From: an uncultured Sphingomonas sp.
Lineage (GTDB): Bacteria > Pseudomonadota > Alphaproteobacteria > Sphingomonadales > Sphingomonadaceae
Assembly (NCBI RefSeq): GCF_913777625.1
Contig: NZ_CAJYTI010000013.1
Span: forward strand, 1-64,000
Direction of reading: 5' to 3'
DNA: 64,000 nt
Each line of letters opens with the position of its first letter. Within the stretch, counting starts at the first letter, position 1. The notes under the pieces were generated by a model. It was not told the origin of the DNA and searched no databases. It saw only the letters and a list, made by a program, of their open reading frames with translations. Of the stretch, positions 1 through 64,000 are shown piece after piece. The translations under genes were made by a program, and so were the position numbers.

Positions 1-34
1 TGATCAGGAGGCGCTGTGGCTGCACGCCAAGACG

Positions 35-1375
35 CTAGAGCGCGGAGAAACGCCCTAGCTCGCGGTCACTCAGCCGAACTTGCAGGCGAACGATGGGGGT
101 TTGATCGCCCTCGTCTATCGTCTCGGACACCACATGTCCGCGTGCGTGCAGGAAGGCCAGGCGTTCGCCGTCCTCGGCCGGAACGGCGAAACTGTAGAGC
201 TTGGCTCCAGCCATCAGCTTTTCGCCCACTGTCGCCAGCAGCGTTTCGCAGCCTTCACCGGTCAGGGCCGAGATCGGCACGACGTCGCGATCACTCTTGT
301 CAGAGATCAAGCCCGACAGTTCTTCGGCATGATCGGGATCGAGCAGGTCCCACTTATTCCAGATTTCCAAGATCGGGATGCCGCTCTCGCCACCCTTTTC
401 CGGCTCGCCACCGTCCTCGGGAATCACGCCAAGGTCAGTGAGGATTTCCAGCACCTGCCGCTTCTGCGCCTCGGTTTCAGAATTAGCGATATCGCGAACA
501 TGCAGGATGATATCGGCGGCAGTCACCTCTTCCAAGGTGGCGCGGAATGCGGCGACCAATTGTGTCGGCAAGTCAGAGATGAAGCCGACCGTGTCGGACA
601 AAATGGCCTTTTCCACGCCCGGCAGCCGGATCGCCCGCATTGTGGGATCGAGCGTGGCGAACAACAGATCCTCGGCCATGACGTGCGCCCCGGTGAGGCG
701 GTTGAACAAGGTCGACTTGCCGGCATTGGTATAGCCGACCAGCGCGACCACCGGCCAGGGCGCACGCTGGCGCCGGTCGCGGTGGAGCGTACGGGTGCGG
801 CTGACCTGCTCGAGCTCGCGCCGCAGCCGGGCCATGCGGTCGCGGATCAGGCGACGGTCGGCCTCGATCTGGGTCTCGCCCGGACCGCCGAGAAAGCCGA
901 AGCCGCCCCGCTGGCGCTCGAGGTGGGTCCAGCTGCGCACCAGCCGGCCCGCCTGGTAATCCAGGTGCGCGAGCTCGACCTGCAACCGGCCTTCGGCGGT
1001 GCGTGCGCGTTCGCCGAAGATTTCCAGAATCAGGCCGGTGCGGTCGATCACCTTGCATCCCAGCGCGGTCTCGAGGTTGCGCTGCTGCACAGGCGTCAGC
1101 GCCGCGTCGAACACCGCAAGCTGCAATTCGCCGTCGCGCACCGTTTCGGCAAGGGCTTCCACCTGGCCCGAGCCGATCAGCGTACCGGGCTTGGGCTGGC
1201 GCAGCCGAACGGCGACCCGCTCGACCACGTCGACGCCGATCGCCGCGGCGAGGCCGGCGGTTTCCTCCAGCCTCGCCTCGGCATCGCGCGAACTGCCGCC
1301 CATGTCCGGATAGACGACGAGCGCCTTCGCGCCCCGTGCGAATTCGTCGGGGTCGCGCTCGAAACCAGTGCTCAT
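35..1375 (-). CDS. hflX: GTPase HflX
   Basis: This is a ribosome-associated translational GTPase of the HflX family, known to split or rescue stalled ribosomes. The 446-residue product has the HflX signature GPGETQIEADRR (about 164-175) before the G domain, a G1 P-loop GYTNAGKST (213-221), a G3 DTVGF motif and a G4 NKWD motif. The length is normal. The gene lies 7 bp downstream of hfq on the same strand, the classic hfq-hflX order, so co-transcription is likely. The ATG chosen gives an N-terminus of the usual length. The 34 bases left of its stop codon show no recognisable feature. Confidence 0.96.
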   Translation of the reverse strand: MSTGFERDPDEFARGAKALVVYPDMGGSSRDAEARLEETAGLAAAIGVDVVERVAVRLRQPKPGTLIGSGQVEALAETVRDGELQLAVFDAALTPVQQRNLETALGCKVIDRTGLILEIFGERARTAEGRLQVELAHLDYQAGRLVRSWTHLERQRGGFGFLGGPGETQIEADRRLIRDRMARLRRELEQVSRTRTLHRDRRQRAPWPVVALVGYTNAGKSTLFNRLTGAHVMAEDLLFATLDPTMRAIRLPGVEKAILSDTVGFISDLPTQLVAAFRATLEEVTAADIILHVRDIANSETEAQKRQVLEILTDLGVIPEDGGEPEKGGESGIPILEIWNKWDLLDPDHAEELSGLISDKSDRDVVPISALTGEGCETLLATVGEKLMAGAKLYSFAVPAEDGERLAFLHARGHVVSETIDEGDQTPIVRLQVRLSDRELGRFSAL

Positions 1376-1382
1376 GCGAAGG

Positions 1383-1874
1383 TCAATCGTCGTCGCCGCT
1401 ATTGGTTTCCTCGGCGAGGTTCAGCGGGTGCATCGGCTGGATGGTGGAGACGGCGTGCTTGTAGACCAGCTGGGCCATGCCCTCGCGCTGGAGCAGCATG
1501 CAGAACAGGTCGAATGCGGCGATCTGGCCCTGGAGCATCACGCCGTTCACCAGGAACATCGTGACGTTTTCCTGCGCCTTGCGCACGGCGTTGAGGAATA
1601 TTTCCTGCAGCACCGGGTTCTTGTGCTGATATTCGCCGGCGGCATCGAGCAGCGCGGCAAGGTCCATCGGGCCCGAGGGCATGATGGTGGAAATGGCATG
1701 CTTGTAGATCAGCTGCGACTGGCCGTCGCGGCGGAGCAGCACCGAAAAATTATCGAACCAGGTCACGATACCCTGGAGCTTCACGCCCTTCACCAGGAAC
1801 ATCGTCACCGGCGTCTTCGACCGGCGCAGGGAGTTGAGGAACAGGTCCTGAAGCGACGTCTGCTTCTCTGCCAT
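1383..1874 (-). CDS. hfq: RNA chaperone Hfq with two tandem Sm domains
   Basis: Hfq is the Sm-like RNA chaperone that pairs small RNAs with mRNAs and normally acts as a hexamer of subunits about 70-100 residues long. This 163-residue protein holds two complete Hfq units. The first spans about residues 7-67 and has the Sm2 motif YKHAIST; the second spans about 88-150 and has YKHAVST. Each repeat keeps the helix-1 glutamine (SLQDLF and VLQEIF) and a FDxFxxLL segment. A GGAG ribosome-binding site lies upstream of the ATG, and the tail is acidic (EETNSGDDD). I recall double-domain Hfq in other Sphingomonadales, which would make it a lineage trait rather than an error; assembly as a pseudo-hexamer of three chains is inference. 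Confidence 0.95.
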
Positions 1875-1897
1875 ATGGTTGGCTCCGTTTATTCTTG

Positions 1898-1913
1898 GCG
1901 GGATTTGTCCCGC
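1898..1913 (-). promoter_or_regulatory. Hairpin in the hfq 5' leader
   Basis: A perfect 6-bp stem with a 4-base loop (GCGGGA-CAAA-TCCCGC on the hfq strand) ends 23 bases before the hfq ATG, just upstream of its GGAG Shine-Dalgarno sequence. It could be a translational control element, since Hfq is known to repress its own mRNA in other bacteria, but no function can be shown from sequence alone. Confidence 0.3.
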
Positions 1914-2079
1914 GCTGCGCCGTTCCCGGCGTCAGGGTCGGCGCCACCTCGGCGCCGGGATCCAATCTAGGACGTTCGCCGGTCCGCGTCCATAGGCGCG
2001 GTGCGGCCGCCTTGCGACATGCTCGCGTCGCACGTTGGCCAAATGCCGCTGGTGCAACAACGTAGGTTGCGGGGAGGAA

Positions 2080-2677
2080 ATGATGCGCAAGATTGGTGCT
2101 TTCGTCCTATCATCATTTCCGTGTATCTCTCCGGCGGGAGCCCAGCACAGCGCCAGTAACGATGACGAGATCATGGTGACCGGCGGTAGCCGGGACTATA
2201 GGCTGACCAGCAAAGGATTTGCCGCAGCGCTCAAGGCGTTCCGCAAATACCGGCCTTCATTCGCACCGGCAGGCGCCCTCTGGTTCGAGGTCGCCGCGCG
2301 TGGCGGGGATCCCTCGCTTGAAGGCATATAGCTTGCCCTGACTGACGGGCAGACGCGCGTGCCGCTCGCAATGGGCGCCGATCCGCATCCGGCGCTGGGT
2401 CGTCTCGCCCGGGACGGGCCCTGCCAGCCTGCGCCTGGGGGACCTGCAGGTACAATGCCGCGTCGGCTGGGCGATCGCCAGCCAATCGGCTTCGTTGGTG
2501 ACCGCCGGCATGTTCGACATGGTCGGCGGCTGCGCGAGTTCGAAGGTCGCATTGTACCAGCAACTCGCCCGGCCCGTCGCGTCTGCGATCCTGGTCGAAG
2601 GCGCCAAGCAGACGCCGGTGCCGACCTATCTCAAGGGCTATACCCCCGAGGCACGGGTCCTCATCACCTATCGCTAG
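2080..2677 (+). pseudogene. Decayed gene for a secreted protein of unknown function
   Basis: A strong GGGGAGG ribosome-binding site precedes an ATG at 2080 and a signal-peptide-like start (MMRKIGAFVLSS, with AGA-Q as a possible cleavage site). The frame stops at a TAG at 2329-2331, yet protein-like sequence continues in the same frame (LALTDGQTRVPLA). It then moves to the next frame by about 2390 and runs on as a cysteine-containing sequence (VQCRVGWAIASQ) to a TAG at 2675-2677. The simplest reading is one secreted protein broken by a nonsense codon and a frameshift, probably with some sequence lost in between. I do not recognise the family. It sits on the opposite strand between ntrX and hfq, two genes usually adjacent in alphaproteobacteria. 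Confidence 0.6.
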
Positions 2678-2679
2678 GC

Positions 2680-4059
2680 TCAGTCGTCCCGCGCGTCGGT
2701 GATCCCGAGCAGCTTGAGCTTCCGGTGCAGCGCCGATCGCTCCATCCCGATAAAGCTCGCCGTCCGCGAGATGTTGCCCGAGAAGCGGCGGATCTGCACG
2801 CGCAGATATTCCCGCTCGAAGCTTTCGCGCGCTTCCTTGAGCGGCGCGCCCATGATTGCGTTCGAGGCCATGCCGCCGCCGGTGTCACTCGGCCGCCCGA
2901 GCACTTCCGGCGGCAGCAGGTCGACGTCAATCCGGCCGATCCGGTCGCCCGGGGCGAGGATCACGGTCCGCTCGACGACGTTGCGCAGCTGGCGGACATT
3001 GCCCGGCCAGTCATAGCTCTGCAGCGCCACCATGGCGTCGGCGGCGATTTCCGGCGTCGGCACCCGGCGCTCGGAGGCGTAATGGGCGACATAATGCTCC
3101 ACCAAGGGCGGGATGTCCTCCCGGCGATCGGTAAGCGACGGGATCGGCACCGGCACCACGTTCAGCCGGTAATAGAGGTCCTCGCGGAAGCGGCCCGCGG
3201 CGATCTCCGCCATCAGGTCGCGCGCCGTCGCCGAGACCACGCGGACATCGACCTTGACGATCCGGGTTCCACCGACGCGACTGAAGCTCTGGTCGGTCAG
3301 CACGCGCAGGATGCGCGCCTGGGTGGCGACCGGCATGTCGGCGATCTCGTCGAGGAACAAGGTGCCGCCATGCGCCTGTTCGAGCAGTCCCGGCCGGACC
3401 AGGTCCCCGCCCTCCTCGACGCCGAACAGTTCCTCGTCGACGCGCTCCGGCGTCATCCGGGCGGCGCTGACGATCACGAAGGGCGCATCGGCACGCTGGC
3501 TCCAGCCGTGAAGCAGGCGGGCGGCCACTTCCTTGCCGACGCCCGCGCCGCCGGTGATCAGCACGCGGCTGCCGGTGGAGGCGACCCGCTTGAGCGTCGC
3601 ACGCACCGTGTTGATCGCGGTCGAGCTGCCATGCAGGTCGGTCCCCCGCCCCGCCACCGCACGCAGCGAGGCGACTTCGCGGCGCAGCCGCTCGGTCTCG
3701 GTCGCCCGGGCGACCATCAGCAGCAGCCGCTCGGCTTCGAACGGTTTCTCGATGAAGTCCGACGCGCCGCGGCGGATGGCCGCTACGGCGGTGTCGAGAT
3801 TGCCATGGCCCGAGATGACCAGCACCGGGATCGAGGGATCGCGCCGCTTGATCTCGTCGAGCAGTTCCAGCCCGTCGAGCCGCGAGCCCTGCAGCCAAAC
3901 ATCGAGCAGCACGAGGCTGGGTCGCCGTTCCGCAATGGCCTCCAGCGCGGAGTCGCTGTCGGCGGCGTTGCGCGTGGCGTAGCCTTCGTCCTCCAGCACA
4001 CCGGCTACCAGTTCGCGGATGTCGCGTTCGTCGTCGACGACGAGAATGTCCAGGCTCAT
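2680..4059 (-). CDS. ntrX: Nitrogen response regulator NtrX
   Basis: NtrX is the response regulator partner of the membrane kinase NtrY. The 459-residue product has a receiver domain with phospho-acceptor D53, an AAA+ domain with a Walker A-like GGAGVGKE (about 170-177) and Walker B GTLFLDEIAD (232-241), and a C-terminal Fis-type helix-turn-helix (SRTASFIGMERSALHRK). Unusually, the loop that should carry GAFTGA, the sigma-54 contact, reads ELFGVEEGGDLVRPG and the motif is absent, unlike the NtrC encoded nearby. The ATG overlaps the ntrY stop by 4 bp (ATGA), indicating translational coupling. It may act without sigma-54 or as a repressor; that is inference. Confidence 0.95.
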   Translation of the reverse strand: MSLDILVVDDERDIRELVAGVLEDEGYATRNAADSDSALEAIAERRPSLVLLDVWLQGSRLDGLELLDEIKRRDPSIPVLVISGHGNLDTAVAAIRRGASDFIEKPFEAERLLLMVARATETERLRREVASLRAVAGRGTDLHGSSTAINTVRATLKRVASTGSRVLITGGAGVGKEVAARLLHGWSQRADAPFVIVSAARMTPERVDEELFGVEEGGDLVRPGLLEQAHGGTLFLDEIADMPVATQARILRVLTDQSFSRVGGTRIVKVDVRVVSATARDLMAEIAAGRFREDLYYRLNVVPVPIPSLTDRREDIPPLVEHYVAHYASERRVPTPEIAADAMVALQSYDWPGNVRQLRNVVERTVILAPGDRIGRIDVDLLPPEVLGRPSDTGGGMASNAIMGAPLKEARESFEREYLRVQIRRFSGNISRTASFIGMERSALHRKLKLLGITDARDD

Positions 4060-6308
4060 ACTCTGCTTCCGGTTCGGGTGAGCATCGCCGGGCGCGCGTC
4101 CGTCGCGTCGTCCGGCGTGTCGGTCAGCGCAACGCCTGCCAGCGCCGCGGTATCAAAGCACAAGGTCACGCAGGTGCCGCCGCCGGGGCGATCGGCAAAG
4201 GCGATGGTGCCGCAATGTTCCTCGACGATCTTCTTGACGATCGCGAGGCCCAGGCCGGTGCCGCGGCTGCGGGTGGTCATGTACGGTTCGACGATCCGGT
4301 CGCGCTCCACCGGCAGGCCGACCCCATTGTCGGCCAGGGTGAGGATCAGCTTGTCGTCGGCTTCGGACTGGATCGTGAGATGCACTTCGCCCGGCGGCAC
4401 GTCGGCGCCTTCGCGCGCCTCGATCGCCTCCACCGCGTTCTTGACTATGTTGGTCAGCGCCTGACCGATCTGGCGGCGGTCGCACACCAGCGATGGCGCC
4501 GGATCGGGCGCGTCGAGCGTGAAGCGCAGCGCGGGGTGCGCGACTTCGTGCAGGAACATCGACTGGCGCGCGATGTCGAGCAGCGACTCGCGCCGGAACA
4601 TCGGCTTGGGCATCCGCGCGAAGGAGGAGAATTCGTCGACCATCCGCCGCAGGTCGCCGACCTGGCGGACGATCGTGTCGGTCAGCCGGGCGAAGACGCC
4701 GTCGCTCTGGTCGACCTGCTTGCCGTAGCGGCGCTGGAGCCGCTCGGCGGCGAGCTGGATCGGAGTCAGCGGGTTCTTGATCTCGTGCGCGATGCGGCGG
4801 GCGACGTCGGCCCAGGCGGCGCGGCGCTGATCGTTGAGCTGCTGGGTGATGTCGTCGAAGGTCAGCACCTGGCCGCCCTCGTCGGACGTGACCTTGACGG
4901 CCAAGGTGCGCGCCTCGCCGCCGGTCGCGACCTGCACGATGCCTTCGCGCTCCCCGCTGGCGAGCATCGCCTCCAGTTCGGGCGCGAGCGCTTCCAGCGG
5001 CAGCCCGACCGGGTCCTCGGCCTGGTGTCGCAGCAGGGCATTGGCCGAGGCGTTGATCAGCCGCACGCGGTGATCGCCGCCGATCGCCACGACGCCGGCC
5101 GACACCCCGGACAGCACCGCCTCGATCAGCGCGCGCCGGCTGTCGAGCTGGGCATTCGCCGTCACCAGCGCGCTGGTCTGGTCCTGCAGCCGTTCGGTCA
5201 TGCTGTTGAACGCGATGCCGAGGGTGGCGATCTCGTCGATCGTCTCGGGTGTCGGCACGCGTGCACCAAGGTCGCCGTCCGCCACCTGCCGCGCTGCCTG
5301 CACCAGCTGGTCGACCGGCCGCACCAGGCGATCGGCAACGGCGAGCGCGATCCAGGTGGCGATGCCCACGATCAGCAGCGCAACGCCGAAGAGGATGGCG
5401 TTGAACTGCAGCTGCAGTGCGCGCGACCGTGCGATCAGCGCGTTATATTCGCGCCCGATGCGATCCGCCGCGACGTTCTGGCGATTGAGAAACTCGACGT
5501 TGTTCGGCGTCGCGACGTAGAGGAAGAGGTTCCGCGAGCGATCGATCGGCGTGATGACCCAGATCACCTCGGAGTCGAAATTGGTGGCGAACTCGCCGTC
5601 CTTCATCACTTTCAGGACATTGCGCGAAACCCGCCGCGCGAACACCGACGCCGAAGGCGCCTCCCACGCATATCGCGCCTCGACGCGGTCATCGTCCAGC
5701 ACCTTGAAGATCACGCCCTGGTTGAACGTGCGATAATAGAGCTGGTTCAGAAACCATTTCTGGAAGTCCGGCGAGTCCTCGGGCAGCGACGGTGCGACGC
5801 TCAGCATGTCTTCGACCATCGTCCGCGCCTCGAGCGTCCAGCGATTGATGACGAGCTTCTTGCCTTCGTTCGAGATCGCCGCCGCGGTATCGATCGCGGC
5901 GCGCCCGCGTTCCGATCCCCACAGATTTATGCCCGATTGGAACATGACCGATGCCGCGATCACGGTCAGCACGATCGGTACACTGGCCATCAGCGTGAAC
6001 ACGGCCACCAGCCGCACGTGCAGCCGCCCGCCACCTTCCAGTGCCGACTTCGCCGCTCGGTTGATCGCGATCCGTCTTCCGATCAGCACGATCAGCGCAA
6101 CATAAGGCAGGAGATTGGCGAGCAGCAGCGTCGCGGCGACGCCGGGACTGAACAGCTGCTGCTTCGCGTTCTGCTGAACGAACCAATAGGTCACGATCGG
6201 TGTCGCCAGCGCGATCGCCAGCACCGCGAATTCGACCAGCCGGAACGCCCTGCCGGAGCGCGACCAATCCTGCGGGCTATCGAGACTCGTTGGAGCTACG
6301 GCGACCAT
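4056..6308 (-). CDS. ntrY: Nitrogen sensor histidine kinase NtrY
   Basis: NtrY is the membrane histidine kinase of the NtrYX system, linked in other alphaproteobacteria to nitrogen or redox status. Starting at MVAVAPTS gives 750 residues: transmembrane segments near residues 25-45, 55-78 and 98-124, a periplasmic region, a further segment near 303-325, then HAMP, PAS and HisKA with H508 in RIAHEIKNPL, and an ATPase domain with DNGVGLP and RGTGLGLAI. An upstream GTG at 6368 would add 20 residues, but that stretch is AT-rich and looks more like promoter DNA, so I prefer the ATG. It lies 108 bp after ntrC and is coupled to ntrX. Confidence 0.93.
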   Translation of the reverse strand: MVAVAPTSLDSPQDWSRSGRAFRLVEFAVLAIALATPIVTYWFVQQNAKQQLFSPGVAATLLLANLLPYVALIVLIGRRIAINRAAKSALEGGGRLHVRLVAVFTLMASVPIVLTVIAASVMFQSGINLWGSERGRAAIDTAAAISNEGKKLVINRWTLEARTMVEDMLSVAPSLPEDSPDFQKWFLNQLYYRTFNQGVIFKVLDDDRVEARYAWEAPSASVFARRVSRNVLKVMKDGEFATNFDSEVIWVITPIDRSRNLFLYVATPNNVEFLNRQNVAADRIGREYNALIARSRALQLQFNAILFGVALLIVGIATWIALAVADRLVRPVDQLVQAARQVADGDLGARVPTPETIDEIATLGIAFNSMTERLQDQTSALVTANAQLDSRRALIEAVLSGVSAGVVAIGGDHRVRLINASANALLRHQAEDPVGLPLEALAPELEAMLASGEREGIVQVATGGEARTLAVKVTSDEGGQVLTFDDITQQLNDQRRAAWADVARRIAHEIKNPLTPIQLAAERLQRRYGKQVDQSDGVFARLTDTIVRQVGDLRRMVDEFSSFARMPKPMFRRESLLDIARQSMFLHEVAHPALRFTLDAPDPAPSLVCDRRQIGQALTNIVKNAVEAIEAREGADVPPGEVHLTIQSEADDKLILTLADNGVGLPVERDRIVEPYMTTRSRGTGLGLAIVKKIVEEHCGTIAFADRPGGGTCVTLCFDTAALAGVALTDTPDDATDARPAMLTRTGSRV

Positions 6309-6416
6309 TGCATCCTTGATACACGCGGATTGTGGCCGAAAGAACACATAATATTGCGCGATTGTCACGCAACCGCGTCACCCTGGTCCAAGGGACATGT
6401 CTCAAACGTGCACGCT

Positions 6417-7852
<1,436 letters not shown>

Positions 7853-7856
<4 letters not shown>

Positions 7857-8962
7857 GCCGTGGCTCGCGGCAACAAAATACGGAACACCGTAACCTCCGG
7901 TTCGCGTTCGCGGGCATATTGGACGATCCCGCCCATGTCCCGCACCAGTTTCTCGACAAGCGGCAGCCCCAGCCCCTTGCCCTCCGGCTTGCCCGAGACG
8001 AACGGCTCGAACAGATGCTCGGCAATGTCGGCGGGGGCGCCGGGTCCGTTGTCCATCACGCAGATCTCGATCGGCAGCGGCCGGCGCGGCTGGCCGGGAC
8101 CGGCGCTGACCGACATGCCGTGGCGATAGGCAGTGGACAGGATGATCCGCGGCTGAGCGAGGCCCTTCAGCGCCTCGGCCGCATTCTTGAGCAGGTTGAT
8201 CAGCACCTGCAGGAACGCGTCGCGGTCGACCAGTACCGGCGGCAGCGACGGATCGAACCATTCCTCGATCACGATCCCGCGCGCGAAGCCCGCCAGCGCC
8301 ACCCGGCGGCCATGGTCGAGCAGCGGGTAGATGTTGGTCGGCTGGAGATCGAGCGGCCGGGTGTCGGTGAAGTCCTGCATCCGGTCGATCAGCGCGGCGA
8401 TGCGATCCACCTCGGTGGTGATCAGATGGGTGAGCTCGCGGTTGGTCTCGGGATCGCCACCACTCTGCAGCAGCTGGGCCGCACCCCGGATGCCGGAAAG
8501 CGGGTTCTTGATCTCATGGCCCAGCATCGCCGCCGCGCCGATCGCTGCGCGCGCGCCGGCGCTGCGATCGAGCCCCTGCCCCACCTTGCGTGCCTGGGGG
8601 GCGTGATGCAGCGTCACGATCCGCCAGCCAGAATGATCGGGCACTTGGCTTTCCAGGAAATCGACCCGCAACCGAGTACCGCGCACCGCCTCGATCTCGG
8701 CATCGAACGCCGCGAAGCCGCGCCCGTCGCGCCTGTCGGCATAATCCTCCGGCGGCAGCAGCACCGCGTCATAGGGCTGGCCGACCATGCTGGTCTCGCT
8801 GTGGTTGAGCAGCACCTCGCACGCCGGGTTGGCATGGGCGATGCGCCCGTCCGGATCGAGCACGAGCACCGCCACCGGCAGTGCGCCGAACAGCTCGGCG
8901 AAGCTCGGTCCCTCGACGGTCTGGGGGCGAAACCGCCTCAGGCCGCCGCGCGGGAAAGCCAC
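7853..8962 (-). CDS. ntrB: Nitrogen sensor kinase NtrB
   Basis: NtrB (NRII) is the soluble kinase/phosphatase that controls NtrC in response to PII proteins. The 369-residue product has an N-terminal PAS domain (about 20-115), a HisKA domain with the phosphorylatable H149 in [10 protein letters not shown], and a C-terminal ATPase domain containing the N box [12 protein letters not shown] and the glycine-rich MDNGPGAP and GKGLGLPLV. There are no membrane segments, as expected. The start lies inside the 3' end of dusB (25-bp overlap) and the stop overlaps ntrC, giving a tightly coupled dusB-ntrB-ntrC operon. Confidence 0.95.
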
Positions 8963-9936
8963 GGCTCGTAGAACTCCGCCAGCATATCGAGCACCTTCAC
9001 CGGGTCGACGACCTGGTTGACCTTGTTGCGGAACTCGGCCGAGCCGTGCAGTCCCTTGGTGTACCAGCCGAGATGCTTGCGCATCATGTTGACGCCCACC
9101 TCGTTACCATAATGGGCGAGCGTCTCGATGTAATGCTCGGTAATAACGCGATATTGTTCTTCGATCGACGGTTCGGGCTTGTCGCCCTTGCCGGTCAGCG
9201 CGTCCATCACCTGGCGGAGGATCCACGGCTTGCCATAGGCGCCGCGGCCGATCATCACCCCGTCCGCGCCGGACTGCGCGAGGGCCTCGCGGGCATCGGC
9301 GACCGAGCAGATGTCGCCGTTGACGATCACCGGGATCGAGACCGCGTCCTTCACCCGGCGCACGAAGCTCCAGTCGGCCGAGCCGCGATACATCTGGTTG
9401 CGGGTGCGGCCATGGACGGTCACCAGCTTCGCACCGAGATCCTGCGCAATCTTCGCCAGTTCGGGCGCGTTGAGGCTGTCGAGATCCCAGCCCATCCGCA
9501 TCTTGACCGTGACCGGCGCCTGCACCGCATCGACACAGGCTCGGATGATCGCACCCGCATGGTCAAGGTCGCGCATCAGCGCCGAGCCGGCGTCGCCATT
9601 GGTGACCTTGCGGACCGGACAGCCCATGTTGATATCGATGATCGACGCACCGCGATCCTCGTTGAGCTTGGCCGCCTCGGCCATCTCGTGCGGGGTGCAG
9701 CCGACCAACTGCATGGAGACCGGCTCCTCGATCGGGTCCCAGGCCGCCTTCTGCACCGATTGCCGCGTCTCGCGGATCGCGGCGGCGCTGGCGATCATCT
9801 CGGTGACGTTGAGGCCCGAGCCGAAGCGCCGCACCGCCCGCCGGAACGGCAGGTCGGTCACGCCGGTCATCGGCGCGAGCAGCACCGGGGCTTCGACCGT
9901 CACGGGGCCGATCTGGATGGGGGCGAGTTCGCGCAT
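8938..9936 (-). CDS. dusB: tRNA-dihydrouridine synthase DusB (NifR3)
   Basis: DusB is a flavoprotein that reduces specific uridines in the tRNA D-loop to dihydrouridine. The 332-residue product begins with the TIM-barrel FMN site [16 protein letters not shown], then has NMGCPVRKV with the catalytic cysteine and [10 protein letters not shown], all typical of the family. The start was placed at MRELAPIQ because upstream codons in frame are not protein-like and this gives the family length. In alphaproteobacteria the gene (historically nifR3) leads the ntrBC operon, as here. A hairpin covers its probable ribosome-binding site. Confidence 0.95.
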
Positions 9937-9941
9937 CAATT

Positions 9942-9960
9942 CTGCCTGAAAATCAGGCAG
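9942..9960 (-). promoter_or_regulatory. Inverted repeat over the dusB ribosome-binding region
   Basis: On the dusB strand an 8-bp perfect stem (CTGCCTGA and TCAGGCAG, 3-base loop) ends 5 bases before the dusB ATG. The purine-rich part of its 3' arm (AGGCAG) is the only candidate Shine-Dalgarno, so folding would hide it. It could tune translation of the dusB-ntrBC operon or be a DNA-binding site; both ideas are inference. Confidence 0.35.
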
Positions 9961-10074
9961 CGCATGTAGCGATCCGCGGCCGCAAGGGCAAGGCACCGTG
10001 AAACGCCTCCCCATTCCGGGGAGGAATGGAGCGTGCCCTACCCATGCCTTGCAATCTCGGCTAGGCGCACGCCC

Positions 10075-11232
10075 ATGACCGCGACCCGTACCGCCGCCAT
10101 CCTCGTCGCCGCCGGCAGCGGCACCCGCGCCGGGGGCCAAGTGCCCAAGCAATATGCAACGGTCGGCGGCAAGCCGCTGCTCGACTATGCGCACCAGGCG
10201 CTGCGCAGCCACCCGAAGATCGACGCGGTGCTGACCGTGATCGGCGCAGGCCAGGAGGCGATGCTCGAAGCGGCGCTGGGTCCCACGCCTTTTGTCACCG
10301 GCGGCGCCACGCGGCGCGAGTCCGTGCGGAACGGGCTGGAGGCGCTGCATGCCGATGGTTTCCGCCATGTGCTGATCCACGACGCCGCCCGCCCGTTCCT
10401 CCCTGCGCGGGTGATCGACGATCTGCTCGCCAGCCTGGAGGGTGCATCGGGCGCGATCCCCGCCCTACCAGTCGCCGATACGCTGGTGCGCGGCGAAGGC
10501 GCGACAATCGGCGATATCGTTCCGCGGGACGGCCTGTACCGCGTGCAGACCCCGCAGGCCTTCGCCTTCGACGCCATTCTCGATGCCCATCGCCGTTGGC
10601 CCGCGGAGCAGGAGGCAACCGACGACGCCCAGATGCTGCGCGCGATCGGCGGCCAGGTCGCGCTCGTCCCCGGAGACCCGATGCTCGAAAAGATCACCCA
10701 CCCCACCGATTTCGCCGCCGCCGAAGCGCGGCTGGCCTCGGCGATGCGCGTACGCACCGCCACCGGCTATGACGTCCACCGCTTCGCCGAGGGCGAGGAA
10801 CTCTGGCTTGGCGGCGTGCGCGTGCCCCACAGCAAGGGACTGTCGGGTCACAGCGATGCGGACGTCGCCCTCCATGCGATCACCGATGCGCTGCTCGGCA
10901 CGATCGGCGCGGGCGATATCGGCATGCACTTCCCGCCGAGCGAGCCGCAGTGGCGGGGTGCTGCCTCGGCGCGCTTCCTCGAACATGCTGCCGCGCTGGT
11001 CGCAGCCGAGGGCGGCGTGCTCGACTTCGTCGACCTCACCCTGATCTGCGAGGCGCCCAAGATCGGCCCGCACCGCGAGGCGATCCGCGCCTCGATCGCC
11101 GCGATCCTCGGTCTCGATCCGGGACAGGTCAGCGTCAAGGCGACCACGACCGAGCGCCTCGGCTTCACCGGGCGCGGCGAAGGCATGGCGGCGCAGGCTG
11201 TCACCACGGTACGCGTGCCTGCAAGGAACTGA
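10075..11232 (+). CDS. ispDF: Bifunctional IspD/IspF isoprenoid enzyme
   Basis: This fused enzyme covers two steps of the MEP pathway of isoprenoid synthesis. The N-terminal half is the 2-C-methyl-D-erythritol 4-phosphate cytidylyltransferase IspD, with the CTP-binding loop [12 protein letters not shown] and the following PKQY. The C-terminal half (from about residue 224) is the cyclodiphosphate synthase IspF, with metal ligands in GYDVHRF and HSDADVALH. The 385-residue length fits both domains. The fusion is common in alphaproteobacteria. The ATG at 10075 begins just before the IspD fold; a 14-codon upstream extension is unlikely. It is divergent from dusB and is followed 39 bp later by pncC. 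Confidence 0.96.
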
Positions 11233-11271
11233 CTCGTACTGCGGATCAACCGGTGGCAAGGGGGCGCCGCT

Positions 11272-11799
11272 ATGGACACGATTCTTCCAACCGAACTCGT
11301 AGAAGCCGCGCGCAAGGTCATTGACGCGAACCGTCTTGCCGGCCGCCGCGTTGCCGTTGCCGAGAGCTGCACCGGCGGCCTGGTCTCCGCTGCGCTCACC
11401 GAATTGCCGGGTTCGTCCGACGTCTTCGACGCCGGCTTCGTCACCTATTCCAACGACGCCAAGATGGACGTGCTGAAGGTGAGCCTCGACGTGCTCGAGA
11501 CCTTCGGCGCGGTCTCGATCGCGGTCGCCTGGAGCATGGCGCAGGGCGTGCTGGAGCGCACCAAGGCCGATGTCGCGGTCGCCATCACCGGCGTTGCCGG
11601 CCCGGGCGGCGCCACCGAGAACAAGCCGGTCGGCACCGTCGTCTTCGCGCAGGCGATTCGCGGCGCCGATCCCAAGCACGTCGTCGCCGACGCGCGCCAC
11701 TTCGAAAACAACGGTCGCGGCGGCATCCGCCTTCAGGCGGCGTTGTGCGCGCTCGACCTGCTGATGCCGGAACCCGAGGCGCCCGTCGAAGAGGCATAA
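11272..11799 (+). CDS. pncC: Nicotinamide-nucleotide amidase (CinA C-terminal type)
   Basis: The 175-residue protein is a stand-alone CinA C-terminal domain. That family includes PncC, which deamidates nicotinamide mononucleotide to nicotinate mononucleotide in pyridine-nucleotide recycling. It shows the hallmark AVAESCTGG (about 28-36), with the serine that acts as nucleophile in the family, and AITGVAGPGG. A good ribosome-binding site (AAGGGGG) precedes the ATG. It follows ispDF on the same strand. Its last 67 bp overlap, tail to tail, the end of ratA on the other strand. The N-terminal CinA nucleotidase domain is absent, which is normal for this subfamily. Confidence 0.9.
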   Translation: MDTILPTELVEAARKVIDANRLAGRRVAVAESCTGGLVSAALTELPGSSDVFDAGFVTYSNDAKMDVLKVSLDVLETFGAVSIAVAWSMAQGVLERTKADVAVAITGVAGPGGATENKPVGTVVFAQAIRGADPKHVVADARHFENNGRGGIRLQAALCALDLLMPEPEAPVEEA

Positions 11800-12221
11800 A
11801 GCTTCGCCGCGCGCTCCTCGAACGCACCGATCATCTTGCGGAGCGCGCGGTCGAACACCTGGCCGGCCAGCATCTCGAACACTCGGTTCTTGAATGCGAA
11901 GTCGACGCAGAAATCGACATAACAGCCGCCCTGCCCGTCCGGGCGGAACTTCCAGTCGTTCGACAGATGCTTGAGCGGCCCATCGACATATTCGACATGG
12001 ACGCTGTCCGGCCGCGCCTTGGTGACGCGCGAGGTGAAGGTCTCGCGCAGCCCCTTGAAGCCGACGATCATGTCCGCGACGACCTGAGTGTCGCTCGACG
12101 AGCGGACGCGCATCGCGCTTACCCAGGGCAGGAACTCGGGGTAGCGCGCGATATCTGCCACCAGATCGAACATCTGTTCCGGCGTGTAGGGAAGCTGCCG
12201 GGTTTCGCTGTGCTTGGGCAT
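11733..12221 (-). CDS. RatA/Coq10-type START-fold protein
   Basis: The 162-residue product belongs to the polyketide-cyclase/START-like family that includes the ribosome-association toxin RatA and mitochondrial Coq10, which binds ubiquinone. Typical features are the N-terminal YTPEQMFDLVADIARYPEFL, a central VDGPLKHL and the DFAFKNRVF stretch near the C-terminus. Its ATG overlaps the lipA stop by one base (TGATG), so the two are translationally coupled, a pairing seen across alphaproteobacteria. The serine-rich last 20 or so residues lie in the region overlapping pncC and look like a low-complexity extension. A role in quinone handling is more likely here than a toxin role, but this is not settled. 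Confidence 0.85.
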   Translation of the reverse strand: MPKHSETRQLPYTPEQMFDLVADIARYPEFLPWVSAMRVRSSSDTQVVADMIVGFKGLRETFTSRVTKARPDSVHVEYVDGPLKHLSNDWKFRPDGQGGCYVDFCVDFAFKNRVFEMLAGQVFDRALRKMIGAFEERAAKLYASSTGASGSGISRSSAHNAA

Positions 12222-13153
12222 CAGGCCTTGGCGCTCGCCTTTGCCAGCTTGGCCTCGCGGGCCGCGCGCATTTCGGCGAAATCTTCGCCGGCGTGATAGC
12301 TGGAACGCGTCAGCGGCGACGAGGCGACCTGCAGGAAGCCCTTCGCGCGGGCGATCGCGCCGTACGCCTGAAACGCCTGCGGGGTCACGAACTCCTCGAC
12401 CTTGGCATGCTTCGGCGTCGGCTGGAGATACTGGCCCATGGTCAGGAAATCGATGTCGGCCGAGCGCATGTCGTCCATCACCTGATGAACCTCGAGACGC
12501 TGCTCGCCGAGCCCCAGCATGATGCCGGACTTGGTGAAGATCGACGGATCGAGCTTCTTGACCATCTCCAGCAGCCGCAGCGAGGCGTAATAGCGCGCGC
12601 CCGGGCGGATCATCGGATAGAGCCTGGGAACGGTCTCGAGATTGTGGTTGTACACGTCCGGCCGCGCCGCGACGATCGCCTCGACGGCGGCCTCGTGCTT
12701 GTTGCGGAAATCGGGGGTGAGGATCTCGATCGTGGTGGTCGGGCTCGCCTTGCGGATCGCCTCGATCACCTTGACGAACTGGCTGGAGCCGCCGTCCGGC
12801 AGGTCGTCGCGGTCAACCGAGGTGATGACGATGTGCTCGAGGCCCATCTGCACCGCCGCCTCGGCGACGTGCTGCGGCTCCAGCGGATCGACCTTGCGCG
12901 GCATGCCGGTCTTGACGTTGCAGAAGCGGCAGGCGCGCGTGCAAACGTCGCCCAGGATCATCACCGTCGCATGTTTCTTGGTCCAGCACTCGCCGATATT
13001 CGGACAGGCGGCTTCCTCGCACACGGTGACGAGGTTCTTGGAGCGCATCAGGGCACGGGTCTTGGCGAACCCTTCCGAGGTGGGGGCCTTGACGCGGATC
13101 CAGTCGGGCTTGCGGACGCGCTCGGGGCGCGGCAGCGGAGTCTGCTCGTTCAT
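12221..13153 (-). CDS. lipA: Lipoyl synthase
   Basis: LipA is a radical SAM enzyme that inserts two sulfurs into octanoyl groups to make lipoate for pyruvate and 2-oxoglutarate dehydrogenases. The 310-residue product has both iron-sulfur sites: the auxiliary cluster cysteines C45, C50 and C56 ([12 protein letters not shown]) and the radical SAM motif CTRACRFC (C71, C75, C78). The start [10 protein letters not shown] fits the family; longer upstream readings enter non-coding sequence. It is followed directly by the ratA-like gene. Upstream lies the terminator of the PEP-CTERM gene. Confidence 0.97.
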
Positions 13154-13235
13154 GGGGGGCAGATAGAGCGCCGAGCCGCGTTTCGCCAGCCCCGGAAACG
13201 CCGTACCTGCAATATCCGATCGCACGGTCGGCACG

Positions 13236-13268
13236 AAAAAAGGGGGCGGCGACAGCGCGCACGCCCCC
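13236..13268 (-). terminator. Rho-independent terminator after the PEP-CTERM gene
   Basis: On the minus strand a 7-bp stem GGGGGCG/CGCCCCC is followed by six T residues. It lies just downstream of the PEP-CTERM gene stop and before lipA, so it insulates lipA from read-through. Confidence 0.8.
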
Positions 13269-13290
13269 TCCCAACGCTGGACGTCGCTGG

Positions 13291-13980
13291 TCAGGCAGCC
13301 GCGAAGGCTACACGCGTGCGCCGGATGCGCATCGCGCCACCCGCCAAGCCGAAGCCGCCGATCAGCGTCGCCCACGCAGCCGGTTCCGGCACGCCCGGCG
13401 GGGTCGACGCATTGATCGTGATGGCAGCGAAGGCCACCTGGTTGGCCGAACCGCCGAAATCGACCGAGTGCGCGATTCCCGAGAAGCTTACGCCAATCGG
13501 CACATACGGGCAGAAAGAGGCACCGTAGCAACCAGCGGTACCCGCCCCGTTCGGGGTCGTAGCGAGATCGATCGTGGCCAGCAGAGAACCTTGCCCGTCC
13601 AGACCGCTATACACCTTCACGAACGCGGGGTTGTTCACCGCGCTGTAGTAGAACGAAAACCCAGTATCGAACCCGCCAGCCACATTCATCGTGGCAGCGC
13701 CGCCGCCGAGGAAGAACAGCAAGTTGCCACCCGTCGGAAGCGCCGCCGAATTGCAGTTACCGGTCGGCTGGACCGAGCAAACGATAGCATTCGGCGAGAA
13801 GGTGATGCCGTAGTTGGGGCCGCCGGTCGAACCGAGACCACCCGCACCACCTGCATAATAGGAAAGAACCTGCTCTTCGGCATCCCCGTTCAGACCCGAA
13901 AAGTTCAGCGACTGCGCAGAGGCGGCGCCTGAACCGACAACGCCGGCAAACAAGCTAAGTACTGCCACTATCTTGCTCAT
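13291..13980 (-). CDS. PEP-CTERM sorted secreted protein
   Basis: The 229-residue product starts with a signal peptide ([13 protein letters not shown], cleavage near ASAQ). It ends with a PEP-CTERM tail: [15 protein letters not shown] (from about residue 197), a short hydrophobic segment and an arginine-rich end (RIRRTR). This PEPxxWA form is typical of sphingomonads and is processed by an exosortase, which is not in this window. The body is rich in Gly, Ala, Ser and Asn with a few cysteines, as in many surface or matrix proteins of this class; substrate and role are unknown. It is monocistronic: an AT-rich region lies upstream and a strong terminator downstream. Confidence 0.85.
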
Positions 13981-14226
13981 AAAACCCCCAAAAGTAAGAG
14001 TAAGAGCCTCCGTTGCCACCCTTATCTATCCGGACAAGCTCGCCGTAACGTAAACTAATTATTAATGATTCGATACGGATTCTTGGGAGAAACGAATATT
14101 TCGGCTTTCGTTTGAGGCTCGAATGCCGAACCCGGGCAGCGCCGCCGAGCGCACGGCGAACTCGTCCTGCCAACGCAGCCGCAGCGCCCCGTCGACAAGC
14201 GGCACGCCGGCCGCTACTGCCGGGCA
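13981..14226. other. AT-rich divergent intergenic region
   Basis: This 246-bp gap separates the PEP-CTERM gene from the carbonic anhydrase gene. It includes a conspicuously AT-rich stretch around 14050-14110 (for example TAATTATTAATGATT), so it probably holds promoters for both genes. I could not fix individual -35 and -10 boxes, and I see no further gene. Confidence 0.4.
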
Positions 14227-14856
14227 ATGGCTGGATTCGAAGAGCTTATCGGTGGCTATCACCGCTTCCGTACCGACGGCTGGAGCAGCCAGCGCGCCCG
14301 CTGGGCCGAACTTTCGGAAGGCCAGAGCCCGAAGGTGATGGTGATCGCCTGCTCCGACAGCCGAGTCGATCCCGCGCAGATCTTCGATACCTCGCCCGGC
14401 GAGATCTTCGTGGTGCGCAACGTCGCGAACCTCGTACCGCCCTATGAGACCGGCGGCGGCCGCCACGGTGTTTCGGCAGCACTGGAGTTCGCGGTGACGC
14501 AGCTCGAAGTGCCCGAGATCGTCGTGATGGGGCACGGCGCCTGCGGCGGCGCGCATGCCGCGCTCACGCAGCGCTTCGCCGATGCCGAAAACGGCGAAGG
14601 CGGGTTCATCGCCCACTGGGTCGACATGCTGGACGGCGCCCGGGAAAAGATCATCGCGGAACATGGCGAAGGCCCGGAAGCGGTGCGGGCGATGGAGCAG
14701 GAGACGGTCCGCGTCTCGATGCGCAACCTGCGCACCTTCCCGTTCGTCGCCGAGCGCGAGGCGTCGGGCAAGCTGACGATCCACGGCGCGTATTTCGCGA
14801 TCGCGGACGGCGTGCTGCACGTGATGGACGACAACGGCACCTTTGCGGCGGCGTAA
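14227..14856 (+). CDS. Beta-class carbonic anhydrase
   Basis: This enzyme interconverts CO2 and bicarbonate, supplying bicarbonate for carboxylation reactions. The 209-residue protein has the beta-class zinc ligands C42, H103 and C106, in ACSDSRVDP and MGHGACGG, with the catalytic Asp-Arg pair D44 and R46 in the same motif. Length and motif spacing are normal and there is no signal peptide, so it is cytoplasmic. It is transcribed alone and converges on the PPK2 gene, with a probable bidirectional terminator between them. Confidence 0.95.
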   Translation: MAGFEELIGGYHRFRTDGWSSQRARWAELSEGQSPKVMVIACSDSRVDPAQIFDTSPGEIFVVRNVANLVPPYETGGGRHGVSAALEFAVTQLEVPEIVVMGHGACGGAHAALTQRFADAENGEGGFIAHWVDMLDGAREKIIAEHGEGPEAVRAMEQETVRVSMRNLRTFPFVAEREASGKLTIHGAYFAIADGVLHVMDDNGTFAAA

Positions 14857-14878
14857 GGCCCAGCCCTAAGTCTGCGCT

Positions 14879-14900
14879 CCCCTCCCGCAGACGGAAGGGG
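14879..14900. terminator. Probable bidirectional terminator hairpin
   Basis: An 8-bp stem with one mismatch (CCCCTCCC pairing GGAAGGGG, 6-base loop) lies between the convergent carbonic anhydrase and PPK2 genes. No long T-run follows on either strand, so its strength is uncertain. Confidence 0.4.
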
Positions 14901-14918
14901 AATGCAGGGGGAGAAGCC

Positions 14919-15695
14919 TCAGAACTTCCCCAGTGCCTCGGTCGCGACGTTTGCCACCTCCGGGTCTAGTTCCGGCGGCACCATCGGCACGTGCCTTTCC
15001 AGCTGTTCGGCAATCGCGGTCAGCGCCGCGATCCGCGCAGCCTTCTTGTTGTTGCCGTCGATCACCGTCCAGCGCGCGTGCGGCGTATCGGTTTGGTGGA
15101 ACATCTCGTGCATCGCGTCGAGATAGTCCGCGCGGCGTGCACGATTGCGGAAATCCTCCGGACTGATCTTCCAGCGCTTCCATGGATGGGTCAGCCGGTC
15201 GCGCAGCCTCTTGTCCTGGGTCTTCTGCGTCACGTGCAGGAAGATCTTCACCAGCGTCGCGCCGTTGTCGACCTGCTGCGCCTCGAAATCGTTGATCTCG
15301 GCATAGCCGCGCCGCCAGTCGCTTTCGCTGGCATAGCCCTCGACGCGCTCGACCAGCACGCGGCCATACCAGGTGCGATCGAACACGCCGATCTGGTGCT
15401 GGGCGGGCAGCCGCTGCCAGAAGCGCCAGAGGAAATGATGGGACAGCTCCTCCTGGGTCGGCGCCGAGATCGGCCAGACCTCGTAATAGCGCGGATCCCA
15501 TTCGGCGGTGAGGCGCTTGATCACCCCGCCCTTCCCCGCCGCGTCCCAGCCCTCGAACGCCACGATCGCGCGGCGTTTGTGGACGATATGCGCCGTCTGG
15601 ATATGGCTCAGCCGCTTCTGGAGCTTGGTGAGCTCGGCTTCGTAATCGCCGTCGAAATGGTCGCCGGCTTCATAGTCGGAAAGATCGATCGTCAT
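14919..15695 (-). CDS. ppk2: Polyphosphate kinase 2 family protein
   Basis: PPK2 enzymes transfer phosphate between polyphosphate and nucleotides. The 258-residue, single-domain protein has the Walker A motif EGWDAAGKGG (about 48-57), the Walker B/lid region FDRTWYGRVLVERVEG, and the family sequences WPISAPTQEEL and RRADYLDAM. The short N-terminus matches single-domain PPK2s, which favour either ADP/GDP or AMP/ADP as acceptors; I cannot assign the class. It lies 8 bp downstream of the 2-hydroxyacid dehydrogenase gene, so the two are probably co-transcribed. Confidence 0.92.
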   Translation of the reverse strand: MTIDLSDYEAGDHFDGDYEAELTKLQKRLSHIQTAHIVHKRRAIVAFEGWDAAGKGGVIKRLTAEWDPRYYEVWPISAPTQEELSHHFLWRFWQRLPAQHQIGVFDRTWYGRVLVERVEGYASESDWRRGYAEINDFEAQQVDNGATLVKIFLHVTQKTQDKRLRDRLTHPWKRWKISPEDFRNRARRADYLDAMHEMFHQTDTPHARWTVIDGNNKKAARIAALTAIAEQLERHVPMVPPELDPEVANVATEALGKF

Positions 15696-15703
15696 GGGAG
15701 CCC

Positions 15704-16720
15704 CTAACGTGCCGGCGCGATCAAGGCTGCATCGACGCGATTGGCGAGCGGCCGGCCCGCCTCAAAGTCGGCGATGCTGCCCAGCGTCGTGTCGGCGATC
15801 GCCGACAGCGCCTCCTCCGTAAGAAACGCCTGGTGGCCGGTGACCAGCACGTTCGGGAAGGTCAGCAGCCGCTGGAACTGATCGTCGGCGATGATCTCGT
15901 TCGACAGGTCCTCGAAAAACAGGTCGGCTTCCTGCTCGTACACGTCGAGCGCGACTGCGCGGATCTTGCGGGACTTCAGCCCGTCGATCAGCGCGGCGGT
16001 ATCGATCAGCGCGCCGCGACTGGTGTTGACGATCACCAGCCCGTCCCGCGCCTCGGCAATCACCCGCGCGTCGATCAGCCGATGCGTGTCCGGCGTGAGC
16101 GGACAGTGCAGCGTGACGATTTCGGCGGTGCGCAGCAGCTCCTCACGCGGCACGTAGCGGACGCCGATCGCCTCCAGCGCGGGATCGGCATGGAGGTCGC
16201 TTGCCAGCACGGTGCAGCCGAAGCCGGCCCGCAGCACCCGGGCGACCAGCGCGCCGATCTTGCCGGTGCCCACCACGCCGACGGTGCGGCCATGGAGGTT
16301 GCGGCCGATCAGCCCGTCGAGCGCGAAGTTGTTCTCCCGCACCCGCGACCAGGCACGCGGGATCTGCCGGTCGACCGCGAGCAGCAGCCCGACGGTGAAC
16401 TCCGCCACGGCATGCGGGGAATAGGCCGGCACGCGCACCACGGCGATGCCCAGCCGCTCCGCCGCCGCGAGGTCGACATTGTTGAAGCCGGCGCAGCGCA
16501 GCGCCACCAGCCGGACGCCCGCCTTGGCCAGCGCCTCAAGCACGGCTGCGCCGACCCCGTCGTTGACGAAGACGCAGACCGCCTCATGCCCCGCCGCCAG
16601 CGGGGCGGTCAGCACGTCGAGGCGGGGTTCGAGAAAGGTCAAGTCGTGGCCGAAGCGGGCATTGCCCTCGGCAAGGAAGCGGCGGTCATAGGCCTTGGTG
16701 TTGAACACCGCGACGCGCAT
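15704..16720 (-). CDS. 2-hydroxyacid dehydrogenase (D-lactate dehydrogenase-like)
   Basis: This is an NAD-dependent D-2-hydroxyacid dehydrogenase, most like fermentative D-lactate dehydrogenase LdhA, which reduces pyruvate to D-lactate. The 338-residue protein has the Rossmann motif GVVGTGKIG (about 148-156), the catalytic arginine region NTSRGALID and the C-terminal catalytic histidine in GHQAFLTEEAL. The segment VYEQEADLFFED is typical of LdhA. It sits 16 bp downstream of the ancestral end of aspS and 8 bp upstream of ppk2, all on one strand. Substrate choice is inferred from similarity only. Confidence 0.88.
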   Translation of the reverse strand: MRVAVFNTKAYDRRFLAEGNARFGHDLTFLEPRLDVLTAPLAAGHEAVCVFVNDGVGAAVLEALAKAGVRLVALRCAGFNNVDLAAAERLGIAVVRVPAYSPHAVAEFTVGLLLAVDRQIPRAWSRVRENNFALDGLIGRNLHGRTVGVVGTGKIGALVARVLRAGFGCTVLASDLHADPALEAIGVRYVPREELLRTAEIVTLHCPLTPDTHRLIDARVIAEARDGLVIVNTSRGALIDTAALIDGLKSRKIRAVALDVYEQEADLFFEDLSNEIIADDQFQRLLTFPNVLVTGHQAFLTEEALSAIADTTLGSIADFEAGRPLANRVDAALIAPAR

Positions 16721-16736
16721 GACCGCCGATCTCCGC

Positions 16737-16942
16737 TCAGCCGGCCTTGGGGCCGTCGACGCCCGGCGCCAGGCGGATGTGCAGTTCCTTGAGCTGCTTG
16801 TCGCTCACCGCGGATGGCGCGTGCATCATCAGGTCCTCGGCCTTCTGCGTCATCGGGAAGGCGATCACCTCGCGGATGTTCGGCTCGTCGGCGAGCAGCA
16901 TCACGATGCGGTCGACGCCCGGGGCCGAACCGCCGTGCGGCG
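16737..16942 (-). pseudogene. aspS: Displaced 3' end of aspS
   Basis: Read in the ancestral frame, this stretch encodes the missing C-terminus of aspartyl-tRNA synthetase: class II motif 3 ([17 protein letters not shown]), then [18 protein letters not shown] and a tail ending in [11 protein letters not shown] before a TGA at 16737-16739. It is out of frame with the body of aspS because of the 32-bp duplication just upstream. Deleting one repeat copy joins them into a single 600-codon gene (1803 bp with stop). Confidence 0.85.
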
Positions 16943-18571
16943 GTCGACGCCCGGGGCCGAACCGCCGTGCGGCGGCGCGCCGAACTTGAACGCGTTGATC
17001 ATGCCCGAGAAATTCGTGTCGACATCCGCCTGCGTATAGCCGGCGATCTCGAACGCCTTGTACATGATCTCCGGCTTGTGGTTCCGGATCGCACCCGAGG
17101 ACAGCTCAATGCCGTTGCAGACAATGTCGTACTGATAGGCGAGGATGTCGAGCGGGTCCTTGGTCTCCAGCGCCGCCAGCTCGCCCTGCGGCATCGAGAA
17201 GGGGTTGTGGCTGAAATCGACCTTCTTCGCGTCCTCGTCATATTCGAACATCGGGAAGTCGACGATCCAGCAGAACTCGAAGCGCTTCTTGTCGATCAGC
17301 TCCAGCTGCTCAGCTACACGGGTGCGCGCCAGGCCGGCGAGCTTGGCCGCCTGCGCTTCCTTGCCGGCGGCGAAGAAGATGCCGTCGTTCGGACCCAGGC
17401 CCATCGCTTCCGCAATCGCCTTCATGCCGTCCTGGCCATGGTTGTTGGCGATCGGGCCGCCGAACACGCCGTCCTTCTGCGTCGCATAGCCGAGGCCCGG
17501 GAAACCTTCGCTCTGCGCCCAGCTGTTCATGTCATCGAAGAACTTGCGGCTCTTCTCATGCGTGCCCGGCGCCGGGATCGCGCGGACGACGTCGCCGCCG
17601 TCGACGATCGAGGCGAAGCGGCCGAAGCCCGAGCCCTTGAAGAAGTCCGACACGTCGGTGATGACGAGCGGGTTGCGCAGGTCCGGCTTGTCGTTGCCGT
17701 ATTTGAGCATCGATTCGCGGTACGGGATGCGCTTGAACGGCAACGCGCTGACGGTGCGGCCCATGCCCTCCCAGTCGGCGAACTCCTCGAACACGCCGTG
17801 GAGCACCGGCTCGATCGCGGCGAACACGTCGTCCTGGGTGACGAAGCTCATCTCGAAGTCGAGCTGGTAGAATTCGCCCGGCGAACGATCGGCGCGCGCG
17901 TCCTCGTCGCGGAAGCAGGGGGCGATCTGGAAATAGCGGTCGAAGCCGGCGACCATCAGCAGCTGCTTGAACATCTGCGGTGCCTGCGGGAGCGCGTAGA
18001 ACTTGCCCGGGTGGACGCGGCTGGGGACGAGATAGTCGCGCGCGCCCTCGGGGCTCGACGCGGTGAGGATCGGCGTCTGGAACTCGGTGAAGCCCTGGTC
18101 GATCATCCGGCGGCGCAGCGACGCAATCACGTTCGAGCGCAGCAGGATGTTCTTGTGGACCTTCTCGCGGCGGAGATCGAGATAGCGGTTCCGCAGGCGG
18201 ATCTCTTCCGGATACTCCTGCTCGCCGAACACCGGCATCGGCAGGTCGGCAGCGGCGGACTGGACGGTCACTTCCGCCGCGCGGACCTCGATCTCGCCGG
18301 TCGGCAGGTTCGGGTTCACCACGCTGGCGTCGCGGGCGACGACCGTGCCGGTGACGGTGATCACCGATTCGGAGCGCAGCGACTCGATCGCCTCGAACGC
18401 CGGGCCGCTCGCGTCGGTGACGATCTGGGTGATGCCGTAATGGTCGCGCAGGTCGACGAACACCAGGTCGCCATGGTCGCGCTTGCGGTGCACCCAGCCC
18501 GACAGGCGGACGGTTTGCCCGACGTCCGCGGAGCGGAGCTGGGCGCAGGTGTGCGTGCGATAGGCGTGCAT
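16901..18571 (-). CDS. aspS: Aspartyl-tRNA synthetase, frameshifted near the 3' end
   Basis: AspS charges tRNA-Asp (or tRNA-Asp and tRNA-Asn) with aspartate. Residues 1 to about 544 are a normal bacterial AspRS: N-terminal OB-fold ([20 protein letters not shown]), a catalytic core with class II motif 2 ([19 protein letters not shown]) and the bacterial insertion domain. A perfect 32-bp tandem repeat at 16911-16974 shifts the frame right after APGVDR, so the protein as written ends in an unrelated tail ([12 protein letters not shown]) at 556 residues and loses the rest of motif 3 and the C-terminus. As the enzyme is essential, an assembly or sequencing artefact, or a second aspS elsewhere, should be considered. 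The ATG at MHAYRTH is the family start. Confidence 0.93.
16911..16974. repeat. Perfect 32-bp tandem duplication inside aspS
   Basis: Two identical, directly adjacent 32-bp copies (16911-16942 and 16943-16974), each starting GTCGACGCCCGGGGCCGAAC. Since 32 is not a multiple of three, the second copy shifts the aspS frame. The unit contains a self-complementary CCGCC-GTGC-GGCGG segment at its junction, which could promote slippage in vivo or an error in sequencing. Confidence 0.97.
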
Positions 18572-18717
18572 GATGCGGTTCTTCTCACCTTGGCGTCTTC
18601 CCGCCACGCGTGGCGGTGCCGGAACGGGCCGGCGCGACGATATTGAAACACTATGACCGCGCGCATTCCGGTCACACCCCACTTTTGTCAACCCGAAGAC
18701 CGGTATATGGGCATCAG

Positions 18718-19893
18718 ATGCACATTCATGGTCTGATCGAAGACAGCGTCACCCTCGCCGATCTCTGCAAACGCCTCGCGCAGTCCGACTTCATCACGGT
18801 CGACACCGAGTTCATGCGCGAAAACAGCTACTGGCCCGAGCTCTGCCTCATCCAGGTGGCCAACGACAAGGAGGCCGCGGCGATCGACCCCAAGGCCCCG
18901 GACCTCGACATGGGCCCCCTGCTCGATCTGCTGGTCGACAATGAGGACGTGCTCAAGGTCTTCCACGCCGGCGGCCAGGACATCGAGATCGTCTACAACC
19001 TCACGGGCAAGACGCCGCACCCGATGTTCGATACCCAGGTCGCCGCGATGGCGCTCGGCCAGGGCGAGCAGATCGGCTATTCCAACCTCGTCGACACCTA
19101 TCTCGGCATCGTCGTCGACAAGGGCGCCCGCTTCACCGACTGGGCACGCCGCCCGCTCGACAAGCGCCAGATCGACTATGCCATCGCGGACGTGACCCAC
19201 CTCTCCAAGATCTTCCCCAAGATGCTGGAAAAGCTGCGCAAGTCCGGCCGCGGCGTGTGGCTCGACCAGGAGATGGAGCGGATCTCGGACCCCGAGAATT
19301 ATCGCAACGATCCCGACCAGGTGTGGCAGCGCGTCCGCATCAACAGCCGCAAGCCCGAGGTGCTCGGCCGCCTCAAGGCGCTGGCCCGCTGGCGCGAGCT
19401 GGAAGCGCAGGGCAAGGATCTGCCGCGCGGCCGTATCGTCAAGGACGAGACGCTGGCCGACATTGCCGCCAACCCACCGCGCAAGCAGGCCGATCTCGCC
19501 AAGGTACGCGGGCTCTCCGCCGCCTGGGCGGGCAACGACATCGGCGGGCGGATGATGGCCGCGATCGCCGACTCGAAGCCGATGCCGGCCGACGAGATGC
19601 CCGGCCGAGAGGAGCGCAAGCCTTCGCTCGGCAAGGACGGCGCGCTCGTCGCCGACCTGCTCAAGCTGCTGCTCAAGATCCGCGCCAAGGAGGTGAACGT
19701 CGCCCCGCGCCTGCTCGCCCGCTCCGAAGATCTCGAGGCGCTCGCCGCCGGGGTCCGCAAGGACCTGCCGATCCTCGAAGGCTGGCGCTACGAACAGTTC
19801 GGCCGCGACGCGCTGGCGCTGGTCGAGGGGCAACTCGGCTTTGCGGTACGCAACGGCAAGCTCAAGATGACCCGCACGGAAGAACCCGCATGA
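18718..19893 (+). CDS. rnd: Ribonuclease D
   Basis: RNase D is a 3'-5' exoribonuclease that trims tRNA precursors and other small RNAs. The 391-residue protein has the DEDDy exonuclease residues D29 and E31 ([10 protein letters not shown]), D88 (HAGGQDIE) and Y154/D158 ([10 protein letters not shown]), followed by an HRDC domain (about 210-290) and a C-terminal helical region. The ATG of [10 protein letters not shown] matches the family start. The gene is divergent from aspS, and its stop overlaps the start of a small lipoprotein gene by 4 bp (ATGA). Confidence 0.95.
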
Positions 19894-20180
19894 TCGCCCG
19901 CATCGCGCTCTTCGCCCTGGTAGCCGGTACCGCAGGCTGTGCCCCGCAGAAGAAGCCCGCGCCGATCCCGGCGGTGGTGGAGTGCGATGCGACTCGCGTG
20001 CTGTACCTCAAGGGCAAGCAGCGCACCGCGGTCGACGAAAGCGAGGCGCTGCGCCATGCCGGCGCCAAGCGCCTGCGCTGGATCGAGCCGGGCTCGGCGG
20101 TGACGATGGACTTCCGCGTCGACCGCCTGAACCTGCACGTCGACAAGACCGGCATCATCACCGACGCGCGCTGCGGCTGA
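19890..20180 (+). CDS. I78-family peptidase-inhibitor-like lipoprotein
   Basis: The 96-residue product starts with a lipoprotein-type signal ([17 protein letters not shown]), giving a mature N-terminus at C17, though the lipobox is not perfect. Its C-terminal half (WIEPGSAVTMDFRVDRLN ... TGIITDARCG) resembles the I78 family of serine protease inhibitors (potato inhibitor I-like fold), where a W-PG, TMD-RxDRL and terminal CG pattern is characteristic. It is translationally coupled to rnd and ends 4 bp before the convergent beta-lactamase-like gene. The inhibitor assignment is by eye and its target protease is unknown. Confidence 0.75.
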   Translation: MIARIALFALVAGTAGCAPQKKPAPIPAVVECDATRVLYLKGKQRTAVDESEALRHAGAKRLRWIEPGSAVTMDFRVDRLNLHVDKTGIITDARCG

Positions 20181-20184
20181 ACCG

Positions 20185-21363
20185 TTACTGCGCGGCGGCG
20201 TCGATCAGCCGGTCGACGAATATTTCCCGGGCGTGCTGCAACGCCCGGTCGGTCGCCTTGGGCCAGGCGCTCGACATCACCACCACGGTGCGGGTCTTCG
20301 GATCGATGCGGATCATCTGGCCGAAAATACCCACCGCGCCGAACCGCCCCTGCGGATAGGTCCACCACTGATAGCCATAGCCGTACCCGGGCTCGCCGAT
20401 ATCGGCATGCGGCCGGGTCGCATCGGCGAACCAGCCCGCCGGCACCACGCCCTTGCCGCCGGACAGCGCGAACATCCCCATCCGCGCATAATCGCGAAGC
20501 GAGACGGACAGGCAGCAGCCGCTCACCTCATGGCCGGACGGACCGACCATCCAGAAGGCGTCGCTCTCCATGCCCCAGGGCTTCCAGACCTTGTCGCTGA
20601 GATAGGTGGCGAGCGGCTTGCCGGTGGCGCGCTGGACGAGCACGCCGATCAGGTTGGTCTCGCCGGTCTTGTACACCCATTTGCTGCCCGGGGCGGTCTC
20701 GCGCGGCAGGTTCTTCATGTAATAGACGGTGGGGTCCTGCCCCGCCGGCACCGCCTCCAGGAACATCCGGGCGACGTCGGACTTCACGTCGGTATAGTCC
20801 TCGTTCCAGCGCACGCCCGAGGTCATGGTCAGCAGCTGGGTGATCGTCACCCCGTCATAGCCGCTGCCGGCAAGATCCGGGATATATTGGGTCACCGGCT
20901 CGTCGACCGACTGGATATAGCCGTCGCGGATCGCGGCGCCGACCAGCGTCGAGGTGAAGGACTTGGCGACCGAGAAGCTGGTCCAGCGCCCCTCGCGCGA
21001 ATAGCCGCGCGCATAGCGCTCCAGCCGGATCTTGCCGTCCTGCACGACGAGCAGCCCGGCGACGTTGTTCGCCGCGATATAGGCGTCGATCTCGGCAGCC
21101 GGGACCGGCAACGGCTTGCCCTCCGGCAGCGGACGCACCTTCGCGCCGGCCTTGACGATATGGCCGGGGAACAGCTTCTCCATGTGCGGGAAATTGGCGT
21201 CGCGCTGGGCCTGGCTCCAGAACAGCACCTGCGCGCCGATCTTGCGCAGCCCGTCGACGCTCTTGGGATCGATCGGCACGTCGGGCGAGACCACCGCCTG
21301 CCCGAACGCCGGTGTCGCGGCCAGCAGCGCCAGCGCCGCGAACCATCCCTTGGGCATCCTCAT
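20185..21363 (-). CDS. Serine beta-lactamase-like hydrolase
   Basis: This is an exported serine hydrolase of the class C beta-lactamase/penicillin-binding-protein family. The 392-residue protein has a signal peptide (WFAALALLAATPAFGQA), the SxxK motif S131-V-A-K134 and a YKTGETN segment in place of the YxN motif. The C-terminal KTG-like box is not obvious. Such proteins may be esterases, peptidases or carboxypeptidases rather than antibiotic-hydrolysing enzymes. The start codon overlaps the cfa stop by 4 bp, so it is coupled to the lipid-modifying enzyme upstream, which suggests a joint envelope role. Confidence 0.85.
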   Translation of the reverse strand: MRMPKGWFAALALLAATPAFGQAVVSPDVPIDPKSVDGLRKIGAQVLFWSQAQRDANFPHMEKLFPGHIVKAGAKVRPLPEGKPLPVPAAEIDAYIAANNVAGLLVVQDGKIRLERYARGYSREGRWTSFSVAKSFTSTLVGAAIRDGYIQSVDEPVTQYIPDLAGSGYDGVTITQLLTMTSGVRWNEDYTDVKSDVARMFLEAVPAGQDPTVYYMKNLPRETAPGSKWVYKTGETNLIGVLVQRATGKPLATYLSDKVWKPWGMESDAFWMVGPSGHEVSGCCLSVSLRDYARMGMFALSGGKGVVPAGWFADATRPHADIGEPGYGYGYQWWTYPQGRFGAVGIFGQMIRIDPKTRTVVVMSSAWPKATDRALQHAREIFVDRLIDAAAQ

Positions 21364-22595
21364 CCCCCCTTCTTGACCAGGCTCACCTGGATCACGTCGA
21401 TCCCGCCGCCCCGGAAGCCCCCTTCGCAATACATCAGATAATAGCGCCACAGCCGGACGAAGCGATCGTCGAACGACGCCGGAAGCAGGCCGGCCGCGGC
21501 CGCCGCATCGAAGCTTTCCCGCCAGAGGCGCAGCGTCTCGGCATAATCGAGGCCGAAGGCATGGCGGTCCCGCCATTCCAGCCCCTCGGCCTCGGCCAGC
21601 GCGCGGAACTCGCTCTCCTTGAGAAGCATGCCGCCGGGGAAGACATAGGTCTGGATGAAATCGACGTTGCGGGCATAGCCCTCGAACATCGCGTCGTCGA
21701 AGGTGATCACCTGCAGCGCCGCCCGCCCGCCCGGCTTGAGCGCCCGCGCGATCGCCGACACATAGGCCGGCCAATATTCGCGCCCCACCGCCTCGGCCAT
21801 CTCGATGCTGGCAACCGCGTCATACTGGCCGGTCACATCGCGATAATCGGTGAGGCTGAAGCGCGCGCCCTCCATGCCCCTGGTCCGCGCCTCGGCCCAG
21901 GCCTTCTGCTCGGTCGAAAGGGTGATGCCGTGGAGCTTGCGGCCTCCGCGCAGCGCCAGCTCGGCGAACGAGCCCCAGCCGCAGCCGATTTCGAGGATCG
22001 TGTCGCCCGGTCGGGTGGCCGTGCGGTCGAGGATGGCCTGCAGCTTCGTGTCCTGCGCCGCTGCGAGCGTCTCGTCCACATCGCGGAAGATCGCGCTGGA
22101 ATAGCTCATGCCCGGGTCGAGCCAACGCGCGTAGAAGTCGTTGCCTAGGTCATAGTGGAAGGCGATGTTCTTGCGCGATCCACCGCGATGGTTGCGCCGC
22201 ATCCAGTGCATCAGCCGCCGCGGCAGCAGCGACAGTCCGCGTGAGCGCGCCTGCGCCGCCAGCCCCGCCCGATTGCGGCTGAACAGCGCGAACAGCTGCA
22301 CCGGATCAGGGCTCGACCATTCGCCCTTCTCCCAGGCCTCGTACCATCCCGTCGAGCCGCCGGTCGCCAGCCGGGCCAGGGCGCGCCAGCTGTGCAGCGT
22401 GACGGCAGCGGCCGGCCCTGCCTGGCTACCGCCGAGCAACCGCACCTGCCCGTCCGGCGTGAACACCTCCAGGCTGCCCTCGGTGATCCCGCGGTCGAGC
22501 CGATCGAGCTGGCGATGGAAGAAGGGGCCGAAAAGAGCCCATCGCCAAGAGCCGCGCGGAGCGACTCGTGCGGTATCCTTTACCGGCGCATTCAT
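21360..22595 (-). CDS. cfa: Cyclopropane-fatty-acyl-phospholipid synthase
   Basis: Cfa uses S-adenosylmethionine to add a methylene bridge across double bonds of membrane phospholipid acyl chains, which protects membranes under stress. The 411-residue protein has the family sequences NIAFHYDLGNDFYARWLD and MSYSSAIF, the SAM-binding ILEIGCGWGSFA (about 200-211) and the C-terminal FIQTYVFPGG and RLWRYYLMYCEGGF. The start at MNAPVKD was chosen; ATG 12 bases upstream is also possible. It lies 40 bp downstream of the photolyase gene. Cfa and photolyase recur together in light and singlet-oxygen stress regulons of other bacteria. Confidence 0.93.
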   Translation of the reverse strand: MNAPVKDTARVAPRGSWRWALFGPFFHRQLDRLDRGITEGSLEVFTPDGQVRLLGGSQAGPAAAVTLHSWRALARLATGGSTGWYEAWEKGEWSSPDPVQLFALFSRNRAGLAAQARSRGLSLLPRRLMHWMRRNHRGGSRKNIAFHYDLGNDFYARWLDPGMSYSSAIFRDVDETLAAAQDTKLQAILDRTATRPGDTILEIGCGWGSFAELALRGGRKLHGITLSTEQKAWAEARTRGMEGARFSLTDYRDVTGQYDAVASIEMAEAVGREYWPAYVSAIARALKPGGRAALQVITFDDAMFEGYARNVDFIQTYVFPGGMLLKESEFRALAEAEGLEWRDRHAFGLDYAETLRLWRESFDAAAAAGLLPASFDDRFVRLWRYYLMYCEGGFRGGGIDVIQVSLVKKGG

Positions 22596-22635
22596 GCCCC
22601 GCTTCATGCACGCCTGACCGCGCCGGGCAAGCCCC

Positions 22636-24009
22636 TCAGCGCACGGCGCGACCCGCGGCAAGCGCGCGTTCGCGTGCATCGCGGTGGTTAATCCGCTTGG
22701 CCGGATAGTCGCGCGGGCGGCACCCGGCTTCCTGCGGGTCGTGGATCGCGGCGTCGGGGAGCTTGGCGAGTTCGGGCACCCATTGCCGGATATAGCCGGC
22801 CGCATCGAACTTCTCGGACTGGGAGAGCGGCGCCATCACCCGGCTCCACTGGCTGGAGTCGACGCCCGAGCCCGAGACCCATTGCCAGTTCACCGCGTTG
22901 TTGCCGTAATCGGCATCGACCAGCGTGTCCCAGAACCAGCGCTCGCCCTCGCGCCAGTCGATCAGCAGATGCTTGATCAGGAAGCTGGCGGCGATCATCC
23001 GCACGCGGTTGTGCATCCAGCCGGTCGCCCAGAGCTGGCGCATGCCCGCATCGACGATCGGATAGCCGGTCTGCCCCCGCTGCCAGGCGCGGAGGTCCGC
23101 CTTGGCCTCCTTGCCGCTGCGCCACTCCATCGCATCGAAGGCAGGACGGCCGTTCTTCGCGGCATAGTCGGGAAACTGGCAGATCAGGTTCTGCGCAAAG
23201 TCGCGCCAGCCGAGTTCGCGGAGACATTCTTCCACCTGGCCGCCCGCATCCTCCAGCGCATGCCAGACCTGCGCGGGCGAGACCTCGCCGAAATGGAGAT
23301 GGGGCGAGAGGCGCGAACTGCCTTCGATCGAGGGCAGGTTGCGGGTGTCGTCATAGCGCGCGGCATGGTCCCTGAACCGCCGCAGTCGCCGGTGTGCACC
23401 CGCCTCGCCCGGCGCCCATTCCTCGCGGAAACCGCCTGCCCAATCGGGCGCGGTGGGCAGCAATGCCCAATCCTCCAGCCGATCGCTCTCGGGCCATTTC
23501 GAAGGTCCGGCGATCTTGGCGGGCGCGCGTACCGGCGCCGCCGGTGGGAGACGCTCGCGAAGTGCCCGCCAGAAGGGGGTGAAGATCTTGTAGGGCGTGC
23601 CCGCCCCGCTCGTCACCGCGCCGGGCGGCAGCAGATAGTTGCCGTCATGGCAGCAGAGCGTCAGCCGCTTCGCGACCGCCCGCTCCGCGTTGCGCCACCA
23701 GGGCTCGTAGTGCCGGATGCAATGAACGGTATCGGCACCCGTCTCCTCGGCCAGCCGCGCGAGTTCCTCGTCGCTTCTGCCCCGGCGCAGGATCAGTCGC
23801 GATCCCTTCTCGCGCAGGGCGACGTCGAGCGCCGCGAGGCTGTGGTGCAACCACCAGCGCGACGCGCCGCCCATCGCGCGATGCTTCGCCGTCTCGTCGT
23901 CGAGCACATAGACGGGGATCACCGTCCCTGCCTGCACGGCCGCCGCGAGGGCAGGCTGATCGGCAAGGCGGAGATCGCGGCGGAACCAGAGCAGGACGGG
24001 AGCGGTCAT
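22636..24009 (-). CDS. phrB: Deoxyribodipyrimidine photolyase (CPD class I)
   Basis: This enzyme repairs UV-induced cyclobutane pyrimidine dimers using light, a catalytic FADH- and an antenna pigment. The 457-residue protein begins with the Rossmann antenna domain (VLLWFRRDLRLADQPAL). The FAD-binding helical domain includes LGWRDFAQNLI, ATGWMHNRVRMI, FLIKHLLIDWREGE and the highly conserved GNNAVNWQWVSGSG. The start MTAPVLLWF matches the family. It is divergent from the diacylglycerol kinase-like gene and upstream of cfa on the same strand. A second, FeS-type photolyase is encoded at 44.6 kb. Confidence 0.96.
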   Translation of the reverse strand: MTAPVLLWFRRDLRLADQPALAAAVQAGTVIPVYVLDDETAKHRAMGGASRWWLHHSLAALDVALREKGSRLILRRGRSDEELARLAEETGADTVHCIRHYEPWWRNAERAVAKRLTLCCHDGNYLLPPGAVTSGAGTPYKIFTPFWRALRERLPPAAPVRAPAKIAGPSKWPESDRLEDWALLPTAPDWAGGFREEWAPGEAGAHRRLRRFRDHAARYDDTRNLPSIEGSSRLSPHLHFGEVSPAQVWHALEDAGGQVEECLRELGWRDFAQNLICQFPDYAAKNGRPAFDAMEWRSGKEAKADLRAWQRGQTGYPIVDAGMRQLWATGWMHNRVRMIAASFLIKHLLIDWREGERWFWDTLVDADYGNNAVNWQWVSGSGVDSSQWSRVMAPLSQSEKFDAAGYIRQWVPELAKLPDAAIHDPQEAGCRPRDYPAKRINHRDARERALAAGRAVR

Positions 24010-24116
24010 GGGCGCACCAACGCGCAACCATCCGAGAAGGCGACCTGTCCAGAGGAACAGGGGACCCGATCGGGTGCCCCAGGCGTTACGGACCCGTCAT
24101 CAATCGAGGATCCTGC

Positions 24117-25001
24117 ATGCATTTCCAATCGGCGGCGATGATCGTCAACACCAAGTCCCGTCATGGCCAGGACTGGTTCGATCGCGCCTGCGCCCGCTTC
24201 CACGACCAGGACATGGCCGTGGACGCCCATGCCGTCGAGGATCCAGACCAGCTGGAAGCAACATTGGCCAAGGCGCTGGCGAAAAAGCCGGAACTGGTGA
24301 TCCTGGGCGGCGGCGACGGCACGATCAGCGGGCTGGTCGACAAGCTGGTCGGCAGGGGCGTGACGCTGGGCGTGCTACCGCTCGGCACCGCCAACAGCTT
24401 CGCCCGCTCGCTCGGTATCCCGCTCGACGTCGACGGCGCGGTGGATGCGATCCTGCAAGGCGCGCCGAAGCGGATCGACCTCGGCATGATCGACGACGAT
24501 TATTATGCCAGCACCGCGGCGATCGGCCTCTCGCCCCAGATCGCCGAGACCGTGCCGCACAACGCCAAGCGCTGGTTCGGACGGATGGGCTATCTCGGCT
24601 GGGCGGCGCTGCAGTTCCTGAAGTTCAAGCCGTTCACGGTGATCGTCGGCGAAGGCGCAGATGCCCGGCGTCTGCGCGCGGTGGAGGTGCGGATCTCGAA
24701 CGGCCCCTTCCATGGCGGAACCGAGCTGGTCGATGAAGCCGGGGTGACCTCGGGCGAGATCATCGTCCAGGTGGTGAAGGGCCATGTGAAGTCGCGGCTG
24801 GTGCGCAACTGGGCCGCCTCGGTCCTGCGGCTGGACGCGCGCAAGGAAGACACCGTCGCATTCCGCGGCAAGGCGCTGCGGGTAGCGACCGAGCCCCCGC
24901 TGCCGATCTCGATCGACGGCGAGGTGCTGGCAACGACGCCGGTCACGGCGAGGGTGGCACCGGCGGTGATCGACGTCATGGTGCCGCGGGAAACGGTGTA
25001 G
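24117..25001 (+). CDS. Diacylglycerol kinase-family lipid kinase
   Basis: The 294-residue protein belongs to the DAGK catalytic domain (YegS/BmrU) family, which phosphorylates lipids such as diacylglycerol or sphingoid bases. It has the nucleotide-binding motif LGGGDGTISG (about 63-72), the LPLGTANSFARSLG segment following it, and the C-terminal beta-sandwich ending in PISIDGEVL. Given the sphingolipid-rich membranes of sphingomonads a sphingoid-type substrate is conceivable, but nothing in the sequence proves it. It is divergent from the photolyase gene and converges on valS, with an inverted-repeat element in between. Confidence 0.85.
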   Translation: MHFQSAAMIVNTKSRHGQDWFDRACARFHDQDMAVDAHAVEDPDQLEATLAKALAKKPELVILGGGDGTISGLVDKLVGRGVTLGVLPLGTANSFARSLGIPLDVDGAVDAILQGAPKRIDLGMIDDDYYASTAAIGLSPQIAETVPHNAKRWFGRMGYLGWAALQFLKFKPFTVIVGEGADARRLRAVEVRISNGPFHGGTELVDEAGVTSGEIIVQVVKGHVKSRLVRNWAASVLRLDARKEDTVAFRGKALRVATEPPLPISIDGEVLATTPVTARVAPAVIDVMVPRETV

Positions 25002-25012
25002 CTTGGTACAGC

Positions 25013-25147
25013 CACCCTCACCCTTCCCACCGCCTACGGCGGCGGGCCCCTTCCCTCTCCCTTGGAAGGGAGAGGGCGTAGCGCGGTGATCCCTCTCCCT
25101 TCCAAGGGAGAGGGAGGGAGCCGCGAAGCGGCGGAAGGGTGAGGGTG
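25013..25147. repeat. 135-bp nested inverted-repeat element
   Basis: Outer 15-bp arms CACCCTCACCCTTCC (25013-25027) and its exact complement (25133-25147) enclose two near-identical palindromes. Each pairs CCCTCTCCCTT with AAGGGAGAGGG around 2 bases (25053-25076 and 25091-25114). The element fills the gap between the convergent diacylglycerol kinase-like and valS genes and could act as a bidirectional terminator. Its shape resembles dispersed REP or MITE-like repeats; genome copy number cannot be judged from this window. Confidence 0.85.
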
Positions 25148-25155
25148 CGTGTCCT

Positions 25156-27984
25156 CTACCCCAACCGCGCCAGCGCCGCCGACAGCCGCTCAGCTTCGGC
25201 CGCCTTCTCGGCATGGTCCGCGCGGGCCTTCTCGACCGCCTCGGGCTTGGCCCGCTCGACGAAGCTCGGATTGCCGAGCCGGCCGGCAAGGCCGTCGCGC
25301 TCCTTCTCGGCCGCCGCGATCGCCTTGGTCAGGCGGGCGCGCTCGGCCTCGAGGTCGATGATGCCTTCGAGCGGTACCACGAAGGTCGCTTCATCGACCA
25401 CGATCTGAATAGCGCCGCCTGCAGGCGGTGTTTGATCAAACACATCTTGCAGGCGAGCCAGCTTACGAAGCGCCGTGTAGAAGCTGTTGATCCGCCGTTG
25501 AGTTTCAGCATCACCACCCCGAACATATGCGGTGAGCATTACGCCAGGCCCAATACCCAGCTCGTTCTTAGCGGCACGCACCTTACTCGTGACATCGATC
25601 AGCCAATCGATATCCGCAGCTGCTTCTGGATAGATATTTGATGCATCTGTACGCGGCCAATCCGCGACGATCAGATTGCGGCTACGGGGCCCCATCGCAC
25701 CCCAAAGCTCTTCCGTGATGAAAGGCATGAAGGGATGTAGCATAACGAGGATCTGATCGAGCGCCCATGCTGCAACAGCCCGCGTTTCTTCTCCCATCCA
25801 CGGGTAAACCTGGGCATCCTCGTTGAGCACCGGCTTGATCAGCTCGAGATACCAGTCGCAGAAGCGGCTCCAGACGAACTGGTAGATCGCGTTCGCCGCC
25901 TCGTCGAAGCGCAGGTCGGCCAGCGCCAGGTCCAGCGCCTGCACCGTCGCGATGGTTTCCGCAATGATCCAGCGGTTTACCGCGAGTTCCGCAGTCGGCG
26001 CCTCAAGATGCTTGCTGGCGGCAATGCCGTTCGCCTGGCAGAAGCGCGCGGCGTTCCACAGCTTGGTCGCGAAGTTGCGATAGCCCTCGAGCCGCTTCTC
26101 ATCCATTTTGATGTCGCGGCCCTGGCTCTCCATCGCCGCCATGAAGAAGCGCAGCGCGTCGGCGCCGTACTTGTCGATCATCCCCAGCGGATCGACCGTG
26201 TTGCCCTTGGACTTGGACATCTTCTGGCCGTCCGCTGCACGAACGAGACCGTGTAGATACAAGGTCTTAAACGGCACCTCTTTCATGAAGTGCAAGCCCT
26301 GCATCATCATCCGCGCATCCCAGAAGAACAGGATGTCGAAGCCGGAAATGAGCACATCGTTCGAATAGCGCCCGCCGAGCGTCGGGTCGCTGTTCTCCGG
26401 CCAGCCCAGCGTCGCAAACGGCCACAGTGCCGAGGAGAACCAGGTGTCGAGCACATCAGTTTCCCGCCAATACGGGATCTGGAGATAGCCGTCCTTTTCC
26501 AATTTCGCGGCCGCGATCCCGCTGAACGTTGGCTCTACCTCGTATAGATTCGATTGGTCGACGCCGTAATATTCTTCCATCTGAGCAAGCGCTTCTTCAC
26601 GCGTCTCAGCGACGAAAACCTTGTACTCAGCCTTTTTCCCGAGCTGTAAGCTGATCTCAGTGTCACTCTTAGCGATCGGACCGAACCACGCCGGGATCCG
26701 GTGGCCCCACCAGAGCTGGCGGCTGACGCACCAGGGCTGGATGTTCTCCATCCAGTTGAAATAGGTCTTTTCCCAGCTCTTCGGCACGATCCTGGTCGCG
26801 CCCGAACGCACCGCCTCGATCGCCGGCTTGGCGAGGGTGGCGGCGTCGACATACCATTGGTCGGTCAGCCAGGGCTCGATCACCTGGCCCGAACGGTCGC
26901 CATAGGGCGTCTGGATCGTGCGCGGCTCGGCGTCGTGCTCGGCGCCTTCCTTGTCGACGAACGGCACGAGGAAGCCCTCGTCCTTCAGCCGTGCGACGAT
27001 CGCCTTGCGCGCCTCGAAGCGGTCGAGCCCGATCAGCTCGGCCGGCACCAGCCCGTCCTGCGTTTGGCAGATCGCCGCCTTGGCATCGAGCATGTTGAGC
27101 ATCTCGCCGGCCTTGATCCCGGCGCGAACACCCACCTCGAAGTCGTTGAAATCATGCCCCGGCGTGATCTTCACCGCGCCCGAACCGAGTTCCGGATCGG
27201 CATGCTCGTCGCCGACGATCGGGATCAGGCGGCCGGTGATGGGCAGGCGCACCTGCTTGCCGATCAGCGCCTTGTAGCGCTCGTCTTCCGGATGCACCGC
27301 GACCGCCATGTCGGCCAGCATCGTCTCGGGCCGCGTCGTCGCGACCTGGATGAAGCCCGAGCCGTCCGCCAACGGATAGCGCAGGTGCCAGAAATTGCCG
27401 CGGACTTCCTTGGTCTCGACCTCGAGGTCCGAGATCGCGGTGCCGAGGCCCGGATCCCAGTTCACCAGCCTTTTGTCGCGATACAGCAGCCCCTGGCGGT
27501 AGAGCTCGACGAACACCTTGAGGACGGCCTTGGAAAAGCCCTCGTCCATGGTGAAGCGCTCATTGGCCCAGTCCATCGAGCAGCCGAGCCGGCGCAACTG
27601 GCGGGTGATCTGCCCGCCACTCTCCGCCTTCCATTCCCAGACCTTGTCGACGAACGCCTCGCGGGTGAAGTCGGTGCGCTTCTGCCCGGCGGCGTTGAGC
27701 TGGCGCTCGACCACCATCTGCGTCGCGATGCCGGCGTGATCGGTGCCGACCACCCAGCGCGCGTCCTTGCCCTTCAGCCGCGCATGGCGGACGAGGATGT
27801 CCTGCAGCGTGTTGTCGAGCGCGTGGCCGATGTGCAGGCTGCCCGTCACGTTGGGCGGCGGGTTGACGATCGTCCAGGGCTCGGCGCCCTGGCGCTCGGG
27901 GCGGAACAGGCCTTCGTCTTCCCAATGGGCGTACCAGCGGGATTCGATGTCGGCGGGGTCGAAGGTCTTGGGGAGTTCGGTCAT
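25156..27984 (-). CDS. valS: Valyl-tRNA synthetase
   Basis: ValS charges tRNA-Val and edits mischarged threonine. The 942-residue class I synthetase has the HIGH signature (HIGH at 51-54, after PPPNVTGSL), the CP1 editing domain, the KMSKS loop (588-592), an anticodon-binding helical domain and a C-terminal coiled coil ([18 protein letters not shown] onward). Length is normal. Two internal stretches, about 25407-25815 and 26230-26680, are visibly poorer in G+C and use codons rare elsewhere in the gene, while the protein stays intact; this suggests allelic recombination. The gene lies 80 bp downstream of a response regulator gene. Confidence 0.97.
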
Positions 27985-28051
27985 GATGAGAGGGGCTTTA
28001 GCGTCGCCCCTGCCCCGCGCACAACCCTTGCCAAAGCCGGCGTAGCGAAGA

Positions 28052-28075
28052 CCCTCAGCTGAGCTCAGCTGAGGG
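28052..28075. repeat. Perfect 24-bp palindrome at the end of the receiver gene
   Basis: Two exact inverted half-sites, CCCTCAGCTGAG and CTCAGCTGAGGG, meet without a spacer. The stop codon of the receiver gene (28065-28067) lies inside. No T-run follows in the direction of transcription, so it is a weak terminator candidate; a protein-binding site or mRNA 3' stabiliser is equally possible. Confidence 0.8.
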
Positions 28076-28418
28076 TGCTGAGCACCTTGTCGACACGGTC
28101 GAGCGTGAACGGCTTGGAGAGCACCGGACGATCGCGGTGGCTCGGCGCGATGCTGTCGTCCGCGCCGCCGGTCGCGAGCACGAAGGGAATGCCGAGTTCG
28201 GCCAGCTTGTCCGCCACCGGCCAGCTCTGCTCGCCGCCGCGCAGGTTCACGTCGAGAATGGCGGCGTCGATCCCGCCCGCGCCGATCCGCTCCAGCGCCT
28301 CGGCAACGGTGTCGGCGGTACCGGCTGGCACGCGATCGAGCGCATCCAGAAAATCCTCGAGCATCATGGCGATGAGCGGCTCGTCTTCGACGATCAGAAT
28401 GTTACGCGGACCCTGCAT
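28065..28418 (-). CDS. Single-domain response regulator
   Basis: A 117-residue stand-alone receiver with no output domain. It has the acidic pocket (VEDEP, residues 10-14), phospho-acceptor D56 in [11 protein letters not shown]83 in VLATGG and the conserved lysine K102 in VLSKPF. The PFVLATGG...RPVLSKPF region resembles the FATGUY-type single-domain regulators that serve the general stress response of sphingomonads, though the match is partial. It lies 39 bp downstream of cckA on the same strand, so it may receive phosphate from CckA or another kinase and act by protein contact. Partner and output are inference. Confidence 0.9.
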
Positions 28419-28457
28419 ATTGCCCCCTTTGCAGGAAAAGTACGATTTCCCAAAGCT

Positions 28458-30848
28458 TTATTTTGCCGCCAAGATTTCCTGAACCGCTTCTGCAAGTTGC
28501 TGCACAGAAAAAGGTTTCGGCAAAAAGGCAACATTGTCGAGATCGATCGAACGCCGCAATTGTTCCTCGGCATAGCCGGACATGAACAGGATCGGCAGAT
28601 CGGGCCAGCGCTCCCGGACCTTGCGTGCCATGCTCGGCCCGTCCATCACGGGCATTACCACGTCTGAGACGAGCAGGTCCGGCTTGTCCATTGTCTCGAT
28701 CGTTTCAAGCGCGACTTCGCCATTTTCGGCGGTGACCACCGAATAGCCCTGACGGCTGAGCGCGCGCTCGGCGATGGCGCGGACCATGTCCTCGTCCTCC
28801 ACGACGAGGATCGTGCCGGTGCCCCACAGATCCGCCGGCTTGTCCTTGGTGACCGGCAGCTTGGCGACCGTCGCCTCGGGCGCGGCGTGCACCGGCAGGT
28901 AGATGGTGAAGGCAGCGCCGGCGCCCGGCACATTCTCCGCGAAGATATAGCCGCCCGACTGCTTGATGATGCCATAGACGGTCGACAGACCCAGGCCCGT
29001 GCCCTTGCCCACTTCCTTGGTGGTGAAGAAGGGTTCCCAGATCTTGGGGAGGATCTCGGGCGGGATGCCGGTGCCCGTGTCGGAGATGCGCAGCGCGGTA
29101 TAGTCGCCCACCGGCAGCACATCGTCGTCCATCCGCCGGACCTCGGCGGCGGAGACCGCCAACGTCTCGATGGTCAGCGAGCCGCCGCCGCTCGGGTTCT
29201 TGCTCAGCATCGCATCGCGCGCGTTGACCGCGAGATTGACGACGACCTGCTCGAGCTGCCCAGGATCGGCGCGCACCGGCCCGAGGTTGCGGCCATGCTT
29301 GACGTCGAGCGACACCGTCTCGCCGAGCAGCCGCTTCAGCAGGTTGGAGACTTCCGAGATGATGTCCGGCAGCTGCAGCACCTGCGGACGCAGCGTCTGC
29401 TGGCGCGAAAAGGCGAGCAGCTGGCGGGTCAGGCTGGCGGCGCGGTTGGAATTGGCGCGGATCTGCTGGATATCGTCATAGTCGCTGTCGCCGGGCGAAT
29501 GGCGCATCAGCATCAGGTCGCAATGCCCGATGATCGCGGTGAGGATATTGTTGAAATCGTGCGCGACGCCGCCGGCGAGCTGGCCCACCGCCTGCATCTT
29601 GGTCGCCTGCGCGATCTGGCGCTTGAGCTTGCCCTCCTCGCCCGAATCCCGAAGGCTAAGCAGCACCGCCGCATCGCCGAGCCCGCGCGCGCCGGCGATG
29701 GTGATCGCCACCGGCTCTTCGGAGACATCCTTCAGGCGGACGGTGATCTCGAGCGACTGCGGCGCACCGCCGGCAAAACGGCGGACCGCGTCTGCCAGCG
29801 TGGCCTTGTCCTCGCGCACCACCAGATCGCCCGGATAGAGCGGCGGTGCCGCCGCGTTTACCCGCGCGGTGCGGACGAACGCATCGTTCATCATCAGGAA
29901 GCGGCCGTCGCGGTCGATCAGCGCGAGGCCGGTCGGCAGGATCGAGATCAGCGAGCGGACATGGTTGGAGGCGCTGCCGCCCAGCGCCGGGCTGGCGATC
30001 ACCGCCGGCTCCTCGTCGAGCAGCGCGACCAGCAGCGGCGCCTCGTCGCCTTCGAGGAACGGGATCTGCAGGACGCGCAGCGGCGTGCCCTCGATGCCCT
30101 CGCGCTCGAAGCGGACCTGGCCGATCGAATCGGTGATCAGCAGCCGGGCGAAATCGCGCCCATCGGCGATCGCATCGGCATTGCCGAGCGCGCGGTGGCG
30201 GAACACGCGATTGGCCGAGCGAATACGGCCGTCCGGGGCAACGAGCACCACCATCACCCCGGCGCCGCCCAGCCGGTCGCCGGTCTGGCCGGCGAGCAGC
30301 CCCTGCACCTGCACCGCGAGATCCAGCGCGTGGATGCCGATGAAGCGCCATACCAGCGACTCGTCGCCGACCCGTGCAACCCGCACCGCCACCTGGGCAC
30401 CGAACACCTGGACGTCGCCGCAGCGGCTTTCGCCATCGCGCCAGGCCGAGCGGGCACAGGCGCCGAGCACCCGCTCCCCCTCTTCGCCGATCGGCAGGTT
30501 GGGCGGCGTGGGCCATCCGCCGAACAATGCTTCGTAGCGCGGATTGGCGCAGACCAGCCGGCCACTCCGATCGGTGACCGCCAGCGCATCGTCGCTGGCC
30601 GATGCAAGTGCATGGGCGATCGCCCAGTCGGTGTAGCGCTCCACCGTCATCGGCGCGCGGAACAGCCGGGCGCTGGCGAGCATCAGCCCGGCGGCCATCA
30701 CGGCCGCGCCGAGGAAGCCGGCAGCGACGGTACGGTCGTTGATGCTCAGCAGGATGACGCCGGCGGCGGCAACGCCGGTGACGACCACTGCCGCGAACGG
30801 CAATAGCAGCGAAGGCTTTGGCAGTTCGGCATCGGGCAGACTGGCCAT
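28458..30848 (-). CDS. cckA: Hybrid histidine kinase CckA
   Basis: CckA is the cell-cycle hybrid kinase of alphaproteobacteria that feeds the ChpT-CtrA phosphorelay. The 796-residue protein has two N-terminal membrane segments (about 15-32 and 42-60), PAS-type sensor domains, a HisKA domain with H430 in [14 protein letters not shown], an ATPase domain ([26 protein letters not shown]) and a C-terminal receiver with D729 in [13 protein letters not shown]. The [18 protein letters not shown] stretch and [19 protein letters not shown] are very close to known CckA. It is upstream of a stand-alone receiver and 54 bp downstream of the DUF2062 gene. Confidence 0.93.
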
Positions 30849-30902
30849 GGTTCACCGTTGTTCGGTCACAGCGCCAGCGTCAAGCGGCGATGTCGCCGAA
30901 GT

Positions 30903-31439
30903 TCAGCCCAAACGGGCGCGCAATCGACGCCTGCGTTTCGCCAGAATCCACCAGCGCCACGCAACCGCGCTGCCGAAATAGCCAAGAACTGCCAGCCCCA
31001 GTGCAAGGACCAGCAACCCGGTCAGCGTTGCCGGACCTGCCTCGTGGAGCAGCCAGTCGAGCCATCCGGGCGCCTCCCCGGCCAGCACTTCGCTGGCGAC
31101 GCGCGGCCCGAGGATCCAGCTGCCGACCCAGTAGGCGGCGACCCAGAGCGGCGGCGTCGTGAAGGGATTGGTGAGGAAGGTGGTTGCAGCAGCTGCGGGG
31201 ATGTTGGCGCGCAGCGGCAGTGCCAGCAACGCCGAGGCGGGGATCTGCCCCATCGGCACCAGGATGCCGGTGAGCATCCCCAAGGCCACGCCGCGCGGCA
31301 CCGACCGACGGGTGAACCGCCACAAGGACGCGTGCATCACGCGTCCGGCGACCGGCTTCAGCAAGCGATGGGTCTCGATCGATTCACGGCTCGGGATCGC
31401 CTTGTCGGCCAGGCGACGCAGGCGACCGGGCCGCGCCAT
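30903..31439 (-). CDS. DUF2062 membrane protein
   Basis: The 178-residue product has the DUF2062 pattern: a short basic N-terminus, then RGVALGMLTGILVPMGQI, followed by membrane helices that include PFTTPPLWVAAYWVGSWILG and a C-terminal segment near LTGLLVLALGLAVLGYF, ending in a basic tail (AKRRRRLRARLG). The family is of unknown function. The start at MARPGRLRRL lies one base after the smpB stop, so the two are translationally linked; a longer upstream reading would overlap smpB and is unlikely. Confidence 0.85.
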   Translation of the reverse strand: MARPGRLRRLADKAIPSRESIETHRLLKPVAGRVMHASLWRFTRRSVPRGVALGMLTGILVPMGQIPASALLALPLRANIPAAAATTFLTNPFTTPPLWVAAYWVGSWILGPRVASEVLAGEAPGWLDWLLHEAGPATLTGLLVLALGLAVLGYFGSAVAWRWWILAKRRRRLRARLG

Positions 31440-31440
31440 C

Positions 31441-31923
31441 TCAGCCGCGGTCCCGAAGGATGCGCGACTGTTCGCGCTTCCAGTCGCGTTCCTTGATGGT
31501 TTCGCGCTTGTCATGCGTCTTCTTGCCCTTCGCCAGCGCCAGTTCGACCTTCGCCCGCCCCTTGCTGTTAAAATAAACCGACAGCGGGACCAGCGTCATG
31601 CCCTCGCGGGCCACGGCGCCGTGAAGCTTGTTTATCTGGCGCTCGTGAAGGAGCAATTTACGCGGTCGCTTGGGCTCGTGGTTGAAGCGGTTGCCGTGGC
31701 TGAACTCGGGGATGTTGGCGTTGACCAGCCAGACCGCGTCGTTCTTGATCTCGGCATAGGCCTCGGCGATCGAGCCTTCGCCGAAGCGCAGCGACTTCAC
31801 CTCGGTACCGCTCAGCACGAGGCCGGCTTCGTAGGTCTGCTCGATGAAATAGTCGAACCGCGCGCGCCGGTTTTCGGCGACGGTCTTTACCTTGTCGAAT
31901 TCCTGGGGACGTGGACGGGCCAT
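31441..31923 (-). CDS. smpB: SsrA-binding protein SmpB
   Basis: SmpB binds tmRNA and delivers it to ribosomes stalled on broken mRNAs. The 160-residue protein shows the family core: [48 protein letters not shown] and the basic C-terminal tail ([20 protein letters not shown]) that enters the ribosomal A site. The tmRNA gene is not in this window. It lies 67 bp downstream of dapA on the same strand, an order common in alphaproteobacteria. Confidence 0.97.
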
Positions 31924-31990
31924 AAGACCGCGCGATGTAGGGATTGTGAGGCCGGAGCGCCAGCCGTTTGTTGGCGCCCCGGTCCGTTCG

Positions 31991-32872
31991 TCAGCGCAGG
32001 CCGGCGAATTCCAGCGCAGCGTCGACCGCCTTGCAGCTCGCCTCGCCCGCTTCCGTCATCGGCAGGCGGAGTGCCTGCGGGAAGCCGGGGCGGACGCGGC
32101 CCATCGCATACTTCACCGGTCCCGGCGACGCATCGGTGAACATCGCGATGTGGAGGGGATAGAGCGTGTCGTGCAGTTCCAGCGCCTTGATCGTGTCGCC
32201 CGCCGCCCAGGCGGCCTGGAACTCGGCGCAGAGCTTGGGCGCGACGTTCGCCGTCACCGAGACGCAGCCGACGCCGCCCATCGCGTTGAAGGCGAGCGCG
32301 GTTTCGTCATTGCCCGAAAGCTGGACGAAGCCGGTGCCGCAGCCCGCCCGCTGCTCGGAGACGCGGCTGAGGCTGCCGGTCGCATCCTTCACCCCGACGA
32401 ACGTTTCCGGGAACGCCTGGACGATCCGCGCCATGGTTGCGGGCTGGATATCGGTCACGGTACGGCCGGGGACATTGTAGAGCACGATCGGCAGGTCGGT
32501 CGCCTCGGCGACGGCGGCGAAGTGGCGGAAAATGCCTTCCTGGCTCGGACGATTGTAATAGGGCGGCACCATCAGCGCGGCATCGGCACCGGCGTCCTTC
32601 GCGGCGTGCACATTGTCGATCGCCACCTTGGTGTCGTTCGACCCCGCACCGGCCAGAATCTTCACCCGGCCTTTCGCCTGATCGGCGCACACCCGCACGA
32701 TGTGGAAATGCTCGTCCTTGGGCATGGTCGCCGCCTCGCCGGTGGTGCCGCAGGGCACCAGCGCCGACGAGCCTTCGCCGATCTGCCATTCGACGAGCGC
32801 GCGGAAATCCTCCTCCGCGAACGCGCCGCTGTGGAACGGCGTCACGAGCGCAGGGATCGATCCAGAAAACAT
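31991..32872 (-). CDS. dapA: 4-hydroxy-tetrahydrodipicolinate synthase
   Basis: DapA condenses pyruvate with aspartate semialdehyde in the first committed step of lysine and diaminopimelate synthesis. The 293-residue TIM-barrel protein has the pyruvate-binding GTTGEAAT (about 42-49), Y132 in LYNVPGRT, the Schiff-base lysine K162 in VGVKDATG and the substrate motif [10 protein letters not shown]. Length is normal. It is divergent from slt across 62 bp, where both promoters must lie, and upstream of smpB. Confidence 0.97.
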
Positions 32873-32934
32873 CGCGCGGAATCATCCTCTTTTTCGGTAG
32901 AAACGGGCTGGCAGATACGGCGCGATCTCCTATC

Positions 32935-34935
32935 ATGTCCAGCATGGTCGGTACGGTACTCAAAGGCGCGTTGTTGTTCGCCAGTGTTTCGGGACTGGCG
33001 GCCTCCTCGCAGGTGACCCCTGCGATGCTGGCTGCCCTGGCAAACGGCTTCGTGCCGCAGGCGCAGGCGCAATATGATCCGGTCAGCACCGCGCTGGTCG
33101 ACTGGAAGCGCCTCCAGCAATCCGACAACTACCCCTTTGCCGACTACGCCAATTTCCTGCTCGCCCATCCCGGCTGGCCCGGGGAAAAGAGTCGACGCGC
33201 GGCTGCCGAGACGGTTCTCGACAGTGGCGCGAGCATGCCCGACCTTGCGATCCGCTTCTTCACCCGTTTCCCGCCGATCACCCCGGCCGGACGTCTTCGC
33301 TACGCGGAGGCGCTTGCCGCCACGGGACGCCGCGCCGAGGCCGAGGACCAGGCGCGCCGCGCCTGGCGTGCCGGCATGCTCCGCGGCGCCGACGAAAGCC
33401 GGCTGCTCGCCAGCTTCGGCAGCGCGCTCCGCCCGATGGATCACGATGCGCGCGAGGACATGCTGCTGTGGCAGGGCGCGACCAGCATCGCGACGCGCCA
33501 GCTCGCCTATACCTCGCCCGAGCGCCGCCCGGTGTTCGACGCGCGGATCGCCTATCGGACCAACGCTGTGGATGCCGCGACGCGTGCGAGCTTTGCCGAG
33601 CCGCGCGGACAGGCGGACCCGGGCTATATCGCCGATCGCGCGCGCTGGCTGCGCGAGAACGGCCAGACCCCGGCGATGCGCGCCTATCTGGCCCAGCCCC
33701 GGCGGCTGACCGGCTATCCCGGCGATCTCGAGAAATGGTATGAAGTGCTGCTCACCGCCGCGCGCGGTGCGGCGGCGGACGGCCAGTACGACCTCGCCTA
33801 TCGCATCGCCTCGCAGGTGGACGACGGGGTGCCGCCGGGCACCGATCTCAGCGACATGTCGCTCGGCATCCGCGACGACTATACCAGCCTCACCTGGCTG
33901 GCAGGGACCGTCGCCCTCAACACGCTCAATCGTCCCGCCGATGCGGTCGGCATGTTCGATCGCTATGGTCGCGGTTCCAAGACGCCGCAGACCCAGTCCA
34001 AGGGCCTGTACTGGGCGGGCCGCGCCGCCGAGGCCGCCGGAAATCGCGCCCTGGCGCAAAATTATTATGCCCGGGCCGGCGGCTATCCGGACCTGTTCTA
34101 CGGCCAGCTCGCGGCCGAGCGGAGCGGTGTGCCGCTCAAGGGTCCGCCCGATCTGAGCGGCAAGACCGCCGCGCCGGCCGTGCGCAGCGCCTTCTACGCC
34201 CGCGAGACGGTGCGCGCCGCACAGCTGCTCGGGCAGATGGGCAACCGGCTGGACCAGAGCCAGTTCCTCCGCCAGATCGCCCAGGACGCGACCACCGACG
34301 ACGACCATCTCCTCGCCGCCGAGCTGAGCCGCACGCTCGGGCGGCCGGACCTGGGGGTGATGGTCGGCCGCAGCGCACTCCAGAACGGCCTCTCCTCCTA
34401 CACCGCCGCCGGCTATCCATCGGTGAAGATCCCCGAGGGCCAGCGCGATTACTGGACGATCATCCACGCCATTGCGCGGCAGGAAAGCCAGTTCAACCGC
34501 GACGCGGTGAGCCATGCCGGCGCGCGCGGGCTGATGCAACTGATGCCGGGCACAGCCCGCGAAATCGCCTCGAAGCTCGGCATGAGCTACGACCCCGGCG
34601 CGCTCAACGCCGATACCGACTATAACATCCAGCTCGGCTCCAGCTATTTCCAGAAGCTGCTGGAACGCTATGGCAACAGCTATCCGCTGGCGGTTGCGGC
34701 GTACAATGCGGGCCCGGGCAATGTGAACAAGTGGCTCGCGGCCTATGGCGATCCGCGGATGCCGGGCGGCGACATGGTCCGCTGGATCGAGCAGATCCCG
34801 ATCTTCGAGACCAAGAACTATGTGCAGCGCGTGCTGGAGAATGCGGTGGTCTACGACCTGCTGAACCCCGCCCATGCCCGCAGCGCCGGCCCGGCCAATC
34901 TCAGCTGGTATCTGGGCAAGCGCCAGCCGGGCTGA
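32935..34935 (+). CDS. slt: Soluble lytic transglycosylase
   Basis: This periplasmic enzyme cleaves peptidoglycan glycan strands to 1,6-anhydro products. The 666-residue protein has a signal peptide ending near AQAQ, a long superhelical alpha-domain of repeat-like helices (about 45-490) and a C-terminal SLT domain. That domain has the catalytic glutamate E517 in IARQESQFN, then GARGLMQLMPGTA and AVAAYNAGPGN. The start MSSMVGTV was chosen; ATG at 32944 would also give a signal peptide. greB follows 15 bp later. Confidence 0.95.
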   Translation: MSSMVGTVLKGALLFASVSGLAASSQVTPAMLAALANGFVPQAQAQYDPVSTALVDWKRLQQSDNYPFADYANFLLAHPGWPGEKSRRAAAETVLDSGASMPDLAIRFFTRFPPITPAGRLRYAEALAATGRRAEAEDQARRAWRAGMLRGADESRLLASFGSALRPMDHDAREDMLLWQGATSIATRQLAYTSPERRPVFDARIAYRTNAVDAATRASFAEPRGQADPGYIADRARWLRENGQTPAMRAYLAQPRRLTGYPGDLEKWYEVLLTAARGAAADGQYDLAYRIASQVDDGVPPGTDLSDMSLGIRDDYTSLTWLAGTVALNTLNRPADAVGMFDRYGRGSKTPQTQSKGLYWAGRAAEAAGNRALAQNYYARAGGYPDLFYGQLAAERSGVPLKGPPDLSGKTAAPAVRSAFYARETVRAAQLLGQMGNRLDQSQFLRQIAQDATTDDDHLLAAELSRTLGRPDLGVMVGRSALQNGLSSYTAAGYPSVKIPEGQRDYWTIIHAIARQESQFNRDAVSHAGARGLMQLMPGTAREIASKLGMSYDPGALNADTDYNIQLGSSYFQKLLERYGNSYPLAVAAYNAGPGNVNKWLAAYGDPRMPGGDMVRWIEQIPIFETKNYVQRVLENAVVYDLLNPAHARSAGPANLSWYLGKRQPG

Positions 34936-34950
34936 TAGCGCGGGCATCCC

Positions 34951-35430
34951 ATGTCCGATCGCCCCAACTACATCACTCCCGCCGGCTATGCCGCGCTCAA
35001 GGCCGAATATGACCAGCTGTTCGGCACCGAACGGCCGAAGCTGGTCGACACCATCTCCTGGGCTGCCGGCAATGGCGATCGCTCCGAGAATGGCGACTAT
35101 ATCTATGGCCGCAAGCGGTTGCGCGAGATCGACCGGCGGCTGGGCTTCCTGGCCAAGCGGATGAAGGCGGCCAAGGTCGTCGATCCGACGCGTCAGGAGG
35201 ATCGCAGCGGCGTGTTCTTCGGCGCGACCGTGACCATCGCCGACGAGGACGACCATCACCGCACGCTCACCCTGGTCGGCGACGACGAGGCGGATGCCGG
35301 CAAGGGGCTGGTCGGCTGGAACGCGCCGCTCGCCCGCGCCTTGCGCGGCGCCCGGGTCGGCGACCTGCGCCGGGTGAGCCTGCCCGCCGGCGAGCGCGAA
35401 TATGAAGTGATGGCCATCACCTACCCCTGA
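34951..35430 (+). CDS. greB: Transcription elongation factor GreB
   Basis: Gre factors insert a coiled coil into the secondary channel of RNA polymerase and stimulate cleavage of backtracked RNA. The 159-residue protein has the N-terminal helical hairpin with the acidic tip residues in NGDRSENGDYIYG and the KRLREIDRRLGFL segment typical of GreB, followed by the C-terminal FKBP-like domain (RVGDLRRVSLPAG). It probably shares a transcript with slt. GreA would have a different tip context, so GreB is preferred. Confidence 0.93.
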   Translation: MSDRPNYITPAGYAALKAEYDQLFGTERPKLVDTISWAAGNGDRSENGDYIYGRKRLREIDRRLGFLAKRMKAAKVVDPTRQEDRSGVFFGATVTIADEDDHHRTLTLVGDDEADAGKGLVGWNAPLARALRGARVGDLRRVSLPAGEREYEVMAITYP

Positions 35431-35545
35431 CGCGGCGGGGACTGCCCGGGCTGCGGCGAACCGTTCCGCTTCCCCGATGCCGTTCTGTGCCATACTGCTA
35501 CAGATGCAGGCGGCCCGGCTGATCGGGCGTGTACAAAGGGAGCGT

Positions 35546-35824
35546 ATGGCGCAGCAACGAATCCTGGTTTCGGGACGGGTACAGGGGGTCGGCTATCGCG
35601 ACTGGGTGGTGCGGACCGCGCAGCGCGGCGGCCTCACCGGCTGGGTGCGCAACCTGCGCGACGGCCGTGTCGAGATCCTCGCAGCGGGCGACGATACGGC
35701 GCTGGGCCTCTTCGTGGAGGCGTGCCGCGAAGGCCCGCCGCTCGCCCGGGTCGAGCATGTCGAAAGCCAGGCGGTGCCCGAGGACAAGGCGCACAAGGGC
35801 TTCACCAAGCGCTTCACCGCCTGA
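35546..35824 (+). CDS. acyP: Acylphosphatase
   Basis: A small enzyme that hydrolyses acyl phosphates. The 92-residue protein has the signature VSGRVQGVGYRDWV with the phosphate-binding R18, and GWVRNLRDG with the catalytic N36, plus the family ending HKGFTKRF. The ATG at 35546 follows a GGGAG ribosome-binding site and gives the standard length; upstream in-frame codons extend it without domain support. It converges with the next gene across 14 bp. Confidence 0.95.
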   Translation: MAQQRILVSGRVQGVGYRDWVVRTAQRGGLTGWVRNLRDGRVEILAAGDDTALGLFVEACREGPPLARVEHVESQAVPEDKAHKGFTKRFTA

Positions 35825-35838
35825 GCCACGCCTGTCGG

Positions 35839-36501
35839 TCAGGGCTCCACCAGCGCCGTGCAGTCGCCACCCAGTTGCTGGCCGAACATCGGGCTGACCG
35901 TACCCAGTTCGTCGGCAGGCGCCTTGCCGATCTGGTACCGCACGGTGTGGCCGTCGCCGGCGTCCGCCTCGACGATCCAGGCCGCGCGTCCCCCCACCTC
36001 GGCGGTCCCCACGACCTTGAGGTGGAAGCGGCCAAGCCCCTTGTCATACTGGTAATAAGGAAGTTCGTAGGCGCCGCCATCGGCAAGTGGCAGCGCAGCG
36101 AATGTCAGCCCCCAGAGATTGCCGTCCCACACCGCATCGGGCGCGGGAATGCGCGACGGCACCTGCCCGGCCTTGGTCGTTTCGATGAAGGCGCTGTCGT
36201 AGCGGACGCGGACATGCTCCGCGCCGTTGCGGCGACTATCCATCGCGAGCGGGCGCAGGTCGCTCCGGCGCAGCACGAAATGGTCGCGCATGTCGAAGCG
36301 ACCGTCGCCGACCCGCTGGTGGACGATGACGTCCCACACCGATACGCCGCCCTCGCTGGCGGCGCGCACCCGCTGCCAAGTCTGGCCGATCGGCTTGCCC
36401 TCGCGCGTCAGCGTGTAGCAGGCATCGCCCGCCCGCAGCCTCGTGCCATCGGGCATGGCGCGCTCCGGCAAGGCCAGCGCCACCAGCATCAGTTCGAGCA
36501 T
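35839..36501 (-). CDS. Conserved hypothetical protein, possibly exported
   Basis: I cannot name this 220-residue protein with certainty. The N-terminus (MLELMLVALALPERAM) could be a short signal peptide. The rest is predicted to be beta-rich, with sequences such as CYTLTREGKPIGQTW, RDHFVLRRSDLRPLAMDSR and GDGHTVRYQIGKAP that recall DUF3108-like outer-envelope proteins measuring or binding a ligand. There is no catalytic motif that I recognise. It is transcribed alone, convergent with acyP, and lies downstream of the ettA terminator region. Confidence 0.7.
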   Translation of the reverse strand: MLELMLVALALPERAMPDGTRLRAGDACYTLTREGKPIGQTWQRVRAASEGGVSVWDVIVHQRVGDGRFDMRDHFVLRRSDLRPLAMDSRRNGAEHVRVRYDSAFIETTKAGQVPSRIPAPDAVWDGNLWGLTFAALPLADGGAYELPYYQYDKGLGRFHLKVVGTAEVGGRAAWIVEADAGDGHTVRYQIGKAPADELGTVSPMFGQQLGGDCTALVEP

Positions 36502-36559
36502 CGCGCCTCTCTCCCTCTTGAAGAAGAGTCCGTATTACATCAACAATACACCTATGACA

Positions 36560-36598
36560 AACGAAAGGCCGGGGGCGCCTGCGGCGCCACCCGGCCTT
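36560..36598 (-). terminator. Terminator downstream of ettA
   Basis: On the minus strand, directly after the ettA stop, a long GC-rich stem (AAGGCCGGG, a mismatch, GGCGCC, loop GCA, then the complementary arm) is followed by the T-rich TCGTTTGTC. This is a convincing intrinsic terminator for ettA. Confidence 0.75.
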
Positions 36599-36604
36599 CC
36601 TCGT

Positions 36605-38284
36605 TCAGCGCGTCAGCTTCTTGTAGGCCAGCGCGGTAGGACGATCGGCGGCGTCGCCCAGGCGGCGGCGCTTGTCTTCCTCATAGGCTTCGAAGTTGCC
36701 TTCGAACCATTCGACATGGCTGTTGCCTTCGAAGGCGAGGATGTGCGTGGCGAGACGATCGAGGAAGAAACGATCGTGGCTGATCACCACGGCGCAGCCC
36801 GCGAAATTCTCGATCGCCTCTTCCAGCGCGCCCAGCGTTTCCACGTCGAGATCGTTGGTCGGTTCGTCGAGCAGCAGCACGTTGCCGCCGCGCTTGAGCA
36901 TCTTGGCGATGTTGACGCGGTTGCGCTCACCGCCCGAGAGCTTGCCGACGATCTTCTGCTGATCCGCGCCCTTGAAGTTGAACGCACCAACATAGGCGCG
37001 CGTCGACTGATCGTGGCCGTTGATCTTCATGTAGTCGAGACCGTCGGAGATTTCCTGCCAGACGTTCTTGCTGTCGTCGAGGTGATCGCGGCTCTGGTCG
37101 ACATAGCCGAGGCGCACGGTCGAGCCGATGTCGATCTCGCCCGAATCCGGGGTTTCCTGGCCGGTGAGCAGCTTGAACAGCGTCGACTTGCCCGCGCCGT
37201 TCGGCCCGATGACGCCTACGATGCCGCCCGGCGGCAGCATGAACGAGAGATTCTCGAACAGAAGCTTGTCGCCATAGGCCTTGGAGATGTTCTTGGCCTC
37301 GATCACCTTGCCGCCCAGGCGCTCGGGCACCTGGATGACGATCTGGGCCTTGCCCGGCGTGCGGTTTTCCTGGCTGGCGACGAGCTGCTCGAACTTGGCG
37401 ATACGCGCCTTCGACTTGGTCTGGCGGGCCTTGGCGCCCTGCCGGATCCACTCGAGCTCGTCCTTGATCGCCTTCTGGCGGCCGGTGGCCTCGCGGTCTT
37501 CCTGTTCGAGGCGCTTGGCCTTCTTTTCCAGGTAGGTCGAGTAGTTGCCCTCGTACGGGAAGTACTTGCCGCGGTCGATTTCGAGGATCCAGCCCACCAC
37601 ATTGTCGAGGAAGTAGCGGTCGTGGGTGATCATCAGCACCGCGCCGGCATATTCCTTGAGGTGGTTTTCCAGCCAGTTGACGCTTTCGGCGTCGAGATGG
37701 TTGGTCGGCTCGTCGAGCAGCAGGATCGACGGCTTCTGGATCAGCAGGCGGGTGAGCGCGATGCGGCGCTTTTCACCGCCCGAGAGGTTCTCGACCGGCC
37801 AGTCCGACGGCGGGCAGCGCAGCGCTTCCATCGCGATCTCAAGCTGGTTGTCGAGGCTCCAGCCGTCGACCGCGTCGATCTTGGCCTGGAGATCGCCCAT
37901 CTCTTCCATCAGCGCGTCGAAATCGGTGTCGTCTTTGGGATCGCCCATCTCGGCCGAAATGGCGTTGAAGCGATCGACCATGTCCGCCACTTCGCGCGCG
38001 CCGTCCTTGACGTTTTCGAGCACGGTCTTGGTCGGATCGAGCTGCGGCTCCTGCGGCAGATAGCCGACGGTGATGTTCTCGCCCGGCCAGGCCTCGCCGG
38101 CGAAATCCTTGTCGATGCCCGCCATGATCTTCATGAGCGTCGACTTGCCGGCGCCGTTCGGACCGACGATGCCGATCTTGGCGCCCTGGTAGAATTGCAG
38201 GTTGATGTTGTTGAGCACCGGCTTGGGGGCGCCGGGGAAGGTCTTGGTCATGTCCTTCATGACGAAGGCGTACTGCGCAGCCAC
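36605..38284 (-). CDS. ettA: Energy-dependent translational throttle protein EttA (ABC-F)
   Basis: EttA is a ribosome-bound ABC-F ATPase that gates entry into the elongation cycle according to cellular energy. The 559-residue protein has two ATPase domains, each with Walker A GPNGAGKST and an LSGGE(K/R)R(N/R) signature, the linker/P-site tRNA interaction region (about 240-300, rich in K, R and E) and no membrane segments. The beginning (YAFVMKDMTKTFPGAPKP) is characteristic of EttA. Translation most likely starts at GTG 38284; upstream in-frame sequence is not protein-like. It has its own terminator. Confidence 0.95.
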   Translation of the reverse strand: MAAQYAFVMKDMTKTFPGAPKPVLNNINLQFYQGAKIGIVGPNGAGKSTLMKIMAGIDKDFAGEAWPGENITVGYLPQEPQLDPTKTVLENVKDGAREVADMVDRFNAISAEMGDPKDDTDFDALMEEMGDLQAKIDAVDGWSLDNQLEIAMEALRCPPSDWPVENLSGGEKRRIALTRLLIQKPSILLLDEPTNHLDAESVNWLENHLKEYAGAVLMITHDRYFLDNVVGWILEIDRGKYFPYEGNYSTYLEKKAKRLEQEDREATGRQKAIKDELEWIRQGAKARQTKSKARIAKFEQLVASQENRTPGKAQIVIQVPERLGGKVIEAKNISKAYGDKLLFENLSFMLPPGGIVGVIGPNGAGKSTLFKLLTGQETPDSGEIDIGSTVRLGYVDQSRDHLDDSKNVWQEISDGLDYMKINGHDQSTRAYVGAFNFKGADQQKIVGKLSGGERNRVNIAKMLKRGGNVLLLDEPTNDLDVETLGALEEAIENFAGCAVVISHDRFFLDRLATHILAFEGNSHVEWFEGNFEAYEEDKRRRLGDAADRPTALAYKKLTR

Positions 38285-38369
38285 GGTGGCGGATCTCCGT
38301 TGCGAAATTCTGGATGCTGGAAAGACGCGTGGCATGTAGCGATGCGGGCCCGGCTTGGCAACGCGGCTA

Positions 38370-38478
38370 TAGCCCCTCCCCTTTAGGGGAGGGGTTGGGG
38401 CGGAGCTGTGTCTCACCGAGACCAACTTCCTGTCTGGAATCCCTCCACCCCAACCCCTCCTCCATGGAGGAGGGGCTA
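38370..38478. repeat. 109-bp inverted-repeat element upstream of the M28 peptidase
   Basis: Outer arms TAGCCCCTCC (38370-38379) and GGAGGGGCTA (38469-38478) enclose two hairpins. CCCCTCCCC pairs with GGGGAGGGG (38373-38394), and CCCCTCCTCC with GGAGGAGGGG (38454-38475). An internal GGGGTTGGGG/CCCCAACCCC pair is also present. It lies between the divergent ettA and M28 peptidase genes and resembles dispersed REP-type repeats; a role in either promoter is not evident. Confidence 0.8.
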
Positions 38479-38537
38479 AGTAACGGGAACGCCTCTTCCC
38501 CATTGCAATCGGTCCGTCCCTGGTTAGCATCCGCAGC

Positions 38538-39917
38538 ATGACCAAGCGCCTCCTGCTCGCGGCTGCTGCCGTGCTCGCCCTGCCCCTCCCCGCCTTCGCC
38601 CAGACCGCCGCCCAGGTGGCGAGCGTGCGCGATGCCGCGCTGAAGGACGATGTCGCCTGGGACGTGGTGGAGGGCCTGACGACCGAGGTCGGCCAGCGCC
38701 TCGCCGCCACCGAAGCCGAAGCCCGCGCCCGCGCCTGGGGGGTGAAGAAGCTGACTGCGCTGGGCTTCCAGAACGTTCATGTCGAGACCTACCGCATGCC
38801 GGTATGGGTCCGTGGTGCAGAAACCGCCGAAGTGCTTGGCGGCGCTGCGCAGAAGCTGACCATCGCCGCGCTCGGCTATTCGGGCTCGACCGGCGCGCAG
38901 CCGCTGGAAGCGGAGGTCGTGTACTTCCCTTCGCTCGCCGATCTCCAGGCCGCGCCCGCCGGCAGTCTGAAGGGCAAGATCGCCTTTATCGACCATGCGA
39001 TGGTGCCGACGCAGGACGGCTCGCAATATGGCTATTACGGCGCCGTCCGCCGCGCGGGGCCGAGCATCGCGGCGACCAAGGGGGCGGCGGCCGTGCTGAT
39101 CCGCTCGATCGGCACCGACCATCACCGCAATCCGCATACCGGCGTCACCACCTGGGCAAAGGGCGTCTCGCCCATCGCCGCCGCCGCGCTTTCGGTGCCC
39201 GATGCCGAGCAGCTAGTGCGGCTCGTCAAGCGCGGCCCGGTGAAGCTGCGCCTGACCGTCACGCCGCAATTCAAGGGGGAGGCGGAGTCCGGCAACGTGA
39301 TCGCCGATATCCCCGGCAGCGACCCCAAGGCGGGCATCATCGTCGTCGGCGGCCATCTCGACAGCTGGGACCTCGGCACCGGCGCGATCGACGACGGCGC
39401 GGGCGTGGCGATCACCACCGCAGCGGCGCTCCAGGCGGCCAAGCTCGGCCAGCCCCGCCGCACCATCCGCGTCGTGTGGTTCGGCGCGGAGGAAGTCGGC
39501 GGCTTCGGCGGCGAGGCCTATGCCAAGGCGCACGGCAGTGATCACCATGTGCTGGCGATGGAGTCCGATTTCGGCGCCGACCGCGTCTGGAAGTTCGAGA
39601 CCAACCTGCCCGAGGGCGCGAAGGCGATCGGCGACCGACTGGAGGCGGCGCTCTACCCGATCGGCATCGAGCGCGGCCGCGGCACCGCGCATGGCGGCAC
39701 CGATGTCGAGCCGGTTCTGGCGCTCGGCGTCGGCACGATCGGCCTGAACCAGGACGGGCTGCGCTATTTCGACCTGCACCACACGCCCGACGACACGCTC
39801 GACAAGATCGACCCCGCGCAGCTTCGCCAGAACGTCGCCGCCTGGGCGGCGATGCTGGCCATTACCGCCAATGCACCCGAGGAGATCGGTCCGGTGACGG
39901 CGCCCAAGGGCGAGTGA
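38538..39917 (+). CDS. M28-family zinc peptidase (exported)
   Basis: A secreted aminopeptidase or carboxypeptidase of the M28 family. The 459-residue protein has a signal peptide (LLLAAAAVLALPLPAFAQ), a protease-associated (PA) insertion domain (about 130-240) and a dinuclear zinc site: H273 in GGHLDSWD, D286 in AIDDGAG, E318/E319 in GAEEVG, D344 in MESDFG and H414 or H415 in DLHHTPDD. All ligands appear intact, so it should be active. Substrate is unknown. It is monocistronic, with an inverted-repeat element in its upstream region. Confidence 0.92.
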   Translation: MTKRLLLAAAAVLALPLPAFAQTAAQVASVRDAALKDDVAWDVVEGLTTEVGQRLAATEAEARARAWGVKKLTALGFQNVHVETYRMPVWVRGAETAEVLGGAAQKLTIAALGYSGSTGAQPLEAEVVYFPSLADLQAAPAGSLKGKIAFIDHAMVPTQDGSQYGYYGAVRRAGPSIAATKGAAAVLIRSIGTDHHRNPHTGVTTWAKGVSPIAAAALSVPDAEQLVRLVKRGPVKLRLTVTPQFKGEAESGNVIADIPGSDPKAGIIVVGGHLDSWDLGTGAIDDGAGVAITTAAALQAAKLGQPRRTIRVVWFGAEEVGGFGGEAYAKAHGSDHHVLAMESDFGADRVWKFETNLPEGAKAIGDRLEAALYPIGIERGRGTAHGGTDVEPVLALGVGTIGLNQDGLRYFDLHHTPDDTLDKIDPAQLRQNVAAWAAMLAITANAPEEIGPVTAPKGE

Positions 39918-40079
39918 ACTCGCCGTCCCGAATTCGGGCGGAAACGTGGCCAAGTTGCGGCCCAAGCCCGAGTTTGCGACATATTTGCGTTTGACGACAC
40001 GCCTGTCCTGCCCCATGCAGCGGGCTTGGACAGGCGGATCGCTTCGCCTGCGGAACGAATGTGAATTGGGAGCACCCGG

Positions 40080-40304
40080 ATGACCAAGCTTCGCCTGATC
40101 GCGGCCGCGGCCCTGCTGACGCCGCTGGCCGCCTGTGGCGGCGGCGAAGGCAATGTGGCGGACGGATCGAACTATGCGCCGGAAGCCAATGCGATGATCT
40201 ACCAGAACGATGCCGAGGATCGCGCCAATGCCGAGGCCGACGCCATGATCGGCAACGCCTCGCCGGAAAACGGCACGGACGTTGCGGCCGGCAACGCCAA
40301 CTGA
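40080..40304 (+). CDS. Small hypothetical lipoprotein
   Basis: The 74-residue product has a lipoprotein signal peptide with lipobox LAAC (C19), followed by a short, hydrophilic, Asn/Ala/Glu/Asp-rich mature part (NVADGSNYAPEANAM, DRANAEADAMIGNAS) with no recognisable domain. Such small, low-complexity lipoproteins occur in sphingomonads but their role is not known to me. A good GGGAGCACCCGG leader precedes the ATG and a strong intrinsic terminator follows the stop, so it is a single-gene unit. Confidence 0.75.
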   Translation: MTKLRLIAAAALLTPLAACGGGEGNVADGSNYAPEANAMIYQNDAEDRANAEADAMIGNASPENGTDVAAGNAN

Positions 40305-40326
40305 TCACGCCCCTTGTCGCAATTCG

Positions 40327-40358
40327 AAGGGCGTCTCCGGCTTCGGAGGCGCCCTTTT
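40327..40358 (+). terminator. Rho-independent terminator after the small lipoprotein gene
   Basis: A 12-bp stem with one G-T wobble (AGGGCGTCTCCG pairing CGGAGGCGCCCT, loop GCTT) is followed by TTTT. Position and form fit an intrinsic terminator for the lipoprotein gene. Confidence 0.85.
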
Positions 40359-40416
40359 CCTTGGCCGTTCGCCCGGCTAGGCTCTTCCGCTCGAAACCGA
40401 TGAAAAAGGACGCTGC

Positions 40417-41742
40417 TTGACGACTTCCCCCGAAGCCCGCCGCCCCTGGTGGAGCCTGCTCTACACCTGGGTGCTGATCGGCATCGTCGCGGGCGTGACG
40501 ACCGGCTGGCTGGCACCCGGCTTCGGCGCCGGACTGCAGCCGCTGGGCCAGGCGTTCATCGCGCTGGTCAAGATGATCATCCCGCCGGTGATCTTCCTTA
40601 CCGTCGTCACCGGCATCGCGGGCTCGCATGGGGTCGGTTCCCTGGGTCGGGTGGCGCTGAAAGCCTTCGCCTATTTCCTGTTCTTCTCGACGCTGGCGCT
40701 GGTCGTCGGGCTGATCGTCTCGCACCTCCTCCAGCCCGGCGCGGGGATGCATGTCGATCCCGCGACGCTCGACGCCGCCGCGGTGAAGGGCTATGCCGCC
40801 AAGGCGCATGAGAGCACGCTCACCGGCTTCCTGCTCGCGATCATCCCGGAGACGCTGGTCTCGGCCTTTACCAGCGGCTCGATCCTGCAGGTGCTGTTCG
40901 TCGCGATCCTGTTCGGCATCGCGCTGTCGCTGGTCGGCGAGACCGCAGCGCCGGTGACCGATCTGCTGGAGCGCCTCGCGACGGTGGTGTTCAAGCTGGT
41001 CAGCCTGGTGATGTGGGCAGCCCCCTTCGGCGCATTCGGTGCAATGGCGTTCACCGTCGGCAAATACGGCGTCGGCACGCTGCTCAGTCTCGGCGCGCTG
41101 GTCGGCACCTTCTACCTGACCTCCGCGATTTTCGTGCTGGTCGTGCTCGGCACGGTCGCGGCACTCACCGGCTTCTCGATCCTCAAGCTGCTGCGGTATC
41201 TGCGCGCCGAACTGCTCCTGGTGCTCGGCACCTCCTCGTCCGAAGCCGCGCTGCCCGCGCTGATCGAGAAGATGCAGGCGGCCGGCGCCGCCCGGGAAGT
41301 GGTGGGCGTCGTGGTCCCCGCCGGCTATTCGTTCAACCTCGACGGCACCAATATCTACATGACGCTGGCGGCGCTGTTCATCGCCCAGGCGACCGGCGTG
41401 CACCTGTCGCTCGGCGAACAGCTGGCGCTGCTGGGCGTCGCGATGCTGAGCTCGAAGGGCGCGGCCGGCGTGACCGGCGCAGGGTTCATCACCCTCGCCG
41501 CCACGCTGGCGATCGTCCCCAAGGTGCCGGTCGCCGGCATGGCGCTGGTACTGGGCGTCGACCGGTTCATGAGCGAGTGCCGCAGCCTCACCAACTTCAT
41601 CGGCAATGCGGTGGCGACGCTGGTGGTCGCGCGCTGGGAAGGCAAGCTTGACCGCGCGGCGCTGGCCCGGGCGCTCGACGGGACATCGGCCGCCCCGTCG
41701 GCGGCCGAAGGCGACCCACGGTTGACTGAGCGGGCTCAATAG
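40417..41742 (+). CDS. C4-dicarboxylate/sodium (or proton) symporter, DctA-like
   Basis: The 441-residue, multi-span inner-membrane protein belongs to the DAACS family (DctA/GltP) that imports C4-dicarboxylates or glutamate. It has the family motifs [48 protein letters not shown] and [13 protein letters not shown]. The sequence around [17 protein letters not shown] is closest to DctA. Translation likely starts at TTG 40417 after an AAAAAGGA ribosome-binding site. The stop lies 7 bp inside the 3' end of the convergent LOV-HTH gene. Substrate assignment is by similarity only. Confidence 0.9.
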
Positions 41743-42323
41743 CCCGCTTCGATCGCCATCCGCACGGCATCGGCCGCAGTCCGCACGCCCAGCGCGCGAA
41801 ACATCGCGGCGCGGTGCATCTTGATCGTCCGCTCGGTGAGGCCGAGGTCATAGGCGATCTGTTTGTTGAGCTTGCCCGCCGCCATCGCGATCAGCACCGC
41901 GCGCTGGCGCGGCGAGAGCGCGCCGATCTTGTCGCGGGCGATGGTAGCGCGGTGGGTGGTGCCCTCCTTCGGCCCCTCCACTTCCATCTGCGAGCCGAGG
42001 AAATATTCCAGCTCGCCATCCTCGCCGAAGATCGGGGCGACCAGCAACGCGTTGCGGAACGGCGTGCCGTCCTTCTTGTAATTGAGGATCTCCACCATGA
42101 CCGGGCGCTTTTCGCGCACGCCGGCGCTGAGCGCCTCGCTCAGCCAGGGTTCGGTCTTGTCGCCCGCCAGGAATCGGCAGTTTCGGCCGAGGATCTCGTC
42201 CCGTTGGTACCCGGTCAGTGCGATGAAGGCGTCGTTGCAGTCGACGATCGGGTTATCCGGAAGTCGGGGGTTACTCAGCACCGCAGCGACGGCACTTCCG
42301 GCAATCATGTCGGTCAATGGCAT
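41736..42323 (-). CDS. EL222-like blue-light LOV-HTH transcription regulator
   Basis: The 195-residue protein has an N-terminal LOV photosensor with the flavin-reactive C49 in GRNCRFLAG, followed by [20 protein letters not shown], and a C-terminal LuxR-type helix-turn-helix ([32 protein letters not shown]). The arrangement and sequence closely match EL222 of Erythrobacter litoralis, in which blue light forms a cysteinyl-flavin adduct, releases the HTH and allows dimerisation and DNA binding. All residues needed for the adduct are present. It is divergent from folE across 145 bp, and the neighbourhood is rich in light-repair genes. Regulation of those neighbours is inference. Confidence 0.92.
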
Positions 42324-42468
42324 TGGTCGGCTTTCTGCATCCTTATGGGGTCGCGCAAGCGGATACCCTTTTGTCCATGTTCCCGGTTTCGGCCGGGTTC
42401 CTCATGTGGAGGACACTCGATGCCGGCGTGCCAAGCAAACGCTGCCGGTGAAACGAAAGGTAGGCCCG

Positions 42469-43083
42469 ATGAACTTCTTCTGCAACGATATAGAGCGGGC
42501 CGACAACGAAACCGGGGCGGATTATGTCCCGGACGAGGTTCAGGAAGCGGTCCGTACCCTGCTGCGCTGGGTCGGCGAAGATCCCGAGCGCGAAGGCCTG
42601 CGCGATACGCCGATGCGCCATGCCAAGGCCTGGCGTGAATATTGCGCCGGCTATGAGGAAGATCCCGGCATGCACCTAGCGCGCACCTTCGAGGAAGTGG
42701 CGGGCTATGACGAGATCGTACTGCTGAAGGACATTCCTTTCCAGTCGCACTGCGAGCATCATCTGGCGCCGATCACCGGCCGGGCCTCGATCGCCTATCT
42801 GCCCAAGGACCGGGTGGTCGGCATCTCGAAGCTTGCCCGCGTGCTTCACGGCTATGCCCGCCGCCTGCAGATCCAGGAGCGGCTGACCGCCGAGATCGCC
42901 CAGGCGATCTGGACCCATCTGAAGCCGGCCGGCGTCGCCGTCGTCATCGAGGCGCAGCATGGCTGCATGACCGGCCGCGGCGTGAAGACGCACGGCGTGG
43001 GCATGGTCACCAGCCGGATGCTCGGCTGCTTCCTCGAGGACCGCAGCAGCCGCGCCGAGCTGATGTCGCTGATGGGCTATTGA
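42469..43083 (+). CDS. folE: GTP cyclohydrolase I
   Basis: FolE makes 7,8-dihydroneopterin triphosphate from GTP, the first step of folate and pterin synthesis. The 204-residue protein has the zinc ligands C95 and H98 (SHCEHHLAPITG) and C166 (QHGCMTGRGV), with the same 71-residue spacing as in the Escherichia coli enzyme. The start MNFFCNDIER follows an AAAGG ribosome-binding site. It is divergent from the LOV-HTH regulator gene. The FAD oxidoreductase follows 14 bp later. A light-linked folE could supply pterin or folate cofactors to photolyases; this is inference. Confidence 0.96.
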   Translation: MNFFCNDIERADNETGADYVPDEVQEAVRTLLRWVGEDPEREGLRDTPMRHAKAWREYCAGYEEDPGMHLARTFEEVAGYDEIVLLKDIPFQSHCEHHLAPITGRASIAYLPKDRVVGISKLARVLHGYARRLQIQERLTAEIAQAIWTHLKPAGVAVVIEAQHGCMTGRGVKTHGVGMVTSRMLGCFLEDRSSRAELMSLMGY

Positions 43084-43097
43084 GCGGGATCGCTGCG

Positions 43098-44045
43098 ATG
43101 GACGTGGTGATCCTCGGCGCCGGAATTGCGGGCCTCGCCTGTGCAGACCAGCTGCACGCCGCCGGCCATCAAGTAACGTTGTTCGACAAAGGGCGTGGTC
43201 CGGGCGGCCGCATGTCCACCCGGCGGGTGGACCTCGATGGCGAACAGCTTCAGTTCGATCACGGTGCGCAATACTTCACCGTGCGCGACGATCGGTTCCG
43301 TCGGCAGGTCCAGGACTGGCAGGCGCACGGCGTCGCCAGTCCGTGGCAGGAAGCGGGACCCGATGCGTGGGTCGGCACCCCGGCGATGAATGCGCCGGTG
43401 CGGCACATGGCGGCGGCGCACCGTGTCCATTTCGGGCACCATGTCGTAGGGCTTACCCGCAATGCGCAGGGCTGGCATGTGCGGCTGCAGGAGCAGCAGC
43501 ATGGCCCGTTCGATGCGGCGATCATCGCACTGCCCGCCGAACAGGCCGCCGCGATCCTCGGCACGCACGATCTGATGATGGCGGCCGATGCGATGGCGGC
43601 GCGCTCGCAGCCCTGCTGGACGGCGATGATCGCGTTCGAGGATCGGCTGCCGATCGCGGCCGACAGCATCCGCCAGCACGGCATCATCGGCTGGGCGGCG
43701 CGCGACGGTGCAAAGCCCGGCCGCCATGATGGCGAGACCTGGGTGGTGCAAGGCCATGGGTCCTGGTCGACCGAGCATATCGAGGATCCCGCCGAGAGCG
43801 TGGCACAGGCGCTGCTCGACGCGCTGCTGGTGCATGCCGAGGGTGCGGTGCCGCCGCTCCGCTATCTCGCCGCACATCGCTGGCGCTTCGCGATGACGCC
43901 GGGGGTCGACAAGGGCGCATTGTGGAACGGCAGCCTGCGCCTCGGTGCCTGCGGAGACTGGTTGCAGGGTCCGCGGGTCGAGCTCGCTTGGCTCTCGGGG
44001 CACCGGCTCGGCGCGATGATCGGCAGCGCGGCCGCAGCCGCCTAG
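43098..44045 (+). CDS. NAD(P)/FAD-dependent oxidoreductase (renalase-like)
   Basis: The 315-residue flavoprotein begins with a Rossmann FAD-binding motif (VVILGAGIAGLACADQL) and a GGRMSTRR sequence typical of the renalase/amine-oxidase-like group. Later motifs include FDHGAQYFTVRD and the C-terminal FAD-contacting LGACGDWLQG. It has no signal peptide and its substrate is unknown. In other bacteria such proteins lie in photolyase- and light-regulator-containing clusters, as here. It follows folE 14 bp later and overlaps the end of the convergent DUF3429 gene by 4 bp. The ATG at 43098 was preferred to an upstream TTG. Confidence 0.85.
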   Translation: MDVVILGAGIAGLACADQLHAAGHQVTLFDKGRGPGGRMSTRRVDLDGEQLQFDHGAQYFTVRDDRFRRQVQDWQAHGVASPWQEAGPDAWVGTPAMNAPVRHMAAAHRVHFGHHVVGLTRNAQGWHVRLQEQQHGPFDAAIIALPAEQAAAILGTHDLMMAADAMAARSQPCWTAMIAFEDRLPIAADSIRQHGIIGWAARDGAKPGRHDGETWVVQGHGSWSTEHIEDPAESVAQALLDALLVHAEGAVPPLRYLAAHRWRFAMTPGVDKGALWNGSLRLGACGDWLQGPRVELAWLSGHRLGAMIGSAAAAA

Positions 44046-44488
44046 AGCAACGCCAAGGCGAGCGTCAGCAGGCCGAGCCCGGTCGAGAGCTGGAAGCGGA
44101 GCGGGATCCAGCCACGCGTCGGCGATCCGTTCCGCGCCAGGACAAGATCCACTGCGGGGGAAACGAGAATGGCAATCCCGAGCAGACTCAGCGCCTGCTC
44201 GCTGGACCAGCCCGCCCGTTGGAGCAGAATCAGCCCCCAGGCCAGCAGCGACGGCACCACCGCGACACCGAACAGCGCGGCCGGCGCCCGCCCCTGAGCG
44301 ACCCCCTGCCCCCACCAGAGTCCGCCGAGGAAACTGTAGATCAGTGCGGCATAGCCAAAGCCGGCATCGAGCAGCAGCGCGCGGTGCATCGGCAACAGCA
44401 CCAGCCCGGCCGCGCAGCCTACCAGCGGCAGCAGTCCGGCATAGCCGAGCAGGCGCGCCGCGGGCGCGATCGTGGCACGATTTTCCAT
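44042..44488 (-). CDS. DUF3429 membrane protein
   Basis: This 148-residue integral membrane protein has about five hydrophobic segments (LLGYAGLLPLVGCAAGLVLL, FGYAALIYSFLGGLWWG, LFGVAVVPSLLAWGLILL and more) and the family-like SFLGGLWWG and RFQLSTGLGLLTL motifs of DUF3429. Its function is unknown; the family recurs near photolyase genes in several proteobacteria. It is divergent from the FeS photolyase across 79 bp and convergent with the FAD oxidoreductase. The start MENRATIAP was chosen; a longer reading upstream lacks hydrophobic character and runs into the photolyase promoter. Confidence 0.8.
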   Translation of the reverse strand: MENRATIAPAARLLGYAGLLPLVGCAAGLVLLPMHRALLLDAGFGYAALIYSFLGGLWWGQGVAQGRAPAALFGVAVVPSLLAWGLILLQRAGWSSEQALSLLGIAILVSPAVDLVLARNGSPTRGWIPLRFQLSTGLGLLTLALALL

Positions 44489-44567
44489 GCTCGATCGATC
44501 GCCTGCGCGCCTTCCGCTCTCAACCTGTCCGAAAAGACATCGCGCCCCTGCACGCCCCCTGCCCCAC

Positions 44568-46109
44568 ATGGCCCCCATGGCCCGCCTAATCCTCCTTCTC
44601 GGCGACCAGCTCAGCGCTGGCATCTCCTCGCTCGAAGAAGCCGATCCGGCCGAAGACGTGGTGCTGATGGCGGAGGTCGCCGAAGAGGCAGGCTATGTCC
44701 CGCACCACAAGAAGAAGCTCGCCTTCGTCTTCTCCGCGATGCGCCACTTCGCCGAGGAGTTGCGCGCCGACGGCTGGCAACTCCGCTACACCCGGCTGGA
44801 CGATCCCGACAATGCCGGCAGCCTGGTCGGCGAGATCGAGCGCGCCCGCGCGGCACTGGACGCGGACCAGATCCTCTGCACGGCACCCGGCGAATGGCGG
44901 CTGCGCGAGGCACTGGCGGCGGTTCCCGGCCTGACGTTGCTTCCCGACACCCGCTTCCTGATCGATCCCGCCGGCTTCCGCGCCTGGGCGCAGGGGCGCC
45001 GTCAGCTGCGCATGGAGTATTTCTACCGCGACATGCGCCGCCGCATCGGCCTGCTCATGGAGGGGGACGCCCCTGCCGGCGGCGAGTGGAACTATGATCA
45101 GGACAATCGCGGCACGCCGCCGCCCGGCACGCACGCGCCGACGCTGCCCGCCTTCGAGGTTGATGCGATCACCCGCGAGGTGCTGGCGCTGGTCGAGGAG
45201 CGGTTTCCGGACAATTTCGGCGATCTCCATCCTTTCGCGCTCGCCGTCACCCGCGCCGATGCCGAGAAGGCGCGGGACCATTTCCTCGCCCATGCCCTGC
45301 CCCGCTTCGGCGACTACCAGGATGCGATGCGCCGCGGCGAACCGATATTATTCCATGCACATCTCGCACTGTATCTGAACATCGGCCTGCTGGATCCGCT
45401 CGACCTGTGCCGGCGCGCCGAGGCTGAGTGGCGCGCGGGCCGGGTGCCGATCAACTCGGCCGAGGGCTTTATCCGCCAGATCCTCGGCTGGCGGGAATAT
45501 GTCCGCGGCATCTACTGGCTGCACATGCCGCGCTATGCCGAGGCCAACGCGCTGGAAGCCCGGCGCCCGCTCCCCGACTTCTACTGGACGGGCGAAACCG
45601 ACATGGCCTGCATGCGCGACGCGGTCGAGCAGACCCGCACCCATGCCTATGCGCACCACATACAGCGGCTGATGGTCACCGGCAATTTCGCGCTCCTCGC
45701 CGGCATCGACCCCTATCTGGTCCATGTCTGGTACATGGCAGTCTATGCCGATGCCTATGAATGGGTGGAGATGCCCAACACGATCGGCATGGCGCTGTTC
45801 GCCGATGGCGGGATCATGGGCTCAAAGCCCTATGCCGCCAGCGGCGCCTATATTGATCGCATGTCCGATTATTGCGCGGGCTGCCGCTACAAGGTGAAGC
45901 TGAAGGCCGGGCCGGACGCCTGCCCGTTCAACTATCTCTACTGGGATTTCGTCGCCCGCCACCGCGAGCGCTTCGCCCGCAACCCGCGCATGGGGCCGAT
46001 CGTCCGCAACCTCGACCGCATGACCGACGCGCGCAAGGCGGAGATCCGCACCGATTCCGCCCGCTTCCTCGACGCGCTGGTCCCGGCCGGGAGCCGCTGG
46101 AATGGTTGA
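44568..46109 (+). CDS. FeS-type (6-4) photolyase/cryptochrome (PhrB/CryB family)
   Basis: This belongs to the FeS-BCP branch of photolyases, which repair (6-4) photoproducts or act as cryptochromes and carry a [4Fe-4S] cluster and a lumazine antenna. In the 513-residue protein the four cluster cysteines C348, C436, C439 and C452 are all present (DMACMRD; YCAGCRY; ACPFNYLYW). The spacing matches Agrobacterium tumefaciens PhrB shifted by two. The HHxxR repair motif is H363-H364-I-Q-R367. N-terminal sequence LILLLGDQLS fits the antenna domain. ATG 44577 is an alternative start. It overlaps the DCC gene by 8 bp. Confidence 0.95.
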   Translation: MAPMARLILLLGDQLSAGISSLEEADPAEDVVLMAEVAEEAGYVPHHKKKLAFVFSAMRHFAEELRADGWQLRYTRLDDPDNAGSLVGEIERARAALDADQILCTAPGEWRLREALAAVPGLTLLPDTRFLIDPAGFRAWAQGRRQLRMEYFYRDMRRRIGLLMEGDAPAGGEWNYDQDNRGTPPPGTHAPTLPAFEVDAITREVLALVEERFPDNFGDLHPFALAVTRADAEKARDHFLAHALPRFGDYQDAMRRGEPILFHAHLALYLNIGLLDPLDLCRRAEAEWRAGRVPINSAEGFIRQILGWREYVRGIYWLHMPRYAEANALEARRPLPDFYWTGETDMACMRDAVEQTRTHAYAHHIQRLMVTGNFALLAGIDPYLVHVWYMAVYADAYEWVEMPNTIGMALFADGGIMGSKPYAASGAYIDRMSDYCAGCRYKVKLKAGPDACPFNYLYWDFVARHRERFARNPRMGPIVRNLDRMTDARKAEIRTDSARFLDALVPAGSRWNG

Positions 46110-46473
46110 GCCGCTCACCGTCTGGTACGATGGCGGCTGCCCGTTATGCACGCGGGAGATCGCGCTGATGCGGCGGCTGGATCGGCGGGGCCGCCTGCGC
46201 TTCGTCGATGTCAGCGCCGGTACCACCGCCTGCCCGCTCGACCGAACCGATCTGCTCGCCCGCTTCCATGTCAGCGATGCCCGTGGCCGCTTTTACAGCG
46301 GCGCGGCGGCGTTCGCGGCAATGTGGCGGGCGATCCCGCTGTTGCGGCCGTTGGGGCTGCTGGCATTGCTGCCGGGGATGACCTGGGCCCTCGAACGGCT
46401 CTATCGCGCGTTCCTGCGCGTTCGGCCCACACTCCAGCGCTGGATGCGCGAAAGGGAACATCATGGCGGATGA
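46102..46473 (+). CDS. DCC-family (DUF393) thiol-disulfide oxidoreductase-like protein
   Basis: The 123-residue protein has the DCC signature YDGGCPLCTREI (D10, C13, C16) near the N-terminus and a hydrophobic C-terminal segment. Members are thought to be thioredoxin-fold redox proteins, though substrates are unknown. It is translationally coupled to the FeS photolyase upstream (8-bp overlap) and to the ABC1 kinase downstream (11-bp overlap), so the three form one operon. A redox or haem/quinone-linked role beside the photolyase is possible but unproven. Confidence 0.9.
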   Translation: MVEPLTVWYDGGCPLCTREIALMRRLDRRGRLRFVDVSAGTTACPLDRTDLLARFHVSDARGRFYSGAAAFAAMWRAIPLLRPLGLLALLPGMTWALERLYRAFLRVRPTLQRWMREREHHGG

Positions 46474-47794
46474 TCAAGGATATGACGGCCGCTCGCGCGC
46501 GGTTCCCAAGGGGCGGCTCGCGCGCTTCGGCGTGATGGGGCGGTTGGCCGGCGGCGTCGCCGGCAACGTGCTGGCGGAGGGTGCCAAGCGGCTCGTCGCC
46601 GGCGAGCGGCCGCAGTTGCGTGATCTCGTCCTCACGCCCGGCAACGTCGCCCGCGCCACCGAGCAGCTGGCGCAACTGCGCGGAGCGGCGATGAAGCTCG
46701 GCCAGATGATCTCGCTCGACGCCGGCGACGTACTGCCCGACGAGCTGACCCAGATCCTCGCCCGGCTGCGCGACCGCGCCCACCACATGCCCCCCGCCCA
46801 GCTTCAGCAGGTGCTGGCGAAGGAATGGGGCCCCGATTGGCGCCGCCGCTTCGCGCTGTTCGAGGCGCACCCCATGGCGGCAGCGTCGATCGGACAGGTC
46901 CACCGCGCCAGGATGCCCGACGGGCGGAAGCTCGCGATCAAGGTGCAATATCCCGGCGTCCGCGAAAGCATCGACGCCGATGTCGACAATGTCGCGACGC
47001 TGCTCCGCCTCTCCGGCCTGTTGCCCAAGGGCCTCGACATCGCCCCGCTGCTGGGCGAGGCCAAGCGGCAGCTCCACGACGAGGCGGATTATGTCCGCGA
47101 AGCCGCGATGATGACGCGCTATGCCGATCACCTCGCCGCCGACGACCGCTATCTGGTGCCGCGCCCGGTGCCCGAGCTGTCGACCGCCAATGTGCTGGCG
47201 ATGGACTATATCGCCGCCAAGCCGATCGAAACGCTGGAGGCAGCCGGTCAGGACGAGCGCAACCGCGTGACGACGGCGCTGATCGATCTGGTGCTGCGCG
47301 AGCTGTTCGACTTCGCCTTCATCCAGACCGATCCCAATTTCGCCAACTACCGCTACCAGCCGGAAAGCGGCCGACTGGTACTCCTCGATTTCGGCGCCGC
47401 GATGCCCATTTCCGACGCAATCCGTGATGGATACCGGGACCTGCTGCAAGCAGGCCTGAACAGCGACACCGCCGGCGTTCGCACTGCGGCGCTGGCGCTC
47501 GGCTTCTTCAGCCACGCGGCCCTGGAGCGCCATCCCGCCGTGATCGATCGCATGATCGGGCTGATCCTCGAGCAGACCGACCGCGCCGATGATTTCGATT
47601 TCGGCGACCGCGGCTTTCTCCAGGCCGTGCGCGGCGAAGGCATGCAGATGGTGGAGGACCGTGCCGTCTGGCACGTGCCGCCCGCCGACACGCTGTTCGT
47701 CCAGCGCAAGATCAGTGGCATGGCGCTCCTCGCCGCGCGGCTGAAGGCCCATGTCGGATTGCGCGGCATGGTGGGGACGCGGCTCGCTCAATAG
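46463..47794 (+). CDS. ABC1/UbiB-family atypical kinase
   Basis: The 443-residue protein is an ABC1 (ADCK/UbiB) family member, atypical protein-kinase-like ATPases tied to ubiquinone and isoprenoid lipid metabolism. It has the family KxGQ motif (K78-L-G80-Q81), AAASIGQVHRA, the catalytic-loop equivalent TDPNFANYRY and DFGAA. The usual C-terminal transmembrane pair of UbiB is absent, so it is closer to the soluble ABC1 type. It is the last gene of the photolyase-DCC operon and overlaps the convergent SDR gene by 7 bp. Confidence 0.92.
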   Translation: MADDQGYDGRSRAVPKGRLARFGVMGRLAGGVAGNVLAEGAKRLVAGERPQLRDLVLTPGNVARATEQLAQLRGAAMKLGQMISLDAGDVLPDELTQILARLRDRAHHMPPAQLQQVLAKEWGPDWRRRFALFEAHPMAAASIGQVHRARMPDGRKLAIKVQYPGVRESIDADVDNVATLLRLSGLLPKGLDIAPLLGEAKRQLHDEADYVREAAMMTRYADHLAADDRYLVPRPVPELSTANVLAMDYIAAKPIETLEAAGQDERNRVTTALIDLVLRELFDFAFIQTDPNFANYRYQPESGRLVLLDFGAAMPISDAIRDGYRDLLQAGLNSDTAGVRTAALALGFFSHAALERHPAVIDRMIGLILEQTDRADDFDFGDRGFLQAVRGEGMQMVEDRAVWHVPPADTLFVQRKISGMALLAARLKAHVGLRGMVGTRLAQ

Positions 47795-48507
47795 GGGATG
47801 CGGGCGCCGTCCCAGGCGAAGATACCGCCCGAATCCTCGGCGCGGAGATTGCTCAAAACGTTCAGCAGATATTCTGCACTTCTATCGGGAGAGAATAGCT
47901 TTTCGGGCGCGACACCGCGCTGGAACGGCGCCGACAACGCGCTGTCCACGGTGCCCGGGTGCAGTCCGGCCACGACCGCCAGCGGATGGGTCCGTCGCAG
48001 TTCGATCGCGAAATTGGCCAGCAGCATGTTGAGCGCTGCCTTGGAGGCGCGGTAGCTGTGCCACCCGCCGAGCCGATTGTCCGCGATCGAACCCACGCGC
48101 GCCGAGAGCGCGGCGAACACCGCCCGGCGATCGCGCGGCAGCAGCGGCAGGAAATGCTTGGCGATCAGCGCCGGCCCAATGGTGTTGACCGCAAACAGCT
48201 CCGCCATCGCGCCCGGGTCCAGCGCGCGAAAGGCTTTCTCCGGCGCCGGGCCGCCTGCCCGGTGCAGCATGCCGGTCGCGACGAAGATCAGGTCGATCGG
48301 CCCGTCCATCATGCTCGCCGCCGCCGCGATGCTCGCTTCCTCCGTGAGGTCGAAGGCGAAGGGCACCAGCCGCGTATCGGTCTGCGCCGCAGGGGTGCGG
48401 CTGCCCAGATAGATCCGCGTCACTGCAGGGTCTTCGGCCAGCCGGGCGGCCACCGCCGCACCGATGCCACCCGACGCCCCGAAGATCACCGCTTGTTCCG
48501 CCATCAT
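47788..48507 (-). CDS. Short-chain dehydrogenase (CsgA/C-factor-like)
   Basis: The 239-residue NAD(P)-dependent SDR has the cofactor motif FGASGGIGAAVA at the N-terminus and the active-site Y-x3-K (SYRASKAALN). The preceding ALSARVGSI and VNTIGPAL segments resemble the CsgA/C-factor subgroup. Substrate is unknown. SDRs of this subgroup recur in photolyase/light-regulator neighbourhoods in other bacteria. It is convergent with the ABC1 kinase and divergent from the DUF481 gene across 145 bp. Confidence 0.9.
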   Translation of the reverse strand: MMAEQAVIFGASGGIGAAVAARLAEDPAVTRIYLGSRTPAAQTDTRLVPFAFDLTEEASIAAAASMMDGPIDLIFVATGMLHRAGGPAPEKAFRALDPGAMAELFAVNTIGPALIAKHFLPLLPRDRRAVFAALSARVGSIADNRLGGWHSYRASKAALNMLLANFAIELRRTHPLAVVAGLHPGTVDSALSAPFQRGVAPEKLFSPDRSAEYLLNVLSNLRAEDSGGIFAWDGARIPY

Positions 48508-48652
48508 TCCGTCTCGCTTTCCCGGCGTGCCATCGACGCTGCCACGGGTCGCCGCAAGCTGTCCCCGCGGTCGCCTGCTGCGCCCGTTCGTTGTGCAAGT
48601 GCGACACGCTGCCCTTTTTGCGCCCCGAAACTATGGCTAGAGGGAAAACGTC

Positions 48653-49540
48653 ATGCGTATCCTGCTCCTCGCCCTCCCGCTGCTGCTCGCGAACACCGAG
48701 GATCCGCCCATTCCGCCGACGATCAAGGCGATGCTCGATGCGGCGATGAGCTCGGGCAACGAGGCCGACGTCTCGGTGATCGTCAAATATGCGAAGACGG
48801 CCGACCCGGCGAGCGCACCGCTGGTCGCGAAGATCGCCGGGGACTGGCGCTCGAAGCGCCGCGAGGTCGCCCAGCAGGCCCTGCGCGAAGCCCGGTTCCT
48901 GCAACTGGTGAAGGGCCATGTCGAACTGGGCGGCTATGTCACCACCGGCAATTCGGAAAATATCGGCGTTACCGCCGCGGCGGAGGTGAAGCGCGAAGGC
49001 ATCGAGTGGCGGCACAAGGTGCGGGTGCAGGCGGATTACCAGGAGAGCCTCGGCGTCACCACCCGCGAGCGCTATCTCGCCGCCTATGAACCCAACTGGA
49101 AGTTCGACAGCCGCGCCTATATGTACGGTGCTGCGCAATATGAAAGCGACCGCTTCTCGGGCTTCGGCGACCGTATCTCGATTTCCACGGGTGCCGGCTA
49201 CAGCGCGATCAAGAATTCCGCGGTGAAGCTCGACGTCGAACTCGGCCCGGCCTATCGCTACACGCGGTTCATCGGCGCGCCCGCGGAGAACAACATCGCT
49301 GCGCGCGGGTCGCTCGATTTCGCCTGGAAGCTGTCGCGCGGCATGTCGGTCACCCAGACCGCCTCGGCCTATCTCGAAAAGGACAACAGCACCGTCGCGA
49401 GCAAGTCGGCGCTGCTCGCCCGGCTGATCGGGCCGCTGTCGGCCCAGCTCAGCTACACGGTGCAATATGAAAGTGCGCCGCCGATCGGCCGCGTGACCAC
49501 CGACACTACCAGCCGCGCAGCGCTCGTCCTCGATTTCTGA
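48653..49540 (+). CDS. DUF481 outer-membrane beta-barrel protein (YdiY-like)
   Basis: The 295-residue protein starts with a short signal-like segment (MRILLLALPLLLANTE), has an N-terminal helical part, and then a DUF481 domain of amphipathic beta strands (HVELGGYVTTGNSENIG, FDSRAYMYGAAQYESDRF, TGAGYSAIKN) ending in an aromatic residue (ALVLDF), as expected for an outer-membrane barrel. The E. coli member YdiY is linked to acid and salt stress. It is probably monocistronic or leads the M20-ast group 52 bp downstream. Confidence 0.88.
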   Translation: MRILLLALPLLLANTEDPPIPPTIKAMLDAAMSSGNEADVSVIVKYAKTADPASAPLVAKIAGDWRSKRREVAQQALREARFLQLVKGHVELGGYVTTGNSENIGVTAAAEVKREGIEWRHKVRVQADYQESLGVTTRERYLAAYEPNWKFDSRAYMYGAAQYESDRFSGFGDRISISTGAGYSAIKNSAVKLDVELGPAYRYTRFIGAPAENNIAARGSLDFAWKLSRGMSVTQTASAYLEKDNSTVASKSALLARLIGPLSAQLSYTVQYESAPPIGRVTTDTTSRAALVLDF

Positions 49541-49592
49541 TCGCGTTGCCAGGGGTGTTCAACCGCCCCGGTTCCGGTCTACCACGCGGAGC

Positions 49593-50801
49593 ATGGACAA
49601 GCTTTCCGCGATCGAACGGACGGCGATCGAGCGTGCCCAGGCCGCGCCGATGCTGGAGAGGACCCTGGACTGGACGGCGATCAACAGCGGCACCCGCAAT
49701 CTCGCCGGGCTGGCGACGATGGCGGATACGCTGGCGAACGCCTTTTCCATGCTGCCGGGTACATTGGCACTCGTCGCGCCCGAGCCGGTGGAGACGGTCA
49801 CCGCCGCAGGCATGGTCGAGACCCTGGCCCATGGCCGCCACCTGCTGCTGACCGTGCGCCCCGGCGCGCCGGTGCAACTGCTGTTCACCGGTCACATGGA
49901 TACGGTGTTCGCCGCCGATCACCCGTTCCAGCGGGCGCGCTGGCTCGATACCGGGCATCTCAACGCGCCCGGCGCGGCGGACATGAAAGGCGGCCTCGCG
50001 CTGCTGCTCGCTGCACTGGAAGCGGTCGAAGCGAGCCCATCGGCGGCCCGGCTGGGCTATACCGTATTGATCAATTCAGACGAGGAGACCGGCTCGCTGT
50101 CCTCGCGCGCGCTGATCGCGCGGGCCGCGCAGGGCAAGGCGGCGGCGCTTACCTATGAGCCCGCCCTGCCGGATGGCACGCTGGCCGGCGCGCGGGGCGG
50201 CACCGGCAATTTCTCGCTGGTCGTCCATGGCCGCAGCGCGCATGCCGGGCGCAACCCGGAAGAGGGCCGCAATGCGCTCGTCGCCGCCGCCGCGCTCGCC
50301 GTGCAGCTGGCAGCAGCGAAGGCGCCCGGCCTGTCGGTGAACCCGGCACGGATCGACGGTGGCGGGCCCAACAACGTCGTGCCCGATCTCGCCATCCTGC
50401 GCGTCAACTTCCGTCCCGGCGATGCCGCCGCGACGGCGCTGGCCCAGGCCGCGCTGGAGGACGCCATCGCGACCGTCAGCGCCACGCATGCGGTGCAGGT
50501 GCACCTCCATGGCAGTTTCAACCGACCACCCAAGCCCATTGATTCGCAAGCCGCCCGTCTGTTCGATCTGGTCCGCGACGCCGGTGCCGATCTCGGCCTG
50601 CCGATTGCCTGGAAGGCGACCGGCGGCGTGTGCGACGGCAACAACATCGCCGCCTGCGGCGTGCCCGTGGTCGACACCATGGGTGCCCGCGGCGGCGCCA
50701 TCCATTCCATGGAGGAATTTCTGATCCCGGAAAGCCTGCCCGAGCGCGCCGCGCTCTCGGTCCTGACCATTCTCCGCCTCGCCGAGCGAGGGCGCCCATG
50801 A
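49593..50801 (+). CDS. M20-family metallohydrolase linked to astAB
   Basis: The 402-residue zinc hydrolase of the M20 family (ArgE/carboxypeptidase G2-like) has metal ligands H101 and D103 (FTGHMDTVF), D130 (AADMKGG), catalytic E164 and ligand E165 (DEETGS), and the dimerisation domain (GRSAHAGRNPEEGRNA). The natural substrate is unknown. Its stop overlaps the astA start by 4 bp (ATGA), so it is co-translated with the arginine succinyltransferase genes. A role in deacylating an N-acyl arginine or succinylated product would fit, but this is inference. Confidence 0.9.
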   Translation: MDKLSAIERTAIERAQAAPMLERTLDWTAINSGTRNLAGLATMADTLANAFSMLPGTLALVAPEPVETVTAAGMVETLAHGRHLLLTVRPGAPVQLLFTGHMDTVFAADHPFQRARWLDTGHLNAPGAADMKGGLALLLAALEAVEASPSAARLGYTVLINSDEETGSLSSRALIARAAQGKAAALTYEPALPDGTLAGARGGTGNFSLVVHGRSAHAGRNPEEGRNALVAAAALAVQLAAAKAPGLSVNPARIDGGGPNNVVPDLAILRVNFRPGDAAATALAQAALEDAIATVSATHAVQVHLHGSFNRPPKPIDSQAARLFDLVRDAGADLGLPIAWKATGGVCDGNNIAACGVPVVDTMGARGGAIHSMEEFLIPESLPERAALSVLTILRLAERGRP

Positions 50802-51814
50802 GCAGCTTCCGCATCCGCGCCGCGCGCGACGAGGATCTTCAGCATCTGTACGAGATGGCAAAGCTGACTGGCGGCGGCTTCACCAATTTGCCGCCGGACA
50901 AACCCGCGCTGCGCGCCAAGCTCGATCGCAGCCACGAGGCCTTTGCCCGTACCGACGAGGATGCCGAGGTCGACGACCTGTTCGTCCTGATCCTCGAGAA
51001 TGTCGAAACCGGCGAGGTGCGCGGCACCTGCCAGATCTTCACGCGCGTCGGCATGAAATGGCCTTTCTACAGCTACCGCATCGGCACGGTGACCAAGCAC
51101 AGCCAGGAACTGAAGCGCACCTTCCGCGCCGAAATCCTCAGCCTGGTCAACGATCTTGAGGGCTGCAGCGAAGTCGGGGGCCTGTTCCTCCACCCCGGCG
51201 AGCGTGCCGGCGGTCTGGGGCTGCTGCTGGCCCGGGCCCGCTATCTGTTCATCGCCCAGCACCGCGCCCGCTTTGCCGATCGCATCCTGGCCGAACTGCG
51301 CGGCGTCATCGACGAGGCCGGCGGCTCCCCCTTCTGGGACGGGGTCGCCGGACGCTTCTTCGGCATGAACTTCCAGCAGGCGGACGAGTTCAACGCCACC
51401 CATGGCAACCAGTTCATCGCCGATCTGATGCCCAAGCACCCGGTCTACACCGCAATGCTTTCGGAAAACGCCCGCGCGGTGATCGGCCTCCCCCATCCGT
51501 CCGGCCGCGCAGCAATGCGAATGCTGGAAAATGAAGGATTTGCGTTCGAGAGTTACATCGATATCTTCGATGGCGGGCCCACCATGACCGCGCGCACCGA
51601 CCAGGTGAAAACGGTGCGCGAGGCCCAGCATGCGAGCGTCGCGGCGGTCGTCGCAGGCGGTGAGCCGGCGCTGGTCGCAACCGGTCGGCTGGCAGACTTC
51701 CAGGCAGCGCTCGCCCAGGTCGCGCCGAGCGAAGGCGGTGTCGCCATCGATCCGGTGTCGGCGGTTGCGCTCGGACTTGAGACCGGCAGTGAAGTCTTGT
51801 GGGTAGCACGCTGA
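50798..51814 (+). CDS. astA: Arginine N-succinyltransferase
   Basis: AstA transfers succinate from succinyl-CoA to arginine, the first step of the arginine succinyltransferase catabolic route. The 338-residue protein has the family sequences YRIGTVTKHSQEL, EVGGLFLHPGERAGGLGLLLARARY, SPFWDGVAGRFFGMNFQQAD and GFAFESYIDIFDGGP. It acts in the cytoplasm, producing carbon and nitrogen from arginine. It is coupled to the M20 hydrolase upstream and to astB downstream (TGATG). Confidence 0.96.
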   Translation: MSSFRIRAARDEDLQHLYEMAKLTGGGFTNLPPDKPALRAKLDRSHEAFARTDEDAEVDDLFVLILENVETGEVRGTCQIFTRVGMKWPFYSYRIGTVTKHSQELKRTFRAEILSLVNDLEGCSEVGGLFLHPGERAGGLGLLLARARYLFIAQHRARFADRILAELRGVIDEAGGSPFWDGVAGRFFGMNFQQADEFNATHGNQFIADLMPKHPVYTAMLSENARAVIGLPHPSGRAAMRMLENEGFAFESYIDIFDGGPTMTARTDQVKTVREAQHASVAAVVAGGEPALVATGRLADFQAALAQVAPSEGGVAIDPVSAVALGLETGSEVLWVAR

Positions 51815-53073
51815 TGCTGGTGGAGATCAACTTCGACGGTATCGTCGGCCCCAGTCACAATTACGCCGGGCTCAGCCATGGCAACCTCGCTGCGACGCGC
51901 AACCGCGGCCAGGTCTCGCATCCGCGTGCGGCCGCACTCCAGGGCATCGCCAAGATGCGCGCCAATCTCGCGCTCGGGCTGCCGCAGGGCATTCTGCTCC
52001 CGCATGCCCGGCCCGACCATCGCTGGCTGGACCAGCTCGGCCTGACCTATCCGCACGCTCCGCCGCACAGCCAGGCCCAGGCACTCTCCGCCTCGCCGAT
52101 GTGGGCTGCCAATGCGGCGACGGTTTCTCCCGCCCCCGACACGGCGGACGCGCGCTGTCACCTGAGCGTCGCCAATCTCGTCACTATGCCGCATCGCAGC
52201 CATGAGTGGCCCGAGACGCTGGCGCAGCTGCGCCTCGCCTTCGCCGATCCGGCCTTCGCGGTGCACGGCCCGGTCCCCGCGCCCTTCGGGGACGAGGGGG
52301 CCGCCAACCATATGCGGCTGGCGGCGTCGCACGATGCGCCCGGTGTCGAAGTGTTCGTCTATGGCATCGCGGGCGGCCCCTTCCCCGCGCGGCAGCACCC
52401 GGACGCCAGCGCGGCCATCGCCCGGCGACACCTGCTCGACCCGGAACGCACGCTGTTCGTCCAGCAATCGGAGGAGGCCATCGCCGCCGGCGCCTTCCAC
52501 AATGACGTGGTTGCGGTGGCCAATGGCCGCGTGCTGCTCGCCCATGAGCACGCCTTTGCCGACAAGGACCGCTTTTACGATCGCCTGCGCGCCGTGATGC
52601 CCGAGGTGGAGATCGTCGAAGTGCCGGCCGCGCAGGTCAGCCTTGCCGACGCGATCACGTCCTATCTGTTCAATGCGCAGCTGGTCACGCTGCCGGGCGG
52701 CGAGACCGGGCTCGTCCTCCCCGGCGAAGCGCGCGACACCCCCGCGGTGTGGAACTGGCTGCAGGCGCATGTCGCCGGCAATGGCCCGATCCGCCGGCTG
52801 GAGGTGGTCGATGTCCGCGAATCGATGGCCAATGGCGGCGGCCCGGCCTGCCTGCGCTTGCGCGTCGTGGCCGATCCCGGGACGATCGACCCGCGCTTCC
52901 TCGCCGATGCGGCCAGGCTCGATCGTATCGCCGCGGTCGTCGAGGCCCACTGGCCCGAGGCGATCGACCCGGCTGCCATTGCCGACCCCGTGCTCGTCGC
53001 CCAGATCGAAGCGGCGCGCCACGCGCTGCTGGAGACGCTCGGCATTGTCGAGTTAATTGACAGTTTACCATAA
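51814..53073 (+). CDS. astB: N-succinylarginine dihydrolase
   Basis: AstB hydrolyses N2-succinylarginine to N2-succinylornithine, CO2 and ammonia, the second step of the AST pathway. The 419-residue protein starts with INFDGIVGPSHNYAGLS. Its probable catalytic residues are C346 (MANGGGPACLRL), H229 (GAFHNDVVAV) and E161 (GDEGAANHMR), in positions matching the E. coli enzyme. Its ATG overlaps the astA stop by one base. The succinylornithine transaminase, semialdehyde dehydrogenase and desuccinylase genes are not in this window. Confidence 0.96.
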   Translation: MLVEINFDGIVGPSHNYAGLSHGNLAATRNRGQVSHPRAAALQGIAKMRANLALGLPQGILLPHARPDHRWLDQLGLTYPHAPPHSQAQALSASPMWAANAATVSPAPDTADARCHLSVANLVTMPHRSHEWPETLAQLRLAFADPAFAVHGPVPAPFGDEGAANHMRLAASHDAPGVEVFVYGIAGGPFPARQHPDASAAIARRHLLDPERTLFVQQSEEAIAAGAFHNDVVAVANGRVLLAHEHAFADKDRFYDRLRAVMPEVEIVEVPAAQVSLADAITSYLFNAQLVTLPGGETGLVLPGEARDTPAVWNWLQAHVAGNGPIRRLEVVDVRESMANGGGPACLRLRVVADPGTIDPRFLADAARLDRIAAVVEAHWPEAIDPAAIADPVLVAQIEAARHALLETLGIVELIDSLP

Positions 53074-53132
53074 GCGGCGGCGCAAAAACGGCGGGAATCC
53101 GGGGCTGGCACGTGACTTGCTACGTGCCGGCC

Positions 53133-53345
53133 ATGCTGCACAGGATCGGCCGCCTCTTCGTGATCAAGTCGAAGTTCGAGGCCTATCTCGTGATCTTCGG
53201 CCTTGCCAATGGCGCAGTCGAGCGCGGCTTCCATTATATGAGCCTGTATCCGGGGCTTGGCGGCAAGCTGCTGTTCGCCGTCTGCCCGGTCGCGGTGTTC
53301 ATGGCGGGGGGCCGCATCCTCGACAGTATCGACGCGGGGATCTGA
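53133..53345 (+). CDS. Small membrane protein of unknown function
   Basis: The 70-residue product starts with a basic segment (MLHRIGRLFVIKSKFE) and has two likely transmembrane helices (YLVIFGLANGAV, LLFAVCPVAVFMAGG). I recognise no family, though it looks like a genuine coding sequence by composition. It lies downstream of astB with its own start and ends just before the tRNA-Arg terminator. An upstream ATG (53112) would add seven residues; the internal ATG was preferred. Confidence 0.65.
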   Translation: MLHRIGRLFVIKSKFEAYLVIFGLANGAVERGFHYMSLYPGLGGKLLFAVCPVAVFMAGGRILDSIDAGI

Positions 53346-53349
53346 AGGG

Positions 53350-53392
53350 GCCCTGAAACACAACCCCCCGCCGAGCTGGGCTCTGGCGGGGG
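53350..53392 (-). terminator. Probable terminator of tRNA-Arg
   Basis: Downstream of the tRNA on the minus strand, an 8-bp stem CCCCCGCC/GGCGGGGG (12-base loop) is followed by a T-rich run (GTTGTGTTTC). It is a likely intrinsic terminator for the tRNA transcript. Confidence 0.7.
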
Positions 53393-53394
53393 AG

Positions 53395-53471
53395 TGGCGC
53401 GCCCGGAACGATTCGAACGTCCGACCCTCAGATTCGTAGTCTGATGCTCTATCCAGCTGAGCTACGGGCGC
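53395..53471 (-). tRNA. tRNA-Arg (anticodon ACG)
   Basis: A complete 77-base cloverleaf, including an encoded CCA end, reads on the minus strand. The acceptor stem GCGCCCG/CGGGCGC is perfect, the anticodon stem TCAGA/TCTGA surrounds the loop CTACGAA with anticodon ACG (A34 expected to be deaminated to inosine), and the T-arm has GTTCGAATC. It decodes CGU, CGC and CGA. Confidence 0.96.
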
Positions 53472-53554
53472 CTAGTGGAGGGCAGCCTCTACCGGCGGTT
53501 TCGAACGAGCGCAAGCCCGTTGCGCCAAGTTTTCCACACGCATATGGCGGGGCC

Positions 53555-54055
53555 ATGCGATCGCTCCCCCTTCTCGTCGCAGGCGCCGCGCTGCTTGCCG
53601 GCTGCGCCCAGACCAGCACGCGCTATCCCTCGCTGCTTCCGCGGGCGAACGAAAGCCTCGACTTCACCGAGCCCGAGCGCCCCGCGGCGCAGGCCACGCC
53701 CGATGCGGGGCTCGATGCGCGAATCGCAGCGCTGATGTCGACGATCGAGTCGACCGACATGGAGTTTCAGAAGGCGGCGAGGGACGCTGACGCCAAGGTT
53801 GCCCGTGCGCGCGGCCTGGCGGCGGGCAGCAGCCCTTGGCTCGATGCGCAGACCGCACTCAGCGTGCTCGACGGCCTGCGCTCGCGTGCTGCAGTGACGC
53901 TCGGCGATCTCGACCAGGTGCGGATCGAGCGCGCCCAGAGCGGCCAGCCCGACTATCCGGCCCTGCAAGCCGCGATGGAGCGCGCCACGGCGATGGTGAC
54001 GGCGGAGGAGAGCCGGGCACGATCGCTCGAAGCGGCGATCGCCCCGGCCACCTGA
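53555..54055 (+). CDS. Hypothetical lipoprotein
   Basis: The 166-residue product has a lipoprotein signal peptide (MRSLPLLVAGAALLAGC, lipobox LAGC). The mature part is mostly helical, rich in Ala, Glu, Asp and Arg (DARIAALMSTIESTDMEF, DADAKVARARGLAAG), and looks coiled-coil-like. No catalytic motif is seen and I do not recognise a family. It follows the tRNA on the other strand, and its stop abuts the end of the convergent TPR protein gene. Confidence 0.75.
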   Translation: MRSLPLLVAGAALLAGCAQTSTRYPSLLPRANESLDFTEPERPAAQATPDAGLDARIAALMSTIESTDMEFQKAARDADAKVARARGLAAGSSPWLDAQTALSVLDGLRSRAAVTLGDLDQVRIERAQSGQPDYPALQAAMERATAMVTAEESRARSLEAAIAPAT

Positions 54056-54559
54056 TCAGGGTTTGGTGGGCGCCGCGGCGGGTGCCGCAACCGGGTTCGG
54101 CGTCGGCGGCGGGCCCTTGGCGATGGTCGCGGCAAGCGTCGTCGCGTCCGCACAGGCCGCCTTGCAGATCGTCTTGATCTTGGAGAGATTGTCCTTTGCC
54201 CGCGTCACCGCGCCCTTGGCGACCATCGCTTCACCCTGCCCGCGCAGCGCAGCGAGATCGTTGGGATCGAGCTTCAGTGCCTCGCCATAAAAGCGGATCG
54301 CCTTGCCCGGCAGGTTCTGCGCGCGGGCGATATCGGCGATCAGCACGAACGCCTCGCGATTGCGCGGATCGACCGCCAGCGCAGTCTCCAGCAGATCGTT
54401 CGCGCCGCCGAGATTGCCGGCCGCCTGTACGCTGCGCGCCTGGCGCACCAGTTCCACCGAGCGCGGATCGAGCTGGCTGTCCGGCCGCTGGGCGCTCAGG
54501 CTGCTCGAAACCGTCAACACCAGCAGCGCACCCGCTGCCGACAGGGTCGTGAACCGCAT
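54056..54559 (-). CDS. Exported TPR-repeat protein
   Basis: The 167-residue protein has a signal peptide (LSAAGALLVLTVSSSLSAQ) and two or three tetratricopeptide-like helical pairs (LVRQARSVQAAGNLGGANDL, AFVLIADIARAQNLPGKAI, NDLAALRGQGEAMVAKGAV), followed by a Pro/Ala-rich tail. Such proteins usually mediate protein contacts in the periplasm. The start is MRFTTLSA; an in-frame ATG six bases upstream is also possible. It lies 29 bp downstream of rsmB on the same strand. Confidence 0.82.
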   Translation of the reverse strand: MRFTTLSAAGALLVLTVSSSLSAQRPDSQLDPRSVELVRQARSVQAAGNLGGANDLLETALAVDPRNREAFVLIADIARAQNLPGKAIRFYGEALKLDPNDLAALRGQGEAMVAKGAVTRAKDNLSKIKTICKAACADATTLAATIAKGPPPTPNPVAAPAAAPTKP

Positions 54560-54588
54560 CAACATCTCCAGAACTTCATCGCGATGGG

Positions 54589-55776
54589 CTAGCATTGCCG
54601 CACCAGCTTCGCGACAAAAAAGCCGTCGGTTGTATCGTGGCGGGGCGTGAGCCGCAGCCCCTGCCCCTGCGGCCGCCCCGCGGGCGCCGCCAGCGGCTCC
54701 GCCGACCAGCCAGGCTGCGCCGCCAGGAACCGCTCCACCTGCCCTGCCCCTTCCGCGTCGAGCAGCGAGCAGACGATATGGATGAGCGTGCCGCCCGGCC
54801 GCACCAGCCGCGCCGCCACGTCGAGCAGATGCGCCTGGGTGTCGACATAGCGATCGAGCTGCGCCTGGGTCAGCCGCCACCGCGCCTCGGGGTTGCGGCG
54901 CCAGGTGCCGGTGCCCGAACAGGGCGCGTCGACCAGCACCAGATCCGCCCGCTCCCGCCAATCGGCGAGCAGTTCGGCCTCGCGTCCGGGATCGAGCAGC
55001 AATGTCTCGGCGATGGTGACTCCGGCCCGCGCGGCGCGCGGCATCAGGCGCGAGAGGCGCGGCCGATCAACGTCGCAGGCGAGAATGGTCCCGCGGTTGT
55101 CCATCGCTGCGGCCAGCGCGAGCGTCTTGCCGCCGCCGCCCGCGCAGAGATCGATCACGGTCATGCCGGGCGCGGCCCCGGCGAGGGCGCTCACCAGCTG
55201 GCTGCCGCCATCCTGGACCTCGAACAGCCCCGCTGCATAGGCTTCCGTACGGTCGACCGCCGTCTCCTCGGGCAGGCGCAGCGCGTCGGGCGCAAACGGC
55301 AGCGCCCTGGCACCGTCGAACAGCGCGGCGATGGCATCGGGCGTCGTCTTGAGCCGGTTCACCCGGAGATCGAGCGGCGCGCGGTCGAGCAGTGCCGCCC
55401 GCTCCTCGGCATCGAGGCCGGACGCCCCGAAGGCGGCTTCCAGCCATGCCGGCGCCACGCCGGCCGGGGCCACCGACTCGCCTTCGACAATCGCGGCCGG
55501 ACCATAATGCGAACCGTCGAACAACGCGGCGAGTGCGGGGTCGCGCATCGCCAGCGCCAGCACCGCCGCGCGGCCAGAGACCGGCACCTCGCCGCAGTGG
55601 CGAATGGCGTCATATACCAGCGTCCGTACAGCACGACGATCTTTCGATCCCGCGAAGCGCCGTTCCGCAAACCAGCGAGCAATGACGACGTCCGCCGCAG
55701 CACCGCGGTTACGGGCAGCTGCGAGGATCTGGTCGAGCAAATCGATGGCCATTTGAACGCGTGCGGCGGGGGTCAT
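54589..55776 (-). CDS. rsmB: 16S rRNA (cytosine-5)-methyltransferase RsmB
   Basis: RsmB methylates C967 of 16S rRNA. The 395-residue protein has an N-terminal NusB-like RNA-binding domain (about 1-130) and a C-terminal SAM-dependent methyltransferase domain, with the SAM motif VIDLCAGGGGKTLALAAA and the two cysteines of the m5C reaction, C286 (DAPCSGTGTWRRNPE) and C336 (IVCSLLDAEG). The start MTPAARVQMA gives the family length; upstream readings run into the divergent GGDEF gene promoter region. The TPR gene follows on the same strand. Confidence 0.93.
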   Translation of the reverse strand: MTPAARVQMAIDLLDQILAAARNRGAAADVVIARWFAERRFAGSKDRRAVRTLVYDAIRHCGEVPVSGRAAVLALAMRDPALAALFDGSHYGPAAIVEGESVAPAGVAPAWLEAAFGASGLDAEERAALLDRAPLDLRVNRLKTTPDAIAALFDGARALPFAPDALRLPEETAVDRTEAYAAGLFEVQDGGSQLVSALAGAAPGMTVIDLCAGGGGKTLALAAAMDNRGTILACDVDRPRLSRLMPRAARAGVTIAETLLLDPGREAELLADWRERADLVLVDAPCSGTGTWRRNPEARWRLTQAQLDRYVDTQAHLLDVAARLVRPGGTLIHIVCSLLDAEGAGQVERFLAAQPGWSAEPLAAPAGRPQGQGLRLTPRHDTTDGFFVAKLVRQC

Positions 55777-55882
55777 GCCGAAACCGCTAGGCGCAACGGC
55801 TGCCGAATGCAAAGCCGGTGCCGACAACGCTTCTAAGTCAGGAAGATAGCATTTTGCGGTAAGAATTCGTAAACCAGTCCCG

Positions 55883-59613
<3,731 letters not shown>

Positions 59614-59653
59614 TTAGGAGAGCATCGCGCCGGCGGCCATCGACCCGCCAGAT

Positions 59654-60472
59654 TTATTCCGGCACCGCTCCACGTTGCAGGACGGCACGGGCCTGCGCGA
59701 CGTGCATCGCCTCGATCATGCGGTCGCGGAAACGCTCGGCGCCGCCGCTTGCGGCCGCGAGCAGCGCCTGCGCGTCGGCGATCTCGTCCGCAGTGGGCGC
59801 GAAGGCCTGGGTGGCGACGGGGATCTGGCCGGGATGAATCAGCGTCTTGCCGTCGAAGCCGAGCGCCCGCCCCTCGGCACATTCAGCCGCCAGCCCCTCG
59901 GCATCGGACAGTGCGTTGAACACGCCGTCGAGTGCCCAGGCCCGGCCCGCGCGTGCCGCCAGCACCACCGTCTGCAAGGCCAGCGAGAGCCCGCCCCGCC
60001 CGGCCGCCGCGGGAATGCCGAGCGACGCCTTCAGATCATTGGTACCCGCGATCAGTCCCGCGACGCCGGGCACGGCCGCGATGGCAGCAGCGGCGAGGAC
60101 GCCGGCCGGCGTTTCGATCATGGCCAGGATCGGCTTCCCCGCCGCCGCGGCGATGCGCTCGGCCGTGCCGGTATCCTCCACCTTGGGTACGACGACGATC
60201 GCTGCGGCGGAGCGGGCGACTGCCGCCAGATCGGCGGCATGCTCGGCCGTCTCCGCGCCGTTGATCCGGATCGCCGCGACACGCTCCCCGAACCCTTCCG
60301 CCACGGCAGCCACGGCGGCGTCGCGTGCCGCGTCCTTGTCCTCGGGCTTCACCGCGTCCTCGAGGTCGAGGATCACCAGGTCGCAATCGAGCGTGCGGGC
60401 CTTGGCGATCGCGCGTGGATTCGAGGCGGGGAGGAACAGGGCGGTGCGGGGTGCGAGAGCCATGCTGGTCAT
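59654..60472 (-). CDS. CitE/HpcH-family aldolase or lyase
   Basis: The 272-residue TIM-barrel protein is of the HpcH/HpaI-CitE family, which includes citrate lyase beta subunit, malyl-CoA and citramalyl-CoA lyases. It has ALFLPASNPRAIAKA, the metal-associated LVILDLEDAV, VPKVEDTG and MIETPAGVL with conserved acidic residues, and GFDGKTLIHPGQI near the end. It lacks the CoA-ligase or other citrate lyase subunits nearby, so citrate lyase itself is unlikely; a stand-alone CoA-ester lyase is more probable. It is divergent from the SPFH gene. Confidence 0.88.
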   Translation of the reverse strand: MTSMALAPRTALFLPASNPRAIAKARTLDCDLVILDLEDAVKPEDKDAARDAAVAAVAEGFGERVAAIRINGAETAEHAADLAAVARSAAAIVVVPKVEDTGTAERIAAAAGKPILAMIETPAGVLAAAAIAAVPGVAGLIAGTNDLKASLGIPAAAGRGGLSLALQTVVLAARAGRAWALDGVFNALSDAEGLAAECAEGRALGFDGKTLIHPGQIPVATQAFAPTADEIADAQALLAAASGGAERFRDRMIEAMHVAQARAVLQRGAVPE

Positions 60473-60523
60473 GGCCGCTCTCTATGCTAGCAATGGCACC
60501 CATTGCGAGGGGAGTCGGGGCGT

Positions 60524-61498
60524 ATGGACGTGCTTTTCGTGTTTCTGGCCGGGCTGGTGGTGCTGGTGCTGTTCTACCTGCTGGCCAGCGTGAAGATCGT
60601 GACCCAGGGCTATCAGTACACGATCGAGCATTTCGGCCGCTTCACCACGGTCGCCGCGCCGGGCTTCAACTTCTACCCCGCCTTTTTCTACCGTGTCGGC
60701 CGCAAGGTGAACATGATGGAGCAGGTGATCGACATTCCGGGCCAGGAAATCATCACCAAGGACAATGCGATGATCTCCACCGACGGGGTGGTGTTCTTCC
60801 AGGTGCTCGATGCCGCCAAGGCCGCCTATGAGGTGTCGGACCTGTATGTCGCGCTGCTCCAGCTGACCACGACCAACCTGCGCACGGTGATGGGCTCGAT
60901 GGATCTCGACGAGACGCTGTCCAAGCGCGATGAGATCAACGCGCGGCTGCTCTCGGTGGTCGACCATGCGACGACGCCGTGGGGCGTCAAAATCACGCGC
61001 GTCGAGATCAAGGACATCCGTCCGCCGGCCGACATCGTCAACGCGATGGGCCGCCAGATGAAGGCCGAGCGCGAAAAGCGCGCCAACATCCTCGAGGCCG
61101 AGGGGAGCCGCCAGTCGGAGATCCTGCGCGCCGAAGGGCAGAAGCAGGCGCGCATCCTGGAGGCCGAGGGCCGCCGCGAATCCGCCTTCCGCGACGCCGA
61201 GGCGCGCGAGCGTGCCGCCCAGGCCGAGGCGGAGGCGACCCGACTCGTGTCCGACGCCATCGAATCCGGCAGCGCGGCTTCGCTCAACTATTTCATCGCG
61301 CAAAAGTACGTGGAAGCCGTGGGCAAGTTCGCGACCTCGCCCAACGCCAAGACCATCCTGTTCCCGGTCGAGGCGACCCAGCTGATCGGCACGCTGGGCG
61401 GCATCGGCGAGCTCGCCAAGGAGGCCCTCTCCGGCGCCGCGCCCAAGCCCCCCGCACCGCCGGCCCGCCGCCCGGGTCCGTTCGACCAGCAGGATTGA
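60524..61498 (+). CDS. SPFH/band-7 membrane protease regulator-like protein
   Basis: The 324-residue protein has an N-terminal membrane helix (about 3-22), an SPFH (band 7/stomatin) domain ([34 protein letters not shown]), a long charged coiled coil (about 190-255, [12 protein letters not shown] repeats) and a Pro-rich tail. SPFH proteins such as QmcA form ring-like membrane assemblies and often pair with NfeD proteins. An NfeD gene begins 8 bp later. The start [10 protein letters not shown] was chosen over an upstream in-frame codon that would put a charged stretch before the helix. Confidence 0.92.
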
Positions 61499-61506
61499 TC
61501 GCCTCG

Positions 61507-61965
61507 GTGGACTGGTTGCAGCACCCGCCCCTGCTCTGGCTGATCGCCGCGGTTGCGCTGGGGATCGCCGAGCTGGTGGTGCCCGGCGTGTTCCTGGTGT
61601 TCCTCGCGGTGGCGGCCGCGATCATGGGCGGCTTGGCGCTGTTGTTCCCGGGCCTGCCACTCGCAGGGCAATTGCTGGGCTTTGCCGGCTGGTCGGCGGT
61701 TGCGGTGCTGATAGGCCGGCGCTGGTATCATGACTTCCCCGTCGAGAGCGCCGATCCGCTGCTCAACGATCGCATCGCGCGACTGGTCGGCGAAGTCGTC
61801 ACCGTCGTCGAACCGGTAAGCGATCATGGCGGCCGCGTGCGGGTTGGCGACGGCGAGTGGCCGGCACGCGGGCCCGATGCCCCCGCCGGCGCCCGCGTGC
61901 GGATCACCGGCGCCAACGGCGCGACGCTCCGAGTCGAGCCGCTCCCCTCCCTTTCCCAAGACTGA
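61507..61965 (+). CDS. NfeD-like membrane protein
   Basis: The 152-residue protein has three membrane helices (LLWLIAAVALGIAELVV, GVFLVFLAVAAAIMGGLALL, LLGFAGWSAVAVLIG) and a C-terminal soluble domain (VGEVVTVVEPVSDHGGRVRV, GARVRITGANGATLRVEP) of the OB-fold NfeD type. It pairs with the SPFH protein upstream, a common arrangement in bacteria and archaea. Translation likely starts at GTG 61507; a TTG at 61495 overlapping the SPFH stop is an alternative. Confidence 0.88.
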   Translation: MDWLQHPPLLWLIAAVALGIAELVVPGVFLVFLAVAAAIMGGLALLFPGLPLAGQLLGFAGWSAVAVLIGRRWYHDFPVESADPLLNDRIARLVGEVVTVVEPVSDHGGRVRVGDGEWPARGPDAPAGARVRITGANGATLRVEPLPSLSQD

Positions 61966-61986
61966 AAAACAATCGAGGTCGAATAG

Positions 61987-63807
61987 ATGCGTACCACCCG
62001 TCGCGACGTGCTGCTCGGATCGAGCGCCCTGTTGGCCACCGGTGCGGCGGCGCGCCCAGCGCTTGCCGCCGTGCCCGCCGCCGAAGCCCAGGCGCAAGCA
62101 CTGATCGATCGCACGGCCGAGGCGCTGCTCGTCCTCAACCCCGAAGGCGCAACCGGCCTCGGCATCGACAAGGGGGCGCGTGCCGGCCTCAAGCACCGGC
62201 TGGGCGACCGCACGCCTGCGGGTGTCGCCAAGATGGCGGCGCATCTGAAGGCCACGCTCGCCGAGATCGACCAGATCGACGTCCATGCCGTCAGCCCCGA
62301 GATGCGCGTCCATCTCGACGTAATCCAGACCGCCTATGCCAACGGGCTGAAGGGCATATCCTTCCCCTATGGCGACGTCGCGGTCGGCAGCTGGCGCAAC
62401 ACGCCGTACGTCGTGATCCAGAATGTCGGCGCCTATATCGACGTGCCCAAGATGCTCGACAGCGATCACCAGATCGAGACGCGCGACGATGCCGATGCCT
62501 ATCTCGATCGGCTCCAGGCCTATGCCGGCGCACTCGACGGCGAGACCGTGCGGCTGCAGCAGGCAGCGAGCGTCGGCGTGATCGCGCCGGACTTCCTGCT
62601 CGACAAGTGCCTGAAGCAGATCCACCTCGCCCGCAGCGGCGATCCGGCGACCTGGGACGTCGTGACCTCGCTCGCCAAGCGGACCACCAGCATGCCGGGC
62701 GGATACGAGGCGCGCGCGGCCAAGATCGCCGCCGAGCAGATCGCCCCGGCGCTCGATCGCCAGATCGCCGAGCTCGAAAAGCAACGCACCCGCGCCACCT
62801 CCGACGCCGGCGTGTGGAAGTTCAAGGACGGCGACGCCTATTATGCCTGGGCGCTGAGCGCCGGCACCACCACGACCATGTCGCCCGATGAAGTCCATGC
62901 GATGGGCAAGGCGCAGCTCGCCGAACTGCAGGCCGAGATGGACACGATCCTCAAGACGCTCGGCTATACGCAGGGCTCGGTCGGCGCACGCATGCGCGGA
63001 CTCGCCACCGACAAGCGCTTCGCCTTTCCGGACAACGATGCCGGCCGCGCCGAGATCATCCAGATCCTCCAGCATAGCATCGACGACATGCGCGGCCGGA
63101 TGCCGCAGGCGTTCCACACGCTCGTCCCCGGCAATGTCGAGGTGAAGCGCATCCCGATCGTCGAGGAAGCCGGTGCTGCCGGCGCCTATGGCGGCCCCGG
63201 CACGATCGACGGCAAGGTGCCCGGGCGCCTCTGGGTCAATCTGCGCTCGACGGGCATCTGGACGCGGTTCAGCCTGCCCGACCTCGCCTATCACGAGGCA
63301 ATCCCCGGCCATGCCTGGCAGGGCGAATATACCTTCAAGATGCCGCTGATCCGTTCGCTCCTCCAGTTCAACGCCTATTCGGAAGGCTGGGCGCTCTATG
63401 CCGAGCAGCTGGGCGACGAGCTGGGCGTCTATGCCGAGAACCCGGCGGCGAAGCTGGGCTATCTCCAGTCGCTGGGCTTCCGCGCCTGCCGGCTAGTGGT
63501 CGACAGCGGGCTGCATGCCAAGCGCTGGACGCGCGAGCAGGCGATCCGCTGGTTCGTCGAAGCCAACGGCTCGTCGGAGGACGAGGTGCAGGGCGAGGTC
63601 GACCGCTATTGCTCGTGGCCGGGCCAGGCCTGCGGCTACAAGGTGGGCCACACCGCGATCAACCGGCTGCGGACCAAGGCGAAGGGCGAACTCGGCGCCA
63701 AGTTCGACTTCCGCGCCTTCAACGATGCGGTGCTGCTCGGCGGCAATGTGCCGATGACCGTGCTCGGCCATGTGATCGACCGCCACATCGCGCAGCGGAA
63801 GGGGTAA
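61987..63807 (+). CDS. DUF885 metallopeptidase-like protein with Tat signal
   Basis: The 606-residue protein starts with a twin-arginine signal (TTRRDVLLGSSALLATG, cleavage near ALAA) and is a DUF885 protein, predicted zinc-dependent peptidase-like, with H436-E437-AIPG-H442 in YHEAIPGHAWQ plus the downstream YSEGWALYAEQL that provides the second zinc-ligand glutamate. The fold and motif pattern suggest exported activity, but the substrate is not known. It begins 21 bp after nfeD; whether it shares the transcript is unclear. Confidence 0.9.
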   Translation: MRTTRRDVLLGSSALLATGAAARPALAAVPAAEAQAQALIDRTAEALLVLNPEGATGLGIDKGARAGLKHRLGDRTPAGVAKMAAHLKATLAEIDQIDVHAVSPEMRVHLDVIQTAYANGLKGISFPYGDVAVGSWRNTPYVVIQNVGAYIDVPKMLDSDHQIETRDDADAYLDRLQAYAGALDGETVRLQQAASVGVIAPDFLLDKCLKQIHLARSGDPATWDVVTSLAKRTTSMPGGYEARAAKIAAEQIAPALDRQIAELEKQRTRATSDAGVWKFKDGDAYYAWALSAGTTTTMSPDEVHAMGKAQLAELQAEMDTILKTLGYTQGSVGARMRGLATDKRFAFPDNDAGRAEIIQILQHSIDDMRGRMPQAFHTLVPGNVEVKRIPIVEEAGAAGAYGGPGTIDGKVPGRLWVNLRSTGIWTRFSLPDLAYHEAIPGHAWQGEYTFKMPLIRSLLQFNAYSEGWALYAEQLGDELGVYAENPAAKLGYLQSLGFRACRLVVDSGLHAKRWTREQAIRWFVEANGSSEDEVQGEVDRYCSWPGQACGYKVGHTAINRLRTKAKGELGAKFDFRAFNDAVLLGGNVPMTVLGHVIDRHIAQRKG

Positions 63808-63824
63808 AACGCTCCCCTACAACG

Positions 63825-63918
63825 GTCATCCCGGCGAAAGCCGGGATCCATTGGGGTCGCCGTCGCGGCGTTTGCTGATAGGGAGAGGCGAATGGATCCC
63901 GGCTTTCGCCGGGATGAC
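63825..63918. repeat. 94-bp REP-like inverted-repeat element
   Basis: Perfect 28-bp inverted arms (63825-63852 and 63891-63918, beginning GTCATCCCGGCGAAAG) surround a 38-bp core. Each arm contains its own hairpin, CCCGGC-GAAA-GCCGGG and CCCGGC-TTTC-GCCGGG. This sequence form is common in dispersed repeats of proteobacteria. It follows the DUF885 gene and precedes the end of the last gene on the other strand, where it could terminate both transcripts. Confidence 0.9.
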
Positions 63919-63932
63919 GGCAGAAGAAGCGC

Positions 63933-64000
63933 TTATGCGTGACGCCAGCGCCAGAGCAGCATCGGGCGGGCGAGCGCCAGGCCGAGCAGGAAGCCGCCGA
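63933..64000 (-). CDS. Partial membrane protein (C-terminus only)
   Basis: The window edge cuts this minus-strand gene. The last 21 codons before a TAA at 63933-63935 read GGFLLGLALARPMLLWRWRHA, a hydrophobic segment with a basic end. It is plausibly the last transmembrane helix of an inner-membrane protein. No family can be assigned from this short stretch. Confidence 0.5.
   Translation of the reverse strand, partial: GGFLLGLALARPMLLWRWRHA

Follow-up and report, generated by a model that had tools for sequence, protein, structure and literature searches.

How is aspS, the only gene for aspartyl-tRNA synthetase (AspRS) detected in the genome of an uncultured Sphingomonas sp., to be read when a short tandem duplication interrupts its frame as deposited? 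The gene lies in a window of 64,000 nucleotides, the whole stretch of DNA that was analysed (contig NZ_CAJYTI010000013.1 of assembly GCF_913777625.1). As written, aspS runs on the reverse strand from an ATG at 18571 to a premature TGA at 16903-16901 (feature 16901..18571), and its product has 556 residues, namely 544 normal residues followed by 12 that are out of frame. The remainder lies in another frame of the same strand (16737..16943), which encodes the motif-3 repeat and the C-terminus up to the normal stop at 16739-16737. The AspRS model TIGR00459 matches the 5' frame with 551.7 bits over model positions 3-540, above its curated cut-off of 373.85, and the second frame with 67.2 bits over model positions 526-582 (at 16773-16943). 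When one repeat copy is left out, aspS has 600 codons and ends at 16739-16737; the frame, interrupted as written, then continues across motif 3 as far as the C-terminus. The original prediction had claimed exactly such a 600-codon frame, and script translation bears out both the frame and the codon count. Its further claim, that the rest of motif 3 and the C-terminus are lost, can be made more precise: the motif-3 loop is kept up to residue 544, the arginine of GVDR (which we take to be the motif's name in AspRS motif 3), and this is the last normal residue, leaving the protein as written without its last 56 residues. A protein broken at this point is likely to be inactive. The frames on either side are intact in the list of open reading frames. 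These are a downstream neighbor on the reverse strand (15704..16720), presumably a D-2-hydroxyacid dehydrogenase, and a divergent upstream neighbor on the forward strand (18610..19893), presumably a ribonuclease D. Elsewhere in the window, a reverse-strand frame at 13291-14019 ends in a PEP-CTERM-like tail, an assignment of the motif that we assume here; the frame lies within a stretch of about 1 kb (13198-14226) where the Sphingomonas azotifigens locus L003 has just some 85 bases between matching DNA on either side.

The interruption is a perfect 32-bp tandem duplication, as first described, with the positions originally given (16911-16974) representing another register of the repeat at 16908-16975. 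Tandem Repeats Finder reports a period of 32, 2.1 copies, and 100% matches across 16908-16975, and a script comparison finds the same 32 bases at 16908..16939 (the first copy in forward order) and at 16940..16971 (the second copy, also delimited by Tandem Repeats Finder); no strand is assigned to either unit. The period is carried on for four bases (16972-16975), and the short repeat GCGG stands at each end of the unit. The whole comprises 68 bases with a 36-base exact match at an offset of 32, which is far beyond chance. It is also rare in its own genome. In 1,229,420 bases (the window plus 59 further stretches, or 29% of the 4,173,118 bases of the assembly), only two perfect tandem repeats with periods of 15-200 were found, the aspS repeat and a 15-mer, such that at periods of 16-200 the aspS repeat is the sole one in the 1.229 Mb scanned; a looser scan of the same sample adds a few repeats with units of 12-13 bases. 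A control scan of 80 relatives' loci (597,457 bases) returned two perfect tandem repeats, and none were found in 50 further relatives' loci. A special hairpin at the GC-rich repeat was considered and set aside, as 19 and 30 of 200 shuffles fold equally well and the folding is thus ordinary for the composition. An imperfect 33-base tandem repeat (2.2 copies, 83% match) is present at 63386-63459 of the window.

Whether a cell could tolerate the break depends on what else could charge its tRNAs. In the organism's own assembly of 4,173,118 bases, this locus is the only match to TIGR00459 and to the archaeal-type model TIGR00458; each of the two models gives matches in 14 of 14 control genomes. A search for asparaginyl-tRNA synthetase (AsnRS) with TIGR00457 gave no match above the cut-off of 342.6 in this genome, the sole match being aspS itself at 95 bits. 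GatB (516.4 bits) and GatA (549.1 bits) were both found above cut-off. The check for an indirect Asn-tRNA pathway proposed in the original prediction, run for GatA, GatB, and AsnRS, found GatB and GatA present and AsnRS absent at cut-off. In the indirect pathway, Asn-tRNA is produced from Asp-tRNA(Asn). Because GatB and GatA are present and no AsnRS is above cut-off, one AspRS would be expected to provide for Asp-tRNA and Asn-tRNA alike. This gene content resembles that of systems combining a non-discriminating AspRS with GatCAB. The PDB entry 4wj3 (Aspartate--tRNA(Asp/Asn) ligase), a non-discriminating AspRS with GatCAB, matches the close relative P0001 over residues 2-591 of 600; P0001 itself and the one-copy reading differ at 10 of their 600 residues. 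Unlike an enzyme of the 4wj3 type, however, the AspRS as written lacks its last 56 residues. We infer that aspS is essential in this organism, although essentiality data for the aspS of a close relative were not found in the papers searched, among them an alphaproteobacterial Tn-seq study (PMC10746277). Since this AspRS is the sole one detected and is expected to serve two amino acids, a fixed null allele is hard to accept.

One way around this difficulty would be a real break that is covered by a second AspRS missing from the assembly and carried, for instance, by a plasmid or an unassembled repeat. A draft assembly in 41 contigs leaves room for such a gene, but neither AspRS model finds a second match in it, and a copy relieved of its function should decay, yet this one is undecayed (see below). 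Nor is a second copy customary in the genus. An AspRS match was found in 291 of 295 genus genomes, above cut-off in 286. At least 11 of the 295 genomes, the present one included, have more than one aspS stretch, with genomes beyond those whose match positions are listed judged by E-values only. Among the ten others inspected, G266 is the only one with two full copies, which lie on separate contigs of an assembly with a contamination value of 7. We regard a hidden second AspRS as the least probable of the explanations weighed here. The original prediction had offered a second aspS, alongside an assembly error and a mixture or phase-variable tract, as a way out of the apparent contradiction; in the 4.17-Mb assembly searched with two AspRS models, no such gene appears beyond this locus.

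The sequence behind the break provides a further line of evidence. The nearest named locus is that of S. azotifigens NBRC 15497, whose AspRS is 99% identical over residues 1-544 and whose DNA aligns at 91.8% over 5,258 positions; the window thus derives from a Sphingomonas-like bacterium, probably a sister species. In the DNA alignment with L003, the window has 32 extra bases at the repeat site. The L003 AspRS also has 600 codons and differs from the one-copy reading at seven residues. Relative to L003, there are 52 silent and 7 amino-acid changes in residues 1-544, and 5 silent changes and no amino-acid change in residues 545-600, which lie behind the break. Across 80 loci, mean identity to L003 is 81% for residues 545-576, 78% for residues 121-544, and 67% for residues 1-120, with residues 577-600 variable (42%). 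The part of AspRS behind the break thus appears undecayed by these comparisons, and the break must therefore be very recent or absent from the cells.

In the relatives, an all-frame motif scan found one copy of motif 3 in 109 of 109 loci (two sets of 80 and 29, with some species in both), with no tract at the site; all of these loci belong to species other than the one studied here. In contrast, the four loci from the organism's own genome that cover the repeat have two motif-3 copies in different frames. A repeat that is shared with relatives or ancestral was rejected on the basis of the single copy in all loci examined. The absence of the extra copy from relatives fits an artefact, but a duplication that is real and recent would look the same. 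In 78 of the 80 loci, the frame runs at least 40 residues past the motif-3 arginine; in the remaining two (L038 and L047) it ends close behind. Similarly, the best 120 of 8000 scored relatives from the protein database are 592-644 residues long, and none is listed as shortened in the way of the AspRS here, these relatives being representatives of 90% identity clusters in which shortened members could be hidden.

A duplication that is real and fixed could also be compatible with life if the cell were to make a working AspRS across it, and the sequence holds two features that might serve. First, C CCG GGC stands in the first copy in frame as a slippery heptamer of the form X XXY YYZ. Upstream, the C-terminal frame stays open across the repeat and, therefore, a -1 slip at this site would give a continuous protein, a full-length AspRS with 11 extra residues that repeat the motif-3 loop (32 + 1 bases, by hand calculation). 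Second, the premature TGA shares bases with a GTG (16904-16902) and an ATG (16901-16899), both of which are in the reading frame of the missing C-terminus. This GTGATG (16899..16904, reverse strand) is a possible re-initiation point, from which a two-chain AspRS would result. However, conserved codons account for both signals, which would be present even without a function, and CCCGGGC recurs in this frame at two other places in the gene, nucleotides 560 and 1070 in zero-based numbering. Slippery sites of the GC type are weak. Moreover, none of the 109 relatives' loci has a second copy, and residues 525-544, at 87% mean identity to L003 in the 80 loci versus 78% for residues 121-544, belong to a conserved part of the enzyme. 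Frameshifting or re-initiation that yields a working AspRS is therefore considered very unlikely. A tRNA that might suppress the frameshift was rejected as well. The call made by ARAGORN on the forward strand at 27815-27900 (tRNA-???, four-base anticodon) is a false positive, because it is antisense to an intact frame of 942 residues that encloses it (25156-27984, which we take to be valS), has no Rfam match, and matches in 35 of 41 genomes (its own included), a spread like that of ordinary coding DNA.

A second possibility is that the duplication arose by slippage in part of the culture and that the assembler wrote the longer allele. Such an allele would be lethal or slow on its own; residual enzyme or another copy of the chromosome would carry it through a few generations, until precise deletion removed it again. 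A 32-bp unit with a four-base repeat at its ends is what a simple slippage product would look like, and spontaneous, potentially revertible tandem duplications within genes are described as silencing capsule genes in pneumococci (PMC4022640, which cites Waite et al. 2001, 2003). The likeness is that a short duplication within a gene acts as an off switch that can, in principle, be reverted exactly; the difference is that the published cases concern capsule genes, which are dispensable in culture, whereas AspRS is expected not to be (PMC4022640). In addition, a consensus sequence requires many molecules, and a null allele of an essential gene should not reach that share of a population. All 109 relatives' loci, which are from other species, have a single copy and give no sign of a maintained switch, and the mixture or phase-variable tract of the original prediction accordingly does not look like one. 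Although it ranks second after an artefact, an allele carried transiently by a subpopulation is an unlikely source of the extra copy.

The reading that is favored here, and the one of the three original ways out that gains support, is that the second 32-base copy is most likely an artefact of sequencing or assembly and is predicted to be absent from living cells. Two read or contig ends might have been joined on the four-base GCGG instead of on the full 36-base overlap or, alternatively, the polymerase might have slipped on the GC-rich stretch during library preparation; either event would leave precisely two copies and four further bases. It should be noted that the four-base repeat at the unit ends fits a real slippage duplication equally well. 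Short-read assemblers collapse short repeats more often than they expand them. The assembly is 99.99% complete in 41 contigs, with the repeat 16.9 kb inside a contig of 69,420 bases. A generally poor assembly was rejected as the cause: no other duplication of this size was found in 29% of the genome and, therefore, the assembly is not generally error-rich.

Breaks in aspS do occur in other assemblies of the genus. Among the ten other genomes with more than one aspS stretch, aspS is split across two contigs in four (G259, G262, G268, and G193) and broken inside one contig in another four (G263, G250, G015, and G168), and one (G313) has a full aspS along with a weak extra stretch; none of the aspS loci of these ten genomes has a perfect tandem repeat. 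In G263, one base is missing in motif 3 of aspS, and in G015 about 35 bases are missing just upstream of motif 3. These two breaks (L136 on G263:C1 and L137 on G015:C14), at or near motif 3, perhaps mark a spot that is hard to sequence, with two cases only. At a further locus (L143 on G168:C65), an unrelated stretch of about 200 bases replaces part of aspS, and one base is missing upstream. Three of the four genomes with breaks inside a contig are 80-88% complete, as would be expected of error-rich assemblies, and G168 is 96% complete. The 99.99% completeness of the present assembly, unlike those of 80-88%, counts somewhat against a simple error.

Published cases point in both directions. A real 57-bp tandem duplication in another bacterium was reported from HiFi re-sequencing (PMC12817950). 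Conversely, in the first genome sequence of Vibrio fischeri ES114, sequence at 14 loci was falsely expanded in tandem by 318-1264 bp (Mandel et al. 2008, PMC2330054), and that version also split genes that are essential in other bacteria, including thrS, which was corrected as a frameshift. These errors are a close precedent for an artefact in aspS: there, too, neighboring sequence was given in tandem, and genes essential in other bacteria, a tRNA synthetase gene among them, seemed broken until re-sequencing. The analogy has its limits, as even the smallest ES114 expansion, of 318 bp, is ten times the size of the perfect 32-bp unit here, and the expansions typically have a few unique bases at their ends; furthermore, the thrS error was a frameshift and not an expansion, unlike the tandem copy in aspS (PMC2330054). 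A literature search returned no report that joins AspRS, a tandem duplication, and a frameshift in bacteria.

The consequences differ with the reading. If the extra copy is an artefact, it is a reminder that an essential gene may stand falsely broken in the public genome of a species, and that analyses of essentiality and of pathways that draw on such a genome are misled. If the duplication is real, the organism would offer a rare natural test of how cells survive a frame break in their sole AspRS. Finally, if the cell made a working enzyme across the break, a class II tRNA synthetase would be split or extended within its catalytic motif.
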